Of a stretch of DNA of 64,000 nt, positions 1 to 64,000 are shown one piece after another (the stretch's first letter is position 1; the number at the start of each line of letters is the position of its first letter). The notes under the pieces are model-generated. The model was given only the letters and a program-made list of their open reading frames with translations, had not been told where the DNA came from and made no database searches. A program made the position numbers and the translations under genes. This DNA is from Candidatus Bathyarchaeia archaeon (GTDB taxonomy: Archaea; Thermoproteota; Bathyarchaeia; Bathyarchaeales; Bathycorpusculaceae). The stretch is from NCBI GenBank assembly GCA_030019335.1, contig JASEET010000003.1:35390-99389 (forward strand), given 5' to 3'.

Positions 1-35
1 AACGCAATCAGACAGCTAATAAAAAGAAGATAATT

Positions 36-1130
36 CTATTCAATTACTGGAGTTTCAACGGCGGTATTCCACCAAGGCTTGTTCCACTTATTGTTAACTG
101 TTGGCAACTCTTTCAGAAGAGCATCTACCTTATCAGTTACTGTTGAAACATCACTCTTCGACATCCATTTTCTAAGAGCATCCTGCCTTTCAGCCAAATT
201 TCTAAGGTTAAGCGTCGCTGTTAAAGCAAACTTCTTGTCTCTCCCCAAAATTTTTCTCATTACCTGCGGATCTATTTCCTCTGCTCCCTTTCCAATTTCA
301 TGGTCTAAAAAGACTGCGCAAACGTCTTTCATATCTTTCTCTTCCATTCCAACAATAATCTTGTCTTCCGCATAATAGGGATATGGCAAAATCCTGTAAT
401 CTTGTCCACATTCTTTGAGTTCTTCCTTCCTCTCTTTTGGCACGTCAAAGATAAATTGAGCTTTAGTGAGCAGTAAATGCTCTAAGCCTACAGTATACAG
501 ATTTTCCCTGTATCGCCCAAACACATCCTTAACTTTTACTTTATGCCTTAAATCTACACAATCACAAAACAAGTCCACCACAGTTATTGTCGGAAATCCT
601 TCCTCAGTTATGCCATTAATCGTGGTAAGCCTATATCTTTCACCATGTCTCCATGTGCTGAAACGCCTATCGTTCGCGGTTGCAAACGACTTGTACTGCG
701 TCCCAAAGGCCTCGTCCATGTTTAAAAGAAGCTTATAAAAATCCATTCCCTGCTTCTTGGGAACTATGAAATCCGTATCATGTATAGCTCTAGCCAAAGC
801 TCCTCCAGCATTCGCACTTCGACAATGGATTTTGACGGCTGCCCCACCAAACAACAGGGCTGGAATGGGCTTCTTGCTAACCCTTTTCTCAAAGACATGC
901 GGATGCAATTCACGAAGTCTAGGCGCGTTCACAGCTGCCCAAAGAGTAACCATTGCGCTTCTCATCGGAAAATAATCTAAGTCAATGTACGATGGCAAAC
1001 CAAGGCTTTCTCTAAGCTCCTCAGGGTCAACATTTGAAGTTAGGGGCAGTTCAACATCGTAGATGGTTCCATCTAAATCCTCGTACAGAACAAACTTCTT
1101 AGGCAAATCAGCTATAGACTCTTTTCCCAT
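36..1130 (-). CDS. nucleotidyltransferase-fold protein (AbiEii-like)
   Basis: Predicted soluble protein of about 364 residues. Near residues 95-125 it has a GGAAVKIH stretch followed by DTDF, which resembles the glycine-rich and acidic D-x-D part of nucleotidyltransferase-fold proteins of the AbiEii/MNT kind. That assignment is by motif only and no substrate can be named. The start is placed at the ATG of MGKES because a GAGGT ribosome site lies seven bases upstream; an ATG 21 bases further upstream has no such site. No partner antitoxin gene is visible beside it. The next gene is the tRNA-Trp on the other strand. It may be a housekeeping or defence nucleotidyltransferase. Confidence 0.6.
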   Translation of the reverse strand: MGKESIADLPKKFVLYEDLDGTIYDVELPLTSNVDPEELRESLGLPSYIDLDYFPMRSAMVTLWAAVNAPRLRELHPHVFEKRVSKKPIPALLFGGAAVKIHCRSANAGGALARAIHDTDFIVPKKQGMDFYKLLLNMDEAFGTQYKSFATANDRRFSTWRHGERYRLTTINGITEEGFPTITVVDLFCDCVDLRHKVKVKDVFGRYRENLYTVGLEHLLLTKAQFIFDVPKERKEELKECGQDYRILPYPYYAEDKIIVGMEEKDMKDVCAVFLDHEIGKGAEEIDPQVMRKILGRDKKFALTATLNLRNLAERQDALRKWMSKSDVSTVTDKVDALLKELPTVNNKWNKPWWNTAVETPVIE

Positions 1131-1331
1131 TGTGAGTACCTCTGGAAACAAACATGTTATTCAACACTATCCATAAATACTTTAAGTATTTTCCACAAGA
1201 TACAAAATGTAGCAAAATAATAAATGTTATTTCAACCATAAAACATCCATTTGTAAAACCTCAACCATTTTTCATCAAAAGGAATAACGCATATATCTTA
1301 TCCTCTACAGTAAATCTAATGCCTAAAAAGA

Positions 1332-1527
1332 GGGGCCGTAGTCTAGACAGGCATGACACTGGGGGGTTGGAGTAGCCCCTCAGCATAAAGACGGGCTCCA
1401 GAAGCACAAACACGGGTTTACGGACCACCATGGGATGAAGAAGTTCTGGAGCGGTTAGAGAAACCCGTAGGAACAGCCAAGCGCTGTTTCCGGGTAAAGG
1501 TCGTCGGTTCAAATCCGGCCGGCCCCA
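1332..1527 (+). tRNA. tRNA-Trp (CCA) with three apparent introns
   Basis: Acceptor strands GGGGCCG (1332-1338) and CGGCCCC (1520-1526) pair, with discriminator A1527. T-arm GTCGG-TTCAAAT-CCGGC is at 1503-1519. The anticodon stem ACGGG (1391-1395) pairs with CCCGT (1464-1468) and the loop reads CTCCAG/A, giving anticodon CCA at 1398-1400 with U33 and G37. Three insertions explain the 196-nt length: about 32 nt between the D-stem (ends 1357) and the anticodon stem, 61 nt after position 37 (1402-1462), and about 29 nt in the variable region (1469-1497). Removing them leaves 74 nt. The 3' splice site of the central intron fits a relaxed bulge-helix-bulge: a 3-nt AAA bulge beside the anticodon stem. 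Intron edges other than the central one are approximate. Confidence 0.85.
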
Positions 1528-1740
1528 CTATTCAAAATTAATGTACATAGGTAGCTTAAAATAAAAATAGAAAGAAATCTTACGCATGAAATTAATCTGC
1601 AAAACCGCGTTTTAAGGTGTTTTTGGTGAAACACTTGATTATGCTGTCTTTGTGATTTTTATCTTAAGAAGGAGATGTTAAATCGGAAAGCTTTTTGTAT
1701 GGGGATTTTGATTAGTGTACGAATACTGGTGTGATTAAAT

Positions 1741-2472
1741 TTGGATATTGCCATTGAAGTGAGTGACTTAACCAAAGATTTTGGTAACATACGGGCTTTA
1801 AATCACTTGAACCTTAAGGTGAGATCTTGTGAAATCTTCGGTCTTATCGGTCCTAATGGAGCTGGAAAAACAACTGCCCTACGTATTGTTTCTACTTTAT
1901 TGTTGCCCACTTCCGGCACTGTGAAGGTTTTTGATTTAGACGTTGTTCACGAGGCTGCGAAAATCCGTAAGATTATAGCATACCTTCCAGAGGAGGCTGG
2001 AGCCTATAGAAACCTTTCCGGATGGGAATATCTCCAGTTTATGGCTAAGTTCAACACCGAAGACAAGGGCGTACTCCGAAAAATGGTTAAGGAAGCAGCC
2101 GGAATATCTGGCTTGGGCGAACGGTTAAAGGATAAAGCCAAAACCTACAGCAAAGGGATGAAACGCCGCCTTCTTGTGGCAAGAGCCCTAATGCTGAAAC
2201 CCAAACTGGCGGTTTTAGACGAGCCCACAAGCGGGTTAGATGTGTTGCACGCTTATCATGTTAGAGAGATAATCAAGCGGTATGTGAAAGAGCAGGGTGT
2301 AACGGTGCTGCTTTCAAGCCACAACATGCTTGAAGTTGAACACCTATGCGACAGGGTTGCGCTGCTTAATAAAGGTAAAATTGTTGCTGAAGGAAAGCCG
2401 CAGGGACTGAAAGAAAAGTTTGGAAGCGCAAATTTGGAAGAGGTTTTTGCGAAGGTGGTTGGGCTTGCTTAA
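1741..2472 (+). CDS. ABC transporter ATP-binding protein
   Basis: ATPase subunit of an ABC-2 type exporter. Walker A GPNGAGKTT lies at residues 37-45, the signature-like YSKGMKRR near 139, Walker B LAVLDEPT near 156-163, and an SSHNMLEVE switch histidine region follows. Length 243 residues is usual for the DrrA/NatA-like single-domain ATPases. Translation starts at a TTG preceded by GGTG. The permease gene begins inside its last codons, so the two subunits are translationally coupled and probably form one complex at the membrane. The substrate cannot be told; drug, sodium or lipid export are all known for the family. Confidence 0.93.
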   Translation: MDIAIEVSDLTKDFGNIRALNHLNLKVRSCEIFGLIGPNGAGKTTALRIVSTLLLPTSGTVKVFDLDVVHEAAKIRKIIAYLPEEAGAYRNLSGWEYLQFMAKFNTEDKGVLRKMVKEAAGISGLGERLKDKAKTYSKGMKRRLLVARALMLKPKLAVLDEPTSGLDVLHAYHVREIIKRYVKEQGVTVLLSSHNMLEVEHLCDRVALLNKGKIVAEGKPQGLKEKFGSANLEEVFAKVVGLA

Positions 2473-3760
2473 GGGCTTCGGTAATATCCTTGTTAAAGAG
2501 CTTAAAGAGTTAATCAGAGACCCGAAAATACTGTTGGGAATGATCATTGTTCCGCTAATAATCTTTCCAGTTTTAGGCGGTATCATGAGCTACTCAATCC
2601 AGTCTGCACAAGAAAAAGCCGAAAAAGCCTCTGTGCTAGTTTTAAACAATGACGGAGGAAACTACTCCGAAATTTTCATAAACTTTCTCAATTCTTCAGT
2701 CAAAGTTTCTGTTGAAAACAATACAACTCCAAAAGAAGCCTTAGCACAAGGCTTGTTGTCAAGATATAACACCACACAGTTTATAGAGATTCCCAGTGGC
2801 TTTAGTGCAAACATGACTGAACATATCGAAGTCAATTCGAACATTACTGCTTCTGTAGACTTCTATGTGGTTTTTTCTGGCACCGGCATGTTTGAAAGTG
2901 TCGGTTCCTCGATGATTGATAATCTAGTGTATCAGTTTAACAGAGCTATAGCTCCCGATGTAGTGCATTCGAAAAAATCTGCTATCATTAAAGGAGAGAT
3001 TATGGAGGGTGTTGACCCAAGCGTGCTTTCGGGTTTGATGATTTCACAGTCCATTGCCATGCCAATCACCATCATGATTTTGCTTACTTACTCCATGCAG
3101 ATAGCTGCAACTTCAGTAGCCATGGAAAAAGAAGAGAAAACTTTGGAAACATTGTTAACTTTGCCAATGGATCGCTTTTCGATTCTTATGGGAAAACTGT
3201 CAGGTTCGATCATTGTTGCGGGTGTTGGCGCTCTAGCGTACATGTTTGGCTTTAACTATTATATGGGGTCTTTTATGTCAACTATACCTACTGGTGCATC
3301 GTTAGATTTAGCGTCTCTAGGGCTTGTTCCTTCACTTTTTGGTTACCTGCTTTTGGGAATCTCGCTTTTCGTGACTTTGCTTTCAGCTTTGGCACTAGCA
3401 GTAATCATATCTGCCTTTTCAGAAGATGTGAGAGGCGCCCAATCCCTCGTCGGTTTCATCTATCCTTTAATATTTATCCCATCACTTCTCCTAATGTACT
3501 TGGACGTTAACTCCCTACCGCTTGCATTAAGAATTTTCATTTACGCAATTCCCTACTGTCACCCAATTATAGCGGCTAAAGCGGTCACGATGGGTGATTA
3601 TTGGACCGCTGTGCTGGGCATCGTTTATGTTGCTGCTTTCACATTGGTTATCATGTATATTGCATCGCGGTTGTTTGCAACTGAGAAAATTCTAACAGCA
3701 AAGCTGAAGTTTAAGGGATTGAGAAGACGTAAAAGAACACCAGCCGAAGAGCTTCAGTAA
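2465..3760 (+). CDS. ABC-2 type transporter permease
   Basis: Membrane partner of the ATPase just upstream. One hydrophobic segment near residues 17-35 is followed by an extracytoplasmic domain of roughly 150 residues, then about five or six membrane segments from residue 200 to the C-terminus. The stretch VAMEKEEKTLETLLTLPM is the typical cytoplasmic coupling region of NatB/YhaP-like ABC-2 permeases. The start is taken at TTG 2465 because a GGTGG site lies eight bases upstream; it overlaps the ATPase stop region by eight bases. An in-frame TTG at 2459 is also possible. Substrate unknown. Confidence 0.9.
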   Translation: MLKGFGNILVKELKELIRDPKILLGMIIVPLIIFPVLGGIMSYSIQSAQEKAEKASVLVLNNDGGNYSEIFINFLNSSVKVSVENNTTPKEALAQGLLSRYNTTQFIEIPSGFSANMTEHIEVNSNITASVDFYVVFSGTGMFESVGSSMIDNLVYQFNRAIAPDVVHSKKSAIIKGEIMEGVDPSVLSGLMISQSIAMPITIMILLTYSMQIAATSVAMEKEEKTLETLLTLPMDRFSILMGKLSGSIIVAGVGALAYMFGFNYYMGSFMSTIPTGASLDLASLGLVPSLFGYLLLGISLFVTLLSALALAVIISAFSEDVRGAQSLVGFIYPLIFIPSLLLMYLDVNSLPLALRIFIYAIPYCHPIIAAKAVTMGDYWTAVLGIVYVAAFTLVIMYIASRLFATEKILTAKLKFKGLRRRKRTPAEELQ

Positions 3761-3804
3761 AGCTTTTCCACAGAAACATGCAAACTTGTTTCTGGTGCCT
3801 TAGA

Positions 3805-4908
3805 TTGGGGATTCAACAAATTGAAGTTTACCATGTTACCTTGGACTATAAAGAACCTTTCAGAATCGCTCCGGGGGCAAGCACTGAAAGCCACAATGTC
3901 ATAGTAAAAATGGTTACGGATTATGGTGTGGTTGGCTGGGGTGAGTCTTCACCATCGCAGAGAGTAACTGGCGAAACCGCAGAAAACGTTATCAAGACTC
4001 TTAATAAGATTGCGCCAAAGCTAATTGGCATGTGTCCCTTGAGAATCGAACAAGACATTGAGGCTATGGATTCCATTGTTGAGGGAAAACCCGCTGCAAA
4101 GGCAGCTATTGACATGGCTTTGTATGACATTTTTGGGAAGACCGCCCGTAAACCGCTGTTTATGCTTCTAGGCGGCTATCGCACAGAAGTCTTAACAGAC
4201 TTAACCCTAAGCATTAAACCTCCGAAAGAGATGGCTAAAGACGCTGTTAAAGCTGTTAAGAAAGGGTTTAAAGCCTTAAAAGTGAAAGTCGGAATTAACC
4301 CCGCCGAAGATGTTGAACGCATTAGACTCATCCGTGAAGCAGTTGGTGGCAATATACAGATAAGAATTGATGCAAACCAAGGGTGGACACCAAAACAAGC
4401 CATACAAGTCCTTAACAAAATAGAGAAATTTAACATTCAGTTTGCCGAGCAACCAGTCCTAGCAGAAGACATCAAAGGCTTAATAAAAGTTAGAAAAAAC
4501 TCGCCGATACCAATAATGGCTGACGAAAGTGTGCACTCACCTGAAGATGCCTTACGCTTAATACAAGCGGAAGCCGTAGACCTCATGAACATTAAGCTGA
4601 TGAAAAGCGGAGGGATACTAAAAGGCAGGAAAATAGCTGCTGTTGCCGAGGCTGCTGGAATACCGTGCATGATTGGATGCATGGGCGAATCCGGAATAGG
4701 CATAGCCGCAGGAGTCCACCTAGCCGCAGCCATCAAAAACATACAATACGCAGACCTAGACTCCGACATTCTACTAAAAGATAAGCTTGTTAAAAAGGGC
4801 GGAACAAAGGTTAAAAATTCGATGCGAATCTTTCCGAAACAAAATGGATTAGGCGTAAAACAACTTAATGAGCAGTTATTGGGAAAGCCGAAAAGGATTT
4901 ACAAGTAA
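3805..4908 (+). CDS. enolase-superfamily enzyme, probable dipeptide epimerase
   Basis: Member of the muconate-lactonizing subgroup of the enolase superfamily. Visible marks are the capping domain (about 1-120), the K-x-K catalytic motif in ALKVKVG, and the three metal ligands in DANQGW, AEQPV and ADESVH, followed by NIKLMKSGG with the second catalytic lysine. This set is that of L-Ala-D/L-Glu epimerase-like proteins acting on dipeptides. Substrate specificity within the family cannot be read with certainty. A TTG at 3805 follows GGTG at good spacing; an in-frame ATG at 3778 would add nine residues but has no ribosome site. It follows the ABC exporter by about 45 bases and may share its transcript. 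Confidence 0.83.
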   Translation: MGIQQIEVYHVTLDYKEPFRIAPGASTESHNVIVKMVTDYGVVGWGESSPSQRVTGETAENVIKTLNKIAPKLIGMCPLRIEQDIEAMDSIVEGKPAAKAAIDMALYDIFGKTARKPLFMLLGGYRTEVLTDLTLSIKPPKEMAKDAVKAVKKGFKALKVKVGINPAEDVERIRLIREAVGGNIQIRIDANQGWTPKQAIQVLNKIEKFNIQFAEQPVLAEDIKGLIKVRKNSPIPIMADESVHSPEDALRLIQAEAVDLMNIKLMKSGGILKGRKIAAVAEAAGIPCMIGCMGESGIGIAAGVHLAAAIKNIQYADLDSDILLKDKLVKKGGTKVKNSMRIFPKQNGLGVKQLNEQLLGKPKRIYK

Positions 4909-4942
4909 CTCAAGTTATTAACGTGTTAGGAGCGTACAACCT

Positions 4943-5929
4943 TTGTTTTCTCTTAGAGCTCTAGCTCCTTCGTTGACTAGAATTACTGCTGCTGCGACCG
5001 TTGGTGCAGCACTTCATATTGGTCAAGGAAATCCAAATTTGATAGATGCGAAAGCAATCGAGTTTTCAAGAGCGGTGTTAGCTCAAACCGAAGTTGACGG
5101 CGAAGTTATCTCATGCGAAGGACCTAAAGACAATGCGCCAGCGTTTATACGTAGAGAAAAGGTTGGAACCGGAAAAGGTCCCAAAGTTGAGTTTGTCATA
5201 GACCCTGTTGACGGCAGCACCGCGGCTTCTAAAGGCAGAAAAGACGCTATTTCCGCTCTTGCTTGTGCGCCCGCTGGTTGTTTTCAAATGCTTCCAGACG
5301 ACGGATACTATTTCAAAGTAGCAACTGATTACCATTCAGTTGGCAAGATTTCTTTAGATATGTCCGTCGAAGAAATTGTGCGTGTAGTAGCTCGGGAAAA
5401 AAGTTTGCCCCTTGAAAACTTCACAGTTATAATGCTGGAACGCAAAAGACATTTAGAGATTCTGAAGAGCCTAAGAAAACTAGGCGTGAGAATAATTTTA
5501 ATTCCTGATGGCGATATTGCGGCAGCCGTTGTTACTTGTATTCCCAATTCTGGAGTTGACCTTCTTATAGGCGCTGGCGCTGGACCTGAAGCAACTATTG
5601 CAGCAACAGCTGTGAAATGTTTGGGCGGCACCATGCTTGTGAAGGTTTGGAGAGACCAGAAAGATGATCCTAATCGTCTGGATAGGCTGAGGATAGAAGG
5701 CGTTGATGTAGACAAAACTTATAACGAAGATGAGCTGGCTAGAGGCAAGGAATTAGTTTTCGCAGCCTCTGGCGTTACGAAAGGCGAACTCTTAGATGGT
5801 GTCCGCTTTATTTCAAACGGAGCAATTGTTAACTCAATTTGCATGAGGCTGCCAAGCGGAACCGTGGAAAAATCAGAAACAACACTACGGTTTGAAGGGC
5901 ATCCAATCTATAAGCAATTTTTAACATGA
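4943..5929 (+). CDS. glpX: class II fructose-1,6-bisphosphatase, GlpX type
   Basis: Predicted to remove the 1-phosphate of fructose-1,6-bisphosphate in gluconeogenesis, in the cytoplasm and with divalent metal. Residues 1-60 contain the RITAAATVGAAL opening and the acidic EVISCEGPKD region; VIDPVDGST near residue 75 is the metal- and phosphate-binding signature of the lithium-sensitive phosphatase fold; GAGAGPEATIAATAVKCLGG matches the GlpX C-terminal domain. Length 328 is normal for the family. The start is a TTG with a TAGGAG site 11 bases upstream. Archaea often use the bifunctional FBP aldolase/phosphatase instead, so the GlpX form may be a second route here. Confidence 0.88.
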   Translation: MFSLRALAPSLTRITAAATVGAALHIGQGNPNLIDAKAIEFSRAVLAQTEVDGEVISCEGPKDNAPAFIRREKVGTGKGPKVEFVIDPVDGSTAASKGRKDAISALACAPAGCFQMLPDDGYYFKVATDYHSVGKISLDMSVEEIVRVVAREKSLPLENFTVIMLERKRHLEILKSLRKLGVRIILIPDGDIAAAVVTCIPNSGVDLLIGAGAGPEATIAATAVKCLGGTMLVKVWRDQKDDPNRLDRLRIEGVDVDKTYNEDELARGKELVFAASGVTKGELLDGVRFISNGAIVNSICMRLPSGTVEKSETTLRFEGHPIYKQFLT

Positions 5930-6053
5930 AAACCACTTAATTGATAGACTTAACGAATTGGTGAAGCTGTCCGTATTATTCGCTTCCTACCTAAAACGCA
6001 AAACAATTTTTTCCAAAATGTATATTAGAAAAACATGAGGTTTATACCAAAAT

Positions 6054-6839
6054 ATGAGTGATTGGATTAAAAAGTTGTTTGTTGAACGCTCCGACTTATT
6101 CTTAAAGCTTATGAATGAACGCTGGCCTCGGACTGAGGAATTGGTGAACGGAATGGTAAAGGTGCTTAACGACTACGGGGTTACGTCAGGCAATTTACTT
6201 GATCTATGCTGCGGAAACGGACGAATTTCAGTTTACATGGCTAAGAAAGGGTTTAAAACTGTTGGAGTGGACATTTCCAAAGCCTTCATAGAGGATGCTG
6301 GGAACAAGGCCCGAGAGCATGGTGTTTCCAGCTCGGTAACTTTTCTAGAAGGGGATGTCAGAAAGCTAAAAGAAGTCATTGGAGACGTTTCGGAGCCTTT
6401 CGATGTGGTTGTTAACGCTTGGACATCCATTGGATACTTCTCGCAAGAGGATGATCTGAACATTTTTAAACAAGCCAGAGAACTTTCGAGAGAAGGCGCA
6501 ATCCTATTTATCGCTGAGACCACGCATAGCGACTTCATCTTTCTGAAGTTTACCCCTACTGCTTACACGGAAGTAGACAACATTGTCATGTTAGAGAATA
6601 GAAAGTATGATCCAACGACCTCACGGATAGCGTCTTCTTGGGCATTTTACAATAAACGTGGAGAGGACCTGAAATTCATAGATAGAGTAGAGATCGAACA
6701 CCATATTTACAGCCTCAGCGAACTATCCTCTCTTCTTAGAAAGGCGGGCTGGGAGACTGTGGCATGCTATGGAAGTCTTTTAACATTACAACCAATGAAT
6801 CCTTTAACGAGCCTGAACATAGTGGCTAGAGCACGCTGA
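6054..6839 (+). CDS. class I SAM-dependent methyltransferase
   Basis: Rossmann-fold methyltransferase of 261 residues. Motif I is LLDLCCGNGRISVYM near residue 46, the acidic motif II is VGVDIS about 22 residues later, and the GDV and VVNAWTSIGYF stretches provide motifs III and IV. The substrate is not predictable from these motifs. It lies just outside the integrated element, ending seven bases before the left attachment repeat, so it belongs to the host chromosome. A second, distinct methyltransferase is present inside the element at 8264-9034. The start ATG is preceded by an AT-rich stretch without a clear ribosome site. Confidence 0.85.
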   Translation: MSDWIKKLFVERSDLFLKLMNERWPRTEELVNGMVKVLNDYGVTSGNLLDLCCGNGRISVYMAKKGFKTVGVDISKAFIEDAGNKAREHGVSSSVTFLEGDVRKLKEVIGDVSEPFDVVVNAWTSIGYFSQEDDLNIFKQARELSREGAILFIAETTHSDFIFLKFTPTAYTEVDNIVMLENRKYDPTTSRIASSWAFYNKRGEDLKFIDRVEIEHHIYSLSELSSLLRKAGWETVACYGSLLTLQPMNPLTSLNIVARAR

Positions 6840-6845
6840 AATTTG

Positions 6846-7784
6846 ATGGGGCTGCCCGGATTTGAACCGGGGTCCTTCCCGCACAGCCACAAGGCTGCAC
6901 TTAGAGAGCCCAAGTCTCCAAAGAACCCAAAGTTAAACTCTTGTCTGGAGATTGGGTGGAACGATTTTGAGGTTTGGTGTCAGAGTGGACATACAAAGGC
7001 GTATGCGCGGAAGTTGCGAAACTATGCAAAGGCTTACAGTTACGTTTTGTTTGAGGGGAAGGCAAGTGTCTTAAGCGGGTTCTCGAAGGGTAAGCGGCGG
7101 AATGCTATGGCTGCTTTGGCGAATTTAGCGAAGTATTTGGGTGTGTATAAGCGTTGGAAGACTATGGTTGAAGAGGCGGATTTGAAGTGGCAGCGGCGTA
7201 GTCAGATAGAGGTTTTCTTAAGTATAATGAACACGGATTTATCAGATGTCCAAGATTGGCTGAGAGAAGCTGTTCAAAAACTGCCGGAGAAATGTTCAAG
7301 TGTTTTAATCTTTAATGCCGCAACGGGGCTTAGACCAGGTGAAGCCTGCACGTCTGCGGGTTTACTGTCGCAGTTAGCTGAAGCTGAAAGGCTTGATGAT
7401 TACCTAAACATGGATCTTAAGATGCTTGAGCACTTCAAATATCCGGAACTCTTCCTGCGGAGAAGCAAAAACGCTTACATATCGTTCGTTCCCGACGACG
7501 TGCTACAGCTCATCAAAAGAGTGAAGCCGAAAATCACGCCCAACGCTTTAAAGAAGGCGCTTAGTAAAAAGCGGTTGCCGAATAAAATAATGGGTCTCAG
7601 AAAGTTACATGGCACAACGCTGAGGAATAACGGTATACAATCAGAGGTCGTGGACCTCTTACACGGTCGAATTCAGCAGAGCATTTTCTTACGTCACTAT
7701 TACAGGCCAGATATACTCGCGGGCATCAGAGAAAAAGCGTTAAAGGCAATACAACCCCTAATAAACGAAACCTTAGCAGCCTAA
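6846..7784 (+). CDS. tyrosine recombinase integrase, C-terminal part int(C)
   Basis: Catalytic part of a split SSV-type integrase. The first 25 residues are only the antisense reading of the tRNA repeat. Real protein follows from about 6922: a core-binding region (WNDFEVWCQSGHTKAYARKL) and a catalytic domain with TGLRPGEA (box I arginine), LRKLHGTTLRNNG (H..R box) and HGRIQQSIFLRHYYRPD, which contains the expected H and nucleophilic tyrosine. In the excised circle this would be preceded in frame by the part at 20346-20664. It probably cannot make a full-length enzyme while integrated. All catalytic positions look intact, so function might return on excision. Confidence 0.88.
   Translation: MGLPGFEPGSFPHSHKAALREPKSPKNPKLNSCLEIGWNDFEVWCQSGHTKAYARKLRNYAKAYSYVLFEGKASVLSGFSKGKRRNAMAALANLAKYLGVYKRWKTMVEEADLKWQRRSQIEVFLSIMNTDLSDVQDWLREAVQKLPEKCSSVLIFNAATGLRPGEACTSAGLLSQLAEAERLDDYLNMDLKMLEHFKYPELFLRRSKNAYISFVPDDVLQLIKRVKPKITPNALKKALSKKRLPNKIMGLRKLHGTTLRNNGIQSEVVDLLHGRIQQSIFLRHYYRPDILAGIREKALKAIQPLINETLAA
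6847..6921. repeat. attL: 75-bp direct repeat of tRNA-Pro 3' part
   Basis: Identical over 75 bases to 20590-20664. It holds the acceptor 3' strand, T-arm, variable-region insertion and part of the anticodon arm of tRNA-Pro on the minus strand. No 5' half of a tRNA follows, so this copy is the leftover attachment site and not a gene. Confidence 0.92.
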
Positions 7785-7896
7785 ACTCCCCTTTTTTATT
7801 TTCTATGTATTGAGCGACTACTGCACCGCATTTGGGGCAGTGCACATGTATGCCGTAAGGATGACCAGGCCAGCCGCTTGCTTGCAGAACTATTAG

Positions 7897-8049
7897 TTAG
7901 ATGTACTTGTCTAATGGTCCCTTTATTTTCGGCTTATATTTCTCGCATATACTGTCTTCTGGGTTTATGTAGCGTTTGTTTTGGTGGCACCAGTGTTTGT
8001 CTTCGGATGTGAAGTAGTCTATGAAGCGGCAGTCCCTGCATTTAGCCAC
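7897..8049 (-). CDS. small cysteine-rich protein
   Basis: A 50-residue reading frame (GTG start at 8049, alternative GTG at 8058) with CRDC near the N-terminus, WCHQNKRY in the middle and ICEKYKP near the end. The four cysteines and a histidine could bind zinc. The composition and ending (KPKIKGPLDKY) look protein-like and not random. It lies in an otherwise gene-poor stretch after int(C). Downstream on the same strand another cysteine pair (HCPKCGAV, around 7830) is readable without a clear start, perhaps a remnant of a second zinc-ribbon gene. Function unknown. Confidence 0.45.
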   Translation of the reverse strand: MAKCRDCRFIDYFTSEDKHWCHQNKRYINPEDSICEKYKPKIKGPLDKYI

Positions 8050-8263
8050 TGATACCACAAAGGAAAAGTTTCAGAGTTAAGCCTTTCACACGTTTCTATC
8101 TCGAAGTATGGATTTTGAATGTGATTTTTGGTTTCACGACTCATTTACATCGCAAGTGTTCGGCAAAAAGCTTTGAGGTTCATTTTGACTTAATACGTCA
8201 GAAATTGAGCCAACATAACCAACAATAGAAAAAGTAGTAAGAAGGCGAACGGTAATTGGAAGG

Positions 8264-9034
8264 CTACTTTCTTCTTAGAAGCACCATGTTAATGTTGCTT
8301 GGGGTCTTAGCTTTTTCAAGGGGCCTGTCGAGATGCCATGTGCTTTCGGTTCCTTCCCACCAGCCCAGGAACTCGAATTTTCCGTTAAGCCTTATGAGTG
8401 CCTTGAACTCTTGTGGGAAAATGAACTTTAAATCCTCTTCATCCTCAAACTTTAATAGTTGTCCATGATCATTTACTTCAAGTATAATTTTCTCTGTGTA
8501 AATCTGGTTGAGTATATCTTTCCAACGAGTGCTGAAGGTTGTTTTCACCGTTATTCCATTTCTTTCCATAGTCCAGCTTTGTTCTGCATTTTGTGTCCAG
8601 TCCACAGCTTTATTCTGAATAAAGTAAAGTCCTCCGCTCTTGAGAGAATGTGCCACAGAATCTAAATGACTTAGAAACTTGTCGTTGGATCCTGCAACTA
8701 AGGAACCCATCATTATGAAAACGAAATCCACTTTCTGCTTCAGCCTAAAGTTATACATATCCGCCTGTATGGTCTCTATTCTTACTCCCTCCTCCCTTGC
8801 TTTCTGCCGCAAATATGCTAACATTTCAGGGCTCGAATCCAGTCCAACAGCCTCATAACCTCTTTTCGCAATCTCACGCAATTGCAGGCCTGGACCACAG
8901 GCTACATCAAGAAAACGTTTAACCTTTACCTTACTAAACTTCTCAATTATTTTCTCAAAACAGTCAACCTGCTCTTTTGGGTCAAAAAAGCTGAATGCAA
9001 CTTCATAATAGAGTGGATGTTTATAGATTTCCAT
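8264..9034 (-). CDS. class I SAM-dependent methyltransferase
   Basis: 256-residue methyltransferase encoded in the element. Motif I is FLDVACGPGLQLREIA near residue 41, motif II AVGLDSSPEML, motif III IQADMYNF, and VDFVFIMMGSL gives motif IV. The C-terminal half carries a beta-rich region and WHLDRPLEKAKTP, as in small-molecule methyltransferases of the Methyltransf_25 group. Its substrate is unknown. It stands alone, transcribed toward int(C), with several hundred bases of mostly non-coding DNA on its 3' side. It differs in sequence from the host methyltransferase at 6054-6839 and does not look like a recent copy of it. Confidence 0.85.
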   Translation of the reverse strand: MEIYKHPLYYEVAFSFFDPKEQVDCFEKIIEKFSKVKVKRFLDVACGPGLQLREIAKRGYEAVGLDSSPEMLAYLRQKAREEGVRIETIQADMYNFRLKQKVDFVFIMMGSLVAGSNDKFLSHLDSVAHSLKSGGLYFIQNKAVDWTQNAEQSWTMERNGITVKTTFSTRWKDILNQIYTEKIILEVNDHGQLLKFEDEEDLKFIFPQEFKALIRLNGKFEFLGWWEGTESTWHLDRPLEKAKTPSNINMVLLRRK

Positions 9035-9169
9035 AGTCCATAGGTTGTTTACTCTTCAAATAAGCTTAACGTGTGCAATTCTTGTGCGCTAAACGAACCC
9101 CCTTAACGCTTATTGAAACTCTTCCCCTTAAAGCAAAAAGGATTTTGTGGACACCACCAACATGTTCAA

Positions 9170-9634
9170 CTAAAAACCTTTTTCCTGAGCGATTTTGGAA
9201 TTTTCGTGGGAGCGCATCCGTTTTCTTTTTGTTTCTAAGTCGTGTTGCATTTTTTCGCAACGTTTATACCATAATATTTCATATTGCTTTTGAGGCACAA
9301 CCCTGTTTTTGAGATCGGCTATTGTGTGGATTCCGTCTTTCTTACACCATTCCGTGCAGATTTTATAAGCATCCCAGTCGAGTTCTTCATCTTCCCAATA
9401 TACTGGAACCTCGGAAAAGCTATGTAGGAAAGCGGCAAAAGCCCTTGTGTGACCATCCACAAAGATAACGTCATTTTCAAGTCTCTTGATTGGTATGGGT
9501 TCCATTGACTCGGGCTTGTTAGGGTCAAACGTTTTCATTACTTCAGACAGCTTTTCAGAACTAATGTATAGCTGACTGGGTTGTATTTCATTGAGTTTCA
9601 TCATGAATATTTTAGCCATCAAGCCCACATTCAT
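9170..9634 (-). CDS. ParB/Srx-fold domain protein
   Basis: 154 residues. The signature is VIFVDGHTRAFAAF near residue 55, the D-G-H-T-R version of the nucleotide-binding/nuclease loop of the ParB/sulfiredoxin fold, preceded by a KLNEIQPSQLYIS strand as in ParB N-terminal domains. No helix-turn-helix domain follows, so it resembles stand-alone ParB-like nucleases and not a chromosome-partition ParB. The C-terminus is lysine/arginine-rich (ETKRKRMRSHE). A TATA-like TTAATATATATTAA sits about 13-26 bases before the ATG at 9634, so a leaderless start there is plausible; ATG codons at 9619 and 9604 are alternatives. Confidence 0.72.
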   Translation of the reverse strand: MNVGLMAKIFMMKLNEIQPSQLYISSEKLSEVMKTFDPNKPESMEPIPIKRLENDVIFVDGHTRAFAAFLHSFSEVPVYWEDEELDWDAYKICTEWCKKDGIHTIADLKNRVVPQKQYEILWYKRCEKMQHDLETKRKRMRSHENSKIAQEKGF

Positions 9635-9646
9635 AGTCTATAAAAT

Positions 9647-9660
9647 TTAATATATATTAA
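9647..9660. promoter_or_regulatory. TATA-like 14-bp palindrome before the ParB-like gene
   Basis: TTAATATATATTAA is a perfect palindrome about 13 bases upstream of ATG 9634 on the minus strand. It may serve as TATA box and, being symmetric, as an operator. Confidence 0.4.
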
Positions 9661-9789
9661 TGCACGTTCAGAGAAAAATCAGACTCGCAAGGACATTTAC
9701 AACATCATGTGCAATTAGGATACAAAAGAAAAATCCGGGTTTCCGTGTTCGTAACACATTTTGCCCACGGTTTCTCGCTTAAGTCTTGT

Positions 9790-9972
9790 ATGTCTGAAGA
9801 GAAGGGTATGACTGAGGTTTGGGTTGGCTGGGATACTTATAGGCGTTTGTTGGCTGTTCGTGGAGAGCTCCGGAGGCGTGACGGCAAGATCAGGAGCATG
9901 GGCGAGGTCATAGCCGAACTAATAGAGTTCTGGAAGAAACAAACAGGGACCTTAAAGAAAACCGCCTATTAA
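9790..9972 (+). CDS. small ribbon-helix-helix-like protein
   Basis: 60-residue protein beginning MSEEKGMTEVWVGWDTY. A short strand (TEVWVGWDTYRRLLAVR) followed by two helices with SMGEVIAELIEFWKK fits the ribbon-helix-helix pattern of archaeal CopG/VapB-like DNA-binding proteins. No PIN toxin follows it. The neighbour downstream runs on the other strand. In archaeal plasmids and viruses such proteins usually regulate copy number or neighbouring promoters. The ATG at 9790 is preferred over an in-frame start 81 bases upstream because the upstream stretch does not look like part of the domain. Confidence 0.55.
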   Translation: MSEEKGMTEVWVGWDTYRRLLAVRGELRRRDGKIRSMGEVIAELIEFWKKQTGTLKKTAY

Positions 9973-10056
9973 ACTCTCTTCCTCGTCTATTTACGGTTTA
10001 AACTTACTGAGATAATGATTAAAAAATCTCGTTAGGTCGATATTAATGGTTTAGGT

Positions 10057-10377
10057 TCATTTGCTCATGGATTTGTAAAAGTTTTTTATGTGGTCGCGCT
10101 CCAAGGTCATCGTTAAGTAATGGCATACAGACTTATTGTATCTTTCGGCCATGGCTTTGGCCCAGTTGGTGGACCTCTCAACTGAGAACTGGGCAAGATT
10201 AGGTTTCCATCTCAACCCTTCAGCTTGAACTTGAATCCAGAGGCTGAAGAGGTCCTTTAGAATCAGATTTTCAAGCCCGCATCCGCGCCACTCCTCTTCA
10301 ATAAGCTTCAGCGTATAGTTCGTCAGATATGTTGCTTTATCTTTCAGCCACTTCTGAAGAGACTCTTCCAAATTCAC
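10057..10377 (-). CDS. hypothetical protein downstream of the DNA methyltransferase
   Basis: 106 residues, rich in aromatic and charged residues (LQKWLKDKATYLTNYTLKLIEEEW, then a helix-rich C-terminus with RDHIKNFYKSMSK). No recognised motif. Its start lies six bases after the stop of the large methyltransferase gene on the same strand, so the two are almost certainly co-transcribed. It may be a specificity or accessory subunit of that system, but nothing in the sequence proves it. Confidence 0.6.
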   Translation of the reverse strand: MNLEESLQKWLKDKATYLTNYTLKLIEEEWRGCGLENLILKDLFSLWIQVQAEGLRWKPNLAQFSVERSTNWAKAMAERYNKSVCHYLTMTLERDHIKNFYKSMSK

Positions 10378-10383
10378 TTTACC

Positions 10384-13098
10384 TCATTCTTTTTCTATGC
10401 ATATGAGCTCATCAATAATTCTTATTTCTTGAGATATTGAAGCATAAAGCTTCTTTACAAGCTCATCCACATCGCCTTTGTAATTTAAAATCTTAAGCCA
10501 TACCTTATCTATGGTTTTTCTGGCTTCAATCTCGCTTTTAAGCTGGTTAGTAATGCTTGGGAAGGAAACGTTCTTTACATCATTAAAAACCTTTAAAAGC
10601 TGCTCTCGTTCTTTCCTGGTTAGCTTTTTTGGATTTGGAACTAAAAGGCTGTTTAGCATGTAGTCGTGTATCTTCATCCAAGGTCCCTCGCAGGCAACTC
10701 CCATATACAGGAGCAGAAGGATGTTTAGTGAACTGTTTAACCATAGTGACAGAATTTTTGCATCTTCTTTCTCTATGTTGCAAAGACTCCAGAGGTCAAT
10801 TCCTACAGTTGGTTGTTCTGAACGAAAAGCGATTAAACAAGTTCCGGGCGAGGATAGATATAATCTCCTTCCCAAAAGTAAATGCGCCTTTTTTCTTTCA
10901 AATTTTCTGTTCCACGACTCCACAGTCTCTTTGTTAAAAGCAGCTAAGTCCTTCGAAGATACGAGGTATCTGGCCATTTCTTTGATTTTATCAAACCACT
11001 TCAGAATAAGATAGTCTGAATTGTCGCTTACGTCAATGGTATTAATGTATGAAAATCTTCTGAGTGCTCTTGCAATGCAATTGAAGGGAATTTCCACAGT
11101 ATGCATAAGTTTCCTATGTCTAACAACTAACGAGTCGTTCTTGATTTTATCTAAGAACCAATGGTCAGTTTTTCTTTGAATCCTCTTAGCATCCTTTAAA
11201 ATAAAACCGTGAAAATCCTTGAACTTGTAATGTCTTAGATCGCACTCTTGTGCTTCTGCCAGAGAGGACAAAGGAGTTAATTTTTGGGAAGACAACAACT
11301 TTTCCAAGAGATCTACAAGTTTTAGGTCGCTAAGGGAAATGAATCTGTGCCAATCCGCTATATCCGCGGTTAATTTTGAATACGAACGAATCTTAACAGC
11401 AACTTCGTCATCCTCATAGTCTTGTTCAACAGTTCTAATTCTGTCAGCAACTTCCCTTGCTTTGGATATTCTCCCAGGCAACTTCTTCAGCACACAAACT
11501 TTAGTTACAGCGTTAGAGTGCGGCTTGGTTTTATTTGCAACTAAAAGAATCTCTCTAAAAACGACACTTTCAGAAAAGGCAAGCCTATGCCACGTAGTTA
11601 TTATGTATTCAACATGGTATTTCTCTGACCACAGCCTTCTAATTCCCTCAGCTGACCTAATATGTAAGGCTGTAGCTGGCAAAACTAAAGCCATTTTTCC
11701 ATTTTCTTTAAGAAATCTGTCAGCCAGTAATACGAAGTAGCCAAAATATCCCATTTGACCATGGAGATGCGGCTCATAACCCTTGAACCTATTGGATAAG
11801 ACCTCTTTATAGTCTTCAGGAATCCTCTCATGCCTCGTAAATGGAGGGTTCATTATGATAACATCATATTTTTCCAGCTTAATCTCTTCAGGAATCTCGC
11901 CAGTTAAACTTACAACGCCTTTTGCTTCAGGTTTAGGTTCAGTGAACATCTCAAGGCCTGCTTGACCTTTCAATACTAATTTTAAGCTCGCTATGGACGG
12001 TATACGTTTGCCGGCTTCAAGTTCGGTTGAATCCCATATCGCAACATTAACCCTGTTAGTAAAGTATTCCGGAGACTGAAGGGCCAAGTGGCATGCAGCA
12101 ACATTAGCCGCAAAGGGCATGACATCTATGCCTAATAGCTCATCCTCTACAAACCTTCTATGGTCATCCGCAGTGAATTTCCTTTCATTTTCCAGAAGAT
12201 GTCGTTTTCTTCTATATGCAGCAACCAATAAACCTCCACTCCCAACTGCAAGGTCAGCTACCTTAGCATCATGCCTATCAATAGACAACCACGCAAGAAG
12301 CTCGGCTGCCAACACATTCGTATAGAAAGCTGCAACACTCTTTCTAACTTGAAAGGGAACCAAATCATGGAATATTGTGCCAAGCAGGTCTCCACCGACC
12401 TTTTCTGGCGCCAAACCCTTGATAACGTTGATTATGGCTTTAATTTGGTCTATGAAGCCCGACAATATCCTTGACGCCACATCGTAAGAGAAAACTGTTC
12501 TGTAGTTCACGTTTAAAACGTTCTTGAAATAGTCTTTTAGGTCAGCGGGTCGCTTGATAAGGTCCGCGTCTATTTCGGGAAATTTATTGGGCATTTGTCT
12601 GGATAGGACGTGATAGAAAAGCAGCTGATTAATCAGCAAATACGCTGAAGCGAGTCTTAGAGTTTCAACAGGATATTTTTGCTCCTCGTATTGAAGTATG
12701 TTTTTAAAAACCTCTTTTCCACCGAAGATATCCTCAAGCTCTTTCCCCGACAAGTATTTCAACGTAGTTGTTATGTATATTGCAGAGTCTCTCAAAGCTT
12801 TAATAATGTAGCCTGTGCTGGGTTCAACATACTCCGGTGGAGTGAGAACATGCTCAGCCAGTATCTTAGCAATTTCTGGCAAAGTCCCTTCATATACGGT
12901 GAAGCTTTTCCGCGTATCTTTTGGCGGAAACATAGCGACTGCTTTAAACTTTACCTCGTATGCCAGCTTCGCCAAAACATCAGAAGCCATGGGTCTTGAG
13001 AGGTGTTCAGGGTAAAGAATCGCAAAGCCACCTTTGATCCCGAGAACATCATACCATCTAAGATAATCGTTCTGAACTTTAGCAATAGCATTAATCAA
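10384..13098 (-). CDS. N-6 adenine DNA methyltransferase, type IIG-like
   Basis: Large protein (904 residues from the TTG at 13098) with the gamma-class N-6 methyltransferase core: SAM-binding VADLAVGSGGLLVAAY near residue 285 and the catalytic NPPF in YDVIIMNPPFTRHERIP near 410. The C-terminal 350 residues are probably target recognition. Reading continues in frame upstream to about 13264 through KPDVW and VEAKFG, a D...E-x-K pattern typical of PD-(D/E)xK nucleases, so the intact protein was probably a fused nuclease-methyltransferase. The gene belongs to the integrated element and is followed six bases later by a small protein. It would methylate adenines and may restrict foreign DNA if the N-terminus is functional. 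Confidence 0.85.
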   Translation of the reverse strand: MINAIAKVQNDYLRWYDVLGIKGGFAILYPEHLSRPMASDVLAKLAYEVKFKAVAMFPPKDTRKSFTVYEGTLPEIAKILAEHVLTPPEYVEPSTGYIIKALRDSAIYITTTLKYLSGKELEDIFGGKEVFKNILQYEEQKYPVETLRLASAYLLINQLLFYHVLSRQMPNKFPEIDADLIKRPADLKDYFKNVLNVNYRTVFSYDVASRILSGFIDQIKAIINVIKGLAPEKVGGDLLGTIFHDLVPFQVRKSVAAFYTNVLAAELLAWLSIDRHDAKVADLAVGSGGLLVAAYRRKRHLLENERKFTADDHRRFVEDELLGIDVMPFAANVAACHLALQSPEYFTNRVNVAIWDSTELEAGKRIPSIASLKLVLKGQAGLEMFTEPKPEAKGVVSLTGEIPEEIKLEKYDVIIMNPPFTRHERIPEDYKEVLSNRFKGYEPHLHGQMGYFGYFVLLADRFLKENGKMALVLPATALHIRSAEGIRRLWSEKYHVEYIITTWHRLAFSESVVFREILLVANKTKPHSNAVTKVCVLKKLPGRISKAREVADRIRTVEQDYEDDEVAVKIRSYSKLTADIADWHRFISLSDLKLVDLLEKLLSSQKLTPLSSLAEAQECDLRHYKFKDFHGFILKDAKRIQRKTDHWFLDKIKNDSLVVRHRKLMHTVEIPFNCIARALRRFSYINTIDVSDNSDYLILKWFDKIKEMARYLVSSKDLAAFNKETVESWNRKFERKKAHLLLGRRLYLSSPGTCLIAFRSEQPTVGIDLWSLCNIEKEDAKILSLWLNSSLNILLLLYMGVACEGPWMKIHDYMLNSLLVPNPKKLTRKEREQLLKVFNDVKNVSFPSITNQLKSEIEARKTIDKVWLKILNYKGDVDELVKKLYASISQEIRIIDELICIEKE

Positions 13099-13325
13099 AT
13101 CTCCTTCTCCGAACTTAGCCTCAACAGGATAAGCACCAGCATTAACACACCAAACATCAGGCTTCCTAATACCACCCGGTGTGGAGATCGTGGGAAAAGT
13201 CTCAGCCTTAACCCCATATTTCTCAAGTTCCTTAACCAGAAGATTTGTTACAGTATCCTCAGCATTTCAGAAAGGATGCCCATCAATATGGTCCTGCTCA
13301 CACTAACAACCTCTTTTGCGGTCAC
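13099..13325 (-). pseudogene. out-of-frame N-terminus of the nuclease-methyltransferase
   Basis: A GTG at 13325 opens a frame (start VTAKEVVSVSRTILMGILSE) that stops soon after, while the frame of the methyltransferase becomes open just there and reads AEDTVTNLLVKELEKYG and then the PD-(D/E)xK-like residues. One extra base in the short A run near 13268 would join them into a single protein. The lesion is therefore a one-base deletion or a sequencing error. Confidence 0.6.
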
Positions 13326-13364
13326 TATGCTTTTCTACTATTTCTCTTCCTTATTATCCTTTTT

Positions 13365-14114
13365 TCAGAGCAGTTCAAGCCAATTTTTTGTTAAAATTTC
13401 TGCTATTTTCCTTTCATTATTGATAACCTTCTGGTCGTCGTAGGCTGGCTTCCAAACTCTACCATGCAATTCGTCGGTTATTAGAAGCAGGGCTGCGGAT
13501 TTTACTCGTCTGTACTGAGCAACGGAAAACAATGCTGAACATTCCATTTCAACAGCGAACGCCCCTTGACTTGAGCATCTCAGAATTTTGTCACGTGTCT
13601 CTCTTAAGGGGGCGTCTGTTGTCCATACGCCGCCTTCCTCATATGGAAAGCCAGCCTTATTCAGTAGGGTTTTAACTCTCCCGCGAAGCTTCTGGGAAGG
13701 TTTTGCAACGACACCAGGAGGTAAGTAATGGTAACTTGCACCCTCTTCCCTTATTGCAAATGTCGGGATCAGTAATTCTCCAATGCTGATTTTTGGATTT
13801 ATAGCCCCAGCTTCACCAAATATTACCAGCTTTTTGATGCCCCCGGCTATCAATGCTTCAGCCAGCCCAACAGCTGCAGGTGCACCAAAATACGAGTGGA
13901 AAACTGCGAGTCCATCCTTTGTGGTGAAGAAGTTGAGTGCACCCACTACGCCTTCACTTTTTTCAATAACGACTTTGTTAGCCGCGGCCCTCATCCATCC
14001 ATAAACTCGTTTAACAAAGACCATTACCCCGAGTTTTACAAAATTTAGGTCTTTAGGAGCGAAGTGTTTAGGGTTTATGACTGATTTCTTCCCCTTTGAA
14101 TACCATTGCATCAT
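13365..14114 (-). CDS. nucleoside phosphorylase (PNP/UDP family)
   Basis: 249 residues. It cleaves a nucleoside with phosphate to give base and pentose-1-phosphate. The family marks are LVIFGEAGAINP near residue 93 (phosphate and ribose region), a TTDAPLRE motif, and FAVEMECSALFSVAQYRRVKSAALLLITDEL near 190, where the M-E-C-S stretch holds the ribose-binding glutamate. The purine or uridine preference cannot be fixed by eye; the set resembles uridine phosphorylase-like archaeal enzymes. It sits inside the integrated element, on the strand of the DNA methyltransferase. A salvage enzyme in an element is unusual cargo. Confidence 0.85.
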   Translation of the reverse strand: MMQWYSKGKKSVINPKHFAPKDLNFVKLGVMVFVKRVYGWMRAAANKVVIEKSEGVVGALNFFTTKDGLAVFHSYFGAPAAVGLAEALIAGGIKKLVIFGEAGAINPKISIGELLIPTFAIREEGASYHYLPPGVVAKPSQKLRGRVKTLLNKAGFPYEEGGVWTTDAPLRETRDKILRCSSQGAFAVEMECSALFSVAQYRRVKSAALLLITDELHGRVWKPAYDDQKVINNERKIAEILTKNWLELL

Positions 14115-14163
14115 CTTCTAATACTCTTCCGTTAACATGGTACTTTTATCGCTGATTCCGCTT

Positions 14164-14585
14164 TTATACTTGTTTTTGGTGCCTCCCCCTCATGTTTTGG
14201 AGAAGTTGCACAAACTTGTTTTTACGAAGGTCGAGTGAGTCGTCAGGGAAGTCGAAATCTACAACTTGAAGGGTTCCATCTTCCCCTTCATATGCTATTT
14301 GAACATACTTCTCTTTACCAAGTAAGGGTGTAAGCCATCCAAAAGCCCAAGCTTTTCCCCAATTGACCCGCATGGTAGCCTAATTTTCACGTTTATCAAT
14401 TTCTCAACTGGGAAACCGAACTCAACATTTGGCGACGCAAACTCGGACTTAAATTTAACATAACCAGCCGAAACAAAGATTGTTCCAGGCACAACCCAAT
14501 CATCAGGGTAAGAACTGTGTCCACCGGGATATTCCGCCTTGAATTTTACCTCTTTCCGTGCTAAAGGCTTCATACACCCCTTCAT
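14164..14585 (-). pseudogene. frameshifted small protein (PH/GRAM-like strands)
   Basis: Two overlapping frames on the minus strand make one plausible protein. The first (from 14585) reads VPGTIFVSAGYVKFKSE and FPVEKLINVKIRLP. After a one-base shift near 14373 the second reads WGKAWAFGWLTPLLGKEKY and a beta-rich end to 14164. Together they give about 135 residues of alternating beta strands, in the manner of small PH- or GRAM-like domains. The family is not recognised with certainty. It is one of several broken genes in the element. Confidence 0.5.
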
Positions 14586-14602
14586 TTAGTATGGCCTTCG
14601 CA

Positions 14603-14790
14603 TTATTTCTCCTTTTTTATTATCCAGCCTTTCTTGCGTAGGATTTTCTGGACTTCGAGGCTTAAGGCGAATTTGACGTGGCTACAGCTGGTTGATTCGC
14701 ATTATTCGCATAAAACTTTGTCAGGCTCGAAGTAGACGTCTATTATCCTTTCTCTTGATGTTTTGTTGGCTAAACTTCTGTCAGGATTCT
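14603..14790 (-). pseudogene. decayed element gene with CEstSC-type cysteines
   Basis: The frame reads RERIIDVYFEPDKVLCE, an in-frame TAA at 14702-14704, then CESTSCSHVKFALSL and ILRKKGWIIKKEK to a stop at 14603. The continuous protein-like sense through the stop suggests a gene with a nonsense mutation. No start codon was found upstream. The cysteine pattern could bind zinc. Not recognised further. Confidence 0.45.
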
Positions 14791-15046
14791 AACACTGGGT
14801 TCGCTGAAGTTGATGTTTTCAACTGGCTTTTAGTTCAAACTATGCACACAGCAATAGTTCAGACTATAATGCAAGCTGAAGACCTCGATTTGACCACCAA
14901 AAGATTTTTCTTTTTAGCTGCCGAAGAAGCCGTCTTTCATAATCAATAACATGTCTGAACATAAATTAAACTCCAAAGCATATCTGATTTAGGTCCAAAA
15001 CGTTTTTTCTTTTCGTTCTCAAAGGAATAACCGTTAAAAACTGCTA

Positions 15047-15107
15047 TTGCGCGAAATTTCAACCAATACGACCTACCCCCGGTATTTTTCAACATAGCCT
15101 GCTATGC
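15047..15107. repeat. degenerate dispersed repeat, copy A
   Basis: About 60 bases resemble 35192-35253. Shared blocks are GAAATTT, CCTACCCC and TTTTTCAACATA/TTTTCAACATA in the same order and spacing. It lies in the 14.8-15.2 kb stretch, which otherwise holds only broken frames. On the minus strand both copies read a peptide with YVE and RG near the same place, so they may be remnants of one decayed gene or small transposable element. Confidence 0.4.
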
Positions 15108-15246
15108 CGTTTGAACCTTTGTAGCAGTCACCACCAACAACATTCTTCAAAATCAACCAAGCCTTTCATTACAGGAAACAGCCACCCAGACCAATCATCA
15201 GAATTGCTTATCACTTTAAAATAAGCCTATTTTATCATGAATAGAC

Positions 15247-15501
15247 ATGTTTCTCACAACCCAACAGAGGATTCTGGTTACACTTTTAGAGAATGGTCCA
15301 TTAAAAAATAGCGACATTGCTAAGAGAGTGGGCATAACAGAGCAGTGGTGCAGCGGAATGGTTAACATTCTACAAGCGAAAGACTTGATTGAAAGCGAAC
15401 TCATACCGCCAAGAAAAATTAATAAACTCACCAATAGAGGCGTTGAGGTGGCGAGGCGCCTAAAAGAAATAAGCCAAAAAGCTGAGGGGAAAGCCTTCTG
15501 A
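15247..15501 (+). CDS. winged helix-turn-helix regulator
   Basis: 84 residues. The fold is readable as helix-helix-recognition helix-wing: TTQQRILVTLLENGPLKNSDIAKRVGITEQWCSGMVNILQAKDLIE, then INKLTNRGVEVARRLK, as in MarR/ArsR-like small archaeal regulators. It is a DNA-binding protein of the integrated element, divergent from nothing close, with an AT-rich promoter region upstream. Regulated genes cannot be named; the small basic frame just downstream on the same strand may be co-transcribed. Confidence 0.75.
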   Translation: MFLTTQQRILVTLLENGPLKNSDIAKRVGITEQWCSGMVNILQAKDLIESELIPPRKINKLTNRGVEVARRLKEISQKAEGKAF

Positions 15502-15539
15502 CTTCCTATTGCTGTGAATGTCGCTTCTCCAGCATCAAA

Positions 15540-15713
15540 ATGGAGATAACAGAAAACCTGAGAAAAAGGCTCAGCGAGTTAAAGGCGCCTATGAGCACTC
15601 GTGAAAGAGAAAACAGAGGACTACCAAGAAAAAGAGCATGGTGCAACCTCTGGCGCTTAACAGTGGACCCCCTTGAGAAAGCATGCTACAAATGGCGAAG
15701 ACATCAAGGCTGA
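15540..15713 (+). CDS. possible small basic protein
   Basis: A 57-residue frame beginning MEITENLRKRLSELKAP and ending YKWRRHQG, rich in arginine, lysine and tryptophan. It follows the winged-helix gene by about 40 bases on the same strand. No ribosome site is visible and a shorter frame overlaps it, so the evidence is only its composition and length. Function unknown. Confidence 0.35.
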   Translation: MEITENLRKRLSELKAPMSTRERENRGLPRKRAWCNLWRLTVDPLEKACYKWRRHQG

Positions 15714-15728
15714 GTCAATTTTTGTGAA

Positions 15729-16355
15729 TTATTTCTTGCCTTCCTTGGCGGCATGTTTAACACCTATTTCATTTAATATGTCAACAACTACTCCTGCGCT
15801 GATCTCTGGATATTCAAGGAAAAATCGCATAAAGTTCTTTGTTTCCTCTTTTAAAACTTCGAAAATCGTGTCAATGATTACGCCGGCGCCCTCAGGTCTG
15901 TATATTAGTTCATCAATTCCCAAACAGAATGATACCTTATACAGCTCATCCGCAGTCTCCACGAAATCTCGCAACAGTCCCCTCAAAAAAGCTTCCTTCT
16001 CAACCTCTTCAAGCTTCTGCATTTTTTCGCGTATGATCCTTCTCATCTCTTCAAATGAAGGGGCAGCTTTCCTTCTGTCGAGAAATTCTTCAAACTTCTT
16101 CCAACCATCAGAGGCCCAAATCCGAGCTTTATACCAGACTTCAGGACCTTTATCTCCAGCAACCGCTTCTTTGATTATGCTTCCCTCCTTCACCATCTCA
16201 TCTAAAGTTTGTTTCAGCGTTGTCGGACCCCAGCCCAAATCTTTAAGGTGAGCCTTGAGATGTTTCCAGCGGGCTTTTCCACCGAGCTTGATAAGCAACT
16301 TGTAAACATCAGTCTTTCTAACGGATGGCTTGTTCCATACACTTCTTCCCTTCAT
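15729..16355 (-). CDS. winged-helix protein with long C-terminal helices
   Basis: 208 residues. The first 80 form a winged helix (VRKTDVYKLLIKLGGKARWKHLKAHL, then LGWGPTTLKQTLDEMVKEGSI). A charged helix EEMRRIIREKMQKLEEVEKEAFLRGLL suggests dimerisation, and a helical C-terminus follows. A transcription regulator of the element is likely. It diverges from the gene at 16444 with about 90 bases between them, a region that should contain both promoters. Confidence 0.65.
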   Translation of the reverse strand: MKGRSVWNKPSVRKTDVYKLLIKLGGKARWKHLKAHLKDLGWGPTTLKQTLDEMVKEGSIIKEAVAGDKGPEVWYKARIWASDGWKKFEEFLDRRKAAPSFEEMRRIIREKMQKLEEVEKEAFLRGLLRDFVETADELYKVSFCLGIDELIYRPEGAGVIIDTIFEVLKEETKNFMRFFLEYPEISAGVVVDILNEIGVKHAAKEGKK

Positions 16356-16443
16356 GCTGATACCTCAATACCAATTCTGTATCTTTATATAACTTCAGTA
16401 CCACATAAAACTTTCGAAAGAAACACTTAAAGAGGCTTCGAAA

Positions 16444-16689
16444 ATGGGGTTGAAAGATAGAAGAAGCAATATTAAACATGGAAGATATAGCCTTGCTTTG
16501 ATTCTTCCAGCAACCATTGAAAAAGGTGAAGAGTCCACTTTAGCTGCAAACAGGCTTATCCTGGTGGATCCAAGGGGTGAAATCAGTGAAGAGGACCTTC
16601 TCGAATTCTTAGAGACTTTCGTCGAACCTAACTTTTGGCCTTGGTATATGAAAAAGAGCAAAGCTGGAAAAACAGAGGCTAAAGAGTAA
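16444..16689 (+). CDS. hypothetical small protein
   Basis: 81 residues starting MGLKDRRSNIKHGRYSLALI, with a beta-rich first half and an acidic helix (ISEEDLLEFLETFVEPNFW). The first half faintly recalls a strand-loop DNA-binding fold of the AbrB kind, but this is not secure. It is encoded just inside the divergent region with the winged-helix gene and is followed by the repeat-containing regulatory region at 16756-16810. Confidence 0.5.
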   Translation: MGLKDRRSNIKHGRYSLALILPATIEKGEESTLAANRLILVDPRGEISEEDLLEFLETFVEPNFWPWYMKKSKAGKTEAKE

Positions 16690-16755
16690 GTGAGGAGCGA
16701 ATCCAACACGACGTTAGATGACAAACAAAATAAAACGGTTTCTAAGGAAGCTTTA

Positions 16756-16810
16756 AACAGTCTTTATTATTTTAATGACAGTTGTCTGTCTAACTGTCTA
16801 ACAGTCTTTA
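16756..16810. promoter_or_regulatory. operator-like repeats before the 16880 gene
   Basis: AACAGTCTTTA occurs twice (16756-16766 and 16800-16810) around a perfect inverted repeat GACAGTT (16777-16783) / AACTGTC (16792-16798). The cluster lies 70-125 bases upstream of the ATG at 16880, in a gap between genes, as expected for a regulator binding region. Confidence 0.5.
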
Positions 16811-16879
16811 ACGGGAAACTACATGACAACAGTACATCATTCATCCACATTACTTCTTTCTTTTTCGGAAGTGGTTTTG

Positions 16880-17332
16880 ATGGGTGAGAAGGAAAGACCT
16901 AATGCTCACATGCTTTTTCTTCCAACGGAACTTTTCATGGGATTAATAAAGAAGATGGCGGCTTTAGAAGTCGGTAAAAGCGCGGCTATTCTTGACTGCT
17001 TAAATGAAAGCTTACATGCTGAAGGCTACATCGACGACGAAACCTATAAAACATTCAAGAAAGGTTATCGCAGAAAACTCCTCGAGGTAGTTGAAGAGAA
17101 AAGGAAGGAAAAAGAAAGAAAATTAAAACCCATAACGACACGGCAAATTGAGGTTCAGGAACAAGAAAAAATAAAGACCAGAAAATATCTGCTTATGGTT
17201 AATGAGCAATGGGACAAGTTGCCAGATAAGGCAAGACAATACCACTTAAAAACCGCTGAACGATTCAAAGATGAATTTCCAGAAGCGAAGGGAATTCTGA
17301 AGAAAGCCGGAATACTGAAAGAGTATGAATAA
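16880..17332 (+). CDS. hypothetical coiled-coil protein of the element
   Basis: 150 residues from an ATG with GGAAGTGG seven bases upstream. The N-terminal 60 residues are helix-rich (LPTELFMGLIKKMAALEVGKSAAILDCL), the middle is a strongly charged coiled-coil (KLLEVVEEKRKEKERKLK), and the C-terminus is basic. No catalytic motif is visible. Its position behind a repeat-rich regulatory region suggests controlled expression. Possibly a DNA-binding structural or regulatory protein of the element. Confidence 0.6.
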   Translation: MGEKERPNAHMLFLPTELFMGLIKKMAALEVGKSAAILDCLNESLHAEGYIDDETYKTFKKGYRRKLLEVVEEKRKEKERKLKPITTRQIEVQEQEKIKTRKYLLMVNEQWDKLPDKARQYHLKTAERFKDEFPEAKGILKKAGILKEYE

Positions 17333-18094
17333 AGGATCATTACCGAGTACCTCCTGGCCAGAGGAGCCCTCTCCAAAAAGCTCACATCCCGCGTATAGAA
17401 AAGGGCACGATCCAGAATCGGAGAAAGCTTGCAGGCTTCCATTACCGCAGCCACCGCATCGCTGCTCCTCGCAAAATCTTCTGTTTAAAACGTGAAGATG
17501 AATTGTGCGGGCGTTATCGTTTATTGTTATCCGCCTCCAACATGTTTCGGGCGTAGACACGTTCTCCCAAACATGTCAATGAAAGAGCTGAACGAGAAGC
17601 TGAGCATTATAAGCCGTGTTGTTGTGCATCCAAAATACCGCACCATAGGTTTAGGTGCAAAACTTGTCCATGAAACCTTACAGTTAGCCGGAACACCATA
17701 CGTTGAAATGCCAGCTGTCATGGCTAAGTATAATCCCTTTGCAGAGAAGGCTGGTATGCAGAAAATAGCTGAGCAGCCACCGCCAAAAGAGGCTTTGGCA
17801 ATTGCACAAGTACTGCAGAAGTTAGGCTTTAACATTCAACTGTTGGGAAGCCGAAAATACATTTTGCAGAAGCTACAGACTTTAAAGCATGAACAATTAA
17901 AGCATGTGCGAAAAGCTTTCATAACACATAAGCATGTAAGGTTTCTCAAGGGATTTTTCCCACATAAACCCTATGGAGAAACAAAACTTTTCAAGACTAA
18001 AATCATGAAAGCAGACTTGCCTCAGCTTGCTAAACTGATTAAAATCTGCGGAATGCTATTGCAAACAAAAGTTTACCTATTTTGGGAAAGGTAG
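17332..18094 (+). pseudogene. truncated, frameshifted GNAT acetyltransferase domain (COG2401-like)
   Basis: Two frames join into one protein. From about 17332 one reads DHYRVPPGQRSPL, IEKGTIQNRRKLAG, FHYRSHRIAAPRKIF and LKREDELCG. After a one-base shift in the GGG near 17512 the next reads GVIVYCYPPPTCFGRR and then VVVHPKYRTIGLGAKLV, the acetyl-CoA binding motif A of GNAT enzymes. This order is that of the acetyltransferase half of the archaeal ABC-ATPase/acetyltransferase fusion proteins. The ATPase half and a start codon are missing. It therefore looks like a dead 3' fragment carried by the element. Confidence 0.65.
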
Positions 18095-18156
18095 ATTCAA
18101 GAAAAGTTATAATTCTTAATCGAGTTTAAAATCTATTGTATTAGTGGAAGAGGAGA

Positions 18157-19260
18157 TTGAGCTTGCAAGATTCTAAAGTAACAACTTATAGTCCCCGAGC
18201 TTTACTTTCACTTCTCATGCTCGGAATTTTCGCATACTTCCAACGTTTAGCAATCAACGATCAGCACTTCCTTTTACTTACTTTTTCCTCATACATCTTC
18301 CTCGCCATAGGAACGGCTCTTCTATTTTCCGCCTCAGCCGAAAATCAGCCTCAAAGGCGGAGGATATTTGTTAACATCATCATACTCATTTCTATTGCTG
18401 TAGTCCTGCTTGGGGCGTTTTCGCTTGCAAGCGTCCCGAGGGGTGGCATTTTTCACAATCGTTACGTCCCACTCACTGATTTCATGATAACCCTTAAGAA
18501 AGGCTTCTGGGTCGAAGGGGAACGTGTATGCTATGGTTATTCAGGCTCAGTCTATCCTCAACCAATTATTTTTGAGGCGGATTATCCTGTTGGATGGGTG
18601 TATGCTTTTCCAACATGGGATTGCAGAATCAAAGTGTCCTTTGATGAACCAGTTAACATGAACGGATCCATCTACACACGCCTCGATTTTATAGCTGCAC
18701 CAACACCGAGCGAATGGCTTGGATTTTCTCATGGAACTCGGATACAACCTATAGCGATTGCTGATGGAACATCAAACACCATAAGGATTGAGAACTTCTT
18801 CTCGTGGGGAAGCGTCGCCGAGTCTTCCTGGATCGCTATGGGAGGGGCTCATATGCAGCGGGCTCGAGTCGAAGGATACAGATTAGAGCTCTCAGTTATG
18901 TTATACTTTGAAGAGAAAGCAGACTACGGTCCTAAAATTAATTGCACAGTTCATCCAAGCTATGATGGACGATTTATAGTAAGAGATTATGTTGTCGATT
19001 CCCAGCTGCAAAATACAGCCGCAATTCTTCTCTGCGGAGTCTTCGCTGGGATTCTCTGTTTTATTCCAGCAAAAACAATCAAACCTAAAATTGACTCTAA
19101 AATTGCTCCAATAATTAGCAGCATAGAAACCTTCTCTGCGCAACTTGTGCCTAAGCAGAGGGAGACACCCAAAACTTTCCTTAAACAATGCATAGAATGT
19201 GGCAGAGAAATCCCGATAGCTTCAGAAGAATGCCCATACTGCGGAGCGAAGCAACCATAA
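18157..19260 (+). CDS. membrane protein with C-terminal zinc ribbon
   Basis: 367 residues. Two or three membrane segments lie in the first 100 residues (LLSLLMLGIFAYF, LLLTFSSYIFLAIGTALLF, IIILISIAVVLLGAFSLA), followed by a large beta-rich outside domain to about residue 275, another membrane segment (TAAILLCGVFAGILCF) and a cytoplasmic tail ending in a zinc ribbon C-x2-C...C-x2-C (CIECGREI, CPYCGAKQP). The start is a TTG with GGAAGAGGAG just upstream; a second in-frame TTG at 18163 is possible. The domain order suggests a surface or sensing protein of the element. Function unknown. Confidence 0.75.
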   Translation: MSLQDSKVTTYSPRALLSLLMLGIFAYFQRLAINDQHFLLLTFSSYIFLAIGTALLFSASAENQPQRRRIFVNIIILISIAVVLLGAFSLASVPRGGIFHNRYVPLTDFMITLKKGFWVEGERVCYGYSGSVYPQPIIFEADYPVGWVYAFPTWDCRIKVSFDEPVNMNGSIYTRLDFIAAPTPSEWLGFSHGTRIQPIAIADGTSNTIRIENFFSWGSVAESSWIAMGGAHMQRARVEGYRLELSVMLYFEEKADYGPKINCTVHPSYDGRFIVRDYVVDSQLQNTAAILLCGVFAGILCFIPAKTIKPKIDSKIAPIISSIETFSAQLVPKQRETPKTFLKQCIECGREIPIASEECPYCGAKQP

Positions 19261-19294
19261 CCCAGCAAAATTATAAGATGACGGGTGAATGAGT

Positions 19295-19435
19295 ATGAGT
19301 TCGTATGCAGAATTGAAGAAAAGAAACGTATGGAAGTATGCCTTAGCAGTGATCCTCATAGCGTCTGTATGTTTGAGCATCTATCACTGTATCTGCTTCA
19401 AAGCAGCACACGCCAAATTTACAGAGGGTCCATGA
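19295..19435 (+). CDS. small single-pass membrane protein
   Basis: 46 residues: MSSYAELKKRNVWKYAL, a hydrophobic segment ALAVILIASVCLSIYHCICF and a short tail. GGTGA lies six bases before the ATG. Its TGA overlaps the ATG of the next gene as ATGA, which is the usual sign of translational coupling. An alternative is that the two are one gene split by a frameshift, with this being the membrane anchor. Confidence 0.5.
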   Translation: MSSYAELKKRNVWKYALAVILIASVCLSIYHCICFKAAHAKFTEGP

Positions 19436-19890
19436 AAGCCGGAATAGCCTTCGCAGGGAATTTAGGTAGGGCTACGTTCTTCTTGAACGTTCAAAAGCCG
19501 GAAAGGATAGACACTTGCATTTATGCATATGTAGATTTAGCTCAAGGAGCTTTGGAGAGTATCTGGACTCTCAGGGAACTGAACCCTCAGCATAGAGATT
19601 CGCTTAAGCCTATCGAGGACGTTGTTCGCGTCTTAGCAATAGCTATCCCCGAACCACCCACGGTTCCTCAGGTTCTTTATCAGGTTTCAAGCAACGTTTC
19701 CTTGGCTATGGATGCCATGGCAGAACTCAAGCAGGTAGCATCGCAAAAAATTAGTGAAATGGGACACGAAGTTTCGGAAGCATTTACAGGCACAGGAGTC
19801 AACACTTCAAGATTAAACAACGCCATAAACCTGGCTAACGAGCTACAAACCATCCTAAATCAATGGATAGACAAGTATTCACAAGCTTAA
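19432..19890 (+). CDS. hypothetical helical protein
   Basis: 152 residues from the ATG at 19432 (MKAGIAFAGNLGRATFF). The rest is helical with no recognised motif (VDLAQGALESIWTLREL, VSLAMDAMAELKQVASQK). The same frame is open upstream to 19285, but those 49 residues are the out-of-frame reading of the small membrane protein, so the shorter start is preferred. Coupled by an ATGA overlap to that protein, it may be a partner anchored through it. Function unknown. Confidence 0.55.
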   Translation: MKAGIAFAGNLGRATFFLNVQKPERIDTCIYAYVDLAQGALESIWTLRELNPQHRDSLKPIEDVVRVLAIAIPEPPTVPQVLYQVSSNVSLAMDAMAELKQVASQKISEMGHEVSEAFTGTGVNTSRLNNAINLANELQTILNQWIDKYSQA

Positions 19891-20187
19891 CCTCATCATG
19901 ACTCCATCTATATGTGACCCGCACGAATCGATTTTTAGTCACCGCCTTCGCCAGATGTTGTATGGGCATTGGTTCCAGCAGTAGCTTCCACCCTTGAAAA
20001 TGCAGTTCTTGCACTCAGGCCTGTCAAAAAGCCTCGGCTTCTTCCTATTAGAACCACCCTCAGACAGAAAACTCCCCTCAATAAAGTGTTCATAGTGCCT
20101 GTTTAAAAACTCCGCATATTACGCATAACTAAATTCTGACATGACTCAACACGCTTCAACAATTCATACGTTGAAATTATAAACGCC
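19891..20187. other. stretch without a recognised gene
   Basis: No convincing reading frame, repeat or RNA motif was seen here. It separates the helical protein from the structured leader of the integrase N-terminal part. Confidence 0.4.
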
Positions 20188-20337
20188 AGCCGCCTACCTT
20201 AGATAGGATGCGGCTGCGAAAGCTCGGCGGTGTCGGAGCTAAGAAAGCCTAAAGCCCCTGAGGGGATGACCACAAGGACCCGAAGACGGGAACCGTCCGT
20301 AAGAGCCACGAGACGGCTGAAAAAAAGCAAGGGAGGT
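20188..20337 (+). ncRNA. structured leader or small RNA with five consecutive hairpins
   Basis: Stems that can be read directly: AGCCGC 20188-20193 with GCGGCT 20210-20215, with inner CCTA/TAGG; AGCTC 20221-20225 with GAGCT 20236-20240; CCCC 20255-20258 with GGGG 20262-20265; CCCG 20279-20282 with CGGG 20287-20290 around AAGA; CCGTC-CGT 20293-20300 with ACG-A-GACGG 20308-20316. They follow each other almost without gaps and end just before the GGGAGGT ribosome site (20331-20337) of int(N). It is more G+C-rich than the surroundings. It could be a regulatory 5' leader or an independent RNA; no known family was recognised. Confidence 0.5.
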
Positions 20338-20345
20338 AAAGAAAC

Positions 20346-20720
20346 ATGCCGAAGAAAGGCTACACGGGCATATCGCTAAAGACAGAGGTTGCAGAGCTGC
20401 TAAGGTCCAAAGCAAAAGCCAGCAACATGGGCTTAAACGATTACTTAACAGGCATACTGATAGGACCGTCCCAACTATGTATCGAGGACCGTCCCGGGAC
20501 CGTCCCAACCCTTCAAAACCACGCTTCTACACAGCTTAGAGAAAAGCCTGAAAACAGCTGCTTTTCAAAAAACCAGCAAGAAACAATGGTGGGGCTGCCC
20601 GGATTTGAACCGGGGTCCTTCCCGCACAGCCACAAGGCTGCACTTAGAGAGCCCAAGTCTCCAAGCCTAGACCAAGCTAGCCGACAGCCCCATGCATTAT
20701 CTTTTCATTTTGAAGCCTAA
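20346..20720 (+). CDS. integrase N-terminal part int(N), running into attR
   Basis: N-terminal part of the split integrase. Residues 1-40 (YTGISLKTEVAELLRSKAK, then SNMGLNDYLTGIL) look like a ribbon-helix-helix, possibly for arm-site binding. From 20590 the frame runs through the tRNA-Pro repeat in antisense, in the same frame as int(C) at 6847, and ends in chromosomal DNA at 20720. Joining the two parts over the 75-bp repeat gives a protein of about 395 residues. GGGAGGT lies eight bases before the ATG. The residues after about 106 are encoded by host sequence and are not part of the original protein. Confidence 0.8.
   Translation: MPKKGYTGISLKTEVAELLRSKAKASNMGLNDYLTGILIGPSQLCIEDRPGTVPTLQNHASTQLREKPENSCFSKNQQETMVGLPGFEPGSFPHSHKAALREPKSPSLDQASRQPHALSFHFEA
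20463..20506. repeat. three copies of GGACCGTCCC next to attR
   Basis: GGACCGTCCC occurs at 20463-20472, 20486-20495 and 20497-20506, within int(N) and 84-127 bases from the attachment repeat. Each copy is itself nearly palindromic. Short repeats at such a distance from the core are what arm-type integrase sites look like. Confidence 0.5.
20590..20664. repeat. attR: 75-bp direct repeat inside the intact tRNA-Pro
   Basis: Second copy of the 75-bp repeat at 6847-6921, identical at all positions. It is part of the complete tRNA gene 20590-20691, so integration at this end kept the tRNA functional. Confidence 0.92.
20590..20691 (-). tRNA. tRNA-Pro (TGG) with a variable-region insertion
   Basis: Acceptor strands GGGGCTG (complement of 20685-20691) and CAGCCCC (complement of 20591-20597) pair, with discriminator A at 20590. 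T-arm CCCGG-TTCAAAT-CCGGG is normal. The anticodon loop CTTGGGC within GGAGA/TCTCT gives anticodon TGG with U33 and G37. The gene is 102 nt long because about 26 extra bases lie between the anticodon stem and T-stem; they form a hairpin (GCAGCC-TTGT-GGCTG-TGC), best read as a non-canonical intron. Proline fits better than glutamine (TTG), which would need C33. It is the attachment site of the integrated element. Confidence 0.85.
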
Positions 20721-20787
20721 AAATAAATGTTCCCTAACTTTTAAACTCTTATCCCTCATAATATCTACTACTGGAGGCTTAGTAGGC

Positions 20788-23004
20788 TTGTCTCATTCAC
20801 GTCGATTACACGGAGTTAAGGTTCTGAAAGCTATTTCGTCATCTATTAGGCTGCAAATTTTAAACTTGCTTTTTGATAAGGGACCTCTTTCCTATACTGA
20901 GTTAATGAGTTCGCTGAAAATGAATCCAAGCAGAGATGCTGGAAGGTTCGCCTATCACTTGAAGTTCCTGCTTAAAGCAGATTTAATTGAGGCAGATGTG
21001 GAAGCTAAGAAGTATCGTTTAACCGAGTTAGGTAAGATTGTTATTGACGTTGCAGAGGAAATTGCAAAGAAAGCCTTTAAGCCAAGAAAAACGCTTGTCC
21101 GCACCTCTCACTCTGCACTAGAGGAATTTGATGCGAACAAAATTACAGATTCCCTTACAAGGGAAGCAAACATGCCTGCGGAGTTAGCTCAAAAAGTAGC
21201 CAAAGAAGTGGAGAAACGGCTGCTTAAATCTAAAACGAAATATTTGACAGCCCCCCTTGTAAGAGAAGTTGTAAACACTGTCTTAATCGAGAAAGGTTTA
21301 GAGGAATACCGCCATAAACTCACACGTTTAGGACTCCCAGTTTACGACATCTCCACTCTTGTAGAGACAAAAAGTAAAGCTTCTCAAGGGTCAGCCTCCA
21401 TACATGAGACTGCTGGAGAAATAGTTCTTAAAGAGTATATGCTTCTAAACATATTCCCAAGAGACATCGCAGACGCAAATTTATCCGGTTTGCTACACAT
21501 CAACGGTTTAAGTTACTGGGTTTTAAAGCCAAGCGAAATAATGCATGATTTAAGATTTTTCTTCAAAAATGGCTTAAACTTAGAGAAAATAAACGCTTTT
21601 CAACCATCTTATCCCCCGCCTAAAAGCTTGGATTCTGCTCTATCCACAACCTTTAATGTTCTTCTGCATTCCGCTAAAGAAGTGGGCGAAGCACAAACGC
21701 TTGATTACTTTAATGTTTTTCTCGCCCCCTTTGTAAAGGGCATAGAGTCTTCAAAGATTAAAGAGGCTTTACGCCTATTCATTTCGAACATAAACCAACA
21801 CGTGCCTTCCGTCTCTTTGGGCTTGGAGCTTATGATTCCAGATTCCATGGCCGAGAAACAAGCCATCGGGCCTCTTGGTAAGAGATTAGATAATTATGGT
21901 GACTTTAGCGAAGAGAGTCAACTTATTGCATCTCTTCTTTTCGAAATTTTCGCCGAAGAAAGCGTGCACAAACCGTTGCTTAATCCAAGAATTATTGTAA
22001 AGATACATCCAGAAACTTTTGCAAATGAAAAGGCAAAGACATTGCTTTTGCAAGCGCATCGCCTAGCGACGGAAAAAGGCATCCCATACTTTGCAAACCT
22101 TTTGGGGAAAGAGCCAGAAAACAGTGTTTTCTCAGCTTCTGGCTTTAGGCTTAGGGCGGATTTAATGGGAGACTGGGAAATTGACACTTTACGCACAGGC
22201 AGCTTGGGATGTGTGACGATCAATCTGCCGCGGATAACGTATGAGTCTAAAAGAGACGAGACAAAGTTTTTTGAAATTTTGAAAAAGAGACTTGAGATGG
22301 CAACGCGTGCTTTGGAAATTAAGCATAGAGCGCTTAAACAGAATGGCAAAGGTTTACTTCCATTTCTGATGCAGAACGTTGACGGCGACCAATATTTCAG
22401 ACTTGAATACTGTTCTCGTCTGATAAACTTGGTAGGATTAAAGGAAGCGGCGGAAGCATTTCATGGAAAAAACATTTGTGATGATGGAAAAGCCTTGGAG
22501 TTTGCGCAGCAAATAACGCAACACATTTTGGCGTTCACACGTAAAATTGGTAAGAGACGTGGAAAACGTTTGACACCAGCCCTACTACCAAGCTTTAAAG
22601 CTTCAGAAAGATTGGCACAGTTAGACATTGAAAGATACGGCATCGCGAAGGTTCGATTTTCAGGAACGAGAGAAAAGCCGTTCTACTCAACTGTTAACAA
22701 GCTAACCCTTCAAGACGGAGAAATTCCTCAAGAATTTTTAAAGGTTGAACGGAAACTGCGTGGGTTGCATGCTGGTGGATGTCTAACAGTAATAGAGCTT
22801 GGAAAAGCTGAACACAGTCCAGACGAGCTTATGTCTCTAACAAAGCAGATTGTCGAAGACTATGGAATAGAATTTTTCACATATGACCGCCAATTAACCT
22901 ACTGTCTCAACTGCAAAAGATGTTGGTTCGGCTTATTACATAAATGTCTCTCATGCGGAGCAACAAGCACACTAACAGTTTTCAATCGATTTGCATCAAC
23001 ATAA
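20788..23004 (+). CDS. NrdD-like protein with N-terminal winged helix and ATP-cone, no glycyl radical site
   Basis: About 738 residues from a TTG preceded by GGAGG; an ATG at 20692 directly abuts the tRNA and is unlikely. Region 1-90 is an ArsR-like winged helix (VLKAISSSIRLQILNLLFD, then AYHLKFLLKADLIE). Region 100-190 looks like an ATP-cone (RTSHSALEEFDANKITDSL). The rest follows the anaerobic ribonucleotide reductase fold (LSGLLHINGL, GSLGCVTINLPRI) and ends in a CLNC...CLSC zinc ribbon. Where NrdD has the RVxGY glycyl-radical motif this protein ends TVFNRFAST. It is likely a nucleotide-sensing regulator derived from the reductase, not an active one. No activase gene is beside it. Confidence 0.75.
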   Translation: MSHSRRLHGVKVLKAISSSIRLQILNLLFDKGPLSYTELMSSLKMNPSRDAGRFAYHLKFLLKADLIEADVEAKKYRLTELGKIVIDVAEEIAKKAFKPRKTLVRTSHSALEEFDANKITDSLTREANMPAELAQKVAKEVEKRLLKSKTKYLTAPLVREVVNTVLIEKGLEEYRHKLTRLGLPVYDISTLVETKSKASQGSASIHETAGEIVLKEYMLLNIFPRDIADANLSGLLHINGLSYWVLKPSEIMHDLRFFFKNGLNLEKINAFQPSYPPPKSLDSALSTTFNVLLHSAKEVGEAQTLDYFNVFLAPFVKGIESSKIKEALRLFISNINQHVPSVSLGLELMIPDSMAEKQAIGPLGKRLDNYGDFSEESQLIASLLFEIFAEESVHKPLLNPRIIVKIHPETFANEKAKTLLLQAHRLATEKGIPYFANLLGKEPENSVFSASGFRLRADLMGDWEIDTLRTGSLGCVTINLPRITYESKRDETKFFEILKKRLEMATRALEIKHRALKQNGKGLLPFLMQNVDGDQYFRLEYCSRLINLVGLKEAAEAFHGKNICDDGKALEFAQQITQHILAFTRKIGKRRGKRLTPALLPSFKASERLAQLDIERYGIAKVRFSGTREKPFYSTVNKLTLQDGEIPQEFLKVERKLRGLHAGGCLTVIELGKAEHSPDELMSLTKQIVEDYGIEFFTYDRQLTYCLNCKRCWFGLLHKCLSCGATSTLTVFNRFAST

Positions 23005-23026
23005 ACTTTAAACAGAAACTCGCATG

Positions 23027-23980
<954 letters not shown>

Positions 23981-24059
23981 CTAAATAACTTTTTATCACA
24001 TGGGAAACGTTGCAAAATTCTAGCGAAGTTAAAATCTTTTATTTCTGTTAGAGTATATC

Positions 24060-24074
24060 CTCCTCTCAGAGGAG
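24060..24074 (+). promoter_or_regulatory. hairpin covering the pyrI ribosome site
   Basis: CTCCTCT (24060-24066) is the exact inverse complement of AGAGGAG (24068-24074), seven bases before the pyrI ATG. The 3' arm is the ribosome site itself, so the fold would hide it. Confidence 0.45.
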
Positions 24075-24080
24075 TTCTAT

Positions 24081-24545
24081 ATGAGCGAAACAGTATTACA
24101 TGTTTCTAAAATTAGAAACGGCACAGTCATTGATCACATCACGGGTGGACATGCGTTGGATGTTGTGAAGATTTTGGGGATAACTTGGCGGGAAAAAAGG
24201 GTTATCACTATCGCGATTAATGTGCCGAGTAAACGTTTCAAAAGAAAGGATATCGTTAAGATTGAGAGTAGGGAGTTAAACCCGCAGGAAGTGCATAAGA
24301 TTGCTTTGTTGGCTCCTCATGCGACCATTAACATTATCCGTGATTATAAGGTTGTGGAGAAGCAGAGAGTCAAGCTGCCAAAACTTATTGAGAGCATTGT
24401 TAAGTGTGCTAATCCAGCTTGTATAAGTAACAGCAACGAGCCTGTGCAAACCAAATTTTACGTTGAAAGTGAGGACCCACTACTGCTGAAGTGTCACTAC
24501 TGCGGCTATATTATGGAGAAGAAGGATGTGCTTCAGCAGTTTTAG
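24081..24545 (+). CDS. pyrI: aspartate carbamoyltransferase regulatory subunit
   Basis: 154-residue nucleotide-binding regulatory chain. The N-terminal half has the allosteric domain (VSKIRNGTVIDHITGGHALDVVKILGI) and the C-terminal half has the zinc site, CANPAC followed by CHYCG (C-x4-C ... C-x2-C), which contacts the catalytic chain. Length and order are typical. It diverges from pyrB. A seven-base inverted repeat covers its ribosome site. Confidence 0.95.
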   Translation: MSETVLHVSKIRNGTVIDHITGGHALDVVKILGITWREKRVITIAINVPSKRFKRKDIVKIESRELNPQEVHKIALLAPHATINIIRDYKVVEKQRVKLPKLIESIVKCANPACISNSNEPVQTKFYVESEDPLLLKCHYCGYIMEKKDVLQQF

Positions 24546-24580
24546 AGCAGCATTTCCTATTAAAATTTTCCATAATATTT

Positions 24581-24610
24581 ATATCGTACGATATACTATT
24601 AATAGTATAT
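24581..24610. promoter_or_regulatory. two overlapping perfect palindromes after pyrI
   Basis: ATATCGTACGATAT (24581-24594) and ATATACTATTAATAGTATAT (24591-24610) are perfect palindromes that overlap by four bases. They lie 36-65 bases after the pyrI stop and about 50-75 bases before a possible small gene. Operator or promoter use is possible; they are too A+T-rich for a strong hairpin terminator. Confidence 0.45.
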
Positions 24611-24656
24611 ATATCTAAAAAAAGACATATTGTATATCTGTAGAATACAAATACAC

Positions 24657-24872
24657 ATGGTGAAAAAAGTGGGAAATATTGGTAAATGTGTTGGAAACAT
24701 TGACGAACAACTTGGAAATACTGATGCCCACATTATGGGCATCTTTCGCAGTCTACACAACATGGTACTTCACATCAGCGAAACACTATGCACCATTAAC
24801 CCTAAACGAAGCAAAAATACTGTAGAGAATCCACAAACAAAACGCCCAATGCGAAGCCAAAAAATGGCGTGA
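24657..24872 (+). CDS. possible small protein
   Basis: 72 residues beginning MVKKVGNIGKCVGNIDEQLG, with an internal near-repeat (GNIGKCVGNI, LGNTDAHIMG). A TATA-like TATATATCT lies about 50 bases upstream and no ribosome site is visible. The stretch 24546-25142 has no better frame. Given the A+T-rich palindromes before it, it may be a small regulated gene, but chance is not excluded. Confidence 0.3.
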   Translation: MVKKVGNIGKCVGNIDEQLGNTDAHIMGIFRSLHNMVLHISETLCTINPKRSKNTVENPQTKRPMRSQKMA

Positions 24873-25142
24873 AATACGAGCAGAGGAAAAATAATCGGCT
24901 TTGAATGTGAGTGTGGATATAAACACATACAAAAACGCCCAATATCAGCTAACACGCCAACGCTCCGTATGCACTCGGAAACTCCCTTATACAACAAACT
25001 GCATACGCCAGCATAGGGTTCAAGCATTGTCAATGTTGCATTTAACAGCCCCCAATAATTCTTTCTTATCATAAAACTAAACCAATAAATCCATGTTCTG
25101 ATTTGATTACCGAAAAGAAGTTTTCCCATAAATTTTTTGTTT

Positions 25143-27236
25143 TTACGCATTATCACAATTTTTGTGGCGTTCTTCCCAGAACTTTTTTATTTGTTCGGCG
25201 CAGTTAATTGGGCTTCCTACAGTTTTCATCTCCTTCTGGTAGTAGCTTGGGAGTTGTTGTTTGATGTTTGGGCGCGTGACGCGTTCATCTAGGATTGCTA
25301 TGCATCCTTTATCATTAGCTGATCGGTGGACGCGTCCACAGGTCTGAATTAGGCGAAGTATTGCAGGGGTTAAGTAAGCGTACGTCCTGCCTTTTCCTGG
25401 AAATTGATGATTGAAGTAATTTATCAAAGCCTTTTGGTACACGTTCCAAGTTGCATAGGGTAGGCCCACAGCTACTACACATGTTAAGAGGTTATCTGGA
25501 TAGTCTATTCCCTCGCTGAACTTCCCGCCCATAACCCCAAACAATATGTTGTCGGCTGACCTAGTTAACTGCTCCATCACCTCGCCTCTCTTAGTCTTAC
25601 GTTGTTCTACAATTTCTTTTCTGTTGGTTTTGATCAGTGGTAGAATGGTATGCATCAATCCGTAGCTTGTGAAGAAGACAGCCATGTTGCCTTCATTCGC
25701 CTCGGATATGGCTTCAATGTAATCTTTCCACTTCTCAAGCATCCTGTTAGTCCTTTTTTCAAACCTTGACGACACATCCTCCGCAGCTAAAATCAGCCTG
25801 TTCTCAGGCGGAAAGGGCGAATCAAACTCTTTGAGATAGACGCCACTCTGGTCATAAAGCATTAAGTCTCTGTAGACTTTTGGAGGCGAGAGGAACCCGC
25901 TCATCAGGATGCTTCCCCGCGCCTGACTCAAAACAGGATCTGTTATCTCCCTCCCATCGAAGCTCCTGACTTCTAAAACGGTTCTATCCCTCCAATCCCT
26001 CCTAATCAGATGGATATACTTCGTTCCAACTTTTTCGAAGAAGCTCTTCATAAACTCGCCCACTCGATGGTTGTAGCTGAAAATCCTCTCGTAGCCCAGC
26101 TCGCGCCGCGTCTCTCTCACATATTCTCCGTATTCATGAAGGATTTCTGCGGTTTCGGAACCAGATACTCCACATTGATCAAGAAACAAGTCGCTAACTT
26201 CTTGGGGGTTAAGCTGCTTAAGCTCTTCCTTTTCTAAGGTCTCTTGGACGCGTTGAAAAATTTCCTCGTTTAACACGTTCAAATACTCTTGAACTGACGG
26301 CAGAGTCTCATGTTCGAACGTTTCGTTTTCTTTGAGAGCCCCTTCCACTGTGTTTTGTGTCAGCCGGTCAGAAAGCAGCTCCCTAGAAAAGGCTGGAAGA
26401 TTGTGCGCTTCGTCCACAATAAGGTAGACGTTAGACATGCCCACTCCGAAACTCTTCAGTAATGCCCCCCTAACTTGAGGATTGAAGACGTAGTGGTATG
26501 TTCCAAGGAAAATGTCGACACGATCTAGAACTTTTTTCAATGCCTCATAAGCGCAGAACCCCTGCCTAGACATTCGCCTAACCGCCTCCCTCGGAGCAAG
26601 AATTTTTCGGGCGCAGTCCAGTGCCAGTTCTTCAGCTTCCTTTTTCTTTCTGTTTATGTTCCAATAAAACTTGCAATAGGGCTTATTAGACTCACAGTTA
26701 TCCTTCAGCCTCTGACACTCCTCGAGAAAGTCAAAGTAGGAGAGGTCGCCTTTTATGCGCAGCGGACACATGTCCTGTTTGCTGAAAAAGGATACGGCTG
26801 AGAGATTACGTCCCAACGCCTTCAACTCTTTAAGATAAATGTGTAGTTGGCTTCTGGTTCTAAAGCAAATCAGAAGTTTGTTCTCTCCAAGCTGGGGTAG
26901 AACAGTTAGCAGGGATGCCAGAGACTTACCTATACCACAGGGAGCGCTTCCCAGAAAAACTTCTTTATTTTTAATGGCCTTAGATGCTTCCTCGATAAAC
27001 TCCATCTGTCCCTTCCGTGCTTCGTAGCCTTCAGGAAGCCATTTCCCCTCCGAAACTTTGCCTCTCACCCTTCCTTTCACTGTTGCTTCGCCAACTCTCT
27101 TGGAGAGCTTAGAAACCCTGCTCTCCGACATCAAGTATGTTCCACAGCTACGACAAAACCGACTCTGTTCATACTCTTTACGAGAATATGTTCTTCCACA
27201 TTTTCGGCAAACGTAGGTTCGAGGCAACTTTCTCAC
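25143..27236 (-). CDS. XPD/DinG-family DNA helicase with N-terminal zinc ribbon
   Basis: 697-residue superfamily 2 helicase. An N-terminal zinc ribbon (CRKCGRTY ... CRSCGTYL, residues 10-35) precedes the Rad3-like core: Walker A APCGIGKSLAS near 98, four cysteines between CPLRIKG and NKPYCKFYW for a 4Fe-4S cluster, IVDEAHNLPAFS (DEAH box), and motif VI TCGRVHRS near the C-terminus. It would unwind DNA 5'-3' in repair or transcription-linked processes. The added zinc ribbon distinguishes it from plain archaeal XPD, so it may be a paralogue. It is divergent from the YHS gene across a 170-base promoter region. Confidence 0.88.
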   Translation of the reverse strand: MRKLPRTYVCRKCGRTYSRKEYEQSRFCRSCGTYLMSESRVSKLSKRVGEATVKGRVRGKVSEGKWLPEGYEARKGQMEFIEEASKAIKNKEVFLGSAPCGIGKSLASLLTVLPQLGENKLLICFRTRSQLHIYLKELKALGRNLSAVSFFSKQDMCPLRIKGDLSYFDFLEECQRLKDNCESNKPYCKFYWNINRKKKEAEELALDCARKILAPREAVRRMSRQGFCAYEALKKVLDRVDIFLGTYHYVFNPQVRGALLKSFGVGMSNVYLIVDEAHNLPAFSRELLSDRLTQNTVEGALKENETFEHETLPSVQEYLNVLNEEIFQRVQETLEKEELKQLNPQEVSDLFLDQCGVSGSETAEILHEYGEYVRETRRELGYERIFSYNHRVGEFMKSFFEKVGTKYIHLIRRDWRDRTVLEVRSFDGREITDPVLSQARGSILMSGFLSPPKVYRDLMLYDQSGVYLKEFDSPFPPENRLILAAEDVSSRFEKRTNRMLEKWKDYIEAISEANEGNMAVFFTSYGLMHTILPLIKTNRKEIVEQRKTKRGEVMEQLTRSADNILFGVMGGKFSEGIDYPDNLLTCVVAVGLPYATWNVYQKALINYFNHQFPGKGRTYAYLTPAILRLIQTCGRVHRSANDKGCIAILDERVTRPNIKQQLPSYYQKEMKTVGSPINCAEQIKKFWEERHKNCDNA

Positions 27237-27407
27237 ACATCATAACCTTACCGCGTACAACTTATGCTTTGCTAATTGTTTCCACTTTAATCCACACACA
27301 GTAGCTTTACGCGCGCGCAAACTAGAAAACTTCTAGAACCATTAATCATAATAAGCAGACAGCACATCTATACGTATTCATTAGTGTTTGGAGTGAAGAG
27401 CGCGACA

Positions 27408-27551
27408 ATGCCTAGGGATCCTGTCTGTGGCGTGGTTCTGGACGAAAAGACATCTAAATTCAAGATCAGTTATGGAGGAGAGACATATTATTTCTGTAGT
27501 GTGAAATGCAAGAAGAGATTTAAAAGGAATCCGAGGAAATTTGTAAAGTAG
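27408..27551 (+). CDS. YHS-domain small protein
   Basis: 47 residues: MPRDPVCGVVLDEKTSKFKI, then YYFCSVKCKKRFKRNPRKF. DPVCG and the FCSVKCKKRF segment are the metal-binding cysteines of YHS domains, usually linked to copper or other metal handling. In-frame GTG codons at 27384 and 27393 could add eight or five residues. Confidence 0.8.
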   Translation: MPRDPVCGVVLDEKTSKFKISYGGETYYFCSVKCKKRFKRNPRKFVK

Positions 27552-27612
27552 ACTGGCGCGCTGATAGTATTGAAAGGGACGGTGAACAGGAACTGTTATC
27601 TGAGGGAACTAC

Positions 27613-27963
27613 ATGGATACAGAAAAAGAAATTGTTTCATACTTATACGAATTTGGAAATACAAAGGAAAGCGACATAATCAATTACGGAGTAAAGAAAT
27701 TTAACTACTCTTCAGAAAGAATGAAAAAGGTCATAAAGCGGATGGCGATAAAGGGTAAAATTCACTATGTTATTCACAGCAAACTTGAACCGCCTGAAGT
27801 TTATATTAGCTTGAAGGAACCTTTGCCTCCCGAAATTGCGAAGATCCTTCTTGAAGCTTTCATCCAAATGAACGTAGCGGAAGAAGATGCGCAAAAGATT
27901 CTGGACGAAGCAGCGGCACTTGCGGAGAAAAGAATTAAAGAGAAGCATACACGAACATTTTAG
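27613..27963 (+). CDS. small winged-helix-like protein
   Basis: 116 residues. An N-terminal winged-helix pattern is readable (EKEIVSYLYEFGNTKESDII, then RMKKVIKRMAIKGKIHYVIH), followed by a helical C-terminus rich in glutamate and lysine (EEDAQKILDEAAALAEKRIK). Likely a transcriptional regulator. It is 60 bases after the YHS gene on the same strand and may be expressed with it. Not assigned to a family. Confidence 0.6.
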   Translation: MDTEKEIVSYLYEFGNTKESDIINYGVKKFNYSSERMKKVIKRMAIKGKIHYVIHSKLEPPEVYISLKEPLPPEIAKILLEAFIQMNVAEEDAQKILDEAAALAEKRIKEKHTRTF

Positions 27964-28125
27964 GCAAGCGCCAGATCATTTCTTACAAAATCAATGTCAT
28001 CAAACACACACATGTGCGTGCTAAACCTTTTTATATGAGGGGTACTGTTTAGTGGGGTTGTCACATTAATCCATGTTTAAATTAAAGAAACTTTTGAAGC
28101 TTTTGAAAACTACATGTAAAACTTT

Positions 28126-29257
28126 GTGACAGGAGAAATGAAATATATGCAAATACAATACTTTAAAGATTTACCGCTAAGTCAAGAAGTTATGAAAGGC
28201 ATCGAAGAGCTTGGATTCAGTAATCTTTTCCCAATTCAAGCTCAAGCCATAATCCCATTACTTGAAGGCAAAGACGTGATTGGACGGGCACAGACTGGAA
28301 CGGGCAAGACAGCGGCTTTCGGAATTCCGATGGTTGAACGTCTAAACCCAAACATCAGCAGTATTCAGGGCTTAGTCTTAGAGCCAACACGTGAACTCGC
28401 CATACAGGTTGCAGGGCACATAAGACGACTCAGCAGATACGCCGCATTTAAAATCTTACCAGTTTACGGTGGTGAACCAATCCAGAAACAAATCCACGCA
28501 CTAGAAAGAGGCGTACACATTGTTGTTGGTACACCAGGCCGCCTAATAGACCATCTGAAATGAGGAACACTAAATCTGGCATCGGTGAAAATTGTTGTTC
28601 TCGACGAGGCTGATAGAATGCTTTACATGGGATTCATAGATGACATAGAATACATGCTCTCAAAGGTGCCAGTAAACAGGCAGACAAGCCTCTTCTCTGC
28701 AACAATAGACCATTTAGTAATGACTATATGCGACAGGTACATGAGAAAACCTGAAAAAAATACTTGTAAGTAAAGACGAAATGGCGCTCACACAGATAGA
28801 CCAGTATTACATGGTTGTAAACCCTAAAAACAAATTCGGAATTCTATGCAACGTTTTAGACGAAAACCACATAGAACGAGCCATAATATTCTGCAGAACG
28901 CGTATAGGCACAAGCATGCTAGCAGACAGGTTAAGGGCGCGAGGATACGACGCAAAACCATTTCATGCTGGCTTCACTCAACCGCAAAGAGACTTCATTG
29001 TCAACTCTTTCAGAAAAGGAAAACTAAAACTGCTTGTTGCAACAGACGTTGCTGCAAGAGGCCTAGACATTCAAGAAATAACTCACATAATAATCTATGA
29101 CATTCCATTAGACGCGCTAGTATACTTCCATAGAATTGGACGAACTGCCAGAATGGGACGCGAGGGAACAGCAATAACACTTGTGGGCTACGGAGAACTA
29201 ACACAATTTAACGATATAAGAGCTTTAACGAAAACTACAATAGAAGAATTAGGATAG
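28126..29257 (+). pseudogene. DEAD-box RNA helicase with in-frame TGA and frameshift
   Basis: The complete DEAD-box set is readable: QAQAIIPLLEGKD (Q motif), RAQTGTGKTAAFG (Walker A), PTRELAIQV, GTPGRLIDHL, VLDEADRML (DEAD), SLFSATI, then the second domain with AIIFCRTRIGTSML, ATDVAARGLDI and HRIGRTARMGREG. A TGA at 28561-28563 interrupts it after RLIDHLK where the family usually has a basic residue, and an extra A in a seven-A run (28754-28760) shifts the frame after MRKPEK. Both lesions are single-base changes. The gene is therefore a recent pseudogene or carries sequencing errors. Confidence 0.85.
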
Positions 29258-29383
29258 AATAGTACCCTGCGTTGTTCTCAATGGGTTATGCACTAGATGC
29301 TTCATAACATAAAGCCTATAAGGAAAGCAAGGTTTAAGTCTTCTCCATTCCCCGTATAAGAATCTAATCAGGCGGAGAACCGA

Positions 29384-31180
29384 ATGAAGCAACTACACCA
29401 TAACGGCGTCCTAGTTCCACCCCGATACGAAGGAAAGGGTCTCACCATCAAGGTAAGGGGGAAGAAGATTAAGCTGACGTTGGAGCAGGAGGAAATGGCT
29501 CTCGCCTGGGCTAAGAAAGTGGGAACTCCCTATGTCGAGGACTCTGTCTTCGCTAAGAACTTCCACCGTGACTTCTCAAAAAAACTTGGTATCAATGTTA
29601 AATCCAGCGACGTCGACTACTCTGAGATCCTTTCCATTGTCGAAAAAGAGCGAGCCAGGAAGGCTAACCTCTCTAGGGAGGAGAGGAGACAACTGGCGGC
29701 TCAGAGGAAAGCCCAGAGGGAGGCGAACAAGAAGCGCTACGGATATGCTTGGGTTGACGGCGTCCAGTTGGAAGTGGCCAACTACGCAGTCGAACCTAGC
29801 TCCATCTTCATAGGCCGAGGGAAACACCCACTAAGGGGGCGTTGGAAGGAGGGGCCTCGCGAGGAGGACATCGAGCTCAACCTCTCGCCGGATGCTCCTA
29901 GACCGCCGGGCAACTGGGGCGACATCGTTTGGCAACCTGACGCCATGTGGATTGCACAATGGCGGGATAAACTCACCGGCAAGACGAAATACGTCTGGTT
30001 TTCCGAGTCCAGCATCCTGAAGCAGAGGAAGGATATTGAGAAGTTTGACAAGGCGAAGGAGCTCCGTCAGAACCTTGTACGGATCCAAAGGCACATTTGG
30101 GAGAACCTTGATGCTGATGATCTAAGACGGAGGAAGACGGCGACCGTCTGTTTCCTTATTGATAAGCTGAAGATCAGAGTCGGCGACGAGAAGGACCCCG
30201 ACGAGGCGGACACCGTCGGTGCCTCAACCCTCCGACCGGAGCATATTCGCTTCAACGGCGATGGCGCTGTAACCTTCAACTTCCTCGGAAAGGATTCTGT
30301 ACCTCATGTCTTTAGGGTCGAACTCCCAGATAATGTCATCAGAAACCTCAAGGAGTTCACAGCAAACGCGGCATCCACACTTTTCGATGGCATCGGCTCA
30401 AAACATGTGAGCGAATTCCTCGATGAGGTGATGATCGGTCTTTCAGCGAAGGTCTTCCGCACCTGCTATGCGTCCGAAGCCGTCGAGACGAAGCTAGAAA
30501 AAGCTCCTTTCAAACTCGAAGACCCTGAGTATGTGAAGAAATATATCGCCACGATGGCGAACCTCGAGGCCGCTAAGGTCTGCAACCACCGGCGTACCAT
30601 CCCCAAGACTTGGAAATCATCTTTGGAAAAGAAGAAGAATCGCTTCAAGGCTCTGAAGGATCGGGCGAAGGATGCCCAAGAGAAGCTAAGGCGGAAAACT
30701 AAGGAGCGGAAAGAGAGATACAGGGAGAGGCTGAGGAAGCAAAAGGAAAGGCTGAAGGCGATGGAAGAGAAGCTGGAGGCTTATCGGCGGCAACTCGCCG
30801 ATAGGAAGCAACAAGGTAAACCCATTCACGTTCTGAAGAAACGCGTTAGACTTCAGCGAGGTGCCGTGGCGCGCCAAAAGCAAAGCCTCAAGGAGCTGAA
30901 GACTAAGCACACAGATTGGATGAAAAAGCTAAAGCATGCGCTTGAGAGTCGAAAGCAACGTGACAAAGCGGCGATGGATAAGCTGAAGCTCAGGATAGAG
31001 ACCCAGAAGGAAACCCGCGACTACAACCTCGCGACATCCCTGAAGAGCTACATTGACCCTCGAATCTACTGCGAATGGGGAAAACAAGTTGACTATGACT
31101 GGAGGCGGTACTACCCGGAGACCCTCCGGGGGAAGTTCAGCTGGATCGAGATTGATGGGATGACTTCACAAAAGAGTTAG
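29384..31180 (+). CDS. DNA topoisomerase IB (eukaryote-like)
   Basis: 598 residues with the layout of eukaryotic and thaumarchaeal topoisomerase I: an N-terminal DNA-binding region (VGTPYVEDSVFAKNFHRDF), the core with FLIDKLKIRVGDEKDPDEAD and ASTLRPEHI (catalytic arginine region), a charged linker coiled-coil (about 420-555), and a C-terminal domain with SLKSYIDPRIYCEW, whose tyrosine is the expected nucleophile. It relaxes supercoils through a 3'-phosphotyrosine intermediate. The gene is visibly richer in G and C and in GTC, GAC and CTC codons than its neighbours, which hints at transfer. GGCGGAG precedes the ATG. Confidence 0.93.
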   Translation: MKQLHHNGVLVPPRYEGKGLTIKVRGKKIKLTLEQEEMALAWAKKVGTPYVEDSVFAKNFHRDFSKKLGINVKSSDVDYSEILSIVEKERARKANLSREERRQLAAQRKAQREANKKRYGYAWVDGVQLEVANYAVEPSSIFIGRGKHPLRGRWKEGPREEDIELNLSPDAPRPPGNWGDIVWQPDAMWIAQWRDKLTGKTKYVWFSESSILKQRKDIEKFDKAKELRQNLVRIQRHIWENLDADDLRRRKTATVCFLIDKLKIRVGDEKDPDEADTVGASTLRPEHIRFNGDGAVTFNFLGKDSVPHVFRVELPDNVIRNLKEFTANAASTLFDGIGSKHVSEFLDEVMIGLSAKVFRTCYASEAVETKLEKAPFKLEDPEYVKKYIATMANLEAAKVCNHRRTIPKTWKSSLEKKKNRFKALKDRAKDAQEKLRRKTKERKERYRERLRKQKERLKAMEEKLEAYRRQLADRKQQGKPIHVLKKRVRLQRGAVARQKQSLKELKTKHTDWMKKLKHALESRKQRDKAAMDKLKLRIETQKETRDYNLATSLKSYIDPRIYCEWGKQVDYDWRRYYPETLRGKFSWIEIDGMTSQKS

Positions 31181-31225
31181 AAGGTTTTTCAGAAAAAGAA
31201 AATGAAAAGGACGCTGGTTTAATCG

Positions 31226-31328
31226 TGGCGCCGCCGGTAGGATTTTCGACAGGATTTGTCTCCTTATTCTCGAACCTACGACCGACTGGTTAACAGCCAG
31301 CCGCTCTACCTAGCTGAGCTACGGCGGC
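31226..31328 (-). tRNA. tRNA-Asn (GTT) with T-loop intron, CCA encoded
   Basis: Acceptor strands GCCGCCG and CGGCGGC pair, with discriminator G and an encoded CCA (31226-31228). D-arm GCTC-AGCTAGGTAG-AGC and anticodon arm GCTGG-CTGTTAA-CCAGT give anticodon GTT (complement of 31292-31294). The T-arm is GTAGG-TTCGA, then about 26 extra bases, then AT-CCTAC; removing them restores the normal TTCGAAT loop and a 74-nt tRNA. The insertion is thus an intron at about position 58/59. The copy is otherwise standard. Confidence 0.9.
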
Positions 31329-31411
31329 ATCTGCATTATGAGTTTGAGTTTTCCAGTGATATTTAAGTTTAGTTATTTCTAGTGTCAGGTGTTTTTCGGC
31401 TAGCTAATGTG

Positions 31412-32929
31412 CTATTTGATTCCAGCCTTTTTTGCCTTATACATGACTATTTCACCGAAAAGCCTGTAGAATAGGCGTATAAGTTTTGCAGACCATTTTC
31501 CAGCAAACGCTAAGTCGATTAGGTTGTCTATCCAGTAAAAGTCGTGTTTTAAACATTTGATTAAGAGTTCTCGGTGTAGTTCGTTCATTTCCGTTTCTTT
31601 AAACCAGTCCTCGTCTTTTAGTCTACCCATTGGAACAAAAAATAGAGGCACAATTAGGCTTCTAAAACCTTTAAGGTCATCCATTAACTCGATTGTTTTA
31701 ATTAAGTCTTCCTCTGTTTCTTCAGGAATCCCTACAATTAATGTGCACGCTGGAATCAACTTGTTATCGTGCATTAAACCCATGCCGGTGCGTACAACTT
31801 CTGGCCATTCTTCTGGCTTAAAGGGATGCGCTTTTGCCGGCATGATTTTTTTCGCAAGCTTTGGTGAACCTGTTTCTATTCCTATTTCTGCACCCCACCA
31901 AGACTGCTTTTGCAGTATAATTTCAGCTATTTTCGAGAAAAGCTTCGGTTTTGACGCTATAGCTGCTAGGGAACAGTGGCTCCAGCTTATGCCTTCACAT
32001 TTCTTCACAACCAGTTCGTGGAGTTTGATGAGTTTTTCATCGTTTGGCAAGGTATTTTTGGAACCGTAAAGCATAACGTCTTCCGCGTGGAAACATGACC
32101 AATTTATATGACCAACTTCTATGTTTACATCTATTTCCCGCAGTATTTTCTCATACGGATACCACCGCAGAGGCCTTAAAGTCGCGCTGCAGAATTCACA
32201 CCCCCTGCAACAACCACGACCAACCTCTGTTAAGCCATTAATTGAGGGATTCACAATATCCGGTATTTCTTCTAGACTGGGTGTTTCCTTGACACCAACC
32301 TCATAATACTGGGGGAGGTTCTCATCATTCAATGCCGCACAAACAATCTTCCCAATGACCTTTTCAGCCTCTCCTTCGATTATACAGTCTATCCCAAACT
32401 CCTCAACGAATTTTAACCTATAACGAAATTGCCAAACACCAGGACCACCAACAATAATCCTTAACCCATGTTTTTTCGCTTCTTTAATCTCTGGATTAGC
32501 TAATAAAGCACGGAAATATTGTGCCAGAAATGGCTCCCTCTTTAAGATAGAGGCGAAGGTGCTTGAGGCTGGACCTAGGCCGAAGGGGTCCATGACGTTT
32601 ATGCCTAAAACCTTTGCCTCATCAATGTATTTTCCAATGTGGTCTGGATCAACGGTTAATACGTCGAAGCCTTCGCTTAAGAGTTGAGCCTCAATCTTTC
32701 TTAATCCGTACGGTGCTGCTATGGGTATGCCGTCTTTTGTTTTGATTGGAGGGAAGAAAAGAAACTTGTAAAGCCAGTCTGGAATTACGTTTGGAGGAGC
32801 GCACGTCCCGAACCCTATAAATTCGTTGTGATGGTAGTCGCTCATTAAAGTTCGGTCAGCAGTTAATAGTATTTTATCGCTCACGGTTGTTGGTCGCTCC
32901 TTAAATGAATATTGTTCATTCCAAAACAT
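31412..32929 (-). CDS. B12-binding-type radical SAM protein
   Basis: 505 residues. The N-terminal 200 form a Rossmann-like cobalamin-binding-type domain (EAQLLSEGFDVLTVDPDHIG, then IIVGGPGVWQFRY). The radical SAM domain has EVGRGCCRGCEFCSATLRP near 220, giving the C-x3-C-x2-C cluster motif, and then GAEIGIETGSPKLAKKIMPA. This is the architecture of the large archaeal family of B12-radical SAM proteins of unknown substrate. The 3' end lies about 85 bases from tRNA-Asn. It is divergent from the small gene at 32970. Confidence 0.87.
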   Translation of the reverse strand: MFWNEQYSFKERPTTVSDKILLTADRTLMSDYHHNEFIGFGTCAPPNVIPDWLYKFLFFPPIKTKDGIPIAAPYGLRKIEAQLLSEGFDVLTVDPDHIGKYIDEAKVLGINVMDPFGLGPASSTFASILKREPFLAQYFRALLANPEIKEAKKHGLRIIVGGPGVWQFRYRLKFVEEFGIDCIIEGEAEKVIGKIVCAALNDENLPQYYEVGVKETPSLEEIPDIVNPSINGLTEVGRGCCRGCEFCSATLRPLRWYPYEKILREIDVNIEVGHINWSCFHAEDVMLYGSKNTLPNDEKLIKLHELVVKKCEGISWSHCSLAAIASKPKLFSKIAEIILQKQSWWGAEIGIETGSPKLAKKIMPAKAHPFKPEEWPEVVRTGMGLMHDNKLIPACTLIVGIPEETEEDLIKTIELMDDLKGFRSLIVPLFFVPMGRLKDEDWFKETEMNELHRELLIKCLKHDFYWIDNLIDLAFAGKWSAKLIRLFYRLFGEIVMYKAKKAGIK

Positions 32930-32969
32930 TTAAATTTTGATATATTCTAACTTAAACTTTGTGGTGAAA

Positions 32970-33143
32970 ATGACCCAGAAAACCCTTGTAGATTTGGTAG
33001 AGATTTTGTTGGCGAAAAAGAGAAACTGGAATGTTGATACGAATTTGAAGATTGTAATTGGGGGCACTGAAATAGGCGCAATAGCGATAACAGGAAAAAT
33101 TCAGTACGTTCCAACGGATAGTGAAGGAGAAACTGCGAAATAG
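32970..33143 (+). CDS. small hypothetical protein
   Basis: 57 residues beginning MTQKTLVDLVEILLAKKRNW, then a beta-rich part (LKIVIGGTEIGAIAITG). GGTGA is directly before the ATG. Not recognised. The AT-rich promoter region is shared with the divergent radical SAM gene. The gap 33144-33306 holds nothing else that could be identified. Confidence 0.55.
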   Translation: MTQKTLVDLVEILLAKKRNWNVDTNLKIVIGGTEIGAIAITGKIQYVPTDSEGETAK

Positions 33144-33306
33144 CCTCGATAACGCTAAGAGATTGGCTTAGAAAAAGGTTTCAAGCATGAACAGAACAAG
33201 TCACAAAATCAGGTCTGCTCTCTCTGCCTTCATCGGTACTGCCATAACATCCTTTCTGTCATATTAAAAATTGTGGAAACTTTTGGAAAAGTGCTGAGGT
33301 GATCAA

Positions 33307-34064
33307 ATGTCCGAGGCTTTGGCGATTGCTAACATAAGGAGATGGTTGGGCAACCCGATAGTCAGAGCGATCTTAAATAAGAGCGTCAAAAGAGGGAAGA
33401 ATGGAAAACCGATAATAGAGTGTGCTCTAGAACATTCGGTCTTCGGCACAAAGTGCAGCCTCACTTGCAGTTTCTATTCATGGGTCATTAATGTGTTGAT
33501 TAAGAGGTCCGCCGAAATTTTTGGGGTGGATACCAAAGAGGTTTTTGAGGCTCTGAGGAGCCTTTTTTCAGGAGGGGAATAAGAAATACCTTGGAGGGAA
33601 TAGCCGAGTTCGGCATCCAAACTCCTCAAACGACCGCCGCTCCTTTTCTCGTTGTCTGGCAGTTCACCAATGCATATAACTTGAGATGCAAACATTTTTA
33701 CGCTTCCGCAATCAGTGAGACAATGCCAGATGAGCTGACTACTGAGGAAGCAAAAGATCTGATAGACGAATTAGCTGATTGTGGTGTAGTAGCAATAGCT
33801 TTTTCTGGTGGTGAACCATTAATCAGAAAAGATTTCTTTGAAATTGCAAACTACGCGAAAGAAAGAGATTTTTACGTTTCTGTTGCAACAAACGGGACTT
33901 TAATAACACCAAGTATCGGTAAAAAACTAAAAAGTTGCGTTGATTATGTTGAAATATCACTAGATGGATTAAAAGAGACACATGAAAAGTTCAGGGGTAT
34001 TTCTGGAGTGTTCGATAAAACAATAAATGGAATTAAGCTTCAAAGAAAGAAAATCCATTTCTAG
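33307..34064 (+). pseudogene. decayed radical SAM gene with mutated cluster cysteines
   Basis: Two frames appear to come from one gene. The first (33307-33582) reads IANIRRWLGNPIVRAILNKS and the second (from 33591, another frame) reads EGIAEFGIQTPQ, PFLVVWQFTNAYNLRCKHFY and FSGGEPLIRKDF before stopping at 34064. In intact relatives the segment is TNxCNLxCKHCY; here the first cysteine is tyrosine and the third is phenylalanine, so a 4Fe-4S cluster cannot be held. The C-terminal half, usually a SPASM domain, is missing. A frameshift, lost cysteines and truncation together mark a dead gene. Confidence 0.72.
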
Positions 34065-34178
34065 TAATTGCTGGTTGACTCTTGAGTTTTGATAATGCTT
34101 TATCTGAAATGTTGCCATGGATATTTTTGTTTCTGATTCTTTTGCTTTTCTTTTTGTATGTTTGTTATGAAGAACATG

Positions 34179-34517
34179 CTAAGAAGAAGTTTTTCTCTTG
34201 TTAATTAAGTCCATGAGAACTTCTTTGATTGGTTTGTTGAATATTTTCCGTACTTTTCTGAGCAGATTTTCACCACTATTAGTTAACGAATAATATCTTA
34301 TCTTTCTTTTTCCTTTTTCAACCCATTCTGCAGCAGCAAATCCTTCTTTTTCTAACCTGTGAAGAAACGGGTATACTATGCTTGGCTTTAGCTTTCGTCC
34401 TGTTAATTTCTTAAATTCGAGGATAAGCTCGTAGCCATGTCTGGGTTTTCGTGACAAAAGCCACAGTATGATTGGCTTCTCAAGACCACGTAGGAATGCG
34501 TCACTAACTTTAATCAT
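34179..34517 (-). CDS. PadR-family transcriptional regulator
   Basis: 112 residues. The PadR winged helix is clear: KPIILWLLSRKPRHGYELI, then LKPSIVYPFLHRLEKEGF and RKIRYYSLTNSGENLL, followed by a C-terminal dimerisation helix. It is divergent from the other PadR gene at 34663. A TTGATATATCAA palindrome lies 26 bases upstream of its start, within the TATA region, and is a good candidate for autoregulation. Confidence 0.88.
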   Translation of the reverse strand: MIKVSDAFLRGLEKPIILWLLSRKPRHGYELILEFKKLTGRKLKPSIVYPFLHRLEKEGFAAAEWVEKGKRKIRYYSLTNSGENLLRKVRKIFNKPIKEVLMDLINKRKTSS

Positions 34518-34542
34518 TTTTCTCTAAAGTATAGTTTAAATT

Positions 34543-34554
34543 TTGATATATCAA
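34543..34554. promoter_or_regulatory. TTGATATATCAA palindrome between divergent PadR genes
   Basis: Perfect 12-bp palindrome, 26 bases upstream of the minus-strand PadR start and next to the TATA-like TTTAAATTTT. PadR proteins bind such symmetric A+T-rich sites. A related TTTTGATATATT lies at 32934-32945 upstream of the small gene at 32970. Confidence 0.5.
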
Positions 34555-34662
34555 TGTTTCCGTTTTTCATTACAGGACGTTTACATTTTATATTAAGGAA
34601 TTGAGCTATAGATGCGTGAGCAAGTGTGATACTGATTGATAATTGAAGGGGAAGAGCCGCTG

Positions 34663-35004
34663 ATGAAGGAACTGGAGAAAGACTTAGTTAAGGCTACCGT
34701 AAGGGGTTTCAGCAGAGTCATAATCCTTTGGTTGATAAGTCAGAAACCCATGTCTGGATATGGCATAGTTAAAGAATTGAAAAGGTTAACTGGGCAGAAG
34801 TTTCATTCTGGTGTTGTGTACCCTCTGTTATACGAGTTAGAAGAAAACAAACTAATTGCTGGAGAATGGATGCAGAGGGGCAGAAGACCCGTCAAACAGT
34901 ATTCAATAACAAAGGAAGGAAGAGAGCTGCTAAACTTTATGCGAGAACTCTTTGAAATGCCGGTGAAAGAAATTCTGAAAGATTTCATTACTTCTTATGA
35001 ATGA
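34663..35004 (+). CDS. PadR-family transcriptional regulator
   Basis: 113 residues from the ATG (MKELEKDLVKATV), with AGGGGAAG eight bases upstream; a TTG at 34636 would add nine residues. The winged helix reads VIILWLISQKPMSGYGIVKE, SGVVYPLLYELEENKLIA and VKQYSITKEGRELL. It is clearly homologous to, but distinct from, the PadR gene at 34179, and is divergent from it. Such pairs often control exporters or stress genes, but no transporter lies next to them here. Confidence 0.87.
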   Translation: MKELEKDLVKATVRGFSRVIILWLISQKPMSGYGIVKELKRLTGQKFHSGVVYPLLYELEENKLIAGEWMQRGRRPVKQYSITKEGRELLNFMRELFEMPVKEILKDFITSYE

Positions 35005-35510
35005 TAGACTTCCATTTTTAACTTTTAGCTAAAACATTCCTTAACTATTACGTTCGTTTTTCCTTTTTGTTTAGAAAATGGCGACTGTGGTGATGTTTCC
35101 CGCAAAACCCCTTTTGTTGTTTTTGAAAGAAGGATTAACTCCAATCGAAAGCGTTCTCTAAAGGCTTGAGGAAGCTTATTCTTGAAGTTTAAGCTTTTGC
35201 AGGAAATTTGAACGGTACCTACCCCTATCGTTTTCAACATACCTCGCCTATTAGGCTCCAAATATGTTTTAGCCGCTGTTTTGCTATCCACGTCTCACGG
35301 AGAAAACGTTGAAACGATACCTCCCTATTGTTTTTTCATCCCCTTCCCCCTACGTTTTCTGCGTTAAGACTTAAAGTTTAAAGGTTTTGAGTTTTTATTT
35401 CATGAGAAAACGTGAATCGGATTAGAGGAAGTTGTTTTTAGAAAGTTTTAAGTCTGCATTTTCTTAATGTTTTTTTTGGTTGCGTATGTGGAAATCCCAT
35501 TGGGTGGGAG
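35005..35510. other. gene-free stretch with a degenerate repeat
   Basis: About 500 bases without a convincing gene. It holds repeat copy B (35192-35253) and an inverted pair ATCGTTTTCAAC / GTTGAAACGAT (35227 and 35307) that matches except for one base. No CRISPR repeat spacing is present. Confidence 0.4.
35192..35253. repeat. degenerate dispersed repeat, copy B
   Basis: Partner of 15047-15107. The blocks GAAATTT, CCTACCCC and TTTTCAACATACCT recur in the same order. It lies between the PadR genes and the first cas6, outside the integrated element, while copy A is inside it. Confidence 0.4.
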
Positions 35511-36314
35511 TTGACTGGGTTGCCTGTTGAAGTTGGTTTGGAGATGTATGCTGAGAAGCCTGTTGTTTTGCCGTTTTTTACTGGTTATGTTTCTCGCGGT
35601 CTTCTTTTGCACATTCTTCGCCATGTGAACCCAGCGGTTTCGCAGAGTTTGCATGAGCCTAACTTGTTGAAACCTTATTCCTTGACGCCTCTGTATTTTA
35701 GGTCGAAGGCTAAGACGGGTACTGGCTATGTGTTGGATCCAACTTTTCCGTGTCGAGTTAGGTTTCGATTTTTGAAAGACGAGTTTGCTAACTATGTGAT
35801 AGATTATTTTCGTCAGAAGAACACCGTCACAATTATTGATACGGGTTTTCAATTTGCAAGCATGTCCATAAAGTCTAAGGATTATTCGGAGATGGAGAAA
35901 GAGGCAAAGCCAGTTGACGCCTTTCGACTATACTTTCGAACTGCTACATATTTAGCCAGTTTGGGAACTAGTTTTCACTGTTTGTGGCCGGAGCCTACGA
36001 AGATTTTTCTGAATTTGATGCGTTTATGGAACACTTACACAACCATGAAGAAATATGGAAAAGAAGAGTATGTGGAGTATAAGGAGTGGCTGACTAAGAA
36101 TGTAGGTGTGGCGGAGCATCAACTAAAGACACAATTGGTGTATATGGGGAGGAAGAAGGCTACAGGCTTTATGGGGTGGACGACATATGAGGTGAAAGTC
36201 AAGGACAAATGGAGCAAAGTCACATGTATGCTGGCAAAGTTTGCGGAATACTCGAACATAGGAGGAAACAGAACAGGAGGATTCGGAGTCGTGCAATTGC
36301 GTGAAAAGAAATAG
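35511..36314 (+). CDS. cas6: CRISPR endoribonuclease Cas6, copy 1
   Basis: Processes the CRISPR transcript into crRNAs. 267 residues: an N-terminal RAMP/ferredoxin-like domain (VVLPFFTGYVSRGLLLHIL) and the C-terminal domain with the glycine-rich loop IGGNRTGGFGVVQL at the very end, the Cas6 hallmark. The start is a TTG at 35511 or at 35520; the second has GGGTGGGAG at better spacing. It stands apart from the effector operon and points away from the PadR genes. Copy 2 is at 38041 on the other strand and is quite different in sequence. A 3' remnant similar to copy 1 is at 37883-37972. Confidence 0.88.
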   Translation: MTGLPVEVGLEMYAEKPVVLPFFTGYVSRGLLLHILRHVNPAVSQSLHEPNLLKPYSLTPLYFRSKAKTGTGYVLDPTFPCRVRFRFLKDEFANYVIDYFRQKNTVTIIDTGFQFASMSIKSKDYSEMEKEAKPVDAFRLYFRTATYLASLGTSFHCLWPEPTKIFLNLMRLWNTYTTMKKYGKEEYVEYKEWLTKNVGVAEHQLKTQLVYMGRKKATGFMGWTTYEVKVKDKWSKVTCMLAKFAEYSNIGGNRTGGFGVVQLREKK

Positions 36315-36453
36315 GGCCTTCATCTCATTTGGGTCACCTGATGAGTAATGATATATAATTGATTGGAGATTCCACCGAAAGGGTTTTAGGAAATCAGCTT
36401 GGAAGGAGTAAAATGTCTATAACTTTGCTATGACCCTTAAAGGATGAGTTTTT

Positions 36454-36735
36454 ATGTCTGAACCCTTTGAAGTTGTTAGGCTTGTTGGAAAGGCGTCTCT
36501 CCAAATTTCTCAGCATCTTAAAGATGGCATTACAGAAGATTTTGTTAGACGTAGGGTTTTGTTCGCTTTAGAAGATGAGAAGACGTATCTTCGAGACGGA
36601 TCGTATAAGCTAAGTTATCGCGTAAGGAAAGGTAAAGCTTCCCATGTTTCAGTTGAGATTTATGTTAGAGAGAGGTGGCACAATAGGTTAATACATGAGT
36701 ATATCGTATATGGTATACATGTAAGGCGAGAATAG
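36454..36735 (+). CDS. hypothetical protein, first of an unrecognised pair
   Basis: 93 residues. A helical N-terminus (VVRLVGKASLQISQHLKDGI) is followed by a beta-rich part (KLSYRVRKGKASHVSVEIYV and YIVYGIHVRRE), a layout like small RelE/DUF4258-type toxins but without a recognised active site. The next gene starts one base after its stop. The two lie between cas6 copy 1 and a VapBC pair, where other cassettes are toxin-antitoxin modules. No family was recognised. Confidence 0.55.
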   Translation: MSEPFEVVRLVGKASLQISQHLKDGITEDFVRRRVLFALEDEKTYLRDGSYKLSYRVRKGKASHVSVEIYVRERWHNRLIHEYIVYGIHVRRE

Positions 36736-36736
36736 C

Positions 36737-37045
36737 ATGACTCAGATCATAAAGATGGAAATTAACGAGATAGAAATCCCTAAGGATATGTTGCCTCACG
36801 CTCCTAAAGTAGCGTCCTTGAGAGGATACGCCCTATCCCGGCACACTATTGGAATAAGCTTTCATCCAGTTGAGAAATGGGCGAAGCGAGCGCTTTGGGA
36901 AGGGGAAGTTAGGGTTGAAGAAACTGCTGATTCAATTATACTCTTACTGCCTCATGTTTTAAGTAGCTTCTACAGCATCACAGAGGATAACATCACTATT
37001 TCTACATCCCCAAAAACAAACACGATACAAATTGACATAGAATAA
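36737..37045 (+). CDS. hypothetical protein, second of an unrecognised pair
   Basis: 102 residues, mostly predicted beta strands and loops (MEINEIEIPKDMLPHAPKVA, then EGEVRVEETADSIILLLPHVL and TISTSPKTNTIQIDIE). It is encoded immediately after the 36454 gene and must be co-transcribed and probably translationally coupled. It could be the antitoxin-like or partner chain of that protein; this rests on position only. A hairpin terminator candidate follows at 37070-37091. Confidence 0.55.
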   Translation: MTQIIKMEINEIEIPKDMLPHAPKVASLRGYALSRHTIGISFHPVEKWAKRALWEGEVRVEETADSIILLLPHVLSSFYSITEDNITISTSPKTNTIQIDIE

Positions 37046-37069
37046 GAATCGGCGTATTGACGACTCAAA

Positions 37070-37091
37070 CGCCTAACAGTGCTTTTAGGCG
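37070..37091. terminator. hairpin between convergent genes
   Basis: CGCCTAA (37070-37076) and TTAGGCG (37085-37091) form a perfect 7-bp stem with an 8-base loop, placed between the end of the unrecognised pair and the end of vapC on the other strand. Confidence 0.45.
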
Positions 37092-37158
37092 CCCAACATG
37101 GAGAAATCATACCCGGTGATACTTTTTCGAAATGTGTTGTTAAGGGGCATTTGCTGAT

Positions 37159-37593
37159 TTATTTGTAGTCTTCGAGAAAAAGTATCTCTACATCGAAGGG
37201 TTTCCTTTGCATTTCCCTAACTAAGTCTTTTTCTTTTTTTGCAAAAAGGGCTCTGCAAAAGGATTTACGGGCTAACGCTAAGCAGAAGCAGTCCGCTAGT
37301 GAGATGGCTCTTTCACATTTGTATCTTGAGGCGTCATTGATGAGAGGGTGCGTATCTTCAACGGAAATGTATCGAGACGCCAAGAGTTTATTCGCTTTTC
37401 CATTTGATTCGGTTAAACCTAGCCTTCGGCAGAGTATGTATCTAAGCTCGGCGATACTTAACTCGGTTGTGTAGGCTTCAACAAGCCCATCTTTTAGGGC
37501 TTCCTTAAGTTTAAAGCCTGCTGGTGTTAAAAATGTTAGCTCAATCAGTGCGCTTGTGTCCAACGCCAATCTTCCGCTCAAGTCTCTTTTCAT
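37159..37593 (-). CDS. vapC: PIN-domain toxin VapC
   Basis: 145 residues from MKRDLSGRLALDTSALIEL; a longer frame upstream overlaps the antitoxin and is not needed. PIN acidic residues are in LALDTSALIEL (first Asp), TTELSIAELRYIL (Glu) and AISLADCFCLALA (Asp). VapC proteins cut structured RNA such as tRNA when free. It overlaps the antitoxin gene upstream, which is the usual vapBC order. The pair lies between cas6 copy 1 and the cas6 3' remnant. Confidence 0.85.
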   Translation of the reverse strand: MKRDLSGRLALDTSALIELTFLTPAGFKLKEALKDGLVEAYTTELSIAELRYILCRRLGLTESNGKANKLLASRYISVEDTHPLINDASRYKCERAISLADCFCLALARKSFCRALFAKKEKDLVREMQRKPFDVEILFLEDYK

Positions 37594-37810
37594 CGAGTTT
37601 TCTCTCCAAGTACAGCTCTTTAAACGCCTCCTCAACCTCAGGCGTAGGCTTGCAGGCTTCATCTAACAACTGCGGCTTCTTTTCCCTCTCATTTATCAAA
37701 AAACGGAGGGCCTCGTTAAGGTTAACCCGCCTTCGAAGCTTTATTTGAAGTTCAGAAGCTATCTTCAGCAGTTTTTCTTTCACATCATCTGTAACTGATA
37801 TAGTAGTCAT
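37541..37810 (-). CDS. vapB: VapB-type antitoxin
   Basis: 90 residues from MTTISVTDDVKEKLLKIASE. The first 45 residues are a ribbon-helix-helix of the VapB/CopG kind (RRVNLNEALRFLINEREKK) and the C-terminal part is charged, for binding the toxin. Its end overlaps the start of vapC by about 50 bases, which couples their translation. Its DNA-binding domain should repress its own promoter in the A+T-rich region upstream. Confidence 0.8.
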   Translation of the reverse strand: MTTISVTDDVKEKLLKIASELQIKLRRRVNLNEALRFLINEREKKPQLLDEACKPTPEVEEAFKELYLERKLDEKRLERKIGVGHKRTD

Positions 37811-37882
37811 AATAATCACATATATCATAATTCTCATAGTATATATATGCATATCGCCAAATGTGAAGGGGTTATATGACAC

Positions 37883-37972
37883 AGATTTTTACAAGACTTT
37901 ACTGAATACTCTAATGTGGACAGAAACAAAGCAGGAGGATTCGGAACAACAAAATTCGTCTCGAAACCTTGA
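37883..37972 (+). pseudogene. 3' remnant of a cas6 gene
   Basis: An open frame without start reads EYSNVDRNKAGGFGTTKF and stops at 37970-37972. Aligned with the end of cas6 copy 1 (AEYSNIGGNRTGGFGVVQL), the glycine-rich loop and preceding helix match, and the DNA shares GAATACTC and CAGGAGGATTCGGA. Only the last 25-30 codons of cas6 are left. It lies on the plus strand like cas6 copy 1, directly after the vapBC cassette. Confidence 0.72.
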
Positions 37973-38040
37973 CCACGCATTTCTCCGTAATGCTTTAACA
38001 ATTAATAAATTGCCAAGAAACTGTTTTTGTTATGATACAT

Positions 38041-38874
38041 TTAACAAGTTGAAGTTTTCTGTAAGCTATTTACCAAGCTAGGTGCGAACTTTACAACGCC
38101 GAAGCCCGCCGTTCTGTTTTCGCCGACGTTAGCAATCTCAGCAAACCTGCCAAGAGCATATATCGAGTTACGCCATCTTCCATGCTCTTTCTTGCTGTAA
38201 TCTTCACTTTTCGTGATTTTGTAGTTACACCAACCAGTAAAAACCGTGGGCTCTTCCGCATTACTAATATCGACATGCTTCCAGATCTTCAGCTGAGAGC
38301 TTGAGATCACCATGCTTTTATCCACCCAATCCCTGAAGCTTTCGCTATTGAACTTTATGGGTGAGAAGGCATTCCATGTCTCAATTAGATTATAGAAGAT
38401 GTTAATCGGCGTGGGAAGAAACCCGTGGGACTCTGCATAGCACTTCCAGGGATATGTCGGTGTAAGAAAATTTAAGCGGAAACTTGAATCTATTGAATTG
38501 ATTTCATATAGTCTTTCAAAAGCAATTTTATCCAAGCTTACTCTTCTTATAAGCCATTTTTTTCCATCTATATCAACAGTATCTGGCAGCGCATTTAAGA
38601 TTGGAGTTATGAGTTGTGAGAAAAACTCTTCATTTAGGAGAGATATTCTGAAATTGTAGATAAGACTTTTTCTAGCCAAGTGGAAAGAAAAGCAATTATC
38701 TAGACTTAGTGGTGCAATAGAATACGGTTTTATGCCTTTGACATTTTGTACTTTTTCGTTTAGGTAATCATTGATCTTTCTTAACAAGGAGATGAAAAAT
38801 GCCTTAATGCAAGGACCGGAAAATGGAATTTTTGCATCAACTAGTGGTGAGATGTCAAATGCGAGAAGATACAT
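38041..38874 (-). CDS. cas6: CRISPR endoribonuclease Cas6, copy 2
   Basis: Last gene of the effector operon. 277 residues from the ATG of MYLLAFDISPLVDAK, which has GAGAGG nine bases upstream; earlier in-frame starts overlap csc1 more. The RAMP fold is readable, with ISPLVDAKIPFSGPCIKAFF at the N-terminus, and the C-terminal loop NVGENRTAGFGVVKFAP is the Cas6 hallmark. It probably makes the crRNAs for the type I-D complex. It overlaps csc1 by about 20 bases. Confidence 0.88.
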   Translation of the reverse strand: MYLLAFDISPLVDAKIPFSGPCIKAFFISLLRKINDYLNEKVQNVKGIKPYSIAPLSLDNCFSFHLARKSLIYNFRISLLNEEFFSQLITPILNALPDTVDIDGKKWLIRRVSLDKIAFERLYEINSIDSSFRLNFLTPTYPWKCYAESHGFLPTPINIFYNLIETWNAFSPIKFNSESFRDWVDKSMVISSSQLKIWKHVDISNAEEPTVFTGWCNYKITKSEDYSKKEHGRWRNSIYALGRFAEIANVGENRTAGFGVVKFAPSLVNSLQKTSTC

Positions 38875-39646
38875 CGATTTTGTTCCTCTCGCCATAAAAC
38901 TCATCAATATATACCGCTGGTATGTTAATTGTTACTCCGTCATTAAATGGAAAAAATGCGCGATATGCTCTTCCTCTAAATCTTCCTTTAAACACTATCG
39001 TTCTTTTTGAAATGTCATAGGTTTCATATGTAACAAAATTCTTTAAAATTTCTGATCCTATCCTTAGCTCAATGTAGCAATTAGTGTCGAATTCTCCTTT
39101 ATCTTTGGGACAAGTTTCTACAATCTTGGAGCCTCTTGGAAATTCCTCGACAGTGAACATTACCCTCTTAAATCCGATGAGATAGGTCCTACCATCTATA
39201 ATCCTCTTTATGATGTCTTTGTTCTCTGAGAAGAGAAATGTCATAAATTCAATGCATGGTTTCATATATTCTATTGTCCCGTATTTTGGAAATCTATCAG
39301 GCATCTTTCCATAAGGGCTTTCTGGGCGTACATTGAATATCTGTCTATCAAGCGTGATTTCTGATGGTGTCATGTACTCTAGATGGCTGTTTTCTGTTTT
39401 CACCGGTATAGCAGGTGTTGTATAAATTGGATATTTGTCTCTTGGTAATGCCCTTACGTATTTATTCCAATCAAATACATCTCCTTTACCGAAGGGACGT
39501 CTAAACGCTTCTGTACGTGTGAATGCATAGGCAAGGGCATATTTTGAGATGTAGTAAAGAGGAATATAGTTAGATGCATAGTCACTTCTAATACTTATGA
39601 AGTAACCAGCACTGGTGAGCAGAAGCGGGGCTGCGTAAAGCTTCAT
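38855..39646 (-). CDS. csc1: Csc1, Cas5-type subunit of type I-D Cascade
   Basis: 263 residues. The N-terminus MKLYAAPLLLTSAGYFISIR and the order beside a Csc2-like gene fit Csc1 (Cas5d), the RAMP subunit that binds the 5' handle of the crRNA. The body is beta-rich with GRFRGRAYRAFFPF near the C-terminus. It starts seven bases after csc2 and overlaps the following cas6. Assignment rests on position, length and weak motif likeness. Confidence 0.78.
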   Translation of the reverse strand: MKLYAAPLLLTSAGYFISIRSDYASNYIPLYYISKYALAYAFTRTEAFRRPFGKGDVFDWNKYVRALPRDKYPIYTTPAIPVKTENSHLEYMTPSEITLDRQIFNVRPESPYGKMPDRFPKYGTIEYMKPCIEFMTFLFSENKDIIKRIIDGRTYLIGFKRVMFTVEEFPRGSKIVETCPKDKGEFDTNCYIELRIGSEILKNFVTYETYDISKRTIVFKGRFRGRAYRAFFPFNDGVTINIPAVYIDEFYGERNKIDVSSRI

Positions 39647-39652
39647 TGCCGT

Positions 39653-40639
39653 TTACTCTTTTTTCTTTTCCTCTAGAAAACTTTTGTACTTCGTCAATAG
39701 TGATCTAAACTTCTCGAAGGTACTTCTCTCGCCTACAAATGTGTTCACGTTTTCCCCCAGAAAAACGGAGTTTTCCTCTTCACATAAGAACACATCTGCC
39801 GTTAACCTCTCCGCTATCCCTGTATAACAATCTTTGCCTTCCTCTTTGCCCTCTTTCACCCAATTAAGCATGTCTACCACTGAAAACTTTGGATACCCCA
39901 AAGCTACGCCTAAAATTTTAGAGTCAAATTTTCCTTGAACGGCGGAGTACTGTCCAAACCCTTGTTTATTTGCGAGGCTGTGAGCAATGAGATAACCACT
40001 TACGTCAAGTTCTGTTGGCTCTAGGATCATCGTAATAAACGGGAAGTGCGTATTCGGTTTCACATATTCGTAGTAGAAGAATGTCTCTGCGCCACGAGCC
40101 TCTTCAGGGCTTTCATAAACTTGATTCCCTAATCCCATACCCTCATCTGACTCTTTAGATGCTATACAAGTTGATGCTGGCTCAATGGAATACGTGTCAA
40201 AGTATCTAGACTTTGAATACCATGCATGTTCGCCCGCTCTTAAAGCCCCAAAAAGCGAACAATTTGGGCATACTACACATAAGTTATTGGGTATTTCACA
40301 TTCCATCGTAAAGTTCTCTTTCCATATGTCCTTCCAACTCTTCCCATAAAGGTTTTCAAACTCTCTTCTAAGAATTTTCATGTGCATCCTTCGTTCTATC
40401 GCCTTCTGTTTCCTCCCAATGAAAACAGCCCTTTTTTCTCCCAACACCGTATCTTTATCTACGTAGGATTCATTTGAAAATCCCAAGTGTGACACTGGCA
40501 TAAATCTTGAAGTAGTCCTTCTTATGCCAACAACAGTAAAGACTCTTCCCTTAAAGATCGGATTCAGATTTTTCAGTTTTCCTTTCTCGAATATTAATTC
40601 ATCATCTAATGGACGAAACCTGTTCTTTGTGATGTTCAT
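39653..40639 (-). CDS. csc2: Csc2, Cas7-type backbone subunit of type I-D Cascade
   Basis: 328 residues. The N-terminal FKGRVFTVVGIRRTTSRFMP and the central zinc-like CPNCSLFGALRAGEHAWYSKS are characteristic of Csc2; the protein forms the helical backbone along the crRNA. TFFYYEYVKPNTHFPF and ANKQGFGQYSAVQGKF follow. Its ATG overlaps the stop of the preceding gene as ATGA, so the effector genes form one translationally coupled operon. Confidence 0.87.
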   Translation of the reverse strand: MNITKNRFRPLDDELIFEKGKLKNLNPIFKGRVFTVVGIRRTTSRFMPVSHLGFSNESYVDKDTVLGEKRAVFIGRKQKAIERRMHMKILRREFENLYGKSWKDIWKENFTMECEIPNNLCVVCPNCSLFGALRAGEHAWYSKSRYFDTYSIEPASTCIASKESDEGMGLGNQVYESPEEARGAETFFYYEYVKPNTHFPFITMILEPTELDVSGYLIAHSLANKQGFGQYSAVQGKFDSKILGVALGYPKFSVVDMLNWVKEGKEEGKDCYTGIAERLTADVFLCEEENSVFLGENVNTFVGERSTFEKFRSLLTKYKSFLEEKKKE

Positions 40640-41199
40640 TTTTTCTCCTCCTCTTTCTTAGCAAAGTATGGTATATGTCTAATTAAAAATCTAATATTCT
40701 CGCTAACTTTGTCTTCGCTTAGTTCCTTTGGTATGATGTCTTTGATCATTTTCCTAACTTCCTTAATAGCCTCGTCTGTAGATAACTTTTGACAAACTTC
40801 AGTCACATTTTTCTTTAGAGCATCTCCTGCTTTCCTAAACTCTTCACCCACTATTTTCCTATCCGAGATGTAATCAAGTGCCCACGAATAACTGGTACGA
40901 CTAAAGTAATCAAAGTTCTCCATCACTTTCTGAGGATTTTCTAAAAGAAATTTTTCGTAGTCCTTTAATGCGCCTAAAGCGGTATCTTTTGATACTTTGG
41001 CATCCCTTAGTACCTTTGTCTCCCACTCTTTAAATGCAAGTTTAACCTCTTTGCGGCGAAGTAAAGATTCACTTAGCAATCTTGGATATTTCTCGTATGT
41101 CGTTGGGCTTTCAAATATGGACAGCGGAAGAATCCGTAATTTGTCTAATGTGTCAAATGTCTTCTCTGCCAAACTTTCTATAAACTCTACGTTTTTCAA
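40636..41199 (-). CDS. helical protein, candidate small subunit (Cas11-like) of type I-D
   Basis: 187 residues, almost entirely predicted helix (LAEKTFDTLDKLRILPLSIF, LKDYEKFLLENPQKVMENFD, EEFRKAGDALKKNVTEVCQK). It sits between cas10d and csc2 with a TTG start one base past the cas10d stop and GGAG nine bases upstream. In known I-D systems the small subunit is made from an internal start in cas10d; a separate helical gene at exactly that place would be its counterpart. No sequence motif proves this. Confidence 0.6.
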   Translation of the reverse strand: MKNVEFIESLAEKTFDTLDKLRILPLSIFESPTTYEKYPRLLSESLLRRKEVKLAFKEWETKVLRDAKVSKDTALGALKDYEKFLLENPQKVMENFDYFSRTSYSWALDYISDRKIVGEEFRKAGDALKKNVTEVCQKLSTDEAIKEVRKMIKDIIPKELSEDKVSENIRFLIRHIPYFAKKEEEKK

Positions 41200-41200
41200 T

Positions 41201-43168
41201 TCAATCTTCTCCTAACAATCCTTTTATTGCATTAAAGTCGTATTTAAAATCCTGCTTAAGGTTATAATACCTTTTCTTTTGCTTCCATTCTCTCAGGAAA
41301 TGTGTAAATTCAATAATAGGATCTTTGGCGTATCTCTCTGCAAGCAGGAATTTTCTGTCTAACCCTTCTCTTGCTCCATAGAGATCCGATACGAGATTAA
41401 CTAACACGGCATAATAGTTTATTGCTTTGTCCACAGAACATTCGTAGCCGGGTATGTGAATTGTTCTTCTCATAGACATTGTAGTTGGCAGACACATGTA
41501 GTAGTAATCGCCATCACATTTGCACATCTTAGATAGGTAACCTATCGTCGAGAGGATCACCACTCTGCTTTCATCAAATCTCTTTTGATAAAACTCTAAG
41601 TCTTTTCCCTCAACAATTCCTGATGGGGCTTTGGGTAACAGAAAAGCGTATATTCCATATTCTTTCCCTATATAGAAGGGAATACATCTTCTCTCAATTT
41701 CCCTCCACCCTCTTTCTCTTTCTCGTAGTATTAAAGGAACGTTTTCAACAACCCACATCCGCAACACTCTAACATCATCTCCTAACTTTTTAGCTTTAAC
41801 TTCCAACTTCTCCTTTTCTTCTTTGAGTTCCCTTAACCTTTTAAGATTCTTATATTCCCCTATTTTCCTCGTCAGTTTCTCAACAACTTCCCTTAACTCT
41901 CTCAGTTTTCCCACTTTATCATGAAACTCTCTAACTCTTTCATGTATTGCCACGAACATCTTGCTAAGATAATCAACATCCTTCTCACTATGTTGACCTA
42001 TGTGTAGGATTACCATAAACCTGCGAGGAAGAGGATTTCGCTTCCCCCCACCAACACGAGTCCACATACATCCGATTAACTTGAGTTTTAAATAGGATGC
42101 TAATCCGCACTTTATACAAGCAAGCCTGTGATGTTTCTTCCCCTTTATTTTTGTTACTCCTTTCTCCCATAACTTACAATATCTTTCCTTCCCCACACCA
42201 AACATTATGTTTGTGTCACTAATTGTTGGGCGTCCAAACCCACAGATGCTACATTCCTTTCCTACATATGATTTTGCTATAACAAAGTATGGAGATACGA
42301 TCATGCAAGAATCAATAACATCATCAAAGTTACTTAGTTCTGTGAACTTCCAACCCTGATGTGGGAAGCCCAGTTGATCCCAAACGTCATCCAAGAAGAA
42401 GTTCATCATAGAATTCATGGCGCCTTTACTTAGACGCTTTAATTCTCCTTTTAGTTTCGTCATCAGCCTTCCTACATCATGCGGCATGTTCTCTATTTCG
42501 CTTTTTGTTAGTCCACAATGTTGAAGAATCCGCTTCAACTTCTCTTTCTTATTTTCATTCTTTATCCTATCATAATAGAACCTCAATAGAAACCATGCCG
42601 GGGATTGCATTTCCTTACCGAAGGGCGGAGTTGTCAGCGCTGAAAAGAAGTATGAGAGACAGCCAATAAAGTTTGGGAAGTCCTCTTTTTCTCTTAAGTC
42701 ATTTAGAATGGTCTTTAGTTTATGCTTTAGGTCTTGTTTATACTCTTTTGGCATCATATACAGTGGAAATACATCCCAATTAAATTGGCCGAGTGCTATG
42801 AGATTTTTGAAGTACCCGAGAACCTCCAGATTGTCAGTATCCTCTTCATCGCAAAAGAGTATGAGTGGCAGATCCGTTCTGAACTGTTTCTTAGCGTACT
42901 CTGGCAACTTTCTTAGTTGTTCGCTGTATGGACAAAGATAATAGAAGTTTTCAAGGTCAGAGTATATACGGAAACCCTCAAATTTCCTTTCGATCACCCT
43001 CTCAAAAAGTCTCCCTAAATACTTATTTAACAAGAGGTACCCCAGATAAACTTCATCTTTCATCACGACCTTACTTGAAACCCTGATGGTGATGTAATCA
43101 CCAATTTTTCCAACAGTACCTCTCTCTGCCATACTTCTTGCTCTTTTAATTATTTTCTCATCTATCAT
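41201..43168 (-). CDS. cas10d: Cas10d/Csc3, large subunit without HD domain
   Basis: About 655 residues from MIDEKIIKRARSM, with GAGG upstream; it overlaps the HD gene by 11 bases. A zinc-binding part is readable (CSICGFGRPTISDTN ... CIKCGLASYLKLK), then a long coiled-coil (LRELREVVEKLTRKIGEYKN), and a C-terminal region of the Csc3 kind. No GGDD motif and no N-terminal HD motif are present. In ordinary type I-D the HD nuclease is fused here; in this locus it is the separate gene at 43158. The protein should recognise the PAM and organise the complex. Confidence 0.75.
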   Translation of the reverse strand: MIDEKIIKRARSMAERGTVGKIGDYITIRVSSKVVMKDEVYLGYLLLNKYLGRLFERVIERKFEGFRIYSDLENFYYLCPYSEQLRKLPEYAKKQFRTDLPLILFCDEEDTDNLEVLGYFKNLIALGQFNWDVFPLYMMPKEYKQDLKHKLKTILNDLREKEDFPNFIGCLSYFFSALTTPPFGKEMQSPAWFLLRFYYDRIKNENKKEKLKRILQHCGLTKSEIENMPHDVGRLMTKLKGELKRLSKGAMNSMMNFFLDDVWDQLGFPHQGWKFTELSNFDDVIDSCMIVSPYFVIAKSYVGKECSICGFGRPTISDTNIMFGVGKERYCKLWEKGVTKIKGKKHHRLACIKCGLASYLKLKLIGCMWTRVGGGKRNPLPRRFMVILHIGQHSEKDVDYLSKMFVAIHERVREFHDKVGKLRELREVVEKLTRKIGEYKNLKRLRELKEEKEKLEVKAKKLGDDVRVLRMWVVENVPLILRERERGWREIERRCIPFYIGKEYGIYAFLLPKAPSGIVEGKDLEFYQKRFDESRVVILSTIGYLSKMCKCDGDYYYMCLPTTMSMRRTIHIPGYECSVDKAINYYAVLVNLVSDLYGAREGLDRKFLLAERYAKDPIIEFTHFLREWKQKKRYYNLKQDFKYDFNAIKGLLGED

Positions 43169-43901
43169 GTCGCATCGCCTCACAGACCTCTTCAAAAATA
43201 AGCCTCATTAAATGTTTTGGTGTTTCCTTAAACACCTCAAGTGACTCCTCGATTTCTTGCTCTTCCCCGCATTCCCACCCTTTAATCATCCTTTCAACTA
43301 GAGGATGATATTTCGTCTTCTCCTCCAATGACCATGAGTGGATATAATCACCTAACGTGATGAACCCTCCACATGGGTGGTACCTGAACAACAGATCGGC
43401 TAATGTAATTTTTCTAATCTCATCTGGATACCAAAGAGTCCAACAATGTCTAACCTTATATTTCTCACTTAGATTAGGTTCCTCAGATACTATGGATAAA
43501 TAGAAACGGGAATGATGAGAGACTATAAAGGCTGAGATGTCATCTTTATCTTCAGAATTCAACTCATCATAGTCCAACGGGACTCCAATGCTGTTTTCTC
43601 GTAAGAAACCTATAATATTTTTGAGCCCCCCGCCTAAGGCATATTGCAAATAGTTCGTGCTATAACATTCATGTAGTAGACTACGCTTTCCACCTTTCAA
43701 CATGGTCTGAAATTCCTCATTTAGCTTCCCTATGTCATGGAGGAAGGATGATAGGACAATCACGGTTCTTGTTCTTTTGCTACATTTCATTTTCCCAAGT
43801 AGCTCATTTACTATTTTTGCAACACCGAGATTGTGATCGAATAAGCTAACTTGCGGCTCTGACTTTGCATACTTATTCTTGAACTCCTCAATTATGCTCA
43901 T
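43158..43901 (-). CDS. stand-alone HD nuclease (Cas3''-like)
   Basis: 247 residues with a Cas3''-type HD set: DHNLGVAKIVNEL (first His), SSFLHDIGKLNEEFQ (HD plus lysine), SHHSRFY (paired His) and ADLLFRYHP. The order and spacing fit a metal-dependent single-strand DNase. It lies between the helicase cas3' and the HD-less cas10d and overlaps both by a few bases. It should supply the DNA cleavage that is missing from cas10d. Confidence 0.83.
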   Translation of the reverse strand: MSIIEEFKNKYAKSEPQVSLFDHNLGVAKIVNELLGKMKCSKRTRTVIVLSSFLHDIGKLNEEFQTMLKGGKRSLLHECYSTNYLQYALGGGLKNIIGFLRENSIGVPLDYDELNSEDKDDISAFIVSHHSRFYLSIVSEEPNLSEKYKVRHCWTLWYPDEIRKITLADLLFRYHPCGGFITLGDYIHSWSLEEKTKYHPLVERMIKGWECGEEQEIEESLEVFKETPKHLMRLIFEEVCEAMRHDR

Positions 43902-46657
43902 TTAAACACCTCCATAAGCATATTATAAATGATATATGATGCTCCAAAAAACTTCTCTATGATTATCCCGTACTTGTTAAAAATTAAGTGTATTTCCTCT
44001 AAGTCCAGCATTCCCCTCTTTGACAATTCCTTTTTTACCTTTTCCACATACCCCTTAAACATGAGAATGTACATCTGATCTGGAATGTGTATTGGAATTC
44101 TGTAACGATCTACAACCTCCTCCCTTATTTCTCCACTTTTTCTTACACGTCTAAAGAATAGATCACCAAACAACAAAAGAATTCCATCAGTTTTACTACA
44201 TCTTTTTCTCATAAGCCACCCGATTTCATTCTCACTTAAATCTGGCATTAATTCAAGTTCTTTCACCAGATCAGGAGAATCTTTGAACTCATAAAGAGCA
44301 TCGTACTCGCTGGCTATGCTAGGCTTTATTATTAGACGTATCCCACCATCTATAACCAAGAGAATTTTACTCATCTTTAAAATCCGATCAATGTCTGGAA
44401 TGATTTCTTCATACTTCGATTTTTCAAAGATTATAGAGTCGAAAGACTTATCGGAACTCGCTATTTTGAATGGTGAAGCGGAGAAGAACAAATCATTGCT
44501 GTCCAGATACTTTAGTATGTAGAATAGGTCTTTTGAGACGCCACCCTTCAGTCCTACTCCGGGTAGTGTTTGTCTCAACCCATAACTCCTTAAATTGATG
44601 TTATTGGAGCGAAGTTTACGAATTACAGTTGAGAACTCCTCTGTCTGTGTTGGAAACATCTTACCATTTAAGTACCTTCCAATCACGCCAATCTGTTCGT
44701 TGATATTATAGTGAATTAGGTCAACAAACTCTGACCATTCACTCATAAAGTGTTTAAACGGAAGCACCTTCCTCACGTGCTCGTTAAATTCCTCTCTTTC
44801 AACGTTCTTCTTCCTAAACTCGCTTCTCATTTGATCATAAGAGTCCGGTGACAGCAAGAGAAAACACTTGCCTTTCTCACTCCTCCTTGCGACCCTTCCA
44901 AGTCGTTGTATAAATGAGGAGCAGTCACATTCCTCTGTAATTAGTATGTTGCAGTCAAAGTCCACTCCAACCTCAACCGCAGATGTCGACAATAGTATTC
45001 CACCTATCTCGTCGAAAATCCTTACTAATCCCTTCCTAGCTTTCTGATTCATGCTACCGCTATACCTTATCAAAGGAACCTTCTTCTCATCAACTAGCTT
45101 GAACCTTCTTATAGCGTAATCAACATTCCCATGTTCCCATGTTCTTTCTCTTAGCTTCTCTCTGTCCTCTTCTGAGATGCTCTCAAGTCTTTCGATAAAA
45201 GAGAGGGGAATCATCCTTTCCTTCACTTTATTGCTCTCTACATAAGAGATCACGGTTAAATGTGGAACATCCTCTGCCTTTACTCTTATAGAACTCTCGA
45301 CGTGATGAATTACGCTCCGGGAAATACGAGGACATAACATCTGAAGACATAAGGAGAACTCCTTTAGAGAACAATCCTCTGAAGAGAGTTCCTTCCCAAT
45401 ATCATCTGTTAATTTGCTGACGGCATCTTTGATTTGATCCCCTTTAGCTTCAAGCCCTCTGTACCATTCCATCACATCTTTAATGGGCTTTCCGAAGTTG
45501 CGATACATACCCTCCCATATCTTAGTCTCACAGAATTTACGATAAAGTCTGTAACAGAACCAAAGATGCCTACTTACCATCCAAGTAGCCTTTTCCGCCT
45601 TGAACTTCACGTCACCTGTATAGTCAATCTCTTGTAGACTGGGGTTCAGGAAATCAAATATGATGTCACAATATTTTTCACGTAAATCCTTTGGTATCGA
45701 TCTCACCCTTATTCTTATTAAGTTTTTTAGTCTCTCCTTAGATTCATTCGTCTTCACCATTTTCAGTAGGTCCTTTGGAGGAAACCCTACCCCCAAGTTG
45801 TAGAACAGTCTATGAGCGTTTGATGCGGAATTTAACACGACCAAAATTTTCGATTTAGAATTAATCGACCGACCGAGTTTTTCAAGTATGTCCGTTACAT
45901 CATCTGTGACGTATCCTTTCTTCTTCATCGCTACAAGTGTAATCTCTCCACCTTTGCCTTCCCCTTTTATTACGTGAGACTGAGCTTCATTCATTAACCT
46001 TCTCTGCGGAGTGGCGGAGAGATGATGGAACGCCCATTTCTTGCCTATTCTCTCATCAAGGACCTGTATTCTTCTCATGAAAAGAAGTAATGCTTGCAGA
46101 GATAGACCTCGGAAAAGGTGTATCTCGTCAAATACAAACGTATCAACTAGCGACAAGCCAAATATGAGAAAAGAAGAATACTTCACATTCTTCCTAAAGA
46201 ACCAGTATATTTCGTCTGGTGTAGCAAGAATAATCCTCTTTGAAAGGTTTTCCAATAATTCCCCTCTATTCATACCACCCTTAATTTCCCCCATAACTTC
46301 ATTGCCAAAACCAAAAACCTCACATAATTTTTCTAAGACTTTCATTTGATCCTCGATGAGAGCCCTAGTAGGATACACGAACATAACTTTCTTAATCTTA
46401 TTCTTTTTTATAAGGAAAAAAATTGGTAGAGCAACAGCTAACGTTTTACCAGATCCTGTTCCAGCAACGAGGAAAACAGTTTTGCCATCAATAATTTTTT
46501 GAAATGCCTCTGCTTGATGTTTCCAAGGTTGAATTTTCTTTTCATTAAAATACTTTCTAAAATATTCCACCAATTCTTTATTTCTAAACTCACAACTAAT
46601 TGGAGTGGATGCCTTAATGGTAATTTTAAACTTGTCACGCACTTCCCTATCTCCCAT
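43898..46657 (-). CDS. cas3': Cas3' helicase of type I-D
   Basis: About 919 residues. Superfamily 2 motifs: WKHQAEAFQKIIDGK (Q-like), VAGTGSGKTLAVALP (Walker A) near 72, FVFDEIHLFRGLSLQ (DExH as DEIH), HHLSATPQRR (motif III), then GGILLSTSAVEVGVDFDCN and IQRLGRVARRSEKG (motif VI). No HD domain is attached. It would unwind target DNA after R-loop formation. It is the first gene of the effector operon, and its stop overlaps the HD gene. The start is at ATG 46657; a TTG at 46663 is also in frame. Confidence 0.88.
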   Translation of the reverse strand: MGDREVRDKFKITIKASTPISCEFRNKELVEYFRKYFNEKKIQPWKHQAEAFQKIIDGKTVFLVAGTGSGKTLAVALPIFFLIKKNKIKKVMFVYPTRALIEDQMKVLEKLCEVFGFGNEVMGEIKGGMNRGELLENLSKRIILATPDEIYWFFRKNVKYSSFLIFGLSLVDTFVFDEIHLFRGLSLQALLLFMRRIQVLDERIGKKWAFHHLSATPQRRLMNEAQSHVIKGEGKGGEITLVAMKKKGYVTDDVTDILEKLGRSINSKSKILVVLNSASNAHRLFYNLGVGFPPKDLLKMVKTNESKERLKNLIRIRVRSIPKDLREKYCDIIFDFLNPSLQEIDYTGDVKFKAEKATWMVSRHLWFCYRLYRKFCETKIWEGMYRNFGKPIKDVMEWYRGLEAKGDQIKDAVSKLTDDIGKELSSEDCSLKEFSLCLQMLCPRISRSVIHHVESSIRVKAEDVPHLTVISYVESNKVKERMIPLSFIERLESISEEDREKLRERTWEHGNVDYAIRRFKLVDEKKVPLIRYSGSMNQKARKGLVRIFDEIGGILLSTSAVEVGVDFDCNILITEECDCSSFIQRLGRVARRSEKGKCFLLLSPDSYDQMRSEFRKKNVEREEFNEHVRKVLPFKHFMSEWSEFVDLIHYNINEQIGVIGRYLNGKMFPTQTEEFSTVIRKLRSNNINLRSYGLRQTLPGVGLKGGVSKDLFYILKYLDSNDLFFSASPFKIASSDKSFDSIIFEKSKYEEIIPDIDRILKMSKILLVIDGGIRLIIKPSIASEYDALYEFKDSPDLVKELELMPDLSENEIGWLMRKRCSKTDGILLLFGDLFFRRVRKSGEIREEVVDRYRIPIHIPDQMYILMFKGYVEKVKKELSKRGMLDLEEIHLIFNKYGIIIEKFFGASYIIYNMLMEVFK

Positions 46658-46758
46658 TCTCAAAGCTGATTATTTATTTTAAATAATATAAATATTTCAG
46701 AGTTTAACTTAATCCTTTGTTACTCACTAGCACATTGCATGTTGAGTTGGGGTGGGCA

Positions 46759-46836
46759 TCACCTCTTCTGGCATGTTTGTTTGCGTCTACATCCTCCTAT
46801 GCATTTCTTTTTGGCTCTTTGTATCGGTAGTAACTT
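46759..46836 (-). pseudogene. 3' remnant A of a cas4 gene
   Basis: The minus strand reads LLPIQRAKKKCIGGCRRKQT, then CQKR and TGA at 46759-46761. This matches the last 25 codons of the intact cas4 (LPPIRVAKHKCTGGCGHKQV, then C), including three of its cluster cysteines, but nothing of the upstream gene remains. It sits at the promoter side of the cas3' operon. Confidence 0.72.
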
Positions 46837-46951
46837 CTTCTTCGCTTTCTTGGTTTTTGCGCTGCTTAGGATTCTATGCCTTTGGCTCCTAATTGGATGC
46901 ATCTGAAGCTTTATTAATGGCTTTCGATGTTTTACTTTACTTGAGTACAGT

Positions 46952-47746
46952 ATGTTCGGGTTAAACGCGCTGTCAAAAGAAGGAGCAATTGACATCCTAC
47001 GTCGACTCTCTACGGGGGAGGCTAAGTTTAACGAGTTAAACAAGGTTGTTGCCAACACGAGAACGTTAACTAGGAGGTTGAAGGAGTTGCAGACGGAAGG
47101 TCTAATTCAGAAGGTCGAAGCACGCTATAAGATTACCAATGAAGGCTTTGATACAGTATTCAAAATCGCCGAGTTAAAAAAGAAAACTAAGCAGAGGTGG
47201 ATTCACGATGAGGATTTCACTAAAATAAGGTATAGGTGGATGAGAATCTCGCTAAGACGTCTTGTTAACCTCTTTGTTAAGGAGTTTGGTGATGAACTGA
47301 TCTCATTCGTTCTTTATGGTTCTGCGACAAAAAAAACCTTCCAACCAGGTAGAAGTGACATAGACATGCTTTATATCCTTGAAGACGACGCAACAAACAT
47401 TTGGCGGCGTGAAGAAAACCTCTTCAAACGCTTTCAAGTCACGTGGGAGTATAAAGCCTCTGATCATTTGCTAAAAACACATGGATTCTACGGGTATCCT
47501 GAAGTAACCACAACATCGCTGCACAAAAGCCACGCCGAAACCTTTCAGCTCACCTATCTAGACATGCTTCTCCACAGAGCAGTCCTCTATGACAAAGAAG
47601 GATTCTTTCAGAAGTTAATGAAAAAGCTTCAAGAGACGCTCAAAATTCTAGGAACCATCCGGGTTGAGCATGCGGACGGAACTTATTGCTGGATTCTGAA
47701 GCCCGACGTGACACCTGGAGAACCGATAGAAATAAACTTGGGATAG
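46952..47746 (+). CDS. winged-helix nucleotidyltransferase (MNT-type)
   Basis: 264 residues. An N-terminal winged helix (GAIDILRRLSTGEAKFNELN, then LTRRLKELQTEGLIQ) is fused to a minimal nucleotidyltransferase with FVLYGSATKKTFQPGRSDID, the G-S...D-x-D active site. It lies four bases before a HEPN gene, the well-known MNT-HEPN toxin-antitoxin order, where the transferase modifies and silences the HEPN RNase. The winged helix may repress the promoter. The pair stands between cas4 remnants A and B, on the opposite strand to the cas genes. Confidence 0.85.
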   Translation: MFGLNALSKEGAIDILRRLSTGEAKFNELNKVVANTRTLTRRLKELQTEGLIQKVEARYKITNEGFDTVFKIAELKKKTKQRWIHDEDFTKIRYRWMRISLRRLVNLFVKEFGDELISFVLYGSATKKTFQPGRSDIDMLYILEDDATNIWRREENLFKRFQVTWEYKASDHLLKTHGFYGYPEVTTTSLHKSHAETFQLTYLDMLLHRAVLYDKEGFFQKLMKKLQETLKILGTIRVEHADGTYCWILKPDVTPGEPIEINLG

Positions 47747-47750
47747 ACAG

Positions 47751-48164
47751 ATGGCTGTCAATAGAGATCGAGCTAAAAAAGCAATCAGTAGCGCGGAACG
47801 AGAGTTCAGAAGCGCCCTTATGAGCTTAGAGAGTGAAGACTACGCTGGAGCACTAAAATACTTTCAAGAATGCATGCAATACGCGGTGAAGGCTGTTTTA
47901 ATAGCTTATGGAACGGATTATCCAAAGATCCATGCCGTAGGGCGATTTCTATACGAAATAAAGGAGAAGTATCCCAAATGGTTCCTCAAACAAATCCAAG
48001 CCATAGCCGACGTCACAGACAGCCTGGCGAGAGGAAGACCGAAATTTCGATATCCCTACGAGTATCCAACAGAGCAATACGAAACGACGGTGAAGGAAAT
48101 CTATCCTAAGGTTAAAAAAGCCCTAGAAAGCTGCCGCAAACTCATCAAACAACTTTTTGGCTAA
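47751..48164 (+). CDS. HEPN-domain protein, partner of MNT
   Basis: 137 residues, helical, typical HEPN: AERFRSALMSLESEDYAGAL-like N-terminal helices with YFQECMQYAVKAVLIAYG, and the RGRPKFRYPYEYP segment of the HEPN nucleotide or RNA site near residue 95. HEPN proteins of such pairs are RNases kept inactive by their nucleotidyltransferase partner. It follows the transferase by four bases and is coupled to it. Confidence 0.83.
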   Translation: MAVNRDRAKKAISSAEREFRSALMSLESEDYAGALKYFQECMQYAVKAVLIAYGTDYPKIHAVGRFLYEIKEKYPKWFLKQIQAIADVTDSLARGRPKFRYPYEYPTEQYETTVKEIYPKVKKALESCRKLIKQLFG

Positions 48165-48305
48165 CAAGACGATGTAATTCTACAAAGAAGTTTTCAGTGG
48201 CTCCTCTGAAACCCTAAAACACGGAAACTCAACCATATACTATAGAAAAACATTATTAAACGCCTATTTCGAATGACTGTTCAAAATCAACTATTTGTCT
48301 CACGG

Positions 48306-48377
48306 CTACTTGCATATTTGTTTGTGTCCGCATTCTCATGTGCATTTTTGCGGTGCTTCTCTTATCGGCGGTAGTTT
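48306..48377 (-). pseudogene. 3' remnant B of a cas4 gene
   Basis: The minus strand reads KLPPIREAPQKCT, an in-frame TGA, then ECGHKQICK and TAG at 48306-48308. It aligns codon by codon with the end of intact cas4, with GGA changed to TGA. Only the last two dozen codons are present. It separates the MNT-HEPN cassette from the DUF2283-DUF4258 cassette. Confidence 0.75.
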
Positions 48378-48385
48378 TTCTTATG

Positions 48386-48610
48386 TTAGGGTATTTTTGT
48401 TGTTATTGTTTCTTTGAGGTGAGTTGCGATTTCCTTGGCTATGGCATTAAATACGTTGATCCTTGCGTTCATCACTTCAATCCCTATGAGCTTTCCCTTT
48501 TCATCGTATTCCACTCTAACGTCTGGACTGAGCTCTTCTGAGTCATATGCTGGACCCTTTTTGAGGGAGATGTAAAGAATGTCAACTTCCCTATCGTACC
48601 AAACCTTCAT
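48386..48610 (-). CDS. DUF2283 family protein (antitoxin-like)
   Basis: 74 residues: MKVWYDREVDILYISLKKGP, an acidic middle (YDSEELSPDVRVEYDEKGKL) and IGIEVMNARINVFNAIAKE. This is the standard DUF2283 sequence pattern. Proteins of this family are often encoded beside DUF4258 genes, as here, and are taken as the antitoxin. It begins one base after the DUF4258 stop. Confidence 0.85.
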   Translation of the reverse strand: MKVWYDREVDILYISLKKGPAYDSEELSPDVRVEYDEKGKLIGIEVMNARINVFNAIAKEIATHLKETITTKIP

Positions 48611-48611
48611 C

Positions 48612-48932
48612 TCAACTCACCAGCTCTATCCATCTTCCCAACTTTTTCTTCCTCTTTATTTCCTCTAACATCCTTTTACACGGGTAGGTTGTCACAACAC
48701 GTATACGCTTACCCCTTCTTATAAAGACTACAGCGAGAACTATGCGTCTGCCATGAAATTCAACTTCCCCGATAGAAACCTCTGCGCCGCTAATAACATC
48801 ATAAAACCTATGGGTAGGCGCTTCAACAACCCTCCTAACCATATCCAAAGGTGAAGCTCGCTCTCTAAGTTTTGCCCTGGCATGCCTTGTTAGAGTTATC
48901 TTCACCACAACTCTACACCCATAAACCTTCAT
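48612..48932 (-). CDS. DUF4258 family protein (RelE-like toxin)
   Basis: 107 residues from MKVYGCRVVVKITLTRHARA. The ITLTRHARAKLRERA start and GKRIRVVTTYPCKRMLEEI end are typical of DUF4258, a RelE-fold family thought to act as mRNA interferase. Its start lies three bases after the cas4 stop, so it is read from the cas4 transcript. An in-frame TTG overlapping the cas4 stop is possible. Confidence 0.82.
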   Translation of the reverse strand: MKVYGCRVVVKITLTRHARAKLRERASPLDMVRRVVEAPTHRFYDVISGAEVSIGEVEFHGRRIVLAVVFIRRGKRIRVVTTYPCKRMLEEIKRKKKLGRWIELVS

Positions 48933-48934
48933 TC

Positions 48935-49624
48935 TCAAAATTGTTTACATACTTGCTTGTGTCCGCATCCTCCTGTGCATTTGTGTTTAGCTACTCGTAT
49001 TGGCGGCAGTTTCTCCTCTCTAATCATCCTCTTTATATGACCTATAATCCTCTTTACATGAGTCTTCATGGTAGGCGTTATCTCCAACCTCACTATCAGC
49101 TTCTCCGGCAAGTAGCTAACAAACCCTCTCCTCACCTGCGTCTCGAAATTCTCCTCAATAAGCAAAGCATAAGCAACCAACTGATATTTATGATCCATCC
49201 AAACCCGCCCCTTATTAGACTGCATTTTCTTATAATCCACGGGAATGTACTCCGCCTTCTCCGTCTTAATAATACAATCAAGAGCACCCCGCAACCCCAA
49301 CGACGACGAGCTAAGCGACGTAAACAACAACTTCTCCGCACCCACAAACTCAGGCGAATAATATATGGCGTCTTTCCGTCTCAACTCCTTCTTCATATAC
49401 TCCTCATGCAACTCCCTACTCTCTTCCTGTTGTGAACCAAACTGAGGCGTAGCATGCAAAACCCTGTCAAAATAAACGATTCTAGGGCAATACAAGTAAT
49501 GCTTAACGTCGGTTACAGAGATGAACGGCTCAGCCACGTCCGAAGTAGGCAACCTTTGCCTTCTTCTCAACCAACTTGTATCTTTCGGATTCTTCAACTT
49601 ACCATCAGACCTCATAAATGGCAC
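48935..49624 (-). CDS. cas4: CRISPR-associated exonuclease Cas4
   Basis: 229 residues. The four iron-sulfur cysteines are visible: LYCPRIVYF near residue 46 and CTGGCGHKQVC at the end. RecB-like nuclease residues are in LRGALDCIIKTE and YIPVDYKKMQ (D ... D-x-K). Cas4 trims and selects spacers with the right PAM. Two 3' remnants of similar genes lie downstream at 48306 and 46759. A UPF0175-PIN pair lies between it and cas2, so the usual cas4-cas1-cas2 order has been interrupted. Confidence 0.88.
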   Translation of the reverse strand: MPFMRSDGKLKNPKDTSWLRRRQRLPTSDVAEPFISVTDVKHYLYCPRIVYFDRVLHATPQFGSQQEESRELHEEYMKKELRRKDAIYYSPEFVGAEKLLFTSLSSSSLGLRGALDCIIKTEKAEYIPVDYKKMQSNKGRVWMDHKYQLVAYALLIEENFETQVRRGFVSYLPEKLIVRLEITPTMKTHVKRIIGHIKRMIREEKLPPIRVAKHKCTGGCGHKQVCKQF

Positions 49625-49732
49625 ACCGAAGCAACGCGCCCTCTCCCTGTGCTAACATGCAAAACCACACTTAATGTTATAGGTATACGAAAAAAATTGT
49701 TAAACATTCAGCAACTTCCTCCCCTATTGTTG

Positions 49733-50245
49733 TTAAAATTTCTCTATAGCCTCTGTAATCTTGACATAGGTTTCTACGCTACATCTCCAGCATGCAAAAA
49801 TCATCTCGTTTATCGCTTGTTTAGCTCTTTCCTTTGTAATAAGCCTTTTTACGACAGCCCTCATCAAAATGTATGGTGTGCCAGCATAGGATATTCCATA
49901 GATCCTCGCGGTCTTTCTAGCCACTTCATCATCTATCACCGCTATTCCATTACGTTCCTTGGCAATTGTTAGAACCTCCGCATCGGTCACATGAAGTCCC
50001 CTTGTTTCCAATAATCTTGACAATAATCCCCCATCCTTAGGCTCAACCACCTTAAACACCTTGTTTTCGAACATTTTCTCCAAAACGATAGCGTCTGGAA
50101 CGCCTTTACGCTTTCCCTCATCCACAACTTCTCTCTTAACCTCTGGCGATGTCACCTTTTCATTTTTTAAACCCTTAAAAACCTTCCTTAACCCTACTTT
50201 GGTAAGGTAAATTAGTGGCGTAGCATTAAAAACAAGTGACTTCAC
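49733..50245 (-). CDS. DUF3368 PIN-domain toxin
   Basis: 170 residues. PIN-fold residues: LVFNATPLIYLTKVG at the N-terminus (with N in place of the usual first Asp), VTSPEVKREVVDEG, HVTDAEVLTIAKE and IAVIDDEVARKTARIYGI. This is the DUF3368 pattern. Its start overlaps the stop of the UPF0175 gene by four bases (ATGA type), the standard pairing for this toxin-antitoxin type. It would be an RNase when released. Confidence 0.85.
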   Translation of the reverse strand: MKSLVFNATPLIYLTKVGLRKVFKGLKNEKVTSPEVKREVVDEGKRKGVPDAIVLEKMFENKVFKVVEPKDGGLLSRLLETRGLHVTDAEVLTIAKERNGIAVIDDEVARKTARIYGISYAGTPYILMRAVVKRLITKERAKQAINEMIFACWRCSVETYVKITEAIEKF

Positions 50246-50580
50246 TTGGACTCCACTGCCGACGCTTCCTTAATTTCCTTCTCTATTTCTTCGGGCGTAT
50301 ACCTAACCCACTCCACATTGCGATGTTTCACAAAATCGGCGAACTCCCAAAGCGAAAGCTTAGCCATTTCCGCAGCCTTGGCAAACGTTACCTTCCCATC
50401 GCGTAACAACTCCAATGCAGTTTGTTTTCTCCACTCCACAATTCCCATTTCAATGAGGATTCTCACAACCGTAGCCTTGTCCAACTTTTCACGTTCAACC
50501 ATTTCAAGAATTTCCTTCTCCATTTCTTCAGATATTCTTACCGCTAGAGGTTTAAGCGTCAACGTCACCACCGTATTCAA
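50242..50580 (-). CDS. UPF0175 family antitoxin
   Basis: 112 residues. The N-terminal half is a short helical DNA-binding part (VRISEEMEKEILEMVEREKL), then VEWRKQTALELLRDGKVTFA and AAEMAKLSLWEFADFVKHRN, which is the UPF0175 signature with its helix-turn-helix. It is coupled to the DUF3368 PIN gene. The pair separates cas4 from cas2. Confidence 0.85.
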   Translation of the reverse strand: MNTVVTLTLKPLAVRISEEMEKEILEMVEREKLDKATVVRILIEMGIVEWRKQTALELLRDGKVTFAKAAEMAKLSLWEFADFVKHRNVEWVRYTPEEIEKEIKEASAVESK

Positions 50581-50766
50581 ACGATATCACATGCATACAT
50601 AAATACCTTGCGATAAGCTTCCTTCACAAATAAAGCTATGCATATCAGAAGAAAAGCGAAGAATACGCTGACTTTTGCTCTGCTTTTCTAAGATTCTGTG
50701 GAGGTACATTCAAATCACTTTAGGTTTTCAGAACTAAAAACAATTACGCCCTCGCCCATTTCTATG

Positions 50767-51078
50767 TCAGAAATATGCTATTTTTTCCTTCTCTTCCTTA
50801 AGCTTATACTTCTTAGGCTTCCCAATCTCTCGCCTTCCCTTGAAACACGTATCACATATAGGATAAATCTGCACGTTCTCAACTAAATCCTTAATCAAAT
50901 TCTTTAAATCCACGGTAAGACTGTTTAACTTGTTTCTGCGCAAACTTCCGATAAAAGCGCTGTACTGAATTCTCTGCAACCCATAATCCTTCAAAGTTTC
51001 AGCAACCAAAGCCCGCAAATTATCATCTGTAATATCATAAATCACCACATACCGCAAAACATTCACCAACCTAAACAA
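50767..51078 (-). CDS. cas2: CRISPR-associated protein Cas2
   Basis: 103 residues, ferredoxin-like fold. The first strand LRYVVIYDITDDNLRALVAE carries the conserved Asp, followed by YGLQRIQYSAFIGSL and NVQIYPICDTCFKGRREIG. It forms the integration complex with Cas1. The start (TTG at 51078) overlaps the end of cas1 by 16 bases, so the two are coupled. Confidence 0.92.
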   Translation of the reverse strand: MFRLVNVLRYVVIYDITDDNLRALVAETLKDYGLQRIQYSAFIGSLRRNKLNSLTVDLKNLIKDLVENVQIYPICDTCFKGRREIGKPKKYKLKEEKEKIAYF

Positions 51079-52097
51079 AACGGCACATAATCACCCTCAC
51101 GCAAAAGAAATCGAACTACGCATCTAGCCTGATGATAAATGAAATGTTTTATAGACGCTTTTTGTCCATTAAACATTACTTTCATATCTAAACGCTCCTG
51201 AAAACTCGTCAGCAAAGTCTTGATCGTTTCTTTGCTTAGAACGCGTCCTTCCTCAACTACTTCCACAGCCAAAATCTCATTAGGCTTAAGAACATTCTTT
51301 GTAATAAGCCCAATCAAAGTTCTATCCACAACCTGCTGTCTAAACTCCTCCATCAAATCCAAAACCAAAGAAGGCTTCCCAGGACGATCAGCATGCAAAT
51401 ATCCAGCGAAAAAATCCAATCCCGCATAACTCACGGCTTTCCAAACTTCAGGAAACAAAATAGTTTGATAACCAAAATTTAACATCGCATTAAAAGGGTC
51501 ACGAGCCCCTCGAGTTTCTCTTCCACTAAACTGCAATTCAGCCGGCAAAACCTGTTTAATAGCATCCCAATAAATTCTTGCACCTTCCGCTTCAATATTC
51601 ATCAGTTGCTGACGCTTCTCATCAATGCTTAAGCCATGCTCTTTCTCTATTCGCCCATTCGTTTCATCAATGGCTTTGCCCGCATTGTAAAACCTTTCCG
51701 CTAACGCCGGATTAGTCTGACGCCTATTCTTCGCCATCAACTTCAAAAGATTAGCTTGGTTCACAAGCTTCCCCGCAATAAACTTTTTCGCCAAAATGAA
51801 ACCTCGTTCATCATTATAAGCTATAAACTGTTCTCTACGAGCTCTAACAGAACCAGTCATAGATGCAGGCATCAAAACAGCGTAAGGCCACCCGCCATAG
51901 CGTGCAAAAACCACCTGAATATTATTCTTAACTGCTAAATTCAACGCGCTTGCCGACATGGCTACGCCTGAAGAACAACAAATTATCGAGTCAACATCAT
52001 CAGCCACAATCTCCTTTTTCTCCCCTTCCTTTTTGATGACGAAACGGTTTCGCTTTCTACCCAAGAAAATGCCAAACTCATCTAAAAAGATCCGCAT
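51063..52097 (-). CDS. cas1: CRISPR integrase Cas1
   Basis: 344 residues. The metal-binding residues are in NIEAEGARIYW (Glu), YLHADRPGKPSLVLDLMEEF (His and Asp/Glu), as in active Cas1. The N-terminal beta domain (FLDEFGIFLGRKRNRFVIKK) is intact. It inserts new spacers. Upstream, csa1 ends 27 bases away on the same strand, and cas2 overlaps the 3' end, so csa1-cas1-cas2 is one adaptation operon of the type I-A kind. Confidence 0.94.
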   Translation of the reverse strand: MRIFLDEFGIFLGRKRNRFVIKKEGEKKEIVADDVDSIICCSSGVAMSASALNLAVKNNIQVVFARYGGWPYAVLMPASMTGSVRARREQFIAYNDERGFILAKKFIAGKLVNQANLLKLMAKNRRQTNPALAERFYNAGKAIDETNGRIEKEHGLSIDEKRQQLMNIEAEGARIYWDAIKQVLPAELQFSGRETRGARDPFNAMLNFGYQTILFPEVWKAVSYAGLDFFAGYLHADRPGKPSLVLDLMEEFRQQVVDRTLIGLITKNVLKPNEILAVEVVEEGRVLSKETIKTLLTSFQERLDMKVMFNGQKASIKHFIYHQARCVVRFLLREGDYVPFCLGW

Positions 52098-52124
52098 AAA
52101 ATAATCTCCATAACTTGGACATGT

Positions 52125-53018
52125 TCATCCGTAACAAGCATCAAAGAACATGCACCATTCCTTACATTGAGAACGCGTAGGCTTACCTGGATCTCTTCCT
52201 TCTGCAACAATCTCCAATTTTTTATCTCTCTCTTCAATCCACCATTGACGTAACTCATCACTTGCAAAAAACAAGTCTTTATGTACACTAACACGACCAT
52301 TTTCAGCATTGAGATACACAACGCAGCAGATGTCCACTGGAACCTCATGAACGCTTTCAAAAACCATAGCGTATCCAACCGGCGACAATCTATACCACTC
52401 TTCTTGTTCCCTAGCCATCTTTAAGTCAAACATAATAGCTCGCAGATAGTCATAACAGTCTATACTTAGCACTCCGCTTAAACCTAGCAGTTCACCTGAA
52501 ATCTTGTGCTCAATAAGAAATGGCAATGCAGAAGCAACAACATCATACTTTGAAGCGTAAGGCTGTCTGCTAGAAACTTCGGCTAGTTTTGCTTCACATA
52601 GTTTCGACATAAACTCCCAAACCTTTTTTGACGGCTCTCTTACGTTTTCGGGTTTTTCTGGAATTTCAGCCCAACGTATCTTTTGCCACCACCCTTCAAA
52701 ATCAATGGGTTGTTGCTGAAGAAAAGCTTGTAAACAATCGCTGACAACACCATGAAACATTTTTCCCAATGCTACTTTAGTGCTGAGTCGCGGGTAAACT
52801 TTTTCTACGTTGCGAAGATAAACGTCGCGGTTTGTAGGACAATATTTCGAGCTGGCAGCATACATGGGAAGTTTAACGTTGTCGTAGTAGGGTTTTAGAG
52901 GTGGCTGATACCAGCTCCATCCCCTCAATTCCTTGCTAACACCCACCTCTCGCGCAGTCGGCAAAAGCTGATGAAGCAAATACTTGTGCTCGATGTCCGA
53001 TAAGAAGTACAACAGCAT
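52125..53018 (-). CDS. csa1: Csa1 (Cas4-like adaptation nuclease)
   Basis: 297 residues. Csa1 marks: ELRGWSWYQPPLKPYY near residue 30, SSKYCPTNRDVYLRNV near 56, a RecB-like centre (GVLSIDCYDYLRAIMFDLKM) and C-terminal cysteines CKEWCMFFDAC for an iron-sulfur cluster. Csa1 is a relative of Cas4 that works with Cas1 and Cas2 in spacer choice in type I-A loci. It is the first gene of the adaptation operon. Confidence 0.85.
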   Translation of the reverse strand: MLLYFLSDIEHKYLLHQLLPTAREVGVSKELRGWSWYQPPLKPYYDNVKLPMYAASSKYCPTNRDVYLRNVEKVYPRLSTKVALGKMFHGVVSDCLQAFLQQQPIDFEGWWQKIRWAEIPEKPENVREPSKKVWEFMSKLCEAKLAEVSSRQPYASKYDVVASALPFLIEHKISGELLGLSGVLSIDCYDYLRAIMFDLKMAREQEEWYRLSPVGYAMVFESVHEVPVDICCVVYLNAENGRVSVHKDLFFASDELRQWWIEERDKKLEIVAEGRDPGKPTRSQCKEWCMFFDACYG

Positions 53019-53380
53019 TCACCCACTAGCAAATATGTAAAATCGATTATCTTTATAAAGCAAACTACATTTTAATAATAATCGAGAACACATATCTGAA
53101 ACTAACAGTCTCAACCCTTACAAGCCAAAATGAGGCAAAAACGGGGTCGGATTCAAAGAGAAATCCCATTAAAAGGGAATTGAAAGCCATGTGTGTGCAT
53201 GCATACTTCCATACTTAACAGTCTCTATGTTTCTTTTAAAATCATGCTTCTTTCTTTAATGATGAATAATAGCTTCTTCGCTAACCAATTTCTATAAATC
53301 CTCCCTTTTTCCGTGTGCTATTCTTCTCTTTTCAACATTCTTTGTGTACTTAGATCCAAATATTTCGGCTGTTACATTGA
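53019..53380. other. gene-free stretch upstream of csa1
   Basis: No gene, CRISPR repeat or leader with evenly spaced repeats was seen. The A+T-rich part near 53040-53080 should hold the csa1 promoter. Confidence 0.4.
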
Positions 53381-53599
53381 CTTTTTGTTGAGTATTTTCC
53401 GCAACATGCCGTCCAGCAACGCAACCAACACTTTTTCGCTTATGGTGATGAAAAGGCGAGACAGCTCTGTTTTCTTCAAGGAGACTCCGTCAAGTTTGAA
53501 AATGCTCCATTTATTAGAGTTAAGGAAGGTATAGAGAGAGTAGACGGTTCGGTTAGAAAAATGTATATGTTAGATTATCCAATTAGGGTGAAAGGTTAA
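53381..53599 (+). pseudogene. possible 3' fragment of an unknown gene
   Basis: A 72-codon frame opens right after a TGA and reads FVEYFPQHAVQQRNQHFFAY, then ENAPFIRVKEGIERVDGSV and LDYPIRVKG to a TAA at 53597. It is protein-like, but no start codon is found before the near-terminal ATG, so it may be a gene remnant. Not recognised. It lies 16 bases before porG. Confidence 0.35.
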
Positions 53600-53615
53600 T
53601 GGAGAGTAAAGCCCG

Positions 53616-54176
53616 TTGAAAAAAATCTTAGAAGTCAGATGGCACGGCAGAGGCGGTCAAGGAGCATGGACAGCCAGCGAGCTGTTAGCGCGAGCAGCAA
53701 TCTACGAAGGAAAGTACATTCAATCTTTTCCAGAGTTCGGTCCAGAAAGAATGGGTGCGCCAGTAGCTGCCTTCACGAGAATAAGCAATGAGCCGATTCA
53801 AATACACTGTGCGGTCTACAATCCCGATGTGGTGGCTGTTTTGGACCCAACATTGTTAAAAACGGTTCCAGTCGCTAGGGGATTAAACGAAGGTGGAACA
53901 ATCATAATTAACTCAAAGGAAAATCCCGCTGACATGAGAAAAGTGCTTAACACGGATAAGGGCAAGGTTTGGGCTGTTCCAGCAACAGAAATTGCCGTGA
54001 GAATTTTGGGAAGACCTATAACAAACACAGCTATGCTAGGAGCAGTCGCACGCATAACTGGAATAGTCCAGTTGAAGAGCATCGAAAAAGTCGTTAAAGA
54101 ACGTTTCCGACAGAATATTGCCGAGAAAAACGTCGCTGTGGTAAAAGAAGCCTACAAGGAGGTAAAATCTGAGTGA
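53616..54176 (+). CDS. porG: pyruvate:ferredoxin oxidoreductase, gamma subunit
   Basis: 186 residues, starting with a TTG. EVRWHGRGGQGAWTASELLA is the conserved opening of the gamma subunit, with FGPERMGAPVAAFTRIS and NTAMLGAVARITGI later. It is part of the cytoplasmic enzyme that turns pyruvate and CoA into acetyl-CoA, CO2 and reduced ferredoxin (or the reverse). A related 2-oxoacid substrate is possible. It is the first gene of porGDAB, and its stop overlaps the GTG of porD. Confidence 0.92.
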   Translation: MKKILEVRWHGRGGQGAWTASELLARAAIYEGKYIQSFPEFGPERMGAPVAAFTRISNEPIQIHCAVYNPDVVAVLDPTLLKTVPVARGLNEGGTIIINSKENPADMRKVLNTDKGKVWAVPATEIAVRILGRPITNTAMLGAVARITGIVQLKSIEKVVKERFRQNIAEKNVAVVKEAYKEVKSE

Positions 54177-54451
54177 CATCTCAAGAAAAAAGTTGGAAAG
54201 AAATTTCGCCAGCTGGTGTATGCTGGAAGCCCAGTACTGAGTTTTTGACTGGAGACTGGAAAACATACAAGCCTATAAGAGACTTGGAGAAATGCACCCG
54301 ATGCCTGTTTTGTGTGCTTTTCTGCCCAGATGGAGCAATACATTGGAAACCTGAAAAAGAAGACATAGAATTCGATTACAACTTCTGCAAGGGCTGTGGA
54401 ATATGCGCCAACGAATGCCCAACAAAGGCAATAGAAATGAAACTTGAGTAG
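54173..54451 (+). CDS. porD: pyruvate:ferredoxin oxidoreductase, delta (ferredoxin) subunit
   Basis: 92 residues with two 4Fe-4S motifs, CTRCLFCVLFCP near residue 40 and CKGCGICANECP near 70. It passes electrons from the catalytic subunits to free ferredoxin. The GTG start overlaps the porG stop (GTGA). Length and cysteine spacing are standard for PorD. Confidence 0.93.
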   Translation: MTSQEKSWKEISPAGVCWKPSTEFLTGDWKTYKPIRDLEKCTRCLFCVLFCPDGAIHWKPEKEDIEFDYNFCKGCGICANECPTKAIEMKLE

Positions 54452-54453
54452 AG

Positions 54454-55698
54454 GTGTATGCCGAAATGAAGAGTGTTATAAAACAAGAGGTTTTAGCCCT
54501 AAACGGAGACGAAGCGGTTGCCTACGCTGCGAAACAAGCAGATGTTGACATTGTAGCAGCCTATCCTATAACTCCCCAAACCATAATTGTTGAAAGGTTC
54601 AGTGAGTACGTGGCTAACGGCGAAGTTGAAACAGAATTCGTCTGTACAGAATCGGAACACAGCGCTATGACCGCTTGTCTTGCGGCTGCAACTGCAGGAG
54701 CACGAACGTTTACAGCTACTGCTTCAGCTGGTTTGGCTCTAATGCACGAAATGCTGTTTGTAACTTCAGGATGCCGCGCTCCGGTGGTTATGGCGGTTGT
54801 CAACAGAGCCCTGTCAGCACCTATAAACATTCACGGTGACCATTCAGACAGCATGGCTGAACGGGACAGCGGTTGGATACAAATCTACGCTGAGAATGCG
54901 CAGGAAGTATATGATTCAACAATTCAAGCCTTTAGGATAGCTGAAAACCCAGAAGTTCTCTTGCCAGTTATGGTTTGTTTAGACGGTTTCACCTTAAGCC
55001 ACACGCTTGAAAATGTGAATGTGTTTCCAGACGATGTTGTCAAAAAGTTTGTTGGGACTCGCCAATTGCCCCAAGTGCTTACACATGAAGGAAAGACTGC
55101 ACCCTTCAAGCTTGACCCAGAAAACCCCATGACTATGGGTCCTATAGCCTTACCAAATTACTATTTCGAGTTTAAACGACAACAAGAAGAAGCCATGAAG
55201 AATGCGCTTAACATGATTAAGCAAGTGCATGATAAATATGCACAAATAAGTGACAGAAGCTACGGGGATGGACTTGCCGAAAAGTACCATCTTGAAGATG
55301 CCGAAATAGCTATAATATGCTTAGGTTCAACCGCTGGAACTGTGAAAACTGTCATAGACGAATTAAGGGCAGAAGGCGTCAAAGCTGGACTGCTACGAAT
55401 TCGCACTTTCAGACCTTTACCAGTCAAAGAAATAATCAAGGCACTTGAAAATGTTACGGGAATAGCTGTGATGGACAGAGCCATGAGTTTCGGAGGAAAC
55501 GGTGGACCAGTTTATCACGAAGTTCGTCACGTTCTCTACGGTGCAGATAAACACCCTTACGTGATAAACTACATCTACGGGCTGGGTGGGAGAGACACAA
55601 GCCCAGAGCAAATACGCAAAATCTACGAAGACCTGCGGAGGATAATTCAGACGCAACGTGTTGAAGAACCGATAAAATATGTAGGATTAAGGGAGTAA
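54454..55698 (+). CDS. porA: pyruvate:ferredoxin oxidoreductase, alpha subunit
   Basis: 414 residues at most; an ATG at 54466 is a likely start with GAGG upstream, while a GTG at 54454 is too close to it. [39 protein letters not shown] and [19 protein letters not shown] are classical PorA stretches for substrate and CoA binding. It forms the active site with PorB. It is located directly between porD and porB. Confidence 0.94.
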
Positions 55699-55711
55699 AG
55701 GAGGAGATGGT

Positions 55712-57775
55712 ATGTTTTCTGAATGGAAATTTACAATAAAAGACATAGCTGAAAAACCAGACCTCTTCATGTCTGGACACAGAGCATGTGCAGGCTGCGC
55801 ACCAGCAACAGTCCTAAGACTCATCATGAAAGCTGTGAGAGGACACACAATAGTGACAAACGCAACTGGATGCATGGAAGTAGTCTCAACAATCTATCCA
55901 TACACATCTTGGGCTACACCATGGCTACACACAGCATTTGAAAACGCCGCTGCAAACGCATCAGGAATCGAAGCAGCCCTAAAAATACTAAAAAAGAAAG
56001 GAAGAATAAAGCCAGAACAAATAGACGTTATCGCTATTGCTGGAGACGGAGGCACATATGACATAGGCATACAGGCGCTTTCCGGAGCAGTGGAAAGAGG
56101 ACACGATTTTCTATTTGTGCTTTATGATAATGAAGCCTACATGAACTGTTTGAGCAGGGAATCACTGATAATGACAAAAGATGGGCTGAAGAAAATAACA
56201 GAGGTAAAGAAAGGAGATGAAATATACGCATTCGACCAGAAAAGTTACCAACCCGTTCTGAAGAAGTGCACTGGCATCTTTGATAACGGTACGAGAGGGA
56301 TATACGAATTGGAGACTTTGCATCACTCGATAAAAGCCACATCGAACCACCCCTTCCTTGTTTTAAAAAGGAATGGCAGAGGGAGAAAAAATGGTTTCGT
56401 TTGGAAAACCTTGTCCGAAGTTAAGGTTGGGGATGAGGTCGTTGTACTGAAAAACTTGGACAGTAGTGAATCGTTCAAATTTAATTTCGAAAAAATAAGG
56501 AAGGGGGACTGGAAAGTTAATCGCCTCAATGAAGTAAACATACCTAAATGTTCTAGTCCAGACTTGATGAAGTATCTCGGAATATATGTTGGTGATGGAT
56601 GGGTAAGACCGAAAAAAGGTGAGGTTGGATTTGCATTACCAGATGATTCAAGATCAAGAAAAGTTTTAACCAAGCTTCACTCCGAAATCTTTGGTAATGA
56701 GATAAAAACAAACGACAAAATGTATGTTTATTCGCACTCAGTAAACCTCGCCAGGTTTATAGATTCTTTAGGTTTTGGCTCAGGGGCAAAGAATAAAATA
56801 ACCCCAAGCTGGATATTTACCCTTCCAAATGAAGAAAAAGAGGCATTCCTTCAAGGACTGATGCTTTCTGATGGCTATAGAATAGGTAACAGTTTACGCT
56901 ACGTCTCTGCAAGCCGCGAACTTCTTAGACGCTTAAGGCTATTATTGCAAACAATGGGTTACAGAGTTGGAAAAATCCACAAACAAGAAAAGAAGAAAGG
57001 AACAAAATGTGTGGGTAGAAAGCTGTTAAAAGACGCAGAGTATGGCTATATATGCTTTAGTAAAAGAAGAAAATGGAATATAAAGAAATATCTGGCTCAA
57101 TACGGGTATCAAAATTTCTTAATAGGAAATGAACATTTTGAGATGGAAAAAGTAAAGTGTATAAGGTATGTGGGTGAGGAGCCCACCTTGGACTTAAGAG
57201 TGGAAGGAGAGCATAACTTCATTGCCGATGGAATTGTGGTTCACAACACTGGCATTCAGAGAAGCGGTGGAACGCCCTTAGGAGCATCCACAACTACTTC
57301 GCCAGCTGGCACAGTCATACCTGGAAAGTTGGAAAACAAGAAGCCGATTGCTGATATTATGGTGGCTCATGATATGCCCTACGTAGCTACAGCATCGCCA
57401 TATTACTGGCGAGACCTGCTCGTAAAAGTCAGAAAGGGAATAGAAGTTAACGGTCCAGCGTTTTTACATGTGTTTGCGCCATGTCCAAGAGGGTGGAGAA
57501 GCGACCCAGCTAAGTCCATAGAGCTTTCACGCTTAGCAGTGGAAACATGCATATTCCCATTATGGGAAGCAATAAACGGCGAATACCAGCTATCAGCACC
57601 AAACAAAGTTATAGCCCTAAGACCTGAGAGAAAGAAGCCGGTAAAGGAATACTTGCAAATGCAAGGACGCTTCAGACACCTGTTCACTCCAAAATTCGGA
57701 AAGATGCTCGAAGAAATCCAACGAATAACAGACGAAAGATGGCAACGACTACTCAAAAAATGCGGAATAGCATAA
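55712..57775 (+). CDS. porB: pyruvate:ferredoxin oxidoreductase, beta subunit, interrupted by an intein
   Basis: 687 codons. The exteins are a normal Por[17 protein letters not shown] with cluster cysteines, [18 protein letters not shown], the thiamine-binding [10 protein letters not shown], then [11 protein letters not shown] | [13 protein letters not shown]. Between N and T lies a 367-residue intein (56147-57247), which must splice out for the thiamine-pyrophosphate motif to be continuous. The spliced protein would be about 320 residues, typical for PorB. GGAGG precedes the ATG. This is the last gene of the por operon. Confidence 0.93.
56147..57247 (+). mobile_element. intein with LAGLIDADG homing endonuclease in PorB
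   Basis: Residues 146-512 of the precursor. It begins with Cys ([14 protein letters not shown], block A), has the block B histidine in [18 protein letters not shown]-type helices in [12 protein letters not shown] and [12 protein letters not shown] (both with their aspartates), and ends with [20 protein letters not shown] (blocks F and G, terminal His-Asn). The first extein residue after it is Thr, a valid splice nucleophile. All splice residues are present, so it looks active. Confidence 0.93.
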
Positions 57776-57974
57776 ACGCCTAAATTCTTCCATTTTTTGA
57801 GCATTAATTCCTAAAATCTTTTCTGTTCGTATTAACACATCTGTTTAAATTATGTTTTCTTTTGTATACTGTTCGCGTCTTTTCGTGTTTTTTCTCTTCA
57901 TGGCGAAGCTTGTCGAAGGTTTGGAAAAAACATACATCGGAGACTTTCTATTTTAATTTGAGGAGGCGTTATGC

Positions 57975-58319
57975 ATGAAAGAATCTGAATATTTGACATG
58001 GTTTTTGCAATTGGAGAGAATTCCTGAGAACCGCTTCACCGTCTTGGAGGAAGTTCAGAAAGTGTTAGGATTTAGGGAGGTTGAGTGGAAGTGCTTACTC
58101 AATGTTTTTCGGAAAGCTGAATTTGGCATGCTCCATTTCAACCTTGGCAACATAACAGTTGCTTTGACACGGTCTGAAGAGGAAGAGAAGCTCCACCTGT
58201 ATTTGGAGTGGAAAAAGGAGAAAATGGAAAAATCTGTAATTTACACATATAGCTTGACCGAACTTGAGACATTAAGGAAGAAGAAACAATTGAAAATTTC
58301 GGAGATGAATGGATGGTAA
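57975..58319 (+). CDS. hypothetical protein before the S27ae-like gene
   Basis: 114 residues: MKESEYLTWFLQLERIPENR, a helical and mixed middle and a lysine-rich end. GGAGGCG lies upstream of the ATG. The next gene overlaps its end by seven bases, so both are translated together. Ribosomal protein S24e is often in this place, but this protein does not show its pattern. Unknown. Confidence 0.55.
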   Translation: MKESEYLTWFLQLERIPENRFTVLEEVQKVLGFREVEWKCLLNVFRKAEFGMLHFNLGNITVALTRSEEEEKLHLYLEWKKEKMEKSVIYTYSLTELETLRKKKQLKISEMNGW

Positions 58320-58510
58320 AACACTACATTATCAAGGACGGAAAACTTATTCGCACTAATCCGTTCTGTCCGCGATGCGGAGCAGGAGTTTTCATGGCGG
58401 CCAGAGGAGGATGGTGGTCATGCGGAAAATGCGGAGACAGATACCACCAGAAAATATTTAACTTTAAAGCAGAAATTAAATCCAATAAAGGTATAAGTGG
58501 TGAAGGATAA
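58313..58510 (+). CDS. S27ae-like zinc-ribbon protein
   Basis: 65 residues. FCPRCGAGVFMAARGG and CGKCGDRYHQK give a C-x2-C...C-x2-C zinc ribbon with the FCPRCGxGVFMA wording of ribosomal protein S27ae, and the N-terminal KDGKLIRTNP also fits. The C-terminal 20 residues are longer than usual. It could be the small-subunit ribosomal protein or a paralogue; the neighbours are not ribosomal. Confidence 0.62.
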   Translation: MVKHYIIKDGKLIRTNPFCPRCGAGVFMAARGGWWSCGKCGDRYHQKIFNFKAEIKSNKGISGEG

Positions 58511-58512
58511 TC

Positions 58513-59339
58513 ATGAAGGGATTGCTTTTGCGTGTTGGCATGGATTCACATCAAGATACCGGAGGAGATTTTGGACTTGTGTTTCGAGACGGACGATTTG
58601 AGTATATTCCTATAGTAGGCTGGGATGAAGTTAAAACCGAAAAATATCGTGAGCGTAAATGTAGAGAAATAAATCACGAGTTTGGTTCTTACTGGTCTGA
58701 TTTCCTCCTAAGACCAGAGTTGGCTGATAAAACTTTCCATCATGACCCGCTTTTTGATGGTAGCTGGACCTATGGAGATAACCCAACTTGCATTACGAGG
58801 CGACACAGAGGTTGTCAACCCACACCAAAGATGAGAGCACTTGAGAAACTTGAAGAAAATGATTTGCTCATCTTTACAGCGGGTCTCAAAAATTGGCCGG
58901 AGATACCCAAGGATCCACATCACATTTTCACAATAGGATACTTGCGGGTCCAAGAGGCAATACGTTTTACTGTCTTGACGAGGATAAAACAGAAGAATAT
59001 TTAAAATTGTATAACGAGCAGCTTTCTAAGAATGCTCACGTTATTGAACATCGTCTCTACGCTCAGTCAAAATCTCTGGAAAGCAGTGTCATCGTCATTG
59101 GTAAAAAACATCCCCGAAGTAAACTACTCACGCACGCGATGAGAATTAGTGAGTTAGCAAAAGATAGTATAGGAAGAAACTTGCGAGTTGTTGGAAAACA
59201 TGTCTTGGGTTATGATGGAAAGACAAGAGACTGGACACAAATACTCGGCTTTGCAGGTTCTGTCCAGAGAAGTACACCAAGATGGATTTTTCCACAGTAC
59301 GTTAAGAGACTTGAAGTGGAACTTGGAATTATTGAATAG
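58513..59339 (+). pseudogene. Nmad3-like protein, frameshifted
   Basis: Frame 1 (58513-59004) starts MKGLLLRVGMDSHQDTGGDF, then FEYIPIVGWDEV, a TYGDNP segment and ENDLLIFTAGLKNWPEI, a pattern like the nucleotide-modification-associated Nmad3 family. Near 58950 the sense moves to another frame that reads AGPRGNTFYCLDEDKTEEYL and LRVVGKHVLGYDGKTRDW up to 59339. Joined, they make about 275 residues. The shift is one base, so it may be a recent mutation or a sequence error. The family is linked to modified-base systems in phages and defence, which is an inference here. Confidence 0.65.
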
Positions 59340-59569
59340 CGGTCTTAACATTCCTGATATGGTTAGAACCCAAATCACGCTTGACCGCTACACAATTGGA
59401 CTTCACACGTTTCATGACACGGTAACTGCAAAGTATAGATATAAAAAGAGAGTTTGCGAAATGCTGCATTAGTCTATTCTTTAGTGCTTAGCATTAGTAC
59501 CTGGTATTTTGGGGAAAACAGTTCCTTAGAGTCGGTAAACCCTGAAATCTGAATCTCAAGTTTATGTCG

Positions 59570-61459
59570 TTAATTCTGTGGATTGCGGGCTGAGAGGTAT
59601 TTTTCTATTACGTTTTCTGAGTTGTCTGCTTTTATGAATATGGGCACGTTTTCTATGCCTGTTGCTATGTAGCTTGATAGTAGCCATTCGCCCGGTGCAA
59701 ATTCAAGGGTTTTTTCTAGTATGCCTTTGTCTATCATGAATGTGTCGCTGATTAATGCTCGGTCATATGGTCGTGGTAAAGTGCCAACAAAGTATGTGTG
59801 AAGCTGTTGTAAGGCGTTAGTGTTTAGGTAAGCAATGCGTTGTGTGGCTATGCATGCTCCTAAGCCGTATTTTCTTCCTTGCCTAAGCAAAGTTTCCACA
59901 TGCCTAGAACATTTGGCATCTATGCCTGACGAGCCGCTTAGGGTTGGTATAAACTCTTGTGCCTCGTCGAAAACCAGAAGAATGTAGGGCTTAACTTGGA
60001 ATTTGCGTTTTCTGCGGACAAGCAGATCTTGCGTTAATGTTATGACGAGGTCTTTTATTATGAAGGGGTCTGAGATTGAAACGCAAACAAGTCTTGTTTT
60101 GCTTTCTAATAGTTCTCGGATTTTCTCAGCAGTCAATCCACCGGTCTCTTTCTCTTCTTTTTCATGCCTTTTCTTTATCCTATCAATCAGCGAGGTTCTT
60201 GTGGTTGCCCAAGCATATAATCCGCTTTTTTCATGAACCTTAAACTCTTCTATGGTCTCTATGGCTATCTGATCTATATATCTCACAAACTCTTCATTTA
60301 CCTCTTGATTCTCGCTTAAGCCCCGCTCTTCTACGTATTCAAGTATAGCATCGTGTATTTTGTCTATGGCATTCATGTAATGTGGTTTATCAGTAGAGCC
60401 TTTCCTTTGGTCTTTGAGTTCCTCTATGAATTGGCTGTATGTTGGAATCTTCTGTTTAGGCCTTGTGTAATAGGCGACTTTGCCTTGCTCCATTACAAGT
60501 TGTAATCCAGCTTTAATTCTCTCATCTGCTTCATATTCTCGTGGTTTGACAACAGAGTTGAAGAATTGTTCAAGCGAATCGATTTTGTGTTCGAGGACGA
60601 CTTTTGCGGGCATCGTTGGGTCAGCCAGTATGTCTAGCAACAGAAATAGGTATTCGCAGCTTATGTCAAAGATTATGACTTTCGTGTTGTTTGTGTGTAG
60701 CAGAATACGTCTAAGAGTGTTTGACATCAGATTACTTTTTCCGCCTCCTGTGAAGGCAAAAACTCCGAAGTGGTAGCGGACAAGCTTCTCAAAATCAACA
60801 TAGATTGGGATAACTGTTTTGCTTGCTTCAAACATTTTGATTAATCCAAGCCTCGGGTCAATCTTGGCGTCTTCCACGGTTTTAGACGGGTCTATACCAA
60901 TTTTTTCGGCTATCTTCTGGTTATACATGCGGTTTATCATTTCGCTGTTTAAAAGGTAGACTGGGCTGCCAACAACTGGATATGAAAAGCCCTTGACAAA
61001 CCCGAATTCGCTGTTCTTGTTTATTATCAAGTCGTAATTTATGGGGATAGCGTTTATCTGAATCATCATTGTGGACTTGTCGTCTGTCTGCCAATCCTCT
61101 TCAGACTGCTCAATAATCTCAAACTGCATAGGATAATAACCATGGTCGGACAAGCCCCGCAAGCCAAAATGTTCAGGCCAGACTCGGCTAATCTCCATAA
61201 GTGTATACCTTTCCTCACCAAGCCCTACTTGTTTAAAGTTCTTAACAGCTAGAAGCATGCCCTCTTCCAAAAGCCCCATCAAGTCTTTTTGGTATTCAAC
61301 TTTTATGCGGCACTGGTAACGGGCGCTTATGCCTGCAAGCTTAGTCTCTTCGGCACCGCCAAAATATTTTGGGATGACAGCGGCTAGTCTTGCGTGGAAT
61401 CTGCGGTTGAAATCTGTGAAGCAGAAACTGTTAAATGTGTTCTCTTCTTGCGGCTTCAA
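59570..61459 (-). CDS. herA: HerA-type hexameric DNA translocase
   Basis: 629 residues. An N-terminal beta-rich (HAS-barrel-like) region is followed by the ATPase core: Walker A AFTGGGKSNLMSNTLRR near 238, Walker B ILLVFDEAQEFIPTLSG near 488, and the GLGACIATQRIAYLNTNALQ sensor region. HerA works with NurA in resecting DNA ends for recombination. Its start overlaps the 3' end of the NurA gene upstream by 29 bases, so the pair is coupled. Confidence 0.9.
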   Translation of the reverse strand: MKPQEENTFNSFCFTDFNRRFHARLAAVIPKYFGGAEETKLAGISARYQCRIKVEYQKDLMGLLEEGMLLAVKNFKQVGLGEERYTLMEISRVWPEHFGLRGLSDHGYYPMQFEIIEQSEEDWQTDDKSTMMIQINAIPINYDLIINKNSEFGFVKGFSYPVVGSPVYLLNSEMINRMYNQKIAEKIGIDPSKTVEDAKIDPRLGLIKMFEASKTVIPIYVDFEKLVRYHFGVFAFTGGGKSNLMSNTLRRILLHTNNTKVIIFDISCEYLFLLLDILADPTMPAKVVLEHKIDSLEQFFNSVVKPREYEADERIKAGLQLVMEQGKVAYYTRPKQKIPTYSQFIEELKDQRKGSTDKPHYMNAIDKIHDAILEYVEERGLSENQEVNEEFVRYIDQIAIETIEEFKVHEKSGLYAWATTRTSLIDRIKKRHEKEEKETGGLTAEKIRELLESKTRLVCVSISDPFIIKDLVITLTQDLLVRRKRKFQVKPYILLVFDEAQEFIPTLSGSSGIDAKCSRHVETLLRQGRKYGLGACIATQRIAYLNTNALQQLHTYFVGTLPRPYDRALISDTFMIDKGILEKTLEFAPGEWLLSSYIATGIENVPIFIKADNSENVIEKYLSARNPQN

Positions 61460-63344
61460 TTGTAGCTCTCCTCTCTCTGAAAGTGCTCATATAGAATATG
61501 AACTTTCTCAATTTATGATTATTGAGTATCCAATCCGCTGTGGTATCAACAATACATTTGAATTGGCTGTAATTCCACTTCGCAACCTTATCCGCTATAA
61601 ATAAGGGTTTGTTGTGGCCGAAAGCTTCCGGAATGTTGGACGGAGCCATGGCAACCAAAATACTCATAGTCAAGTTTTGAAGCTTGTTTGGAACGTTTTT
61701 GTCCAAGAACAGAATCACTTCGACTAGTTCTTTCGTACCATCGCTGAGTTCATTCCAAAACTCCACAACATTTTCAGGTTTGTAATCGTATTCTGGATAG
61801 ACCAAGCGGTCTATCAATAGGACGTTGCTCCGCAATAATGGGTCTGTTTTGGCTTGGCTTAACTGCACATAAGTTTTCAGAAAGGTCCTTTCGAGACCGA
61901 TTTTGTTTTTTATGGCTCCTGAAACGTAGCCCCTGCGGTTTTGCCTGTCTGGAACCATGGTTCTGAATGCGGAGTCATATTCTATTAGACTCCATGGCGG
62001 CTTGATTTTTTCCGTGTTGAAGATGCTGGCTGACTGCAATATCATACGGTCTGTGTTTGGCAGTTTTTCGAACTCTGCTTGCGAAATAGCCGTTTTCAAT
62101 AAGCCCTCATTATGCATTATCGGGATTAACTGTCGTTTAAAGTCCCTCGCAGCGGTATCCTTTGTCATTCCTATAAGCAAAATGCGTCTGTTCCAGCATT
62201 CCTCCATAAGCATGTGCAACGTGAAAAGCGTAAGAAAAGCAATGTCAAGAGTTGTTAACCAATGCTCTTTTCCATCCTTCAAGATTTTCATCAGACTGGC
62301 TGTTTTTGTTTCCGATGTTTTTGTGAAAAAGAAGCGGTCGCCTAGGCTTGTAACAAGCTTTCTGATGCGTTCCCAAGTTGTTGCATACTTAGGATTCAAA
62401 GCGTAAGTCTCATTCTTCTCGTTTAAAATGCCTCTCTTAACCAAGTGTTTAAGGTATCGCTTTACCCTTTTGACTTTTTTCTCGTCTGTTATGCCGAATT
62501 CGGCTAGATTTTGCTCCTCGGTTAAGGTTTCCCTCCGCCTAGCCAAGTGAATTAATGCGTAACGGAGATAGTCCGCTCTTGGAGGCGGCAACCCTAAAGC
62601 TTGATTACAAACGTACTGTCTTGCGATGGTTAAGTCGTTAACATCGATGGGTTCATCATCAATTTTGTATCCAATTATGCTGCTTTTCGCTTCCCACAAC
62701 TCACGCTTTGAAGTATCATAAAGCAGACTTGCCCGTTCAATGGACAAGCTTCTATCCAAAAGGATGATGCGTATGTTCTGGTCTAGGTCTGTGGCAAGCT
62801 TGTAAGCAAGATAATACTCGGCGAAAGTCATTATCCAATTCGCTATCGTTGCATTACTTATTATTGCTTCATCCTTTAGTGGCTTGCCTAAACTGACTTC
62901 CTCCGGCTGCTTAACCTCAAAAAAAGTCTGGTCTATGTCTGGAATCTCGTTGATGTAAACTGGTACAACGCTTGAGATGCCAGCGCCTTGCTGAATTGTC
63001 CTTTCGTCGTACTTAACCTGTGGCTTGTCATTTTCTGAAAAAGTTATGGTGCCGGTTGAGGCATAAGCGCCGCCGAAGAAAATCACCATGTCAAACAATG
63101 GACGCGAATACATGGTTCCATCTATACCGGCAAAACGGACACCAGAGGCGTCGAAAAACTTTTTTGCGGCTTCCCAAGCCTCTTTACAGTCAAAGCCTCT
63201 TTTTATAAGGTTTGAAAGCAAGCCATCGTAAAGGTTTTTAAGTGATGAGAAACGTTGCTCATAATCCAAAACTTGCATCGAAGCCCCGAGTCTAAGTACA
63301 TCACTTGTCCGCTTTACAGAATCACTCAACGAAGACAAACTCAC
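61431..63344 (-). CDS. nurA: NurA-type nuclease, unusually long with an inserted winged helix
   Basis: 637 residues, while ordinary NurA proteins are roughly 300-450. The NurA catalytic start VRFAGIDGTMYSRPLFDMVI (metal-binding Asp) lies near residue 71 and IRIILLDRSLSIERASLLYD, with the second Asp, near 192. Between about 275 and 330 there is a winged-helix-like segment (ITDEKKVKRVKRYLKHLVKR). The C-terminal part holds more acidic positions (SNVLLIDRLVYPEYDY). It is the 5'-3' nuclease partner of HerA, encoded just upstream and overlapping it. Confidence 0.82.
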   Translation of the reverse strand: MSLSSLSDSVKRTSDVLRLGASMQVLDYEQRFSSLKNLYDGLLSNLIKRGFDCKEAWEAAKKFFDASGVRFAGIDGTMYSRPLFDMVIFFGGAYASTGTITFSENDKPQVKYDERTIQQGAGISSVVPVYINEIPDIDQTFFEVKQPEEVSLGKPLKDEAIISNATIANWIMTFAEYYLAYKLATDLDQNIRIILLDRSLSIERASLLYDTSKRELWEAKSSIIGYKIDDEPIDVNDLTIARQYVCNQALGLPPPRADYLRYALIHLARRRETLTEEQNLAEFGITDEKKVKRVKRYLKHLVKRGILNEKNETYALNPKYATTWERIRKLVTSLGDRFFFTKTSETKTASLMKILKDGKEHWLTTLDIAFLTLFTLHMLMEECWNRRILLIGMTKDTAARDFKRQLIPIMHNEGLLKTAISQAEFEKLPNTDRMILQSASIFNTEKIKPPWSLIEYDSAFRTMVPDRQNRRGYVSGAIKNKIGLERTFLKTYVQLSQAKTDPLLRSNVLLIDRLVYPEYDYKPENVVEFWNELSDGTKELVEVILFLDKNVPNKLQNLTMSILVAMAPSNIPEAFGHNKPLFIADKVAKWNYSQFKCIVDTTADWILNNHKLRKFIFYMSTFRERRATIEAARREHI

Positions 63345-63601
63345 CTAACATTCACCTTATCCTCTAATAGCATTCTGAAAGGTAAAAACATTGTCAACAC
63401 AAAACACAAAAATAATCCAGCTAACAAAATCACATAAAAATACAGAGTTTAGAAGCATCCACCCATTGGAAAGTATTTCCTGAGAAGAAAGGAAAAAGGA
63501 GCAAGAAGCCATCGTATTTGCCTCTACATGAATAAACTAGTGATAAGGGACAAAAGCGTTTAAATTCTTTTCTTCTATGATTAGTTGATGTGTGATCGGT
63601 T

Positions 63602-63979
63602 ATGGGAAGCGTTTTAGAAGTGAACGCGGATGACTGGGAGCGAGAGGTTTTGCGGTCTGACATGTTAACAGTTGTTGATTTCTGGCATAATCGCTGTCCT
63701 TGGTGCATTAGGTTTGATCCAATAATTAACGAGGTTGCCGAAGAATACAAGGATAAAATCAAATTTGTCAAGTTGAATGTTTTACAGAATCCAAGTAATC
63801 GGGAGATAGCGATACGTCACGGAATTATGAGTACGCCAACTTTGTTGTTCTTCTGTAAGGGAAGATCCGTGGGACAAGCTGTGGGCTTCATGCCTAAAGA
63901 ACATCTAAAGAAGATACTGGATGATATGTTTGAGAGACACACGGACTGCATTAAGCAGAGCACTGAGCTAAAGACTTAA
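63602..63979 (+). CDS. thioredoxin-fold protein
   Basis: 125 residues. VVDFWHNRCPWCIRFDPII holds the C-x2-C redox site (CPWC), and STPTLLFFCKGRSVGQAVGF holds the cis-proline loop. A disulfide reductase or oxidoreductase of the cytoplasm is likely. The CPWC centre differs from the usual CGPC, which may change its redox potential. A TTTAAATT TATA-like box lies about 40 bases upstream. The gene is complete within the window. Confidence 0.9.
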   Translation: MGSVLEVNADDWEREVLRSDMLTVVDFWHNRCPWCIRFDPIINEVAEEYKDKIKFVKLNVLQNPSNREIAIRHGIMSTPTLLFFCKGRSVGQAVGFMPKEHLKKILDDMFERHTDCIKQSTELKT

Positions 63980-64000
63980 AACTATTGCCTTTGGGAAAGA

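Follow-up and report, generated by a model that had tools for sequence, protein, structure and literature searches.

Within the bathyarchaeal DNA analysed here, a stretch of 64,000 nucleotides that we refer to as the window, lies a gene whose product most likely serves as a gene regulator descended from the very enzyme under its control. Our sequence comparisons strongly support the conversion of a reductase scaffold into a putative DNA-binding regulator of ribonucleotide reductase (RNR) genes, and we consider it probable that this protein, which we refer to together with its family as R, is a transcription factor derived from an archaeal class III RNR (NrdD), switched by nucleotides and controlling both the downstream RNR gene and its own. 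This reading is based on a dead active site, a recognition helix more conserved than any other part and a position upstream of nrdD or nrdJ, together with the presence of R in aerobes that lack NrdD and of phased operator-like arrays in both promoters in one family of ammonia-oxidising archaea. No description of the R family was found in the literature searched.

Start site and domain organisation

The host genome is bathyarchaeal, and nearly all of the close relatives that it has in a named collection are Candidatus Bathyarchaeota MAGs. The best start of the R gene is a TTG at 20788, since a Shine-Dalgarno-like GGAGG lies 14 bases upstream, an in-frame ATG at 20692 abuts the divergent tRNA-Arg gene, and orthologues start at the equivalent position. 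The gene and its predicted domains are laid out as follows:

20788..23004, + strand: winged-helix, ATP-cone and pseudo-NrdD gene, 738 aa, with the TTG start shared with orthologues
20821..21048, + strand: ArsR-type winged helix (DUF7347/HTH_5, aa 12-87), from Pfam, Foldseek and conservation
21097..21309, + strand: ATP-cone-like domain (aa 104-174), with lid VRTS and not V.KRDG, from Pfam and motif comparison
21394..22989, + strand: ten-stranded barrel fold of NrdD (class III RNR; aa 203-734), from Pfam, the AlphaFold 2 model and Foldseek
20591..20682, - strand: tRNA-Arg(TCT), divergent from the R gene and conserved in most host-family loci

A preliminary description of the protein, made from its letters, had proposed an ArsR-like winged helix, an ATP-cone-like region and an NrdD fold with its zinc ribbon, all of which were borne out by profile searches. 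The winged helix scores 29 bits against PF01022 (cut-off 22) and 33.6 bits against PF24038 (cut-off 27.6), the ATP-cone PF03477 matches aa 104-174 with 35 bits, which is over its cut-off even though KRDG is missing, and the NRDD profile PF13597 matches aa 203-734 at 8e-76, ending at profile position 538 of 562, with the four zinc-ribbon cysteines present. Structure prediction, which that description had suggested as a check, gave a model with a mean pLDDT of 85 from an alignment of 25 orthologues. When compared using Foldseek, this model matched the solved NrdDs of S. thermophilus, P. copri, T. maritima and T4 (E 1e-28 to 1e-18; TM-score by target up to 0.75), while its N-terminus matched HlyU/SmtB/CzrA separately from the NrdD body. 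A model of an orthologue from ammonia-oxidising archaea (AOA) had a pLDDT of 49 and was too poor for use.

Conservation across the 25 orthologues was uneven, with identities of 78% in the winged helix, 79% in the ATP-cone and 57-66% in the barrel, and reached its peak for the whole protein in the recognition stretch (aa 47-66; 90% mean identity). Because identity is highest in these regions, the DNA-binding and cone parts appear to be those under the strongest selection. The lid of the cone carries RTS in place of KRDG, a change common to the nearest NrdDs; the ligand of the R cone is therefore uncertain, and the cone is a candidate nucleotide sensor. NrdD-like sequences on viral contigs (L242-L246) also match the R family, from about the cone onward and without a winged helix: three of the five matches begin at the cone, and none extends over the winged helix.

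Loss of catalytic residues

The window protein retains the NrdD fold and has the following replacements at catalytic positions, beside an intact set of zinc-ribbon cysteines:

21496..21507, + strand: HING, replacing the substrate-binding HxHD motif
21535..21537, + strand: Glu250, replacing the beta-1 catalytic Cys (T4 Cys79, T. maritima Cys125)
22141..22146, + strand: Gly452-Phe453, replacing the SCCR finger-loop Cys pair (T. maritima C329/C330; T4 C290)
22903..22956, + strand: zinc-ribbon Cys706/709/720/723, invariant in the 41 bathyarchaeal orthologues counted
22984..23004, + strand: NRFAST-stop, where NrdD has the radical-glycine loop SRVxGY

The earlier observation that the protein ends where the glycyl-radical motif belongs proved correct, its C-terminus (...TVFNRFAST) lying at the SRVxGY position of NrdDs. 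What had been missed is that the window protein also lacks the beta-1 Cys, both SCCR cysteines and HxHD. To judge by these residues, it is a dead reductase. The beta-1 stretch reads KPSEIMHDLRFF in the window protein, with Glu, and RPFCQEHDLRFF in NrdD, with Cys. In T. maritima NrdD, C329A and C330A are each inactive (PMC4493059).

Residues were counted in 72 R members (41 bathyarchaeal, 15 other and 16 from AOA) and in 16 intact archaeal NrdDs. The radical-glycine motif RVxGY was found in none of the 72 R members and in all 16 NrdDs, a Cys in the beta-1 region in 3 of 72 against 16 of 16, and the first SCCR Cys in 1 of 72 against 16 of 16, this position being Gly in 40 of the 41 bathyarchaeal members. 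HxHD is degraded across the R family and the four zinc cysteines are retained. The second SCCR position, that of the radical Cys (T4 C290), varies across the family, the window protein having Phe453; a universal loss of the radical Cys was rejected, as 16 of the 41 bathyarchaeal members have Cys there. In a phylogenetic tree, a single branch (support 100/99) separates the R family from NrdD, and the residue losses mark a monophyletic family that spans bathyarchaeal and ammonia-oxidising archaeal lineages.

A chance open reading frame, or a truncated or frameshifted NrdD pseudogene, was likewise rejected, since full-length orthologues of 42-77% identity are present in most of 60 relatives, nearly all without an internal stop and with the same end. 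Judged as an NrdD enzyme, the window protein has the NRDD fold, lacks RVxGY, the radical Cys and the beta-1 Cys/HxHD, and scores 267.5 against TIGR02487, under the cut-off of 326.35.

Gene neighbourhood and promoter elements

An RNR gene was found in the fetched flank of 25 of 146 R loci, downstream and on the same strand in every case. Some of these loci represent the same genome twice over and the rest are mutually related; they do not count as 25 separate, independent occurrences, but several families and different RNR classes are represented among them. The RNR genes lie 131-899 bp from R and comprise 20 nrdD genes of several sequence types and five class II nrdJ genes, with a glutaredoxin-like gene between R and nrdD in several loci. 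One R-linked nrdD (L044) carries a Pfam intein splicing domain. Conserved neighbourhoods of this kind are evidence of association, not of regulation. Some genomes have an intact nrdD gene alongside R. By contrast, in all ten AmoA-bearing genomes tested, which belong to three families, R is the only NRDD-family gene, true NrdD is absent and the single class II RNR gene, nrdJ, lies directly downstream of R; in one of the AOA families, f17, R is present in 57 of 61 genomes. As the sole NRDD-family gene there, beside nrdJ, R cannot be an NrdD subunit in these ten genomes.

Around the R gene of the window, the following neighbours and promoter element were annotated:

20728..20745, + strand: candidate operator and TATA box of the R promoter, TGTTCCCTAAC-TTTTAAA, single copy in the window's genome
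23027..23977, - strand: pyrB (aspartate carbamoyltransferase), convergent with the R gene and conserved across many lineages
24081..24545, + strand: pyrI (aspartate carbamoyltransferase regulatory chain), part of the conserved R-pyrB neighbourhood

In most bathyarchaeal loci, and in several distant families, R is followed by a convergent pyrB, often accompanied by pyrI, which comes either immediately after R or past an intervening (grx-)nrdD unit. This pairing is a second tie to nucleotide metabolism, with no promoter shared between R and pyrB because pyrB is convergent; why the pair, with pyrI beyond, has been kept among archaeal lineages so far apart is not obvious. On its other side, the R gene shares a 105-bp promoter region with tRNA-Arg(TCT). 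As the preliminary description stated, no activase gene is adjacent to R in the window.

We then searched the promoters for repeated elements. In family f17, counted in 18 sequences whose proteins are under 90% alike, GATC occurs 68 times upstream of R, compared with 16.7 ± 3.8 in dinucleotide shuffles, and 44 times in the R-nrdJ gap, compared with 15.6 ± 3.3. Of 96 pairs of these sites, 36 are 10-12 or 20-22 bp apart, whereas random placement gives 9.8 ± 2.8; such phasing is as expected for a protein bound along one face of the DNA. In eight genomes, picked because their R locus has such sites, a genome-wide scan found the phased triple-GATC pattern concentrated at the R locus, its level elsewhere being low and roughly that of a reversed-pattern control. 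Bound promoters near nrd genes, which the preliminary description had suggested seeking, have candidates before both R and nrdJ in f17, and the same arrays are absent from the other two AOA families examined, f49 and f46. A single operator common to the whole R family was not found. In bathyarchaeal genomes, the R-nrdD gaps share TTATAC/GTATAA repeats (20 against 2.6 ± 1.6), which may in part be TATA boxes. Within the window's family, an R promoter element, TGTTCCNTAAC, is conserved and adjoins the TATA box; taken together with that box it occurs in 7 of 13 family genomes, once in each and at the R promoter in six of the seven, and it is not repeated at the nrdJ or nrdR-nrdD promoters of the family.

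The host family is also set apart by possessing NrdR, which, among 300 genomes of the phylum, scored over its cut-off in each of the 23 host-family genomes sampled and nowhere among the remaining 277. The window protein does not match the NrdR model TIGR00244, and in its genome the only match was a separate nrdR on another contig (C8), directly upstream of an intact nrdD. The nrdR-nrdD promoters of the host family contain inverted repeats of the TAGTGT/ACACTA type that resemble NrdR boxes, and those upstream of nrdR are conserved across the family. On C8 (L045 4709-8936; L215-L234), nrdR, nrdD and a radical-SAM-like reading frame, nrdG-like from its start and position, lie in a row as a probable acquired cassette. 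The simplest reading is that the host family gained an NrdR-nrdD cassette and that the pseudo-NrdD regulator stayed. The intact nrdD of the window's genome (L045, C8 5191-8247, + strand) is lengthened by an inserted segment of about 300 aa, probably an intein, which matches LAGLIDADG weakly, and some class II nrdJ reading frames of the host family (L162, L163 and L179) are about 1,060 aa long, compared with 700, which suggests inteins.

A proposed reductase-derived regulator and its alternatives

R shares with NrdD (PF13597, TIGR02487) its fold, the position of the ATP-cone, the barrel and the zinc ribbon, so that the homology is clear, and the window protein differs from it by the absence of the radical Gly loop, beta-1 Cys, SCCR pair and HxHD and by the added winged helix. 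The N-terminus shares its fold with ArsR/SmtB/HlyU proteins (PF01022); these are stand-alone dimers of about 100 aa, whereas in R the winged helix is fused to an RNR body. Like R, NrdR joins a DNA-binding module to an ATP-cone and is found beside RNR genes, which suggests the same job for R. NrdR is a protein of about 150 aa with a zinc ribbon for DNA binding, whereas in R an ArsR winged helix and a cone of non-canonical type are combined with an entire NrdD barrel. R would work like NrdR without being NrdR, and is an NrdD homologue that fails as an NrdD enzyme. The likeness to NrdR drawn in the preliminary description was therefore apt as a comparison, but has to be set against the genuine NrdR beside nrdD in the host family and the cone that lacks KRDG. 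In the same way, its core idea of a regulator made from a reductase fits the dead site, the RNR linkage and the arrays, but no RNR target was identified in the window's genome. Among known regulators, B. subtilis PurR is also derived from an enzyme, combining a phosphoribosyltransferase fold with a winged helix. The resemblance is one of principle, an inactive pathway enzyme with a winged helix that senses pathway metabolites; the enzyme, pathway and domain of life are different, and homology extends only to the winged-helix principle.

Under the proposed mechanism, an ancestral archaeal class III RNR would have lost catalysis and been joined at its N-terminus by an ArsR-type winged helix, while the dimer scaffold, together with the ATP-cone and the NrdD barrel, would have been retained for sensing and oligomerisation. 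Binding of ATP or dATP (the most likely ligands), and possibly of a dNTP at the specificity site as well, would alter the quaternary state, this would change the binding of paired winged helices to phased operators, and operator binding would in turn switch the downstream RNR gene and the R gene itself. We infer that the winged helix binds the GATC arrays, that the cone and barrel sense nucleotides, and that R represses rather than activates. The nucleotide-driven oligomer switch is a model borrowed from NrdR, in which dATP/ATP alters oligomeric state and DNA binding (PMC9110341).

The retained barrel, the dimeric nature of NrdDs and the 20 loci in which R adjoins nrdD would also suit a regulatory pseudo-subunit that forms a heterodimer with active NrdD for allosteric control, its winged helix serving protein interaction or being vestigial. 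This is quite unlikely, given that AOA have R without NrdD and with class II NrdJ only, that no part of R is better conserved than the recognition stretch of its winged helix, and that RNR-linked promoters of one AOA family hold phased arrays. It is highly improbable that R is a working class III RNR that receives a glycyl-radical domain in trans, as pyruvate formate-lyase does from YfiD, even though the zinc ribbon and barrel are retained and 16 of 41 bathyarchaeal members have a Cys where the radical residue would be: the beta-1 Cys, first SCCR Cys and HxHD are also lost, Phe occupies the radical position in the window protein, intact nrdD genes coexist and aerobic AOA retain R. A separately encoded glycyl-radical partner, which the preliminary description had named as evidence against its proposal, would not rescue catalysis when these other residues are gone.

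The window's own family raises a further alternative, in which R mainly regulates non-RNR genes, whether of the pyrimidine or general nucleotide pool or as a metal or redox sensor of the ArsR kind. Convergent pyrB (with pyrI) is the most widely conserved context, window included, an ArsR-type helix is combined with a zinc ribbon, and this family has no RNR gene adjacent to R; its nrdD has its own NrdR together with sites that resemble NrdR boxes, and the R element recurs at no RNR promoter, the last two points weighing against RNR control there. We nevertheless regard this alternative as unlikely, because an adjacent RNR gene is always immediately downstream (25/25), AOA tie R to nrdJ in three families, and the convergent pyrB shares no promoter with R.

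Returning to R as a regulator of RNR genes, it is possible, as a more tentative extension, that the family represents reductase-made RNR regulators found widely across the phylum, predating the split between bathyarchaeal and AOA lineages and standing in for NrdR wherever it is missing. A retained NrdD dimer could read both activity-type and specificity-type dNTP signals, and in this way the balance of the dNTP pool, not just dATP/ATP.

The control of dNTP supply is poorly known in archaea without NrdR, and R is a direct candidate for this role, in AOA lineages included. In these archaea, aerobes among them, a gene may match the anaerobic RNR profile without being a reductase. If the proposal is true, R would be a clear case of an enzyme turned into a transcription factor of its own pathway.
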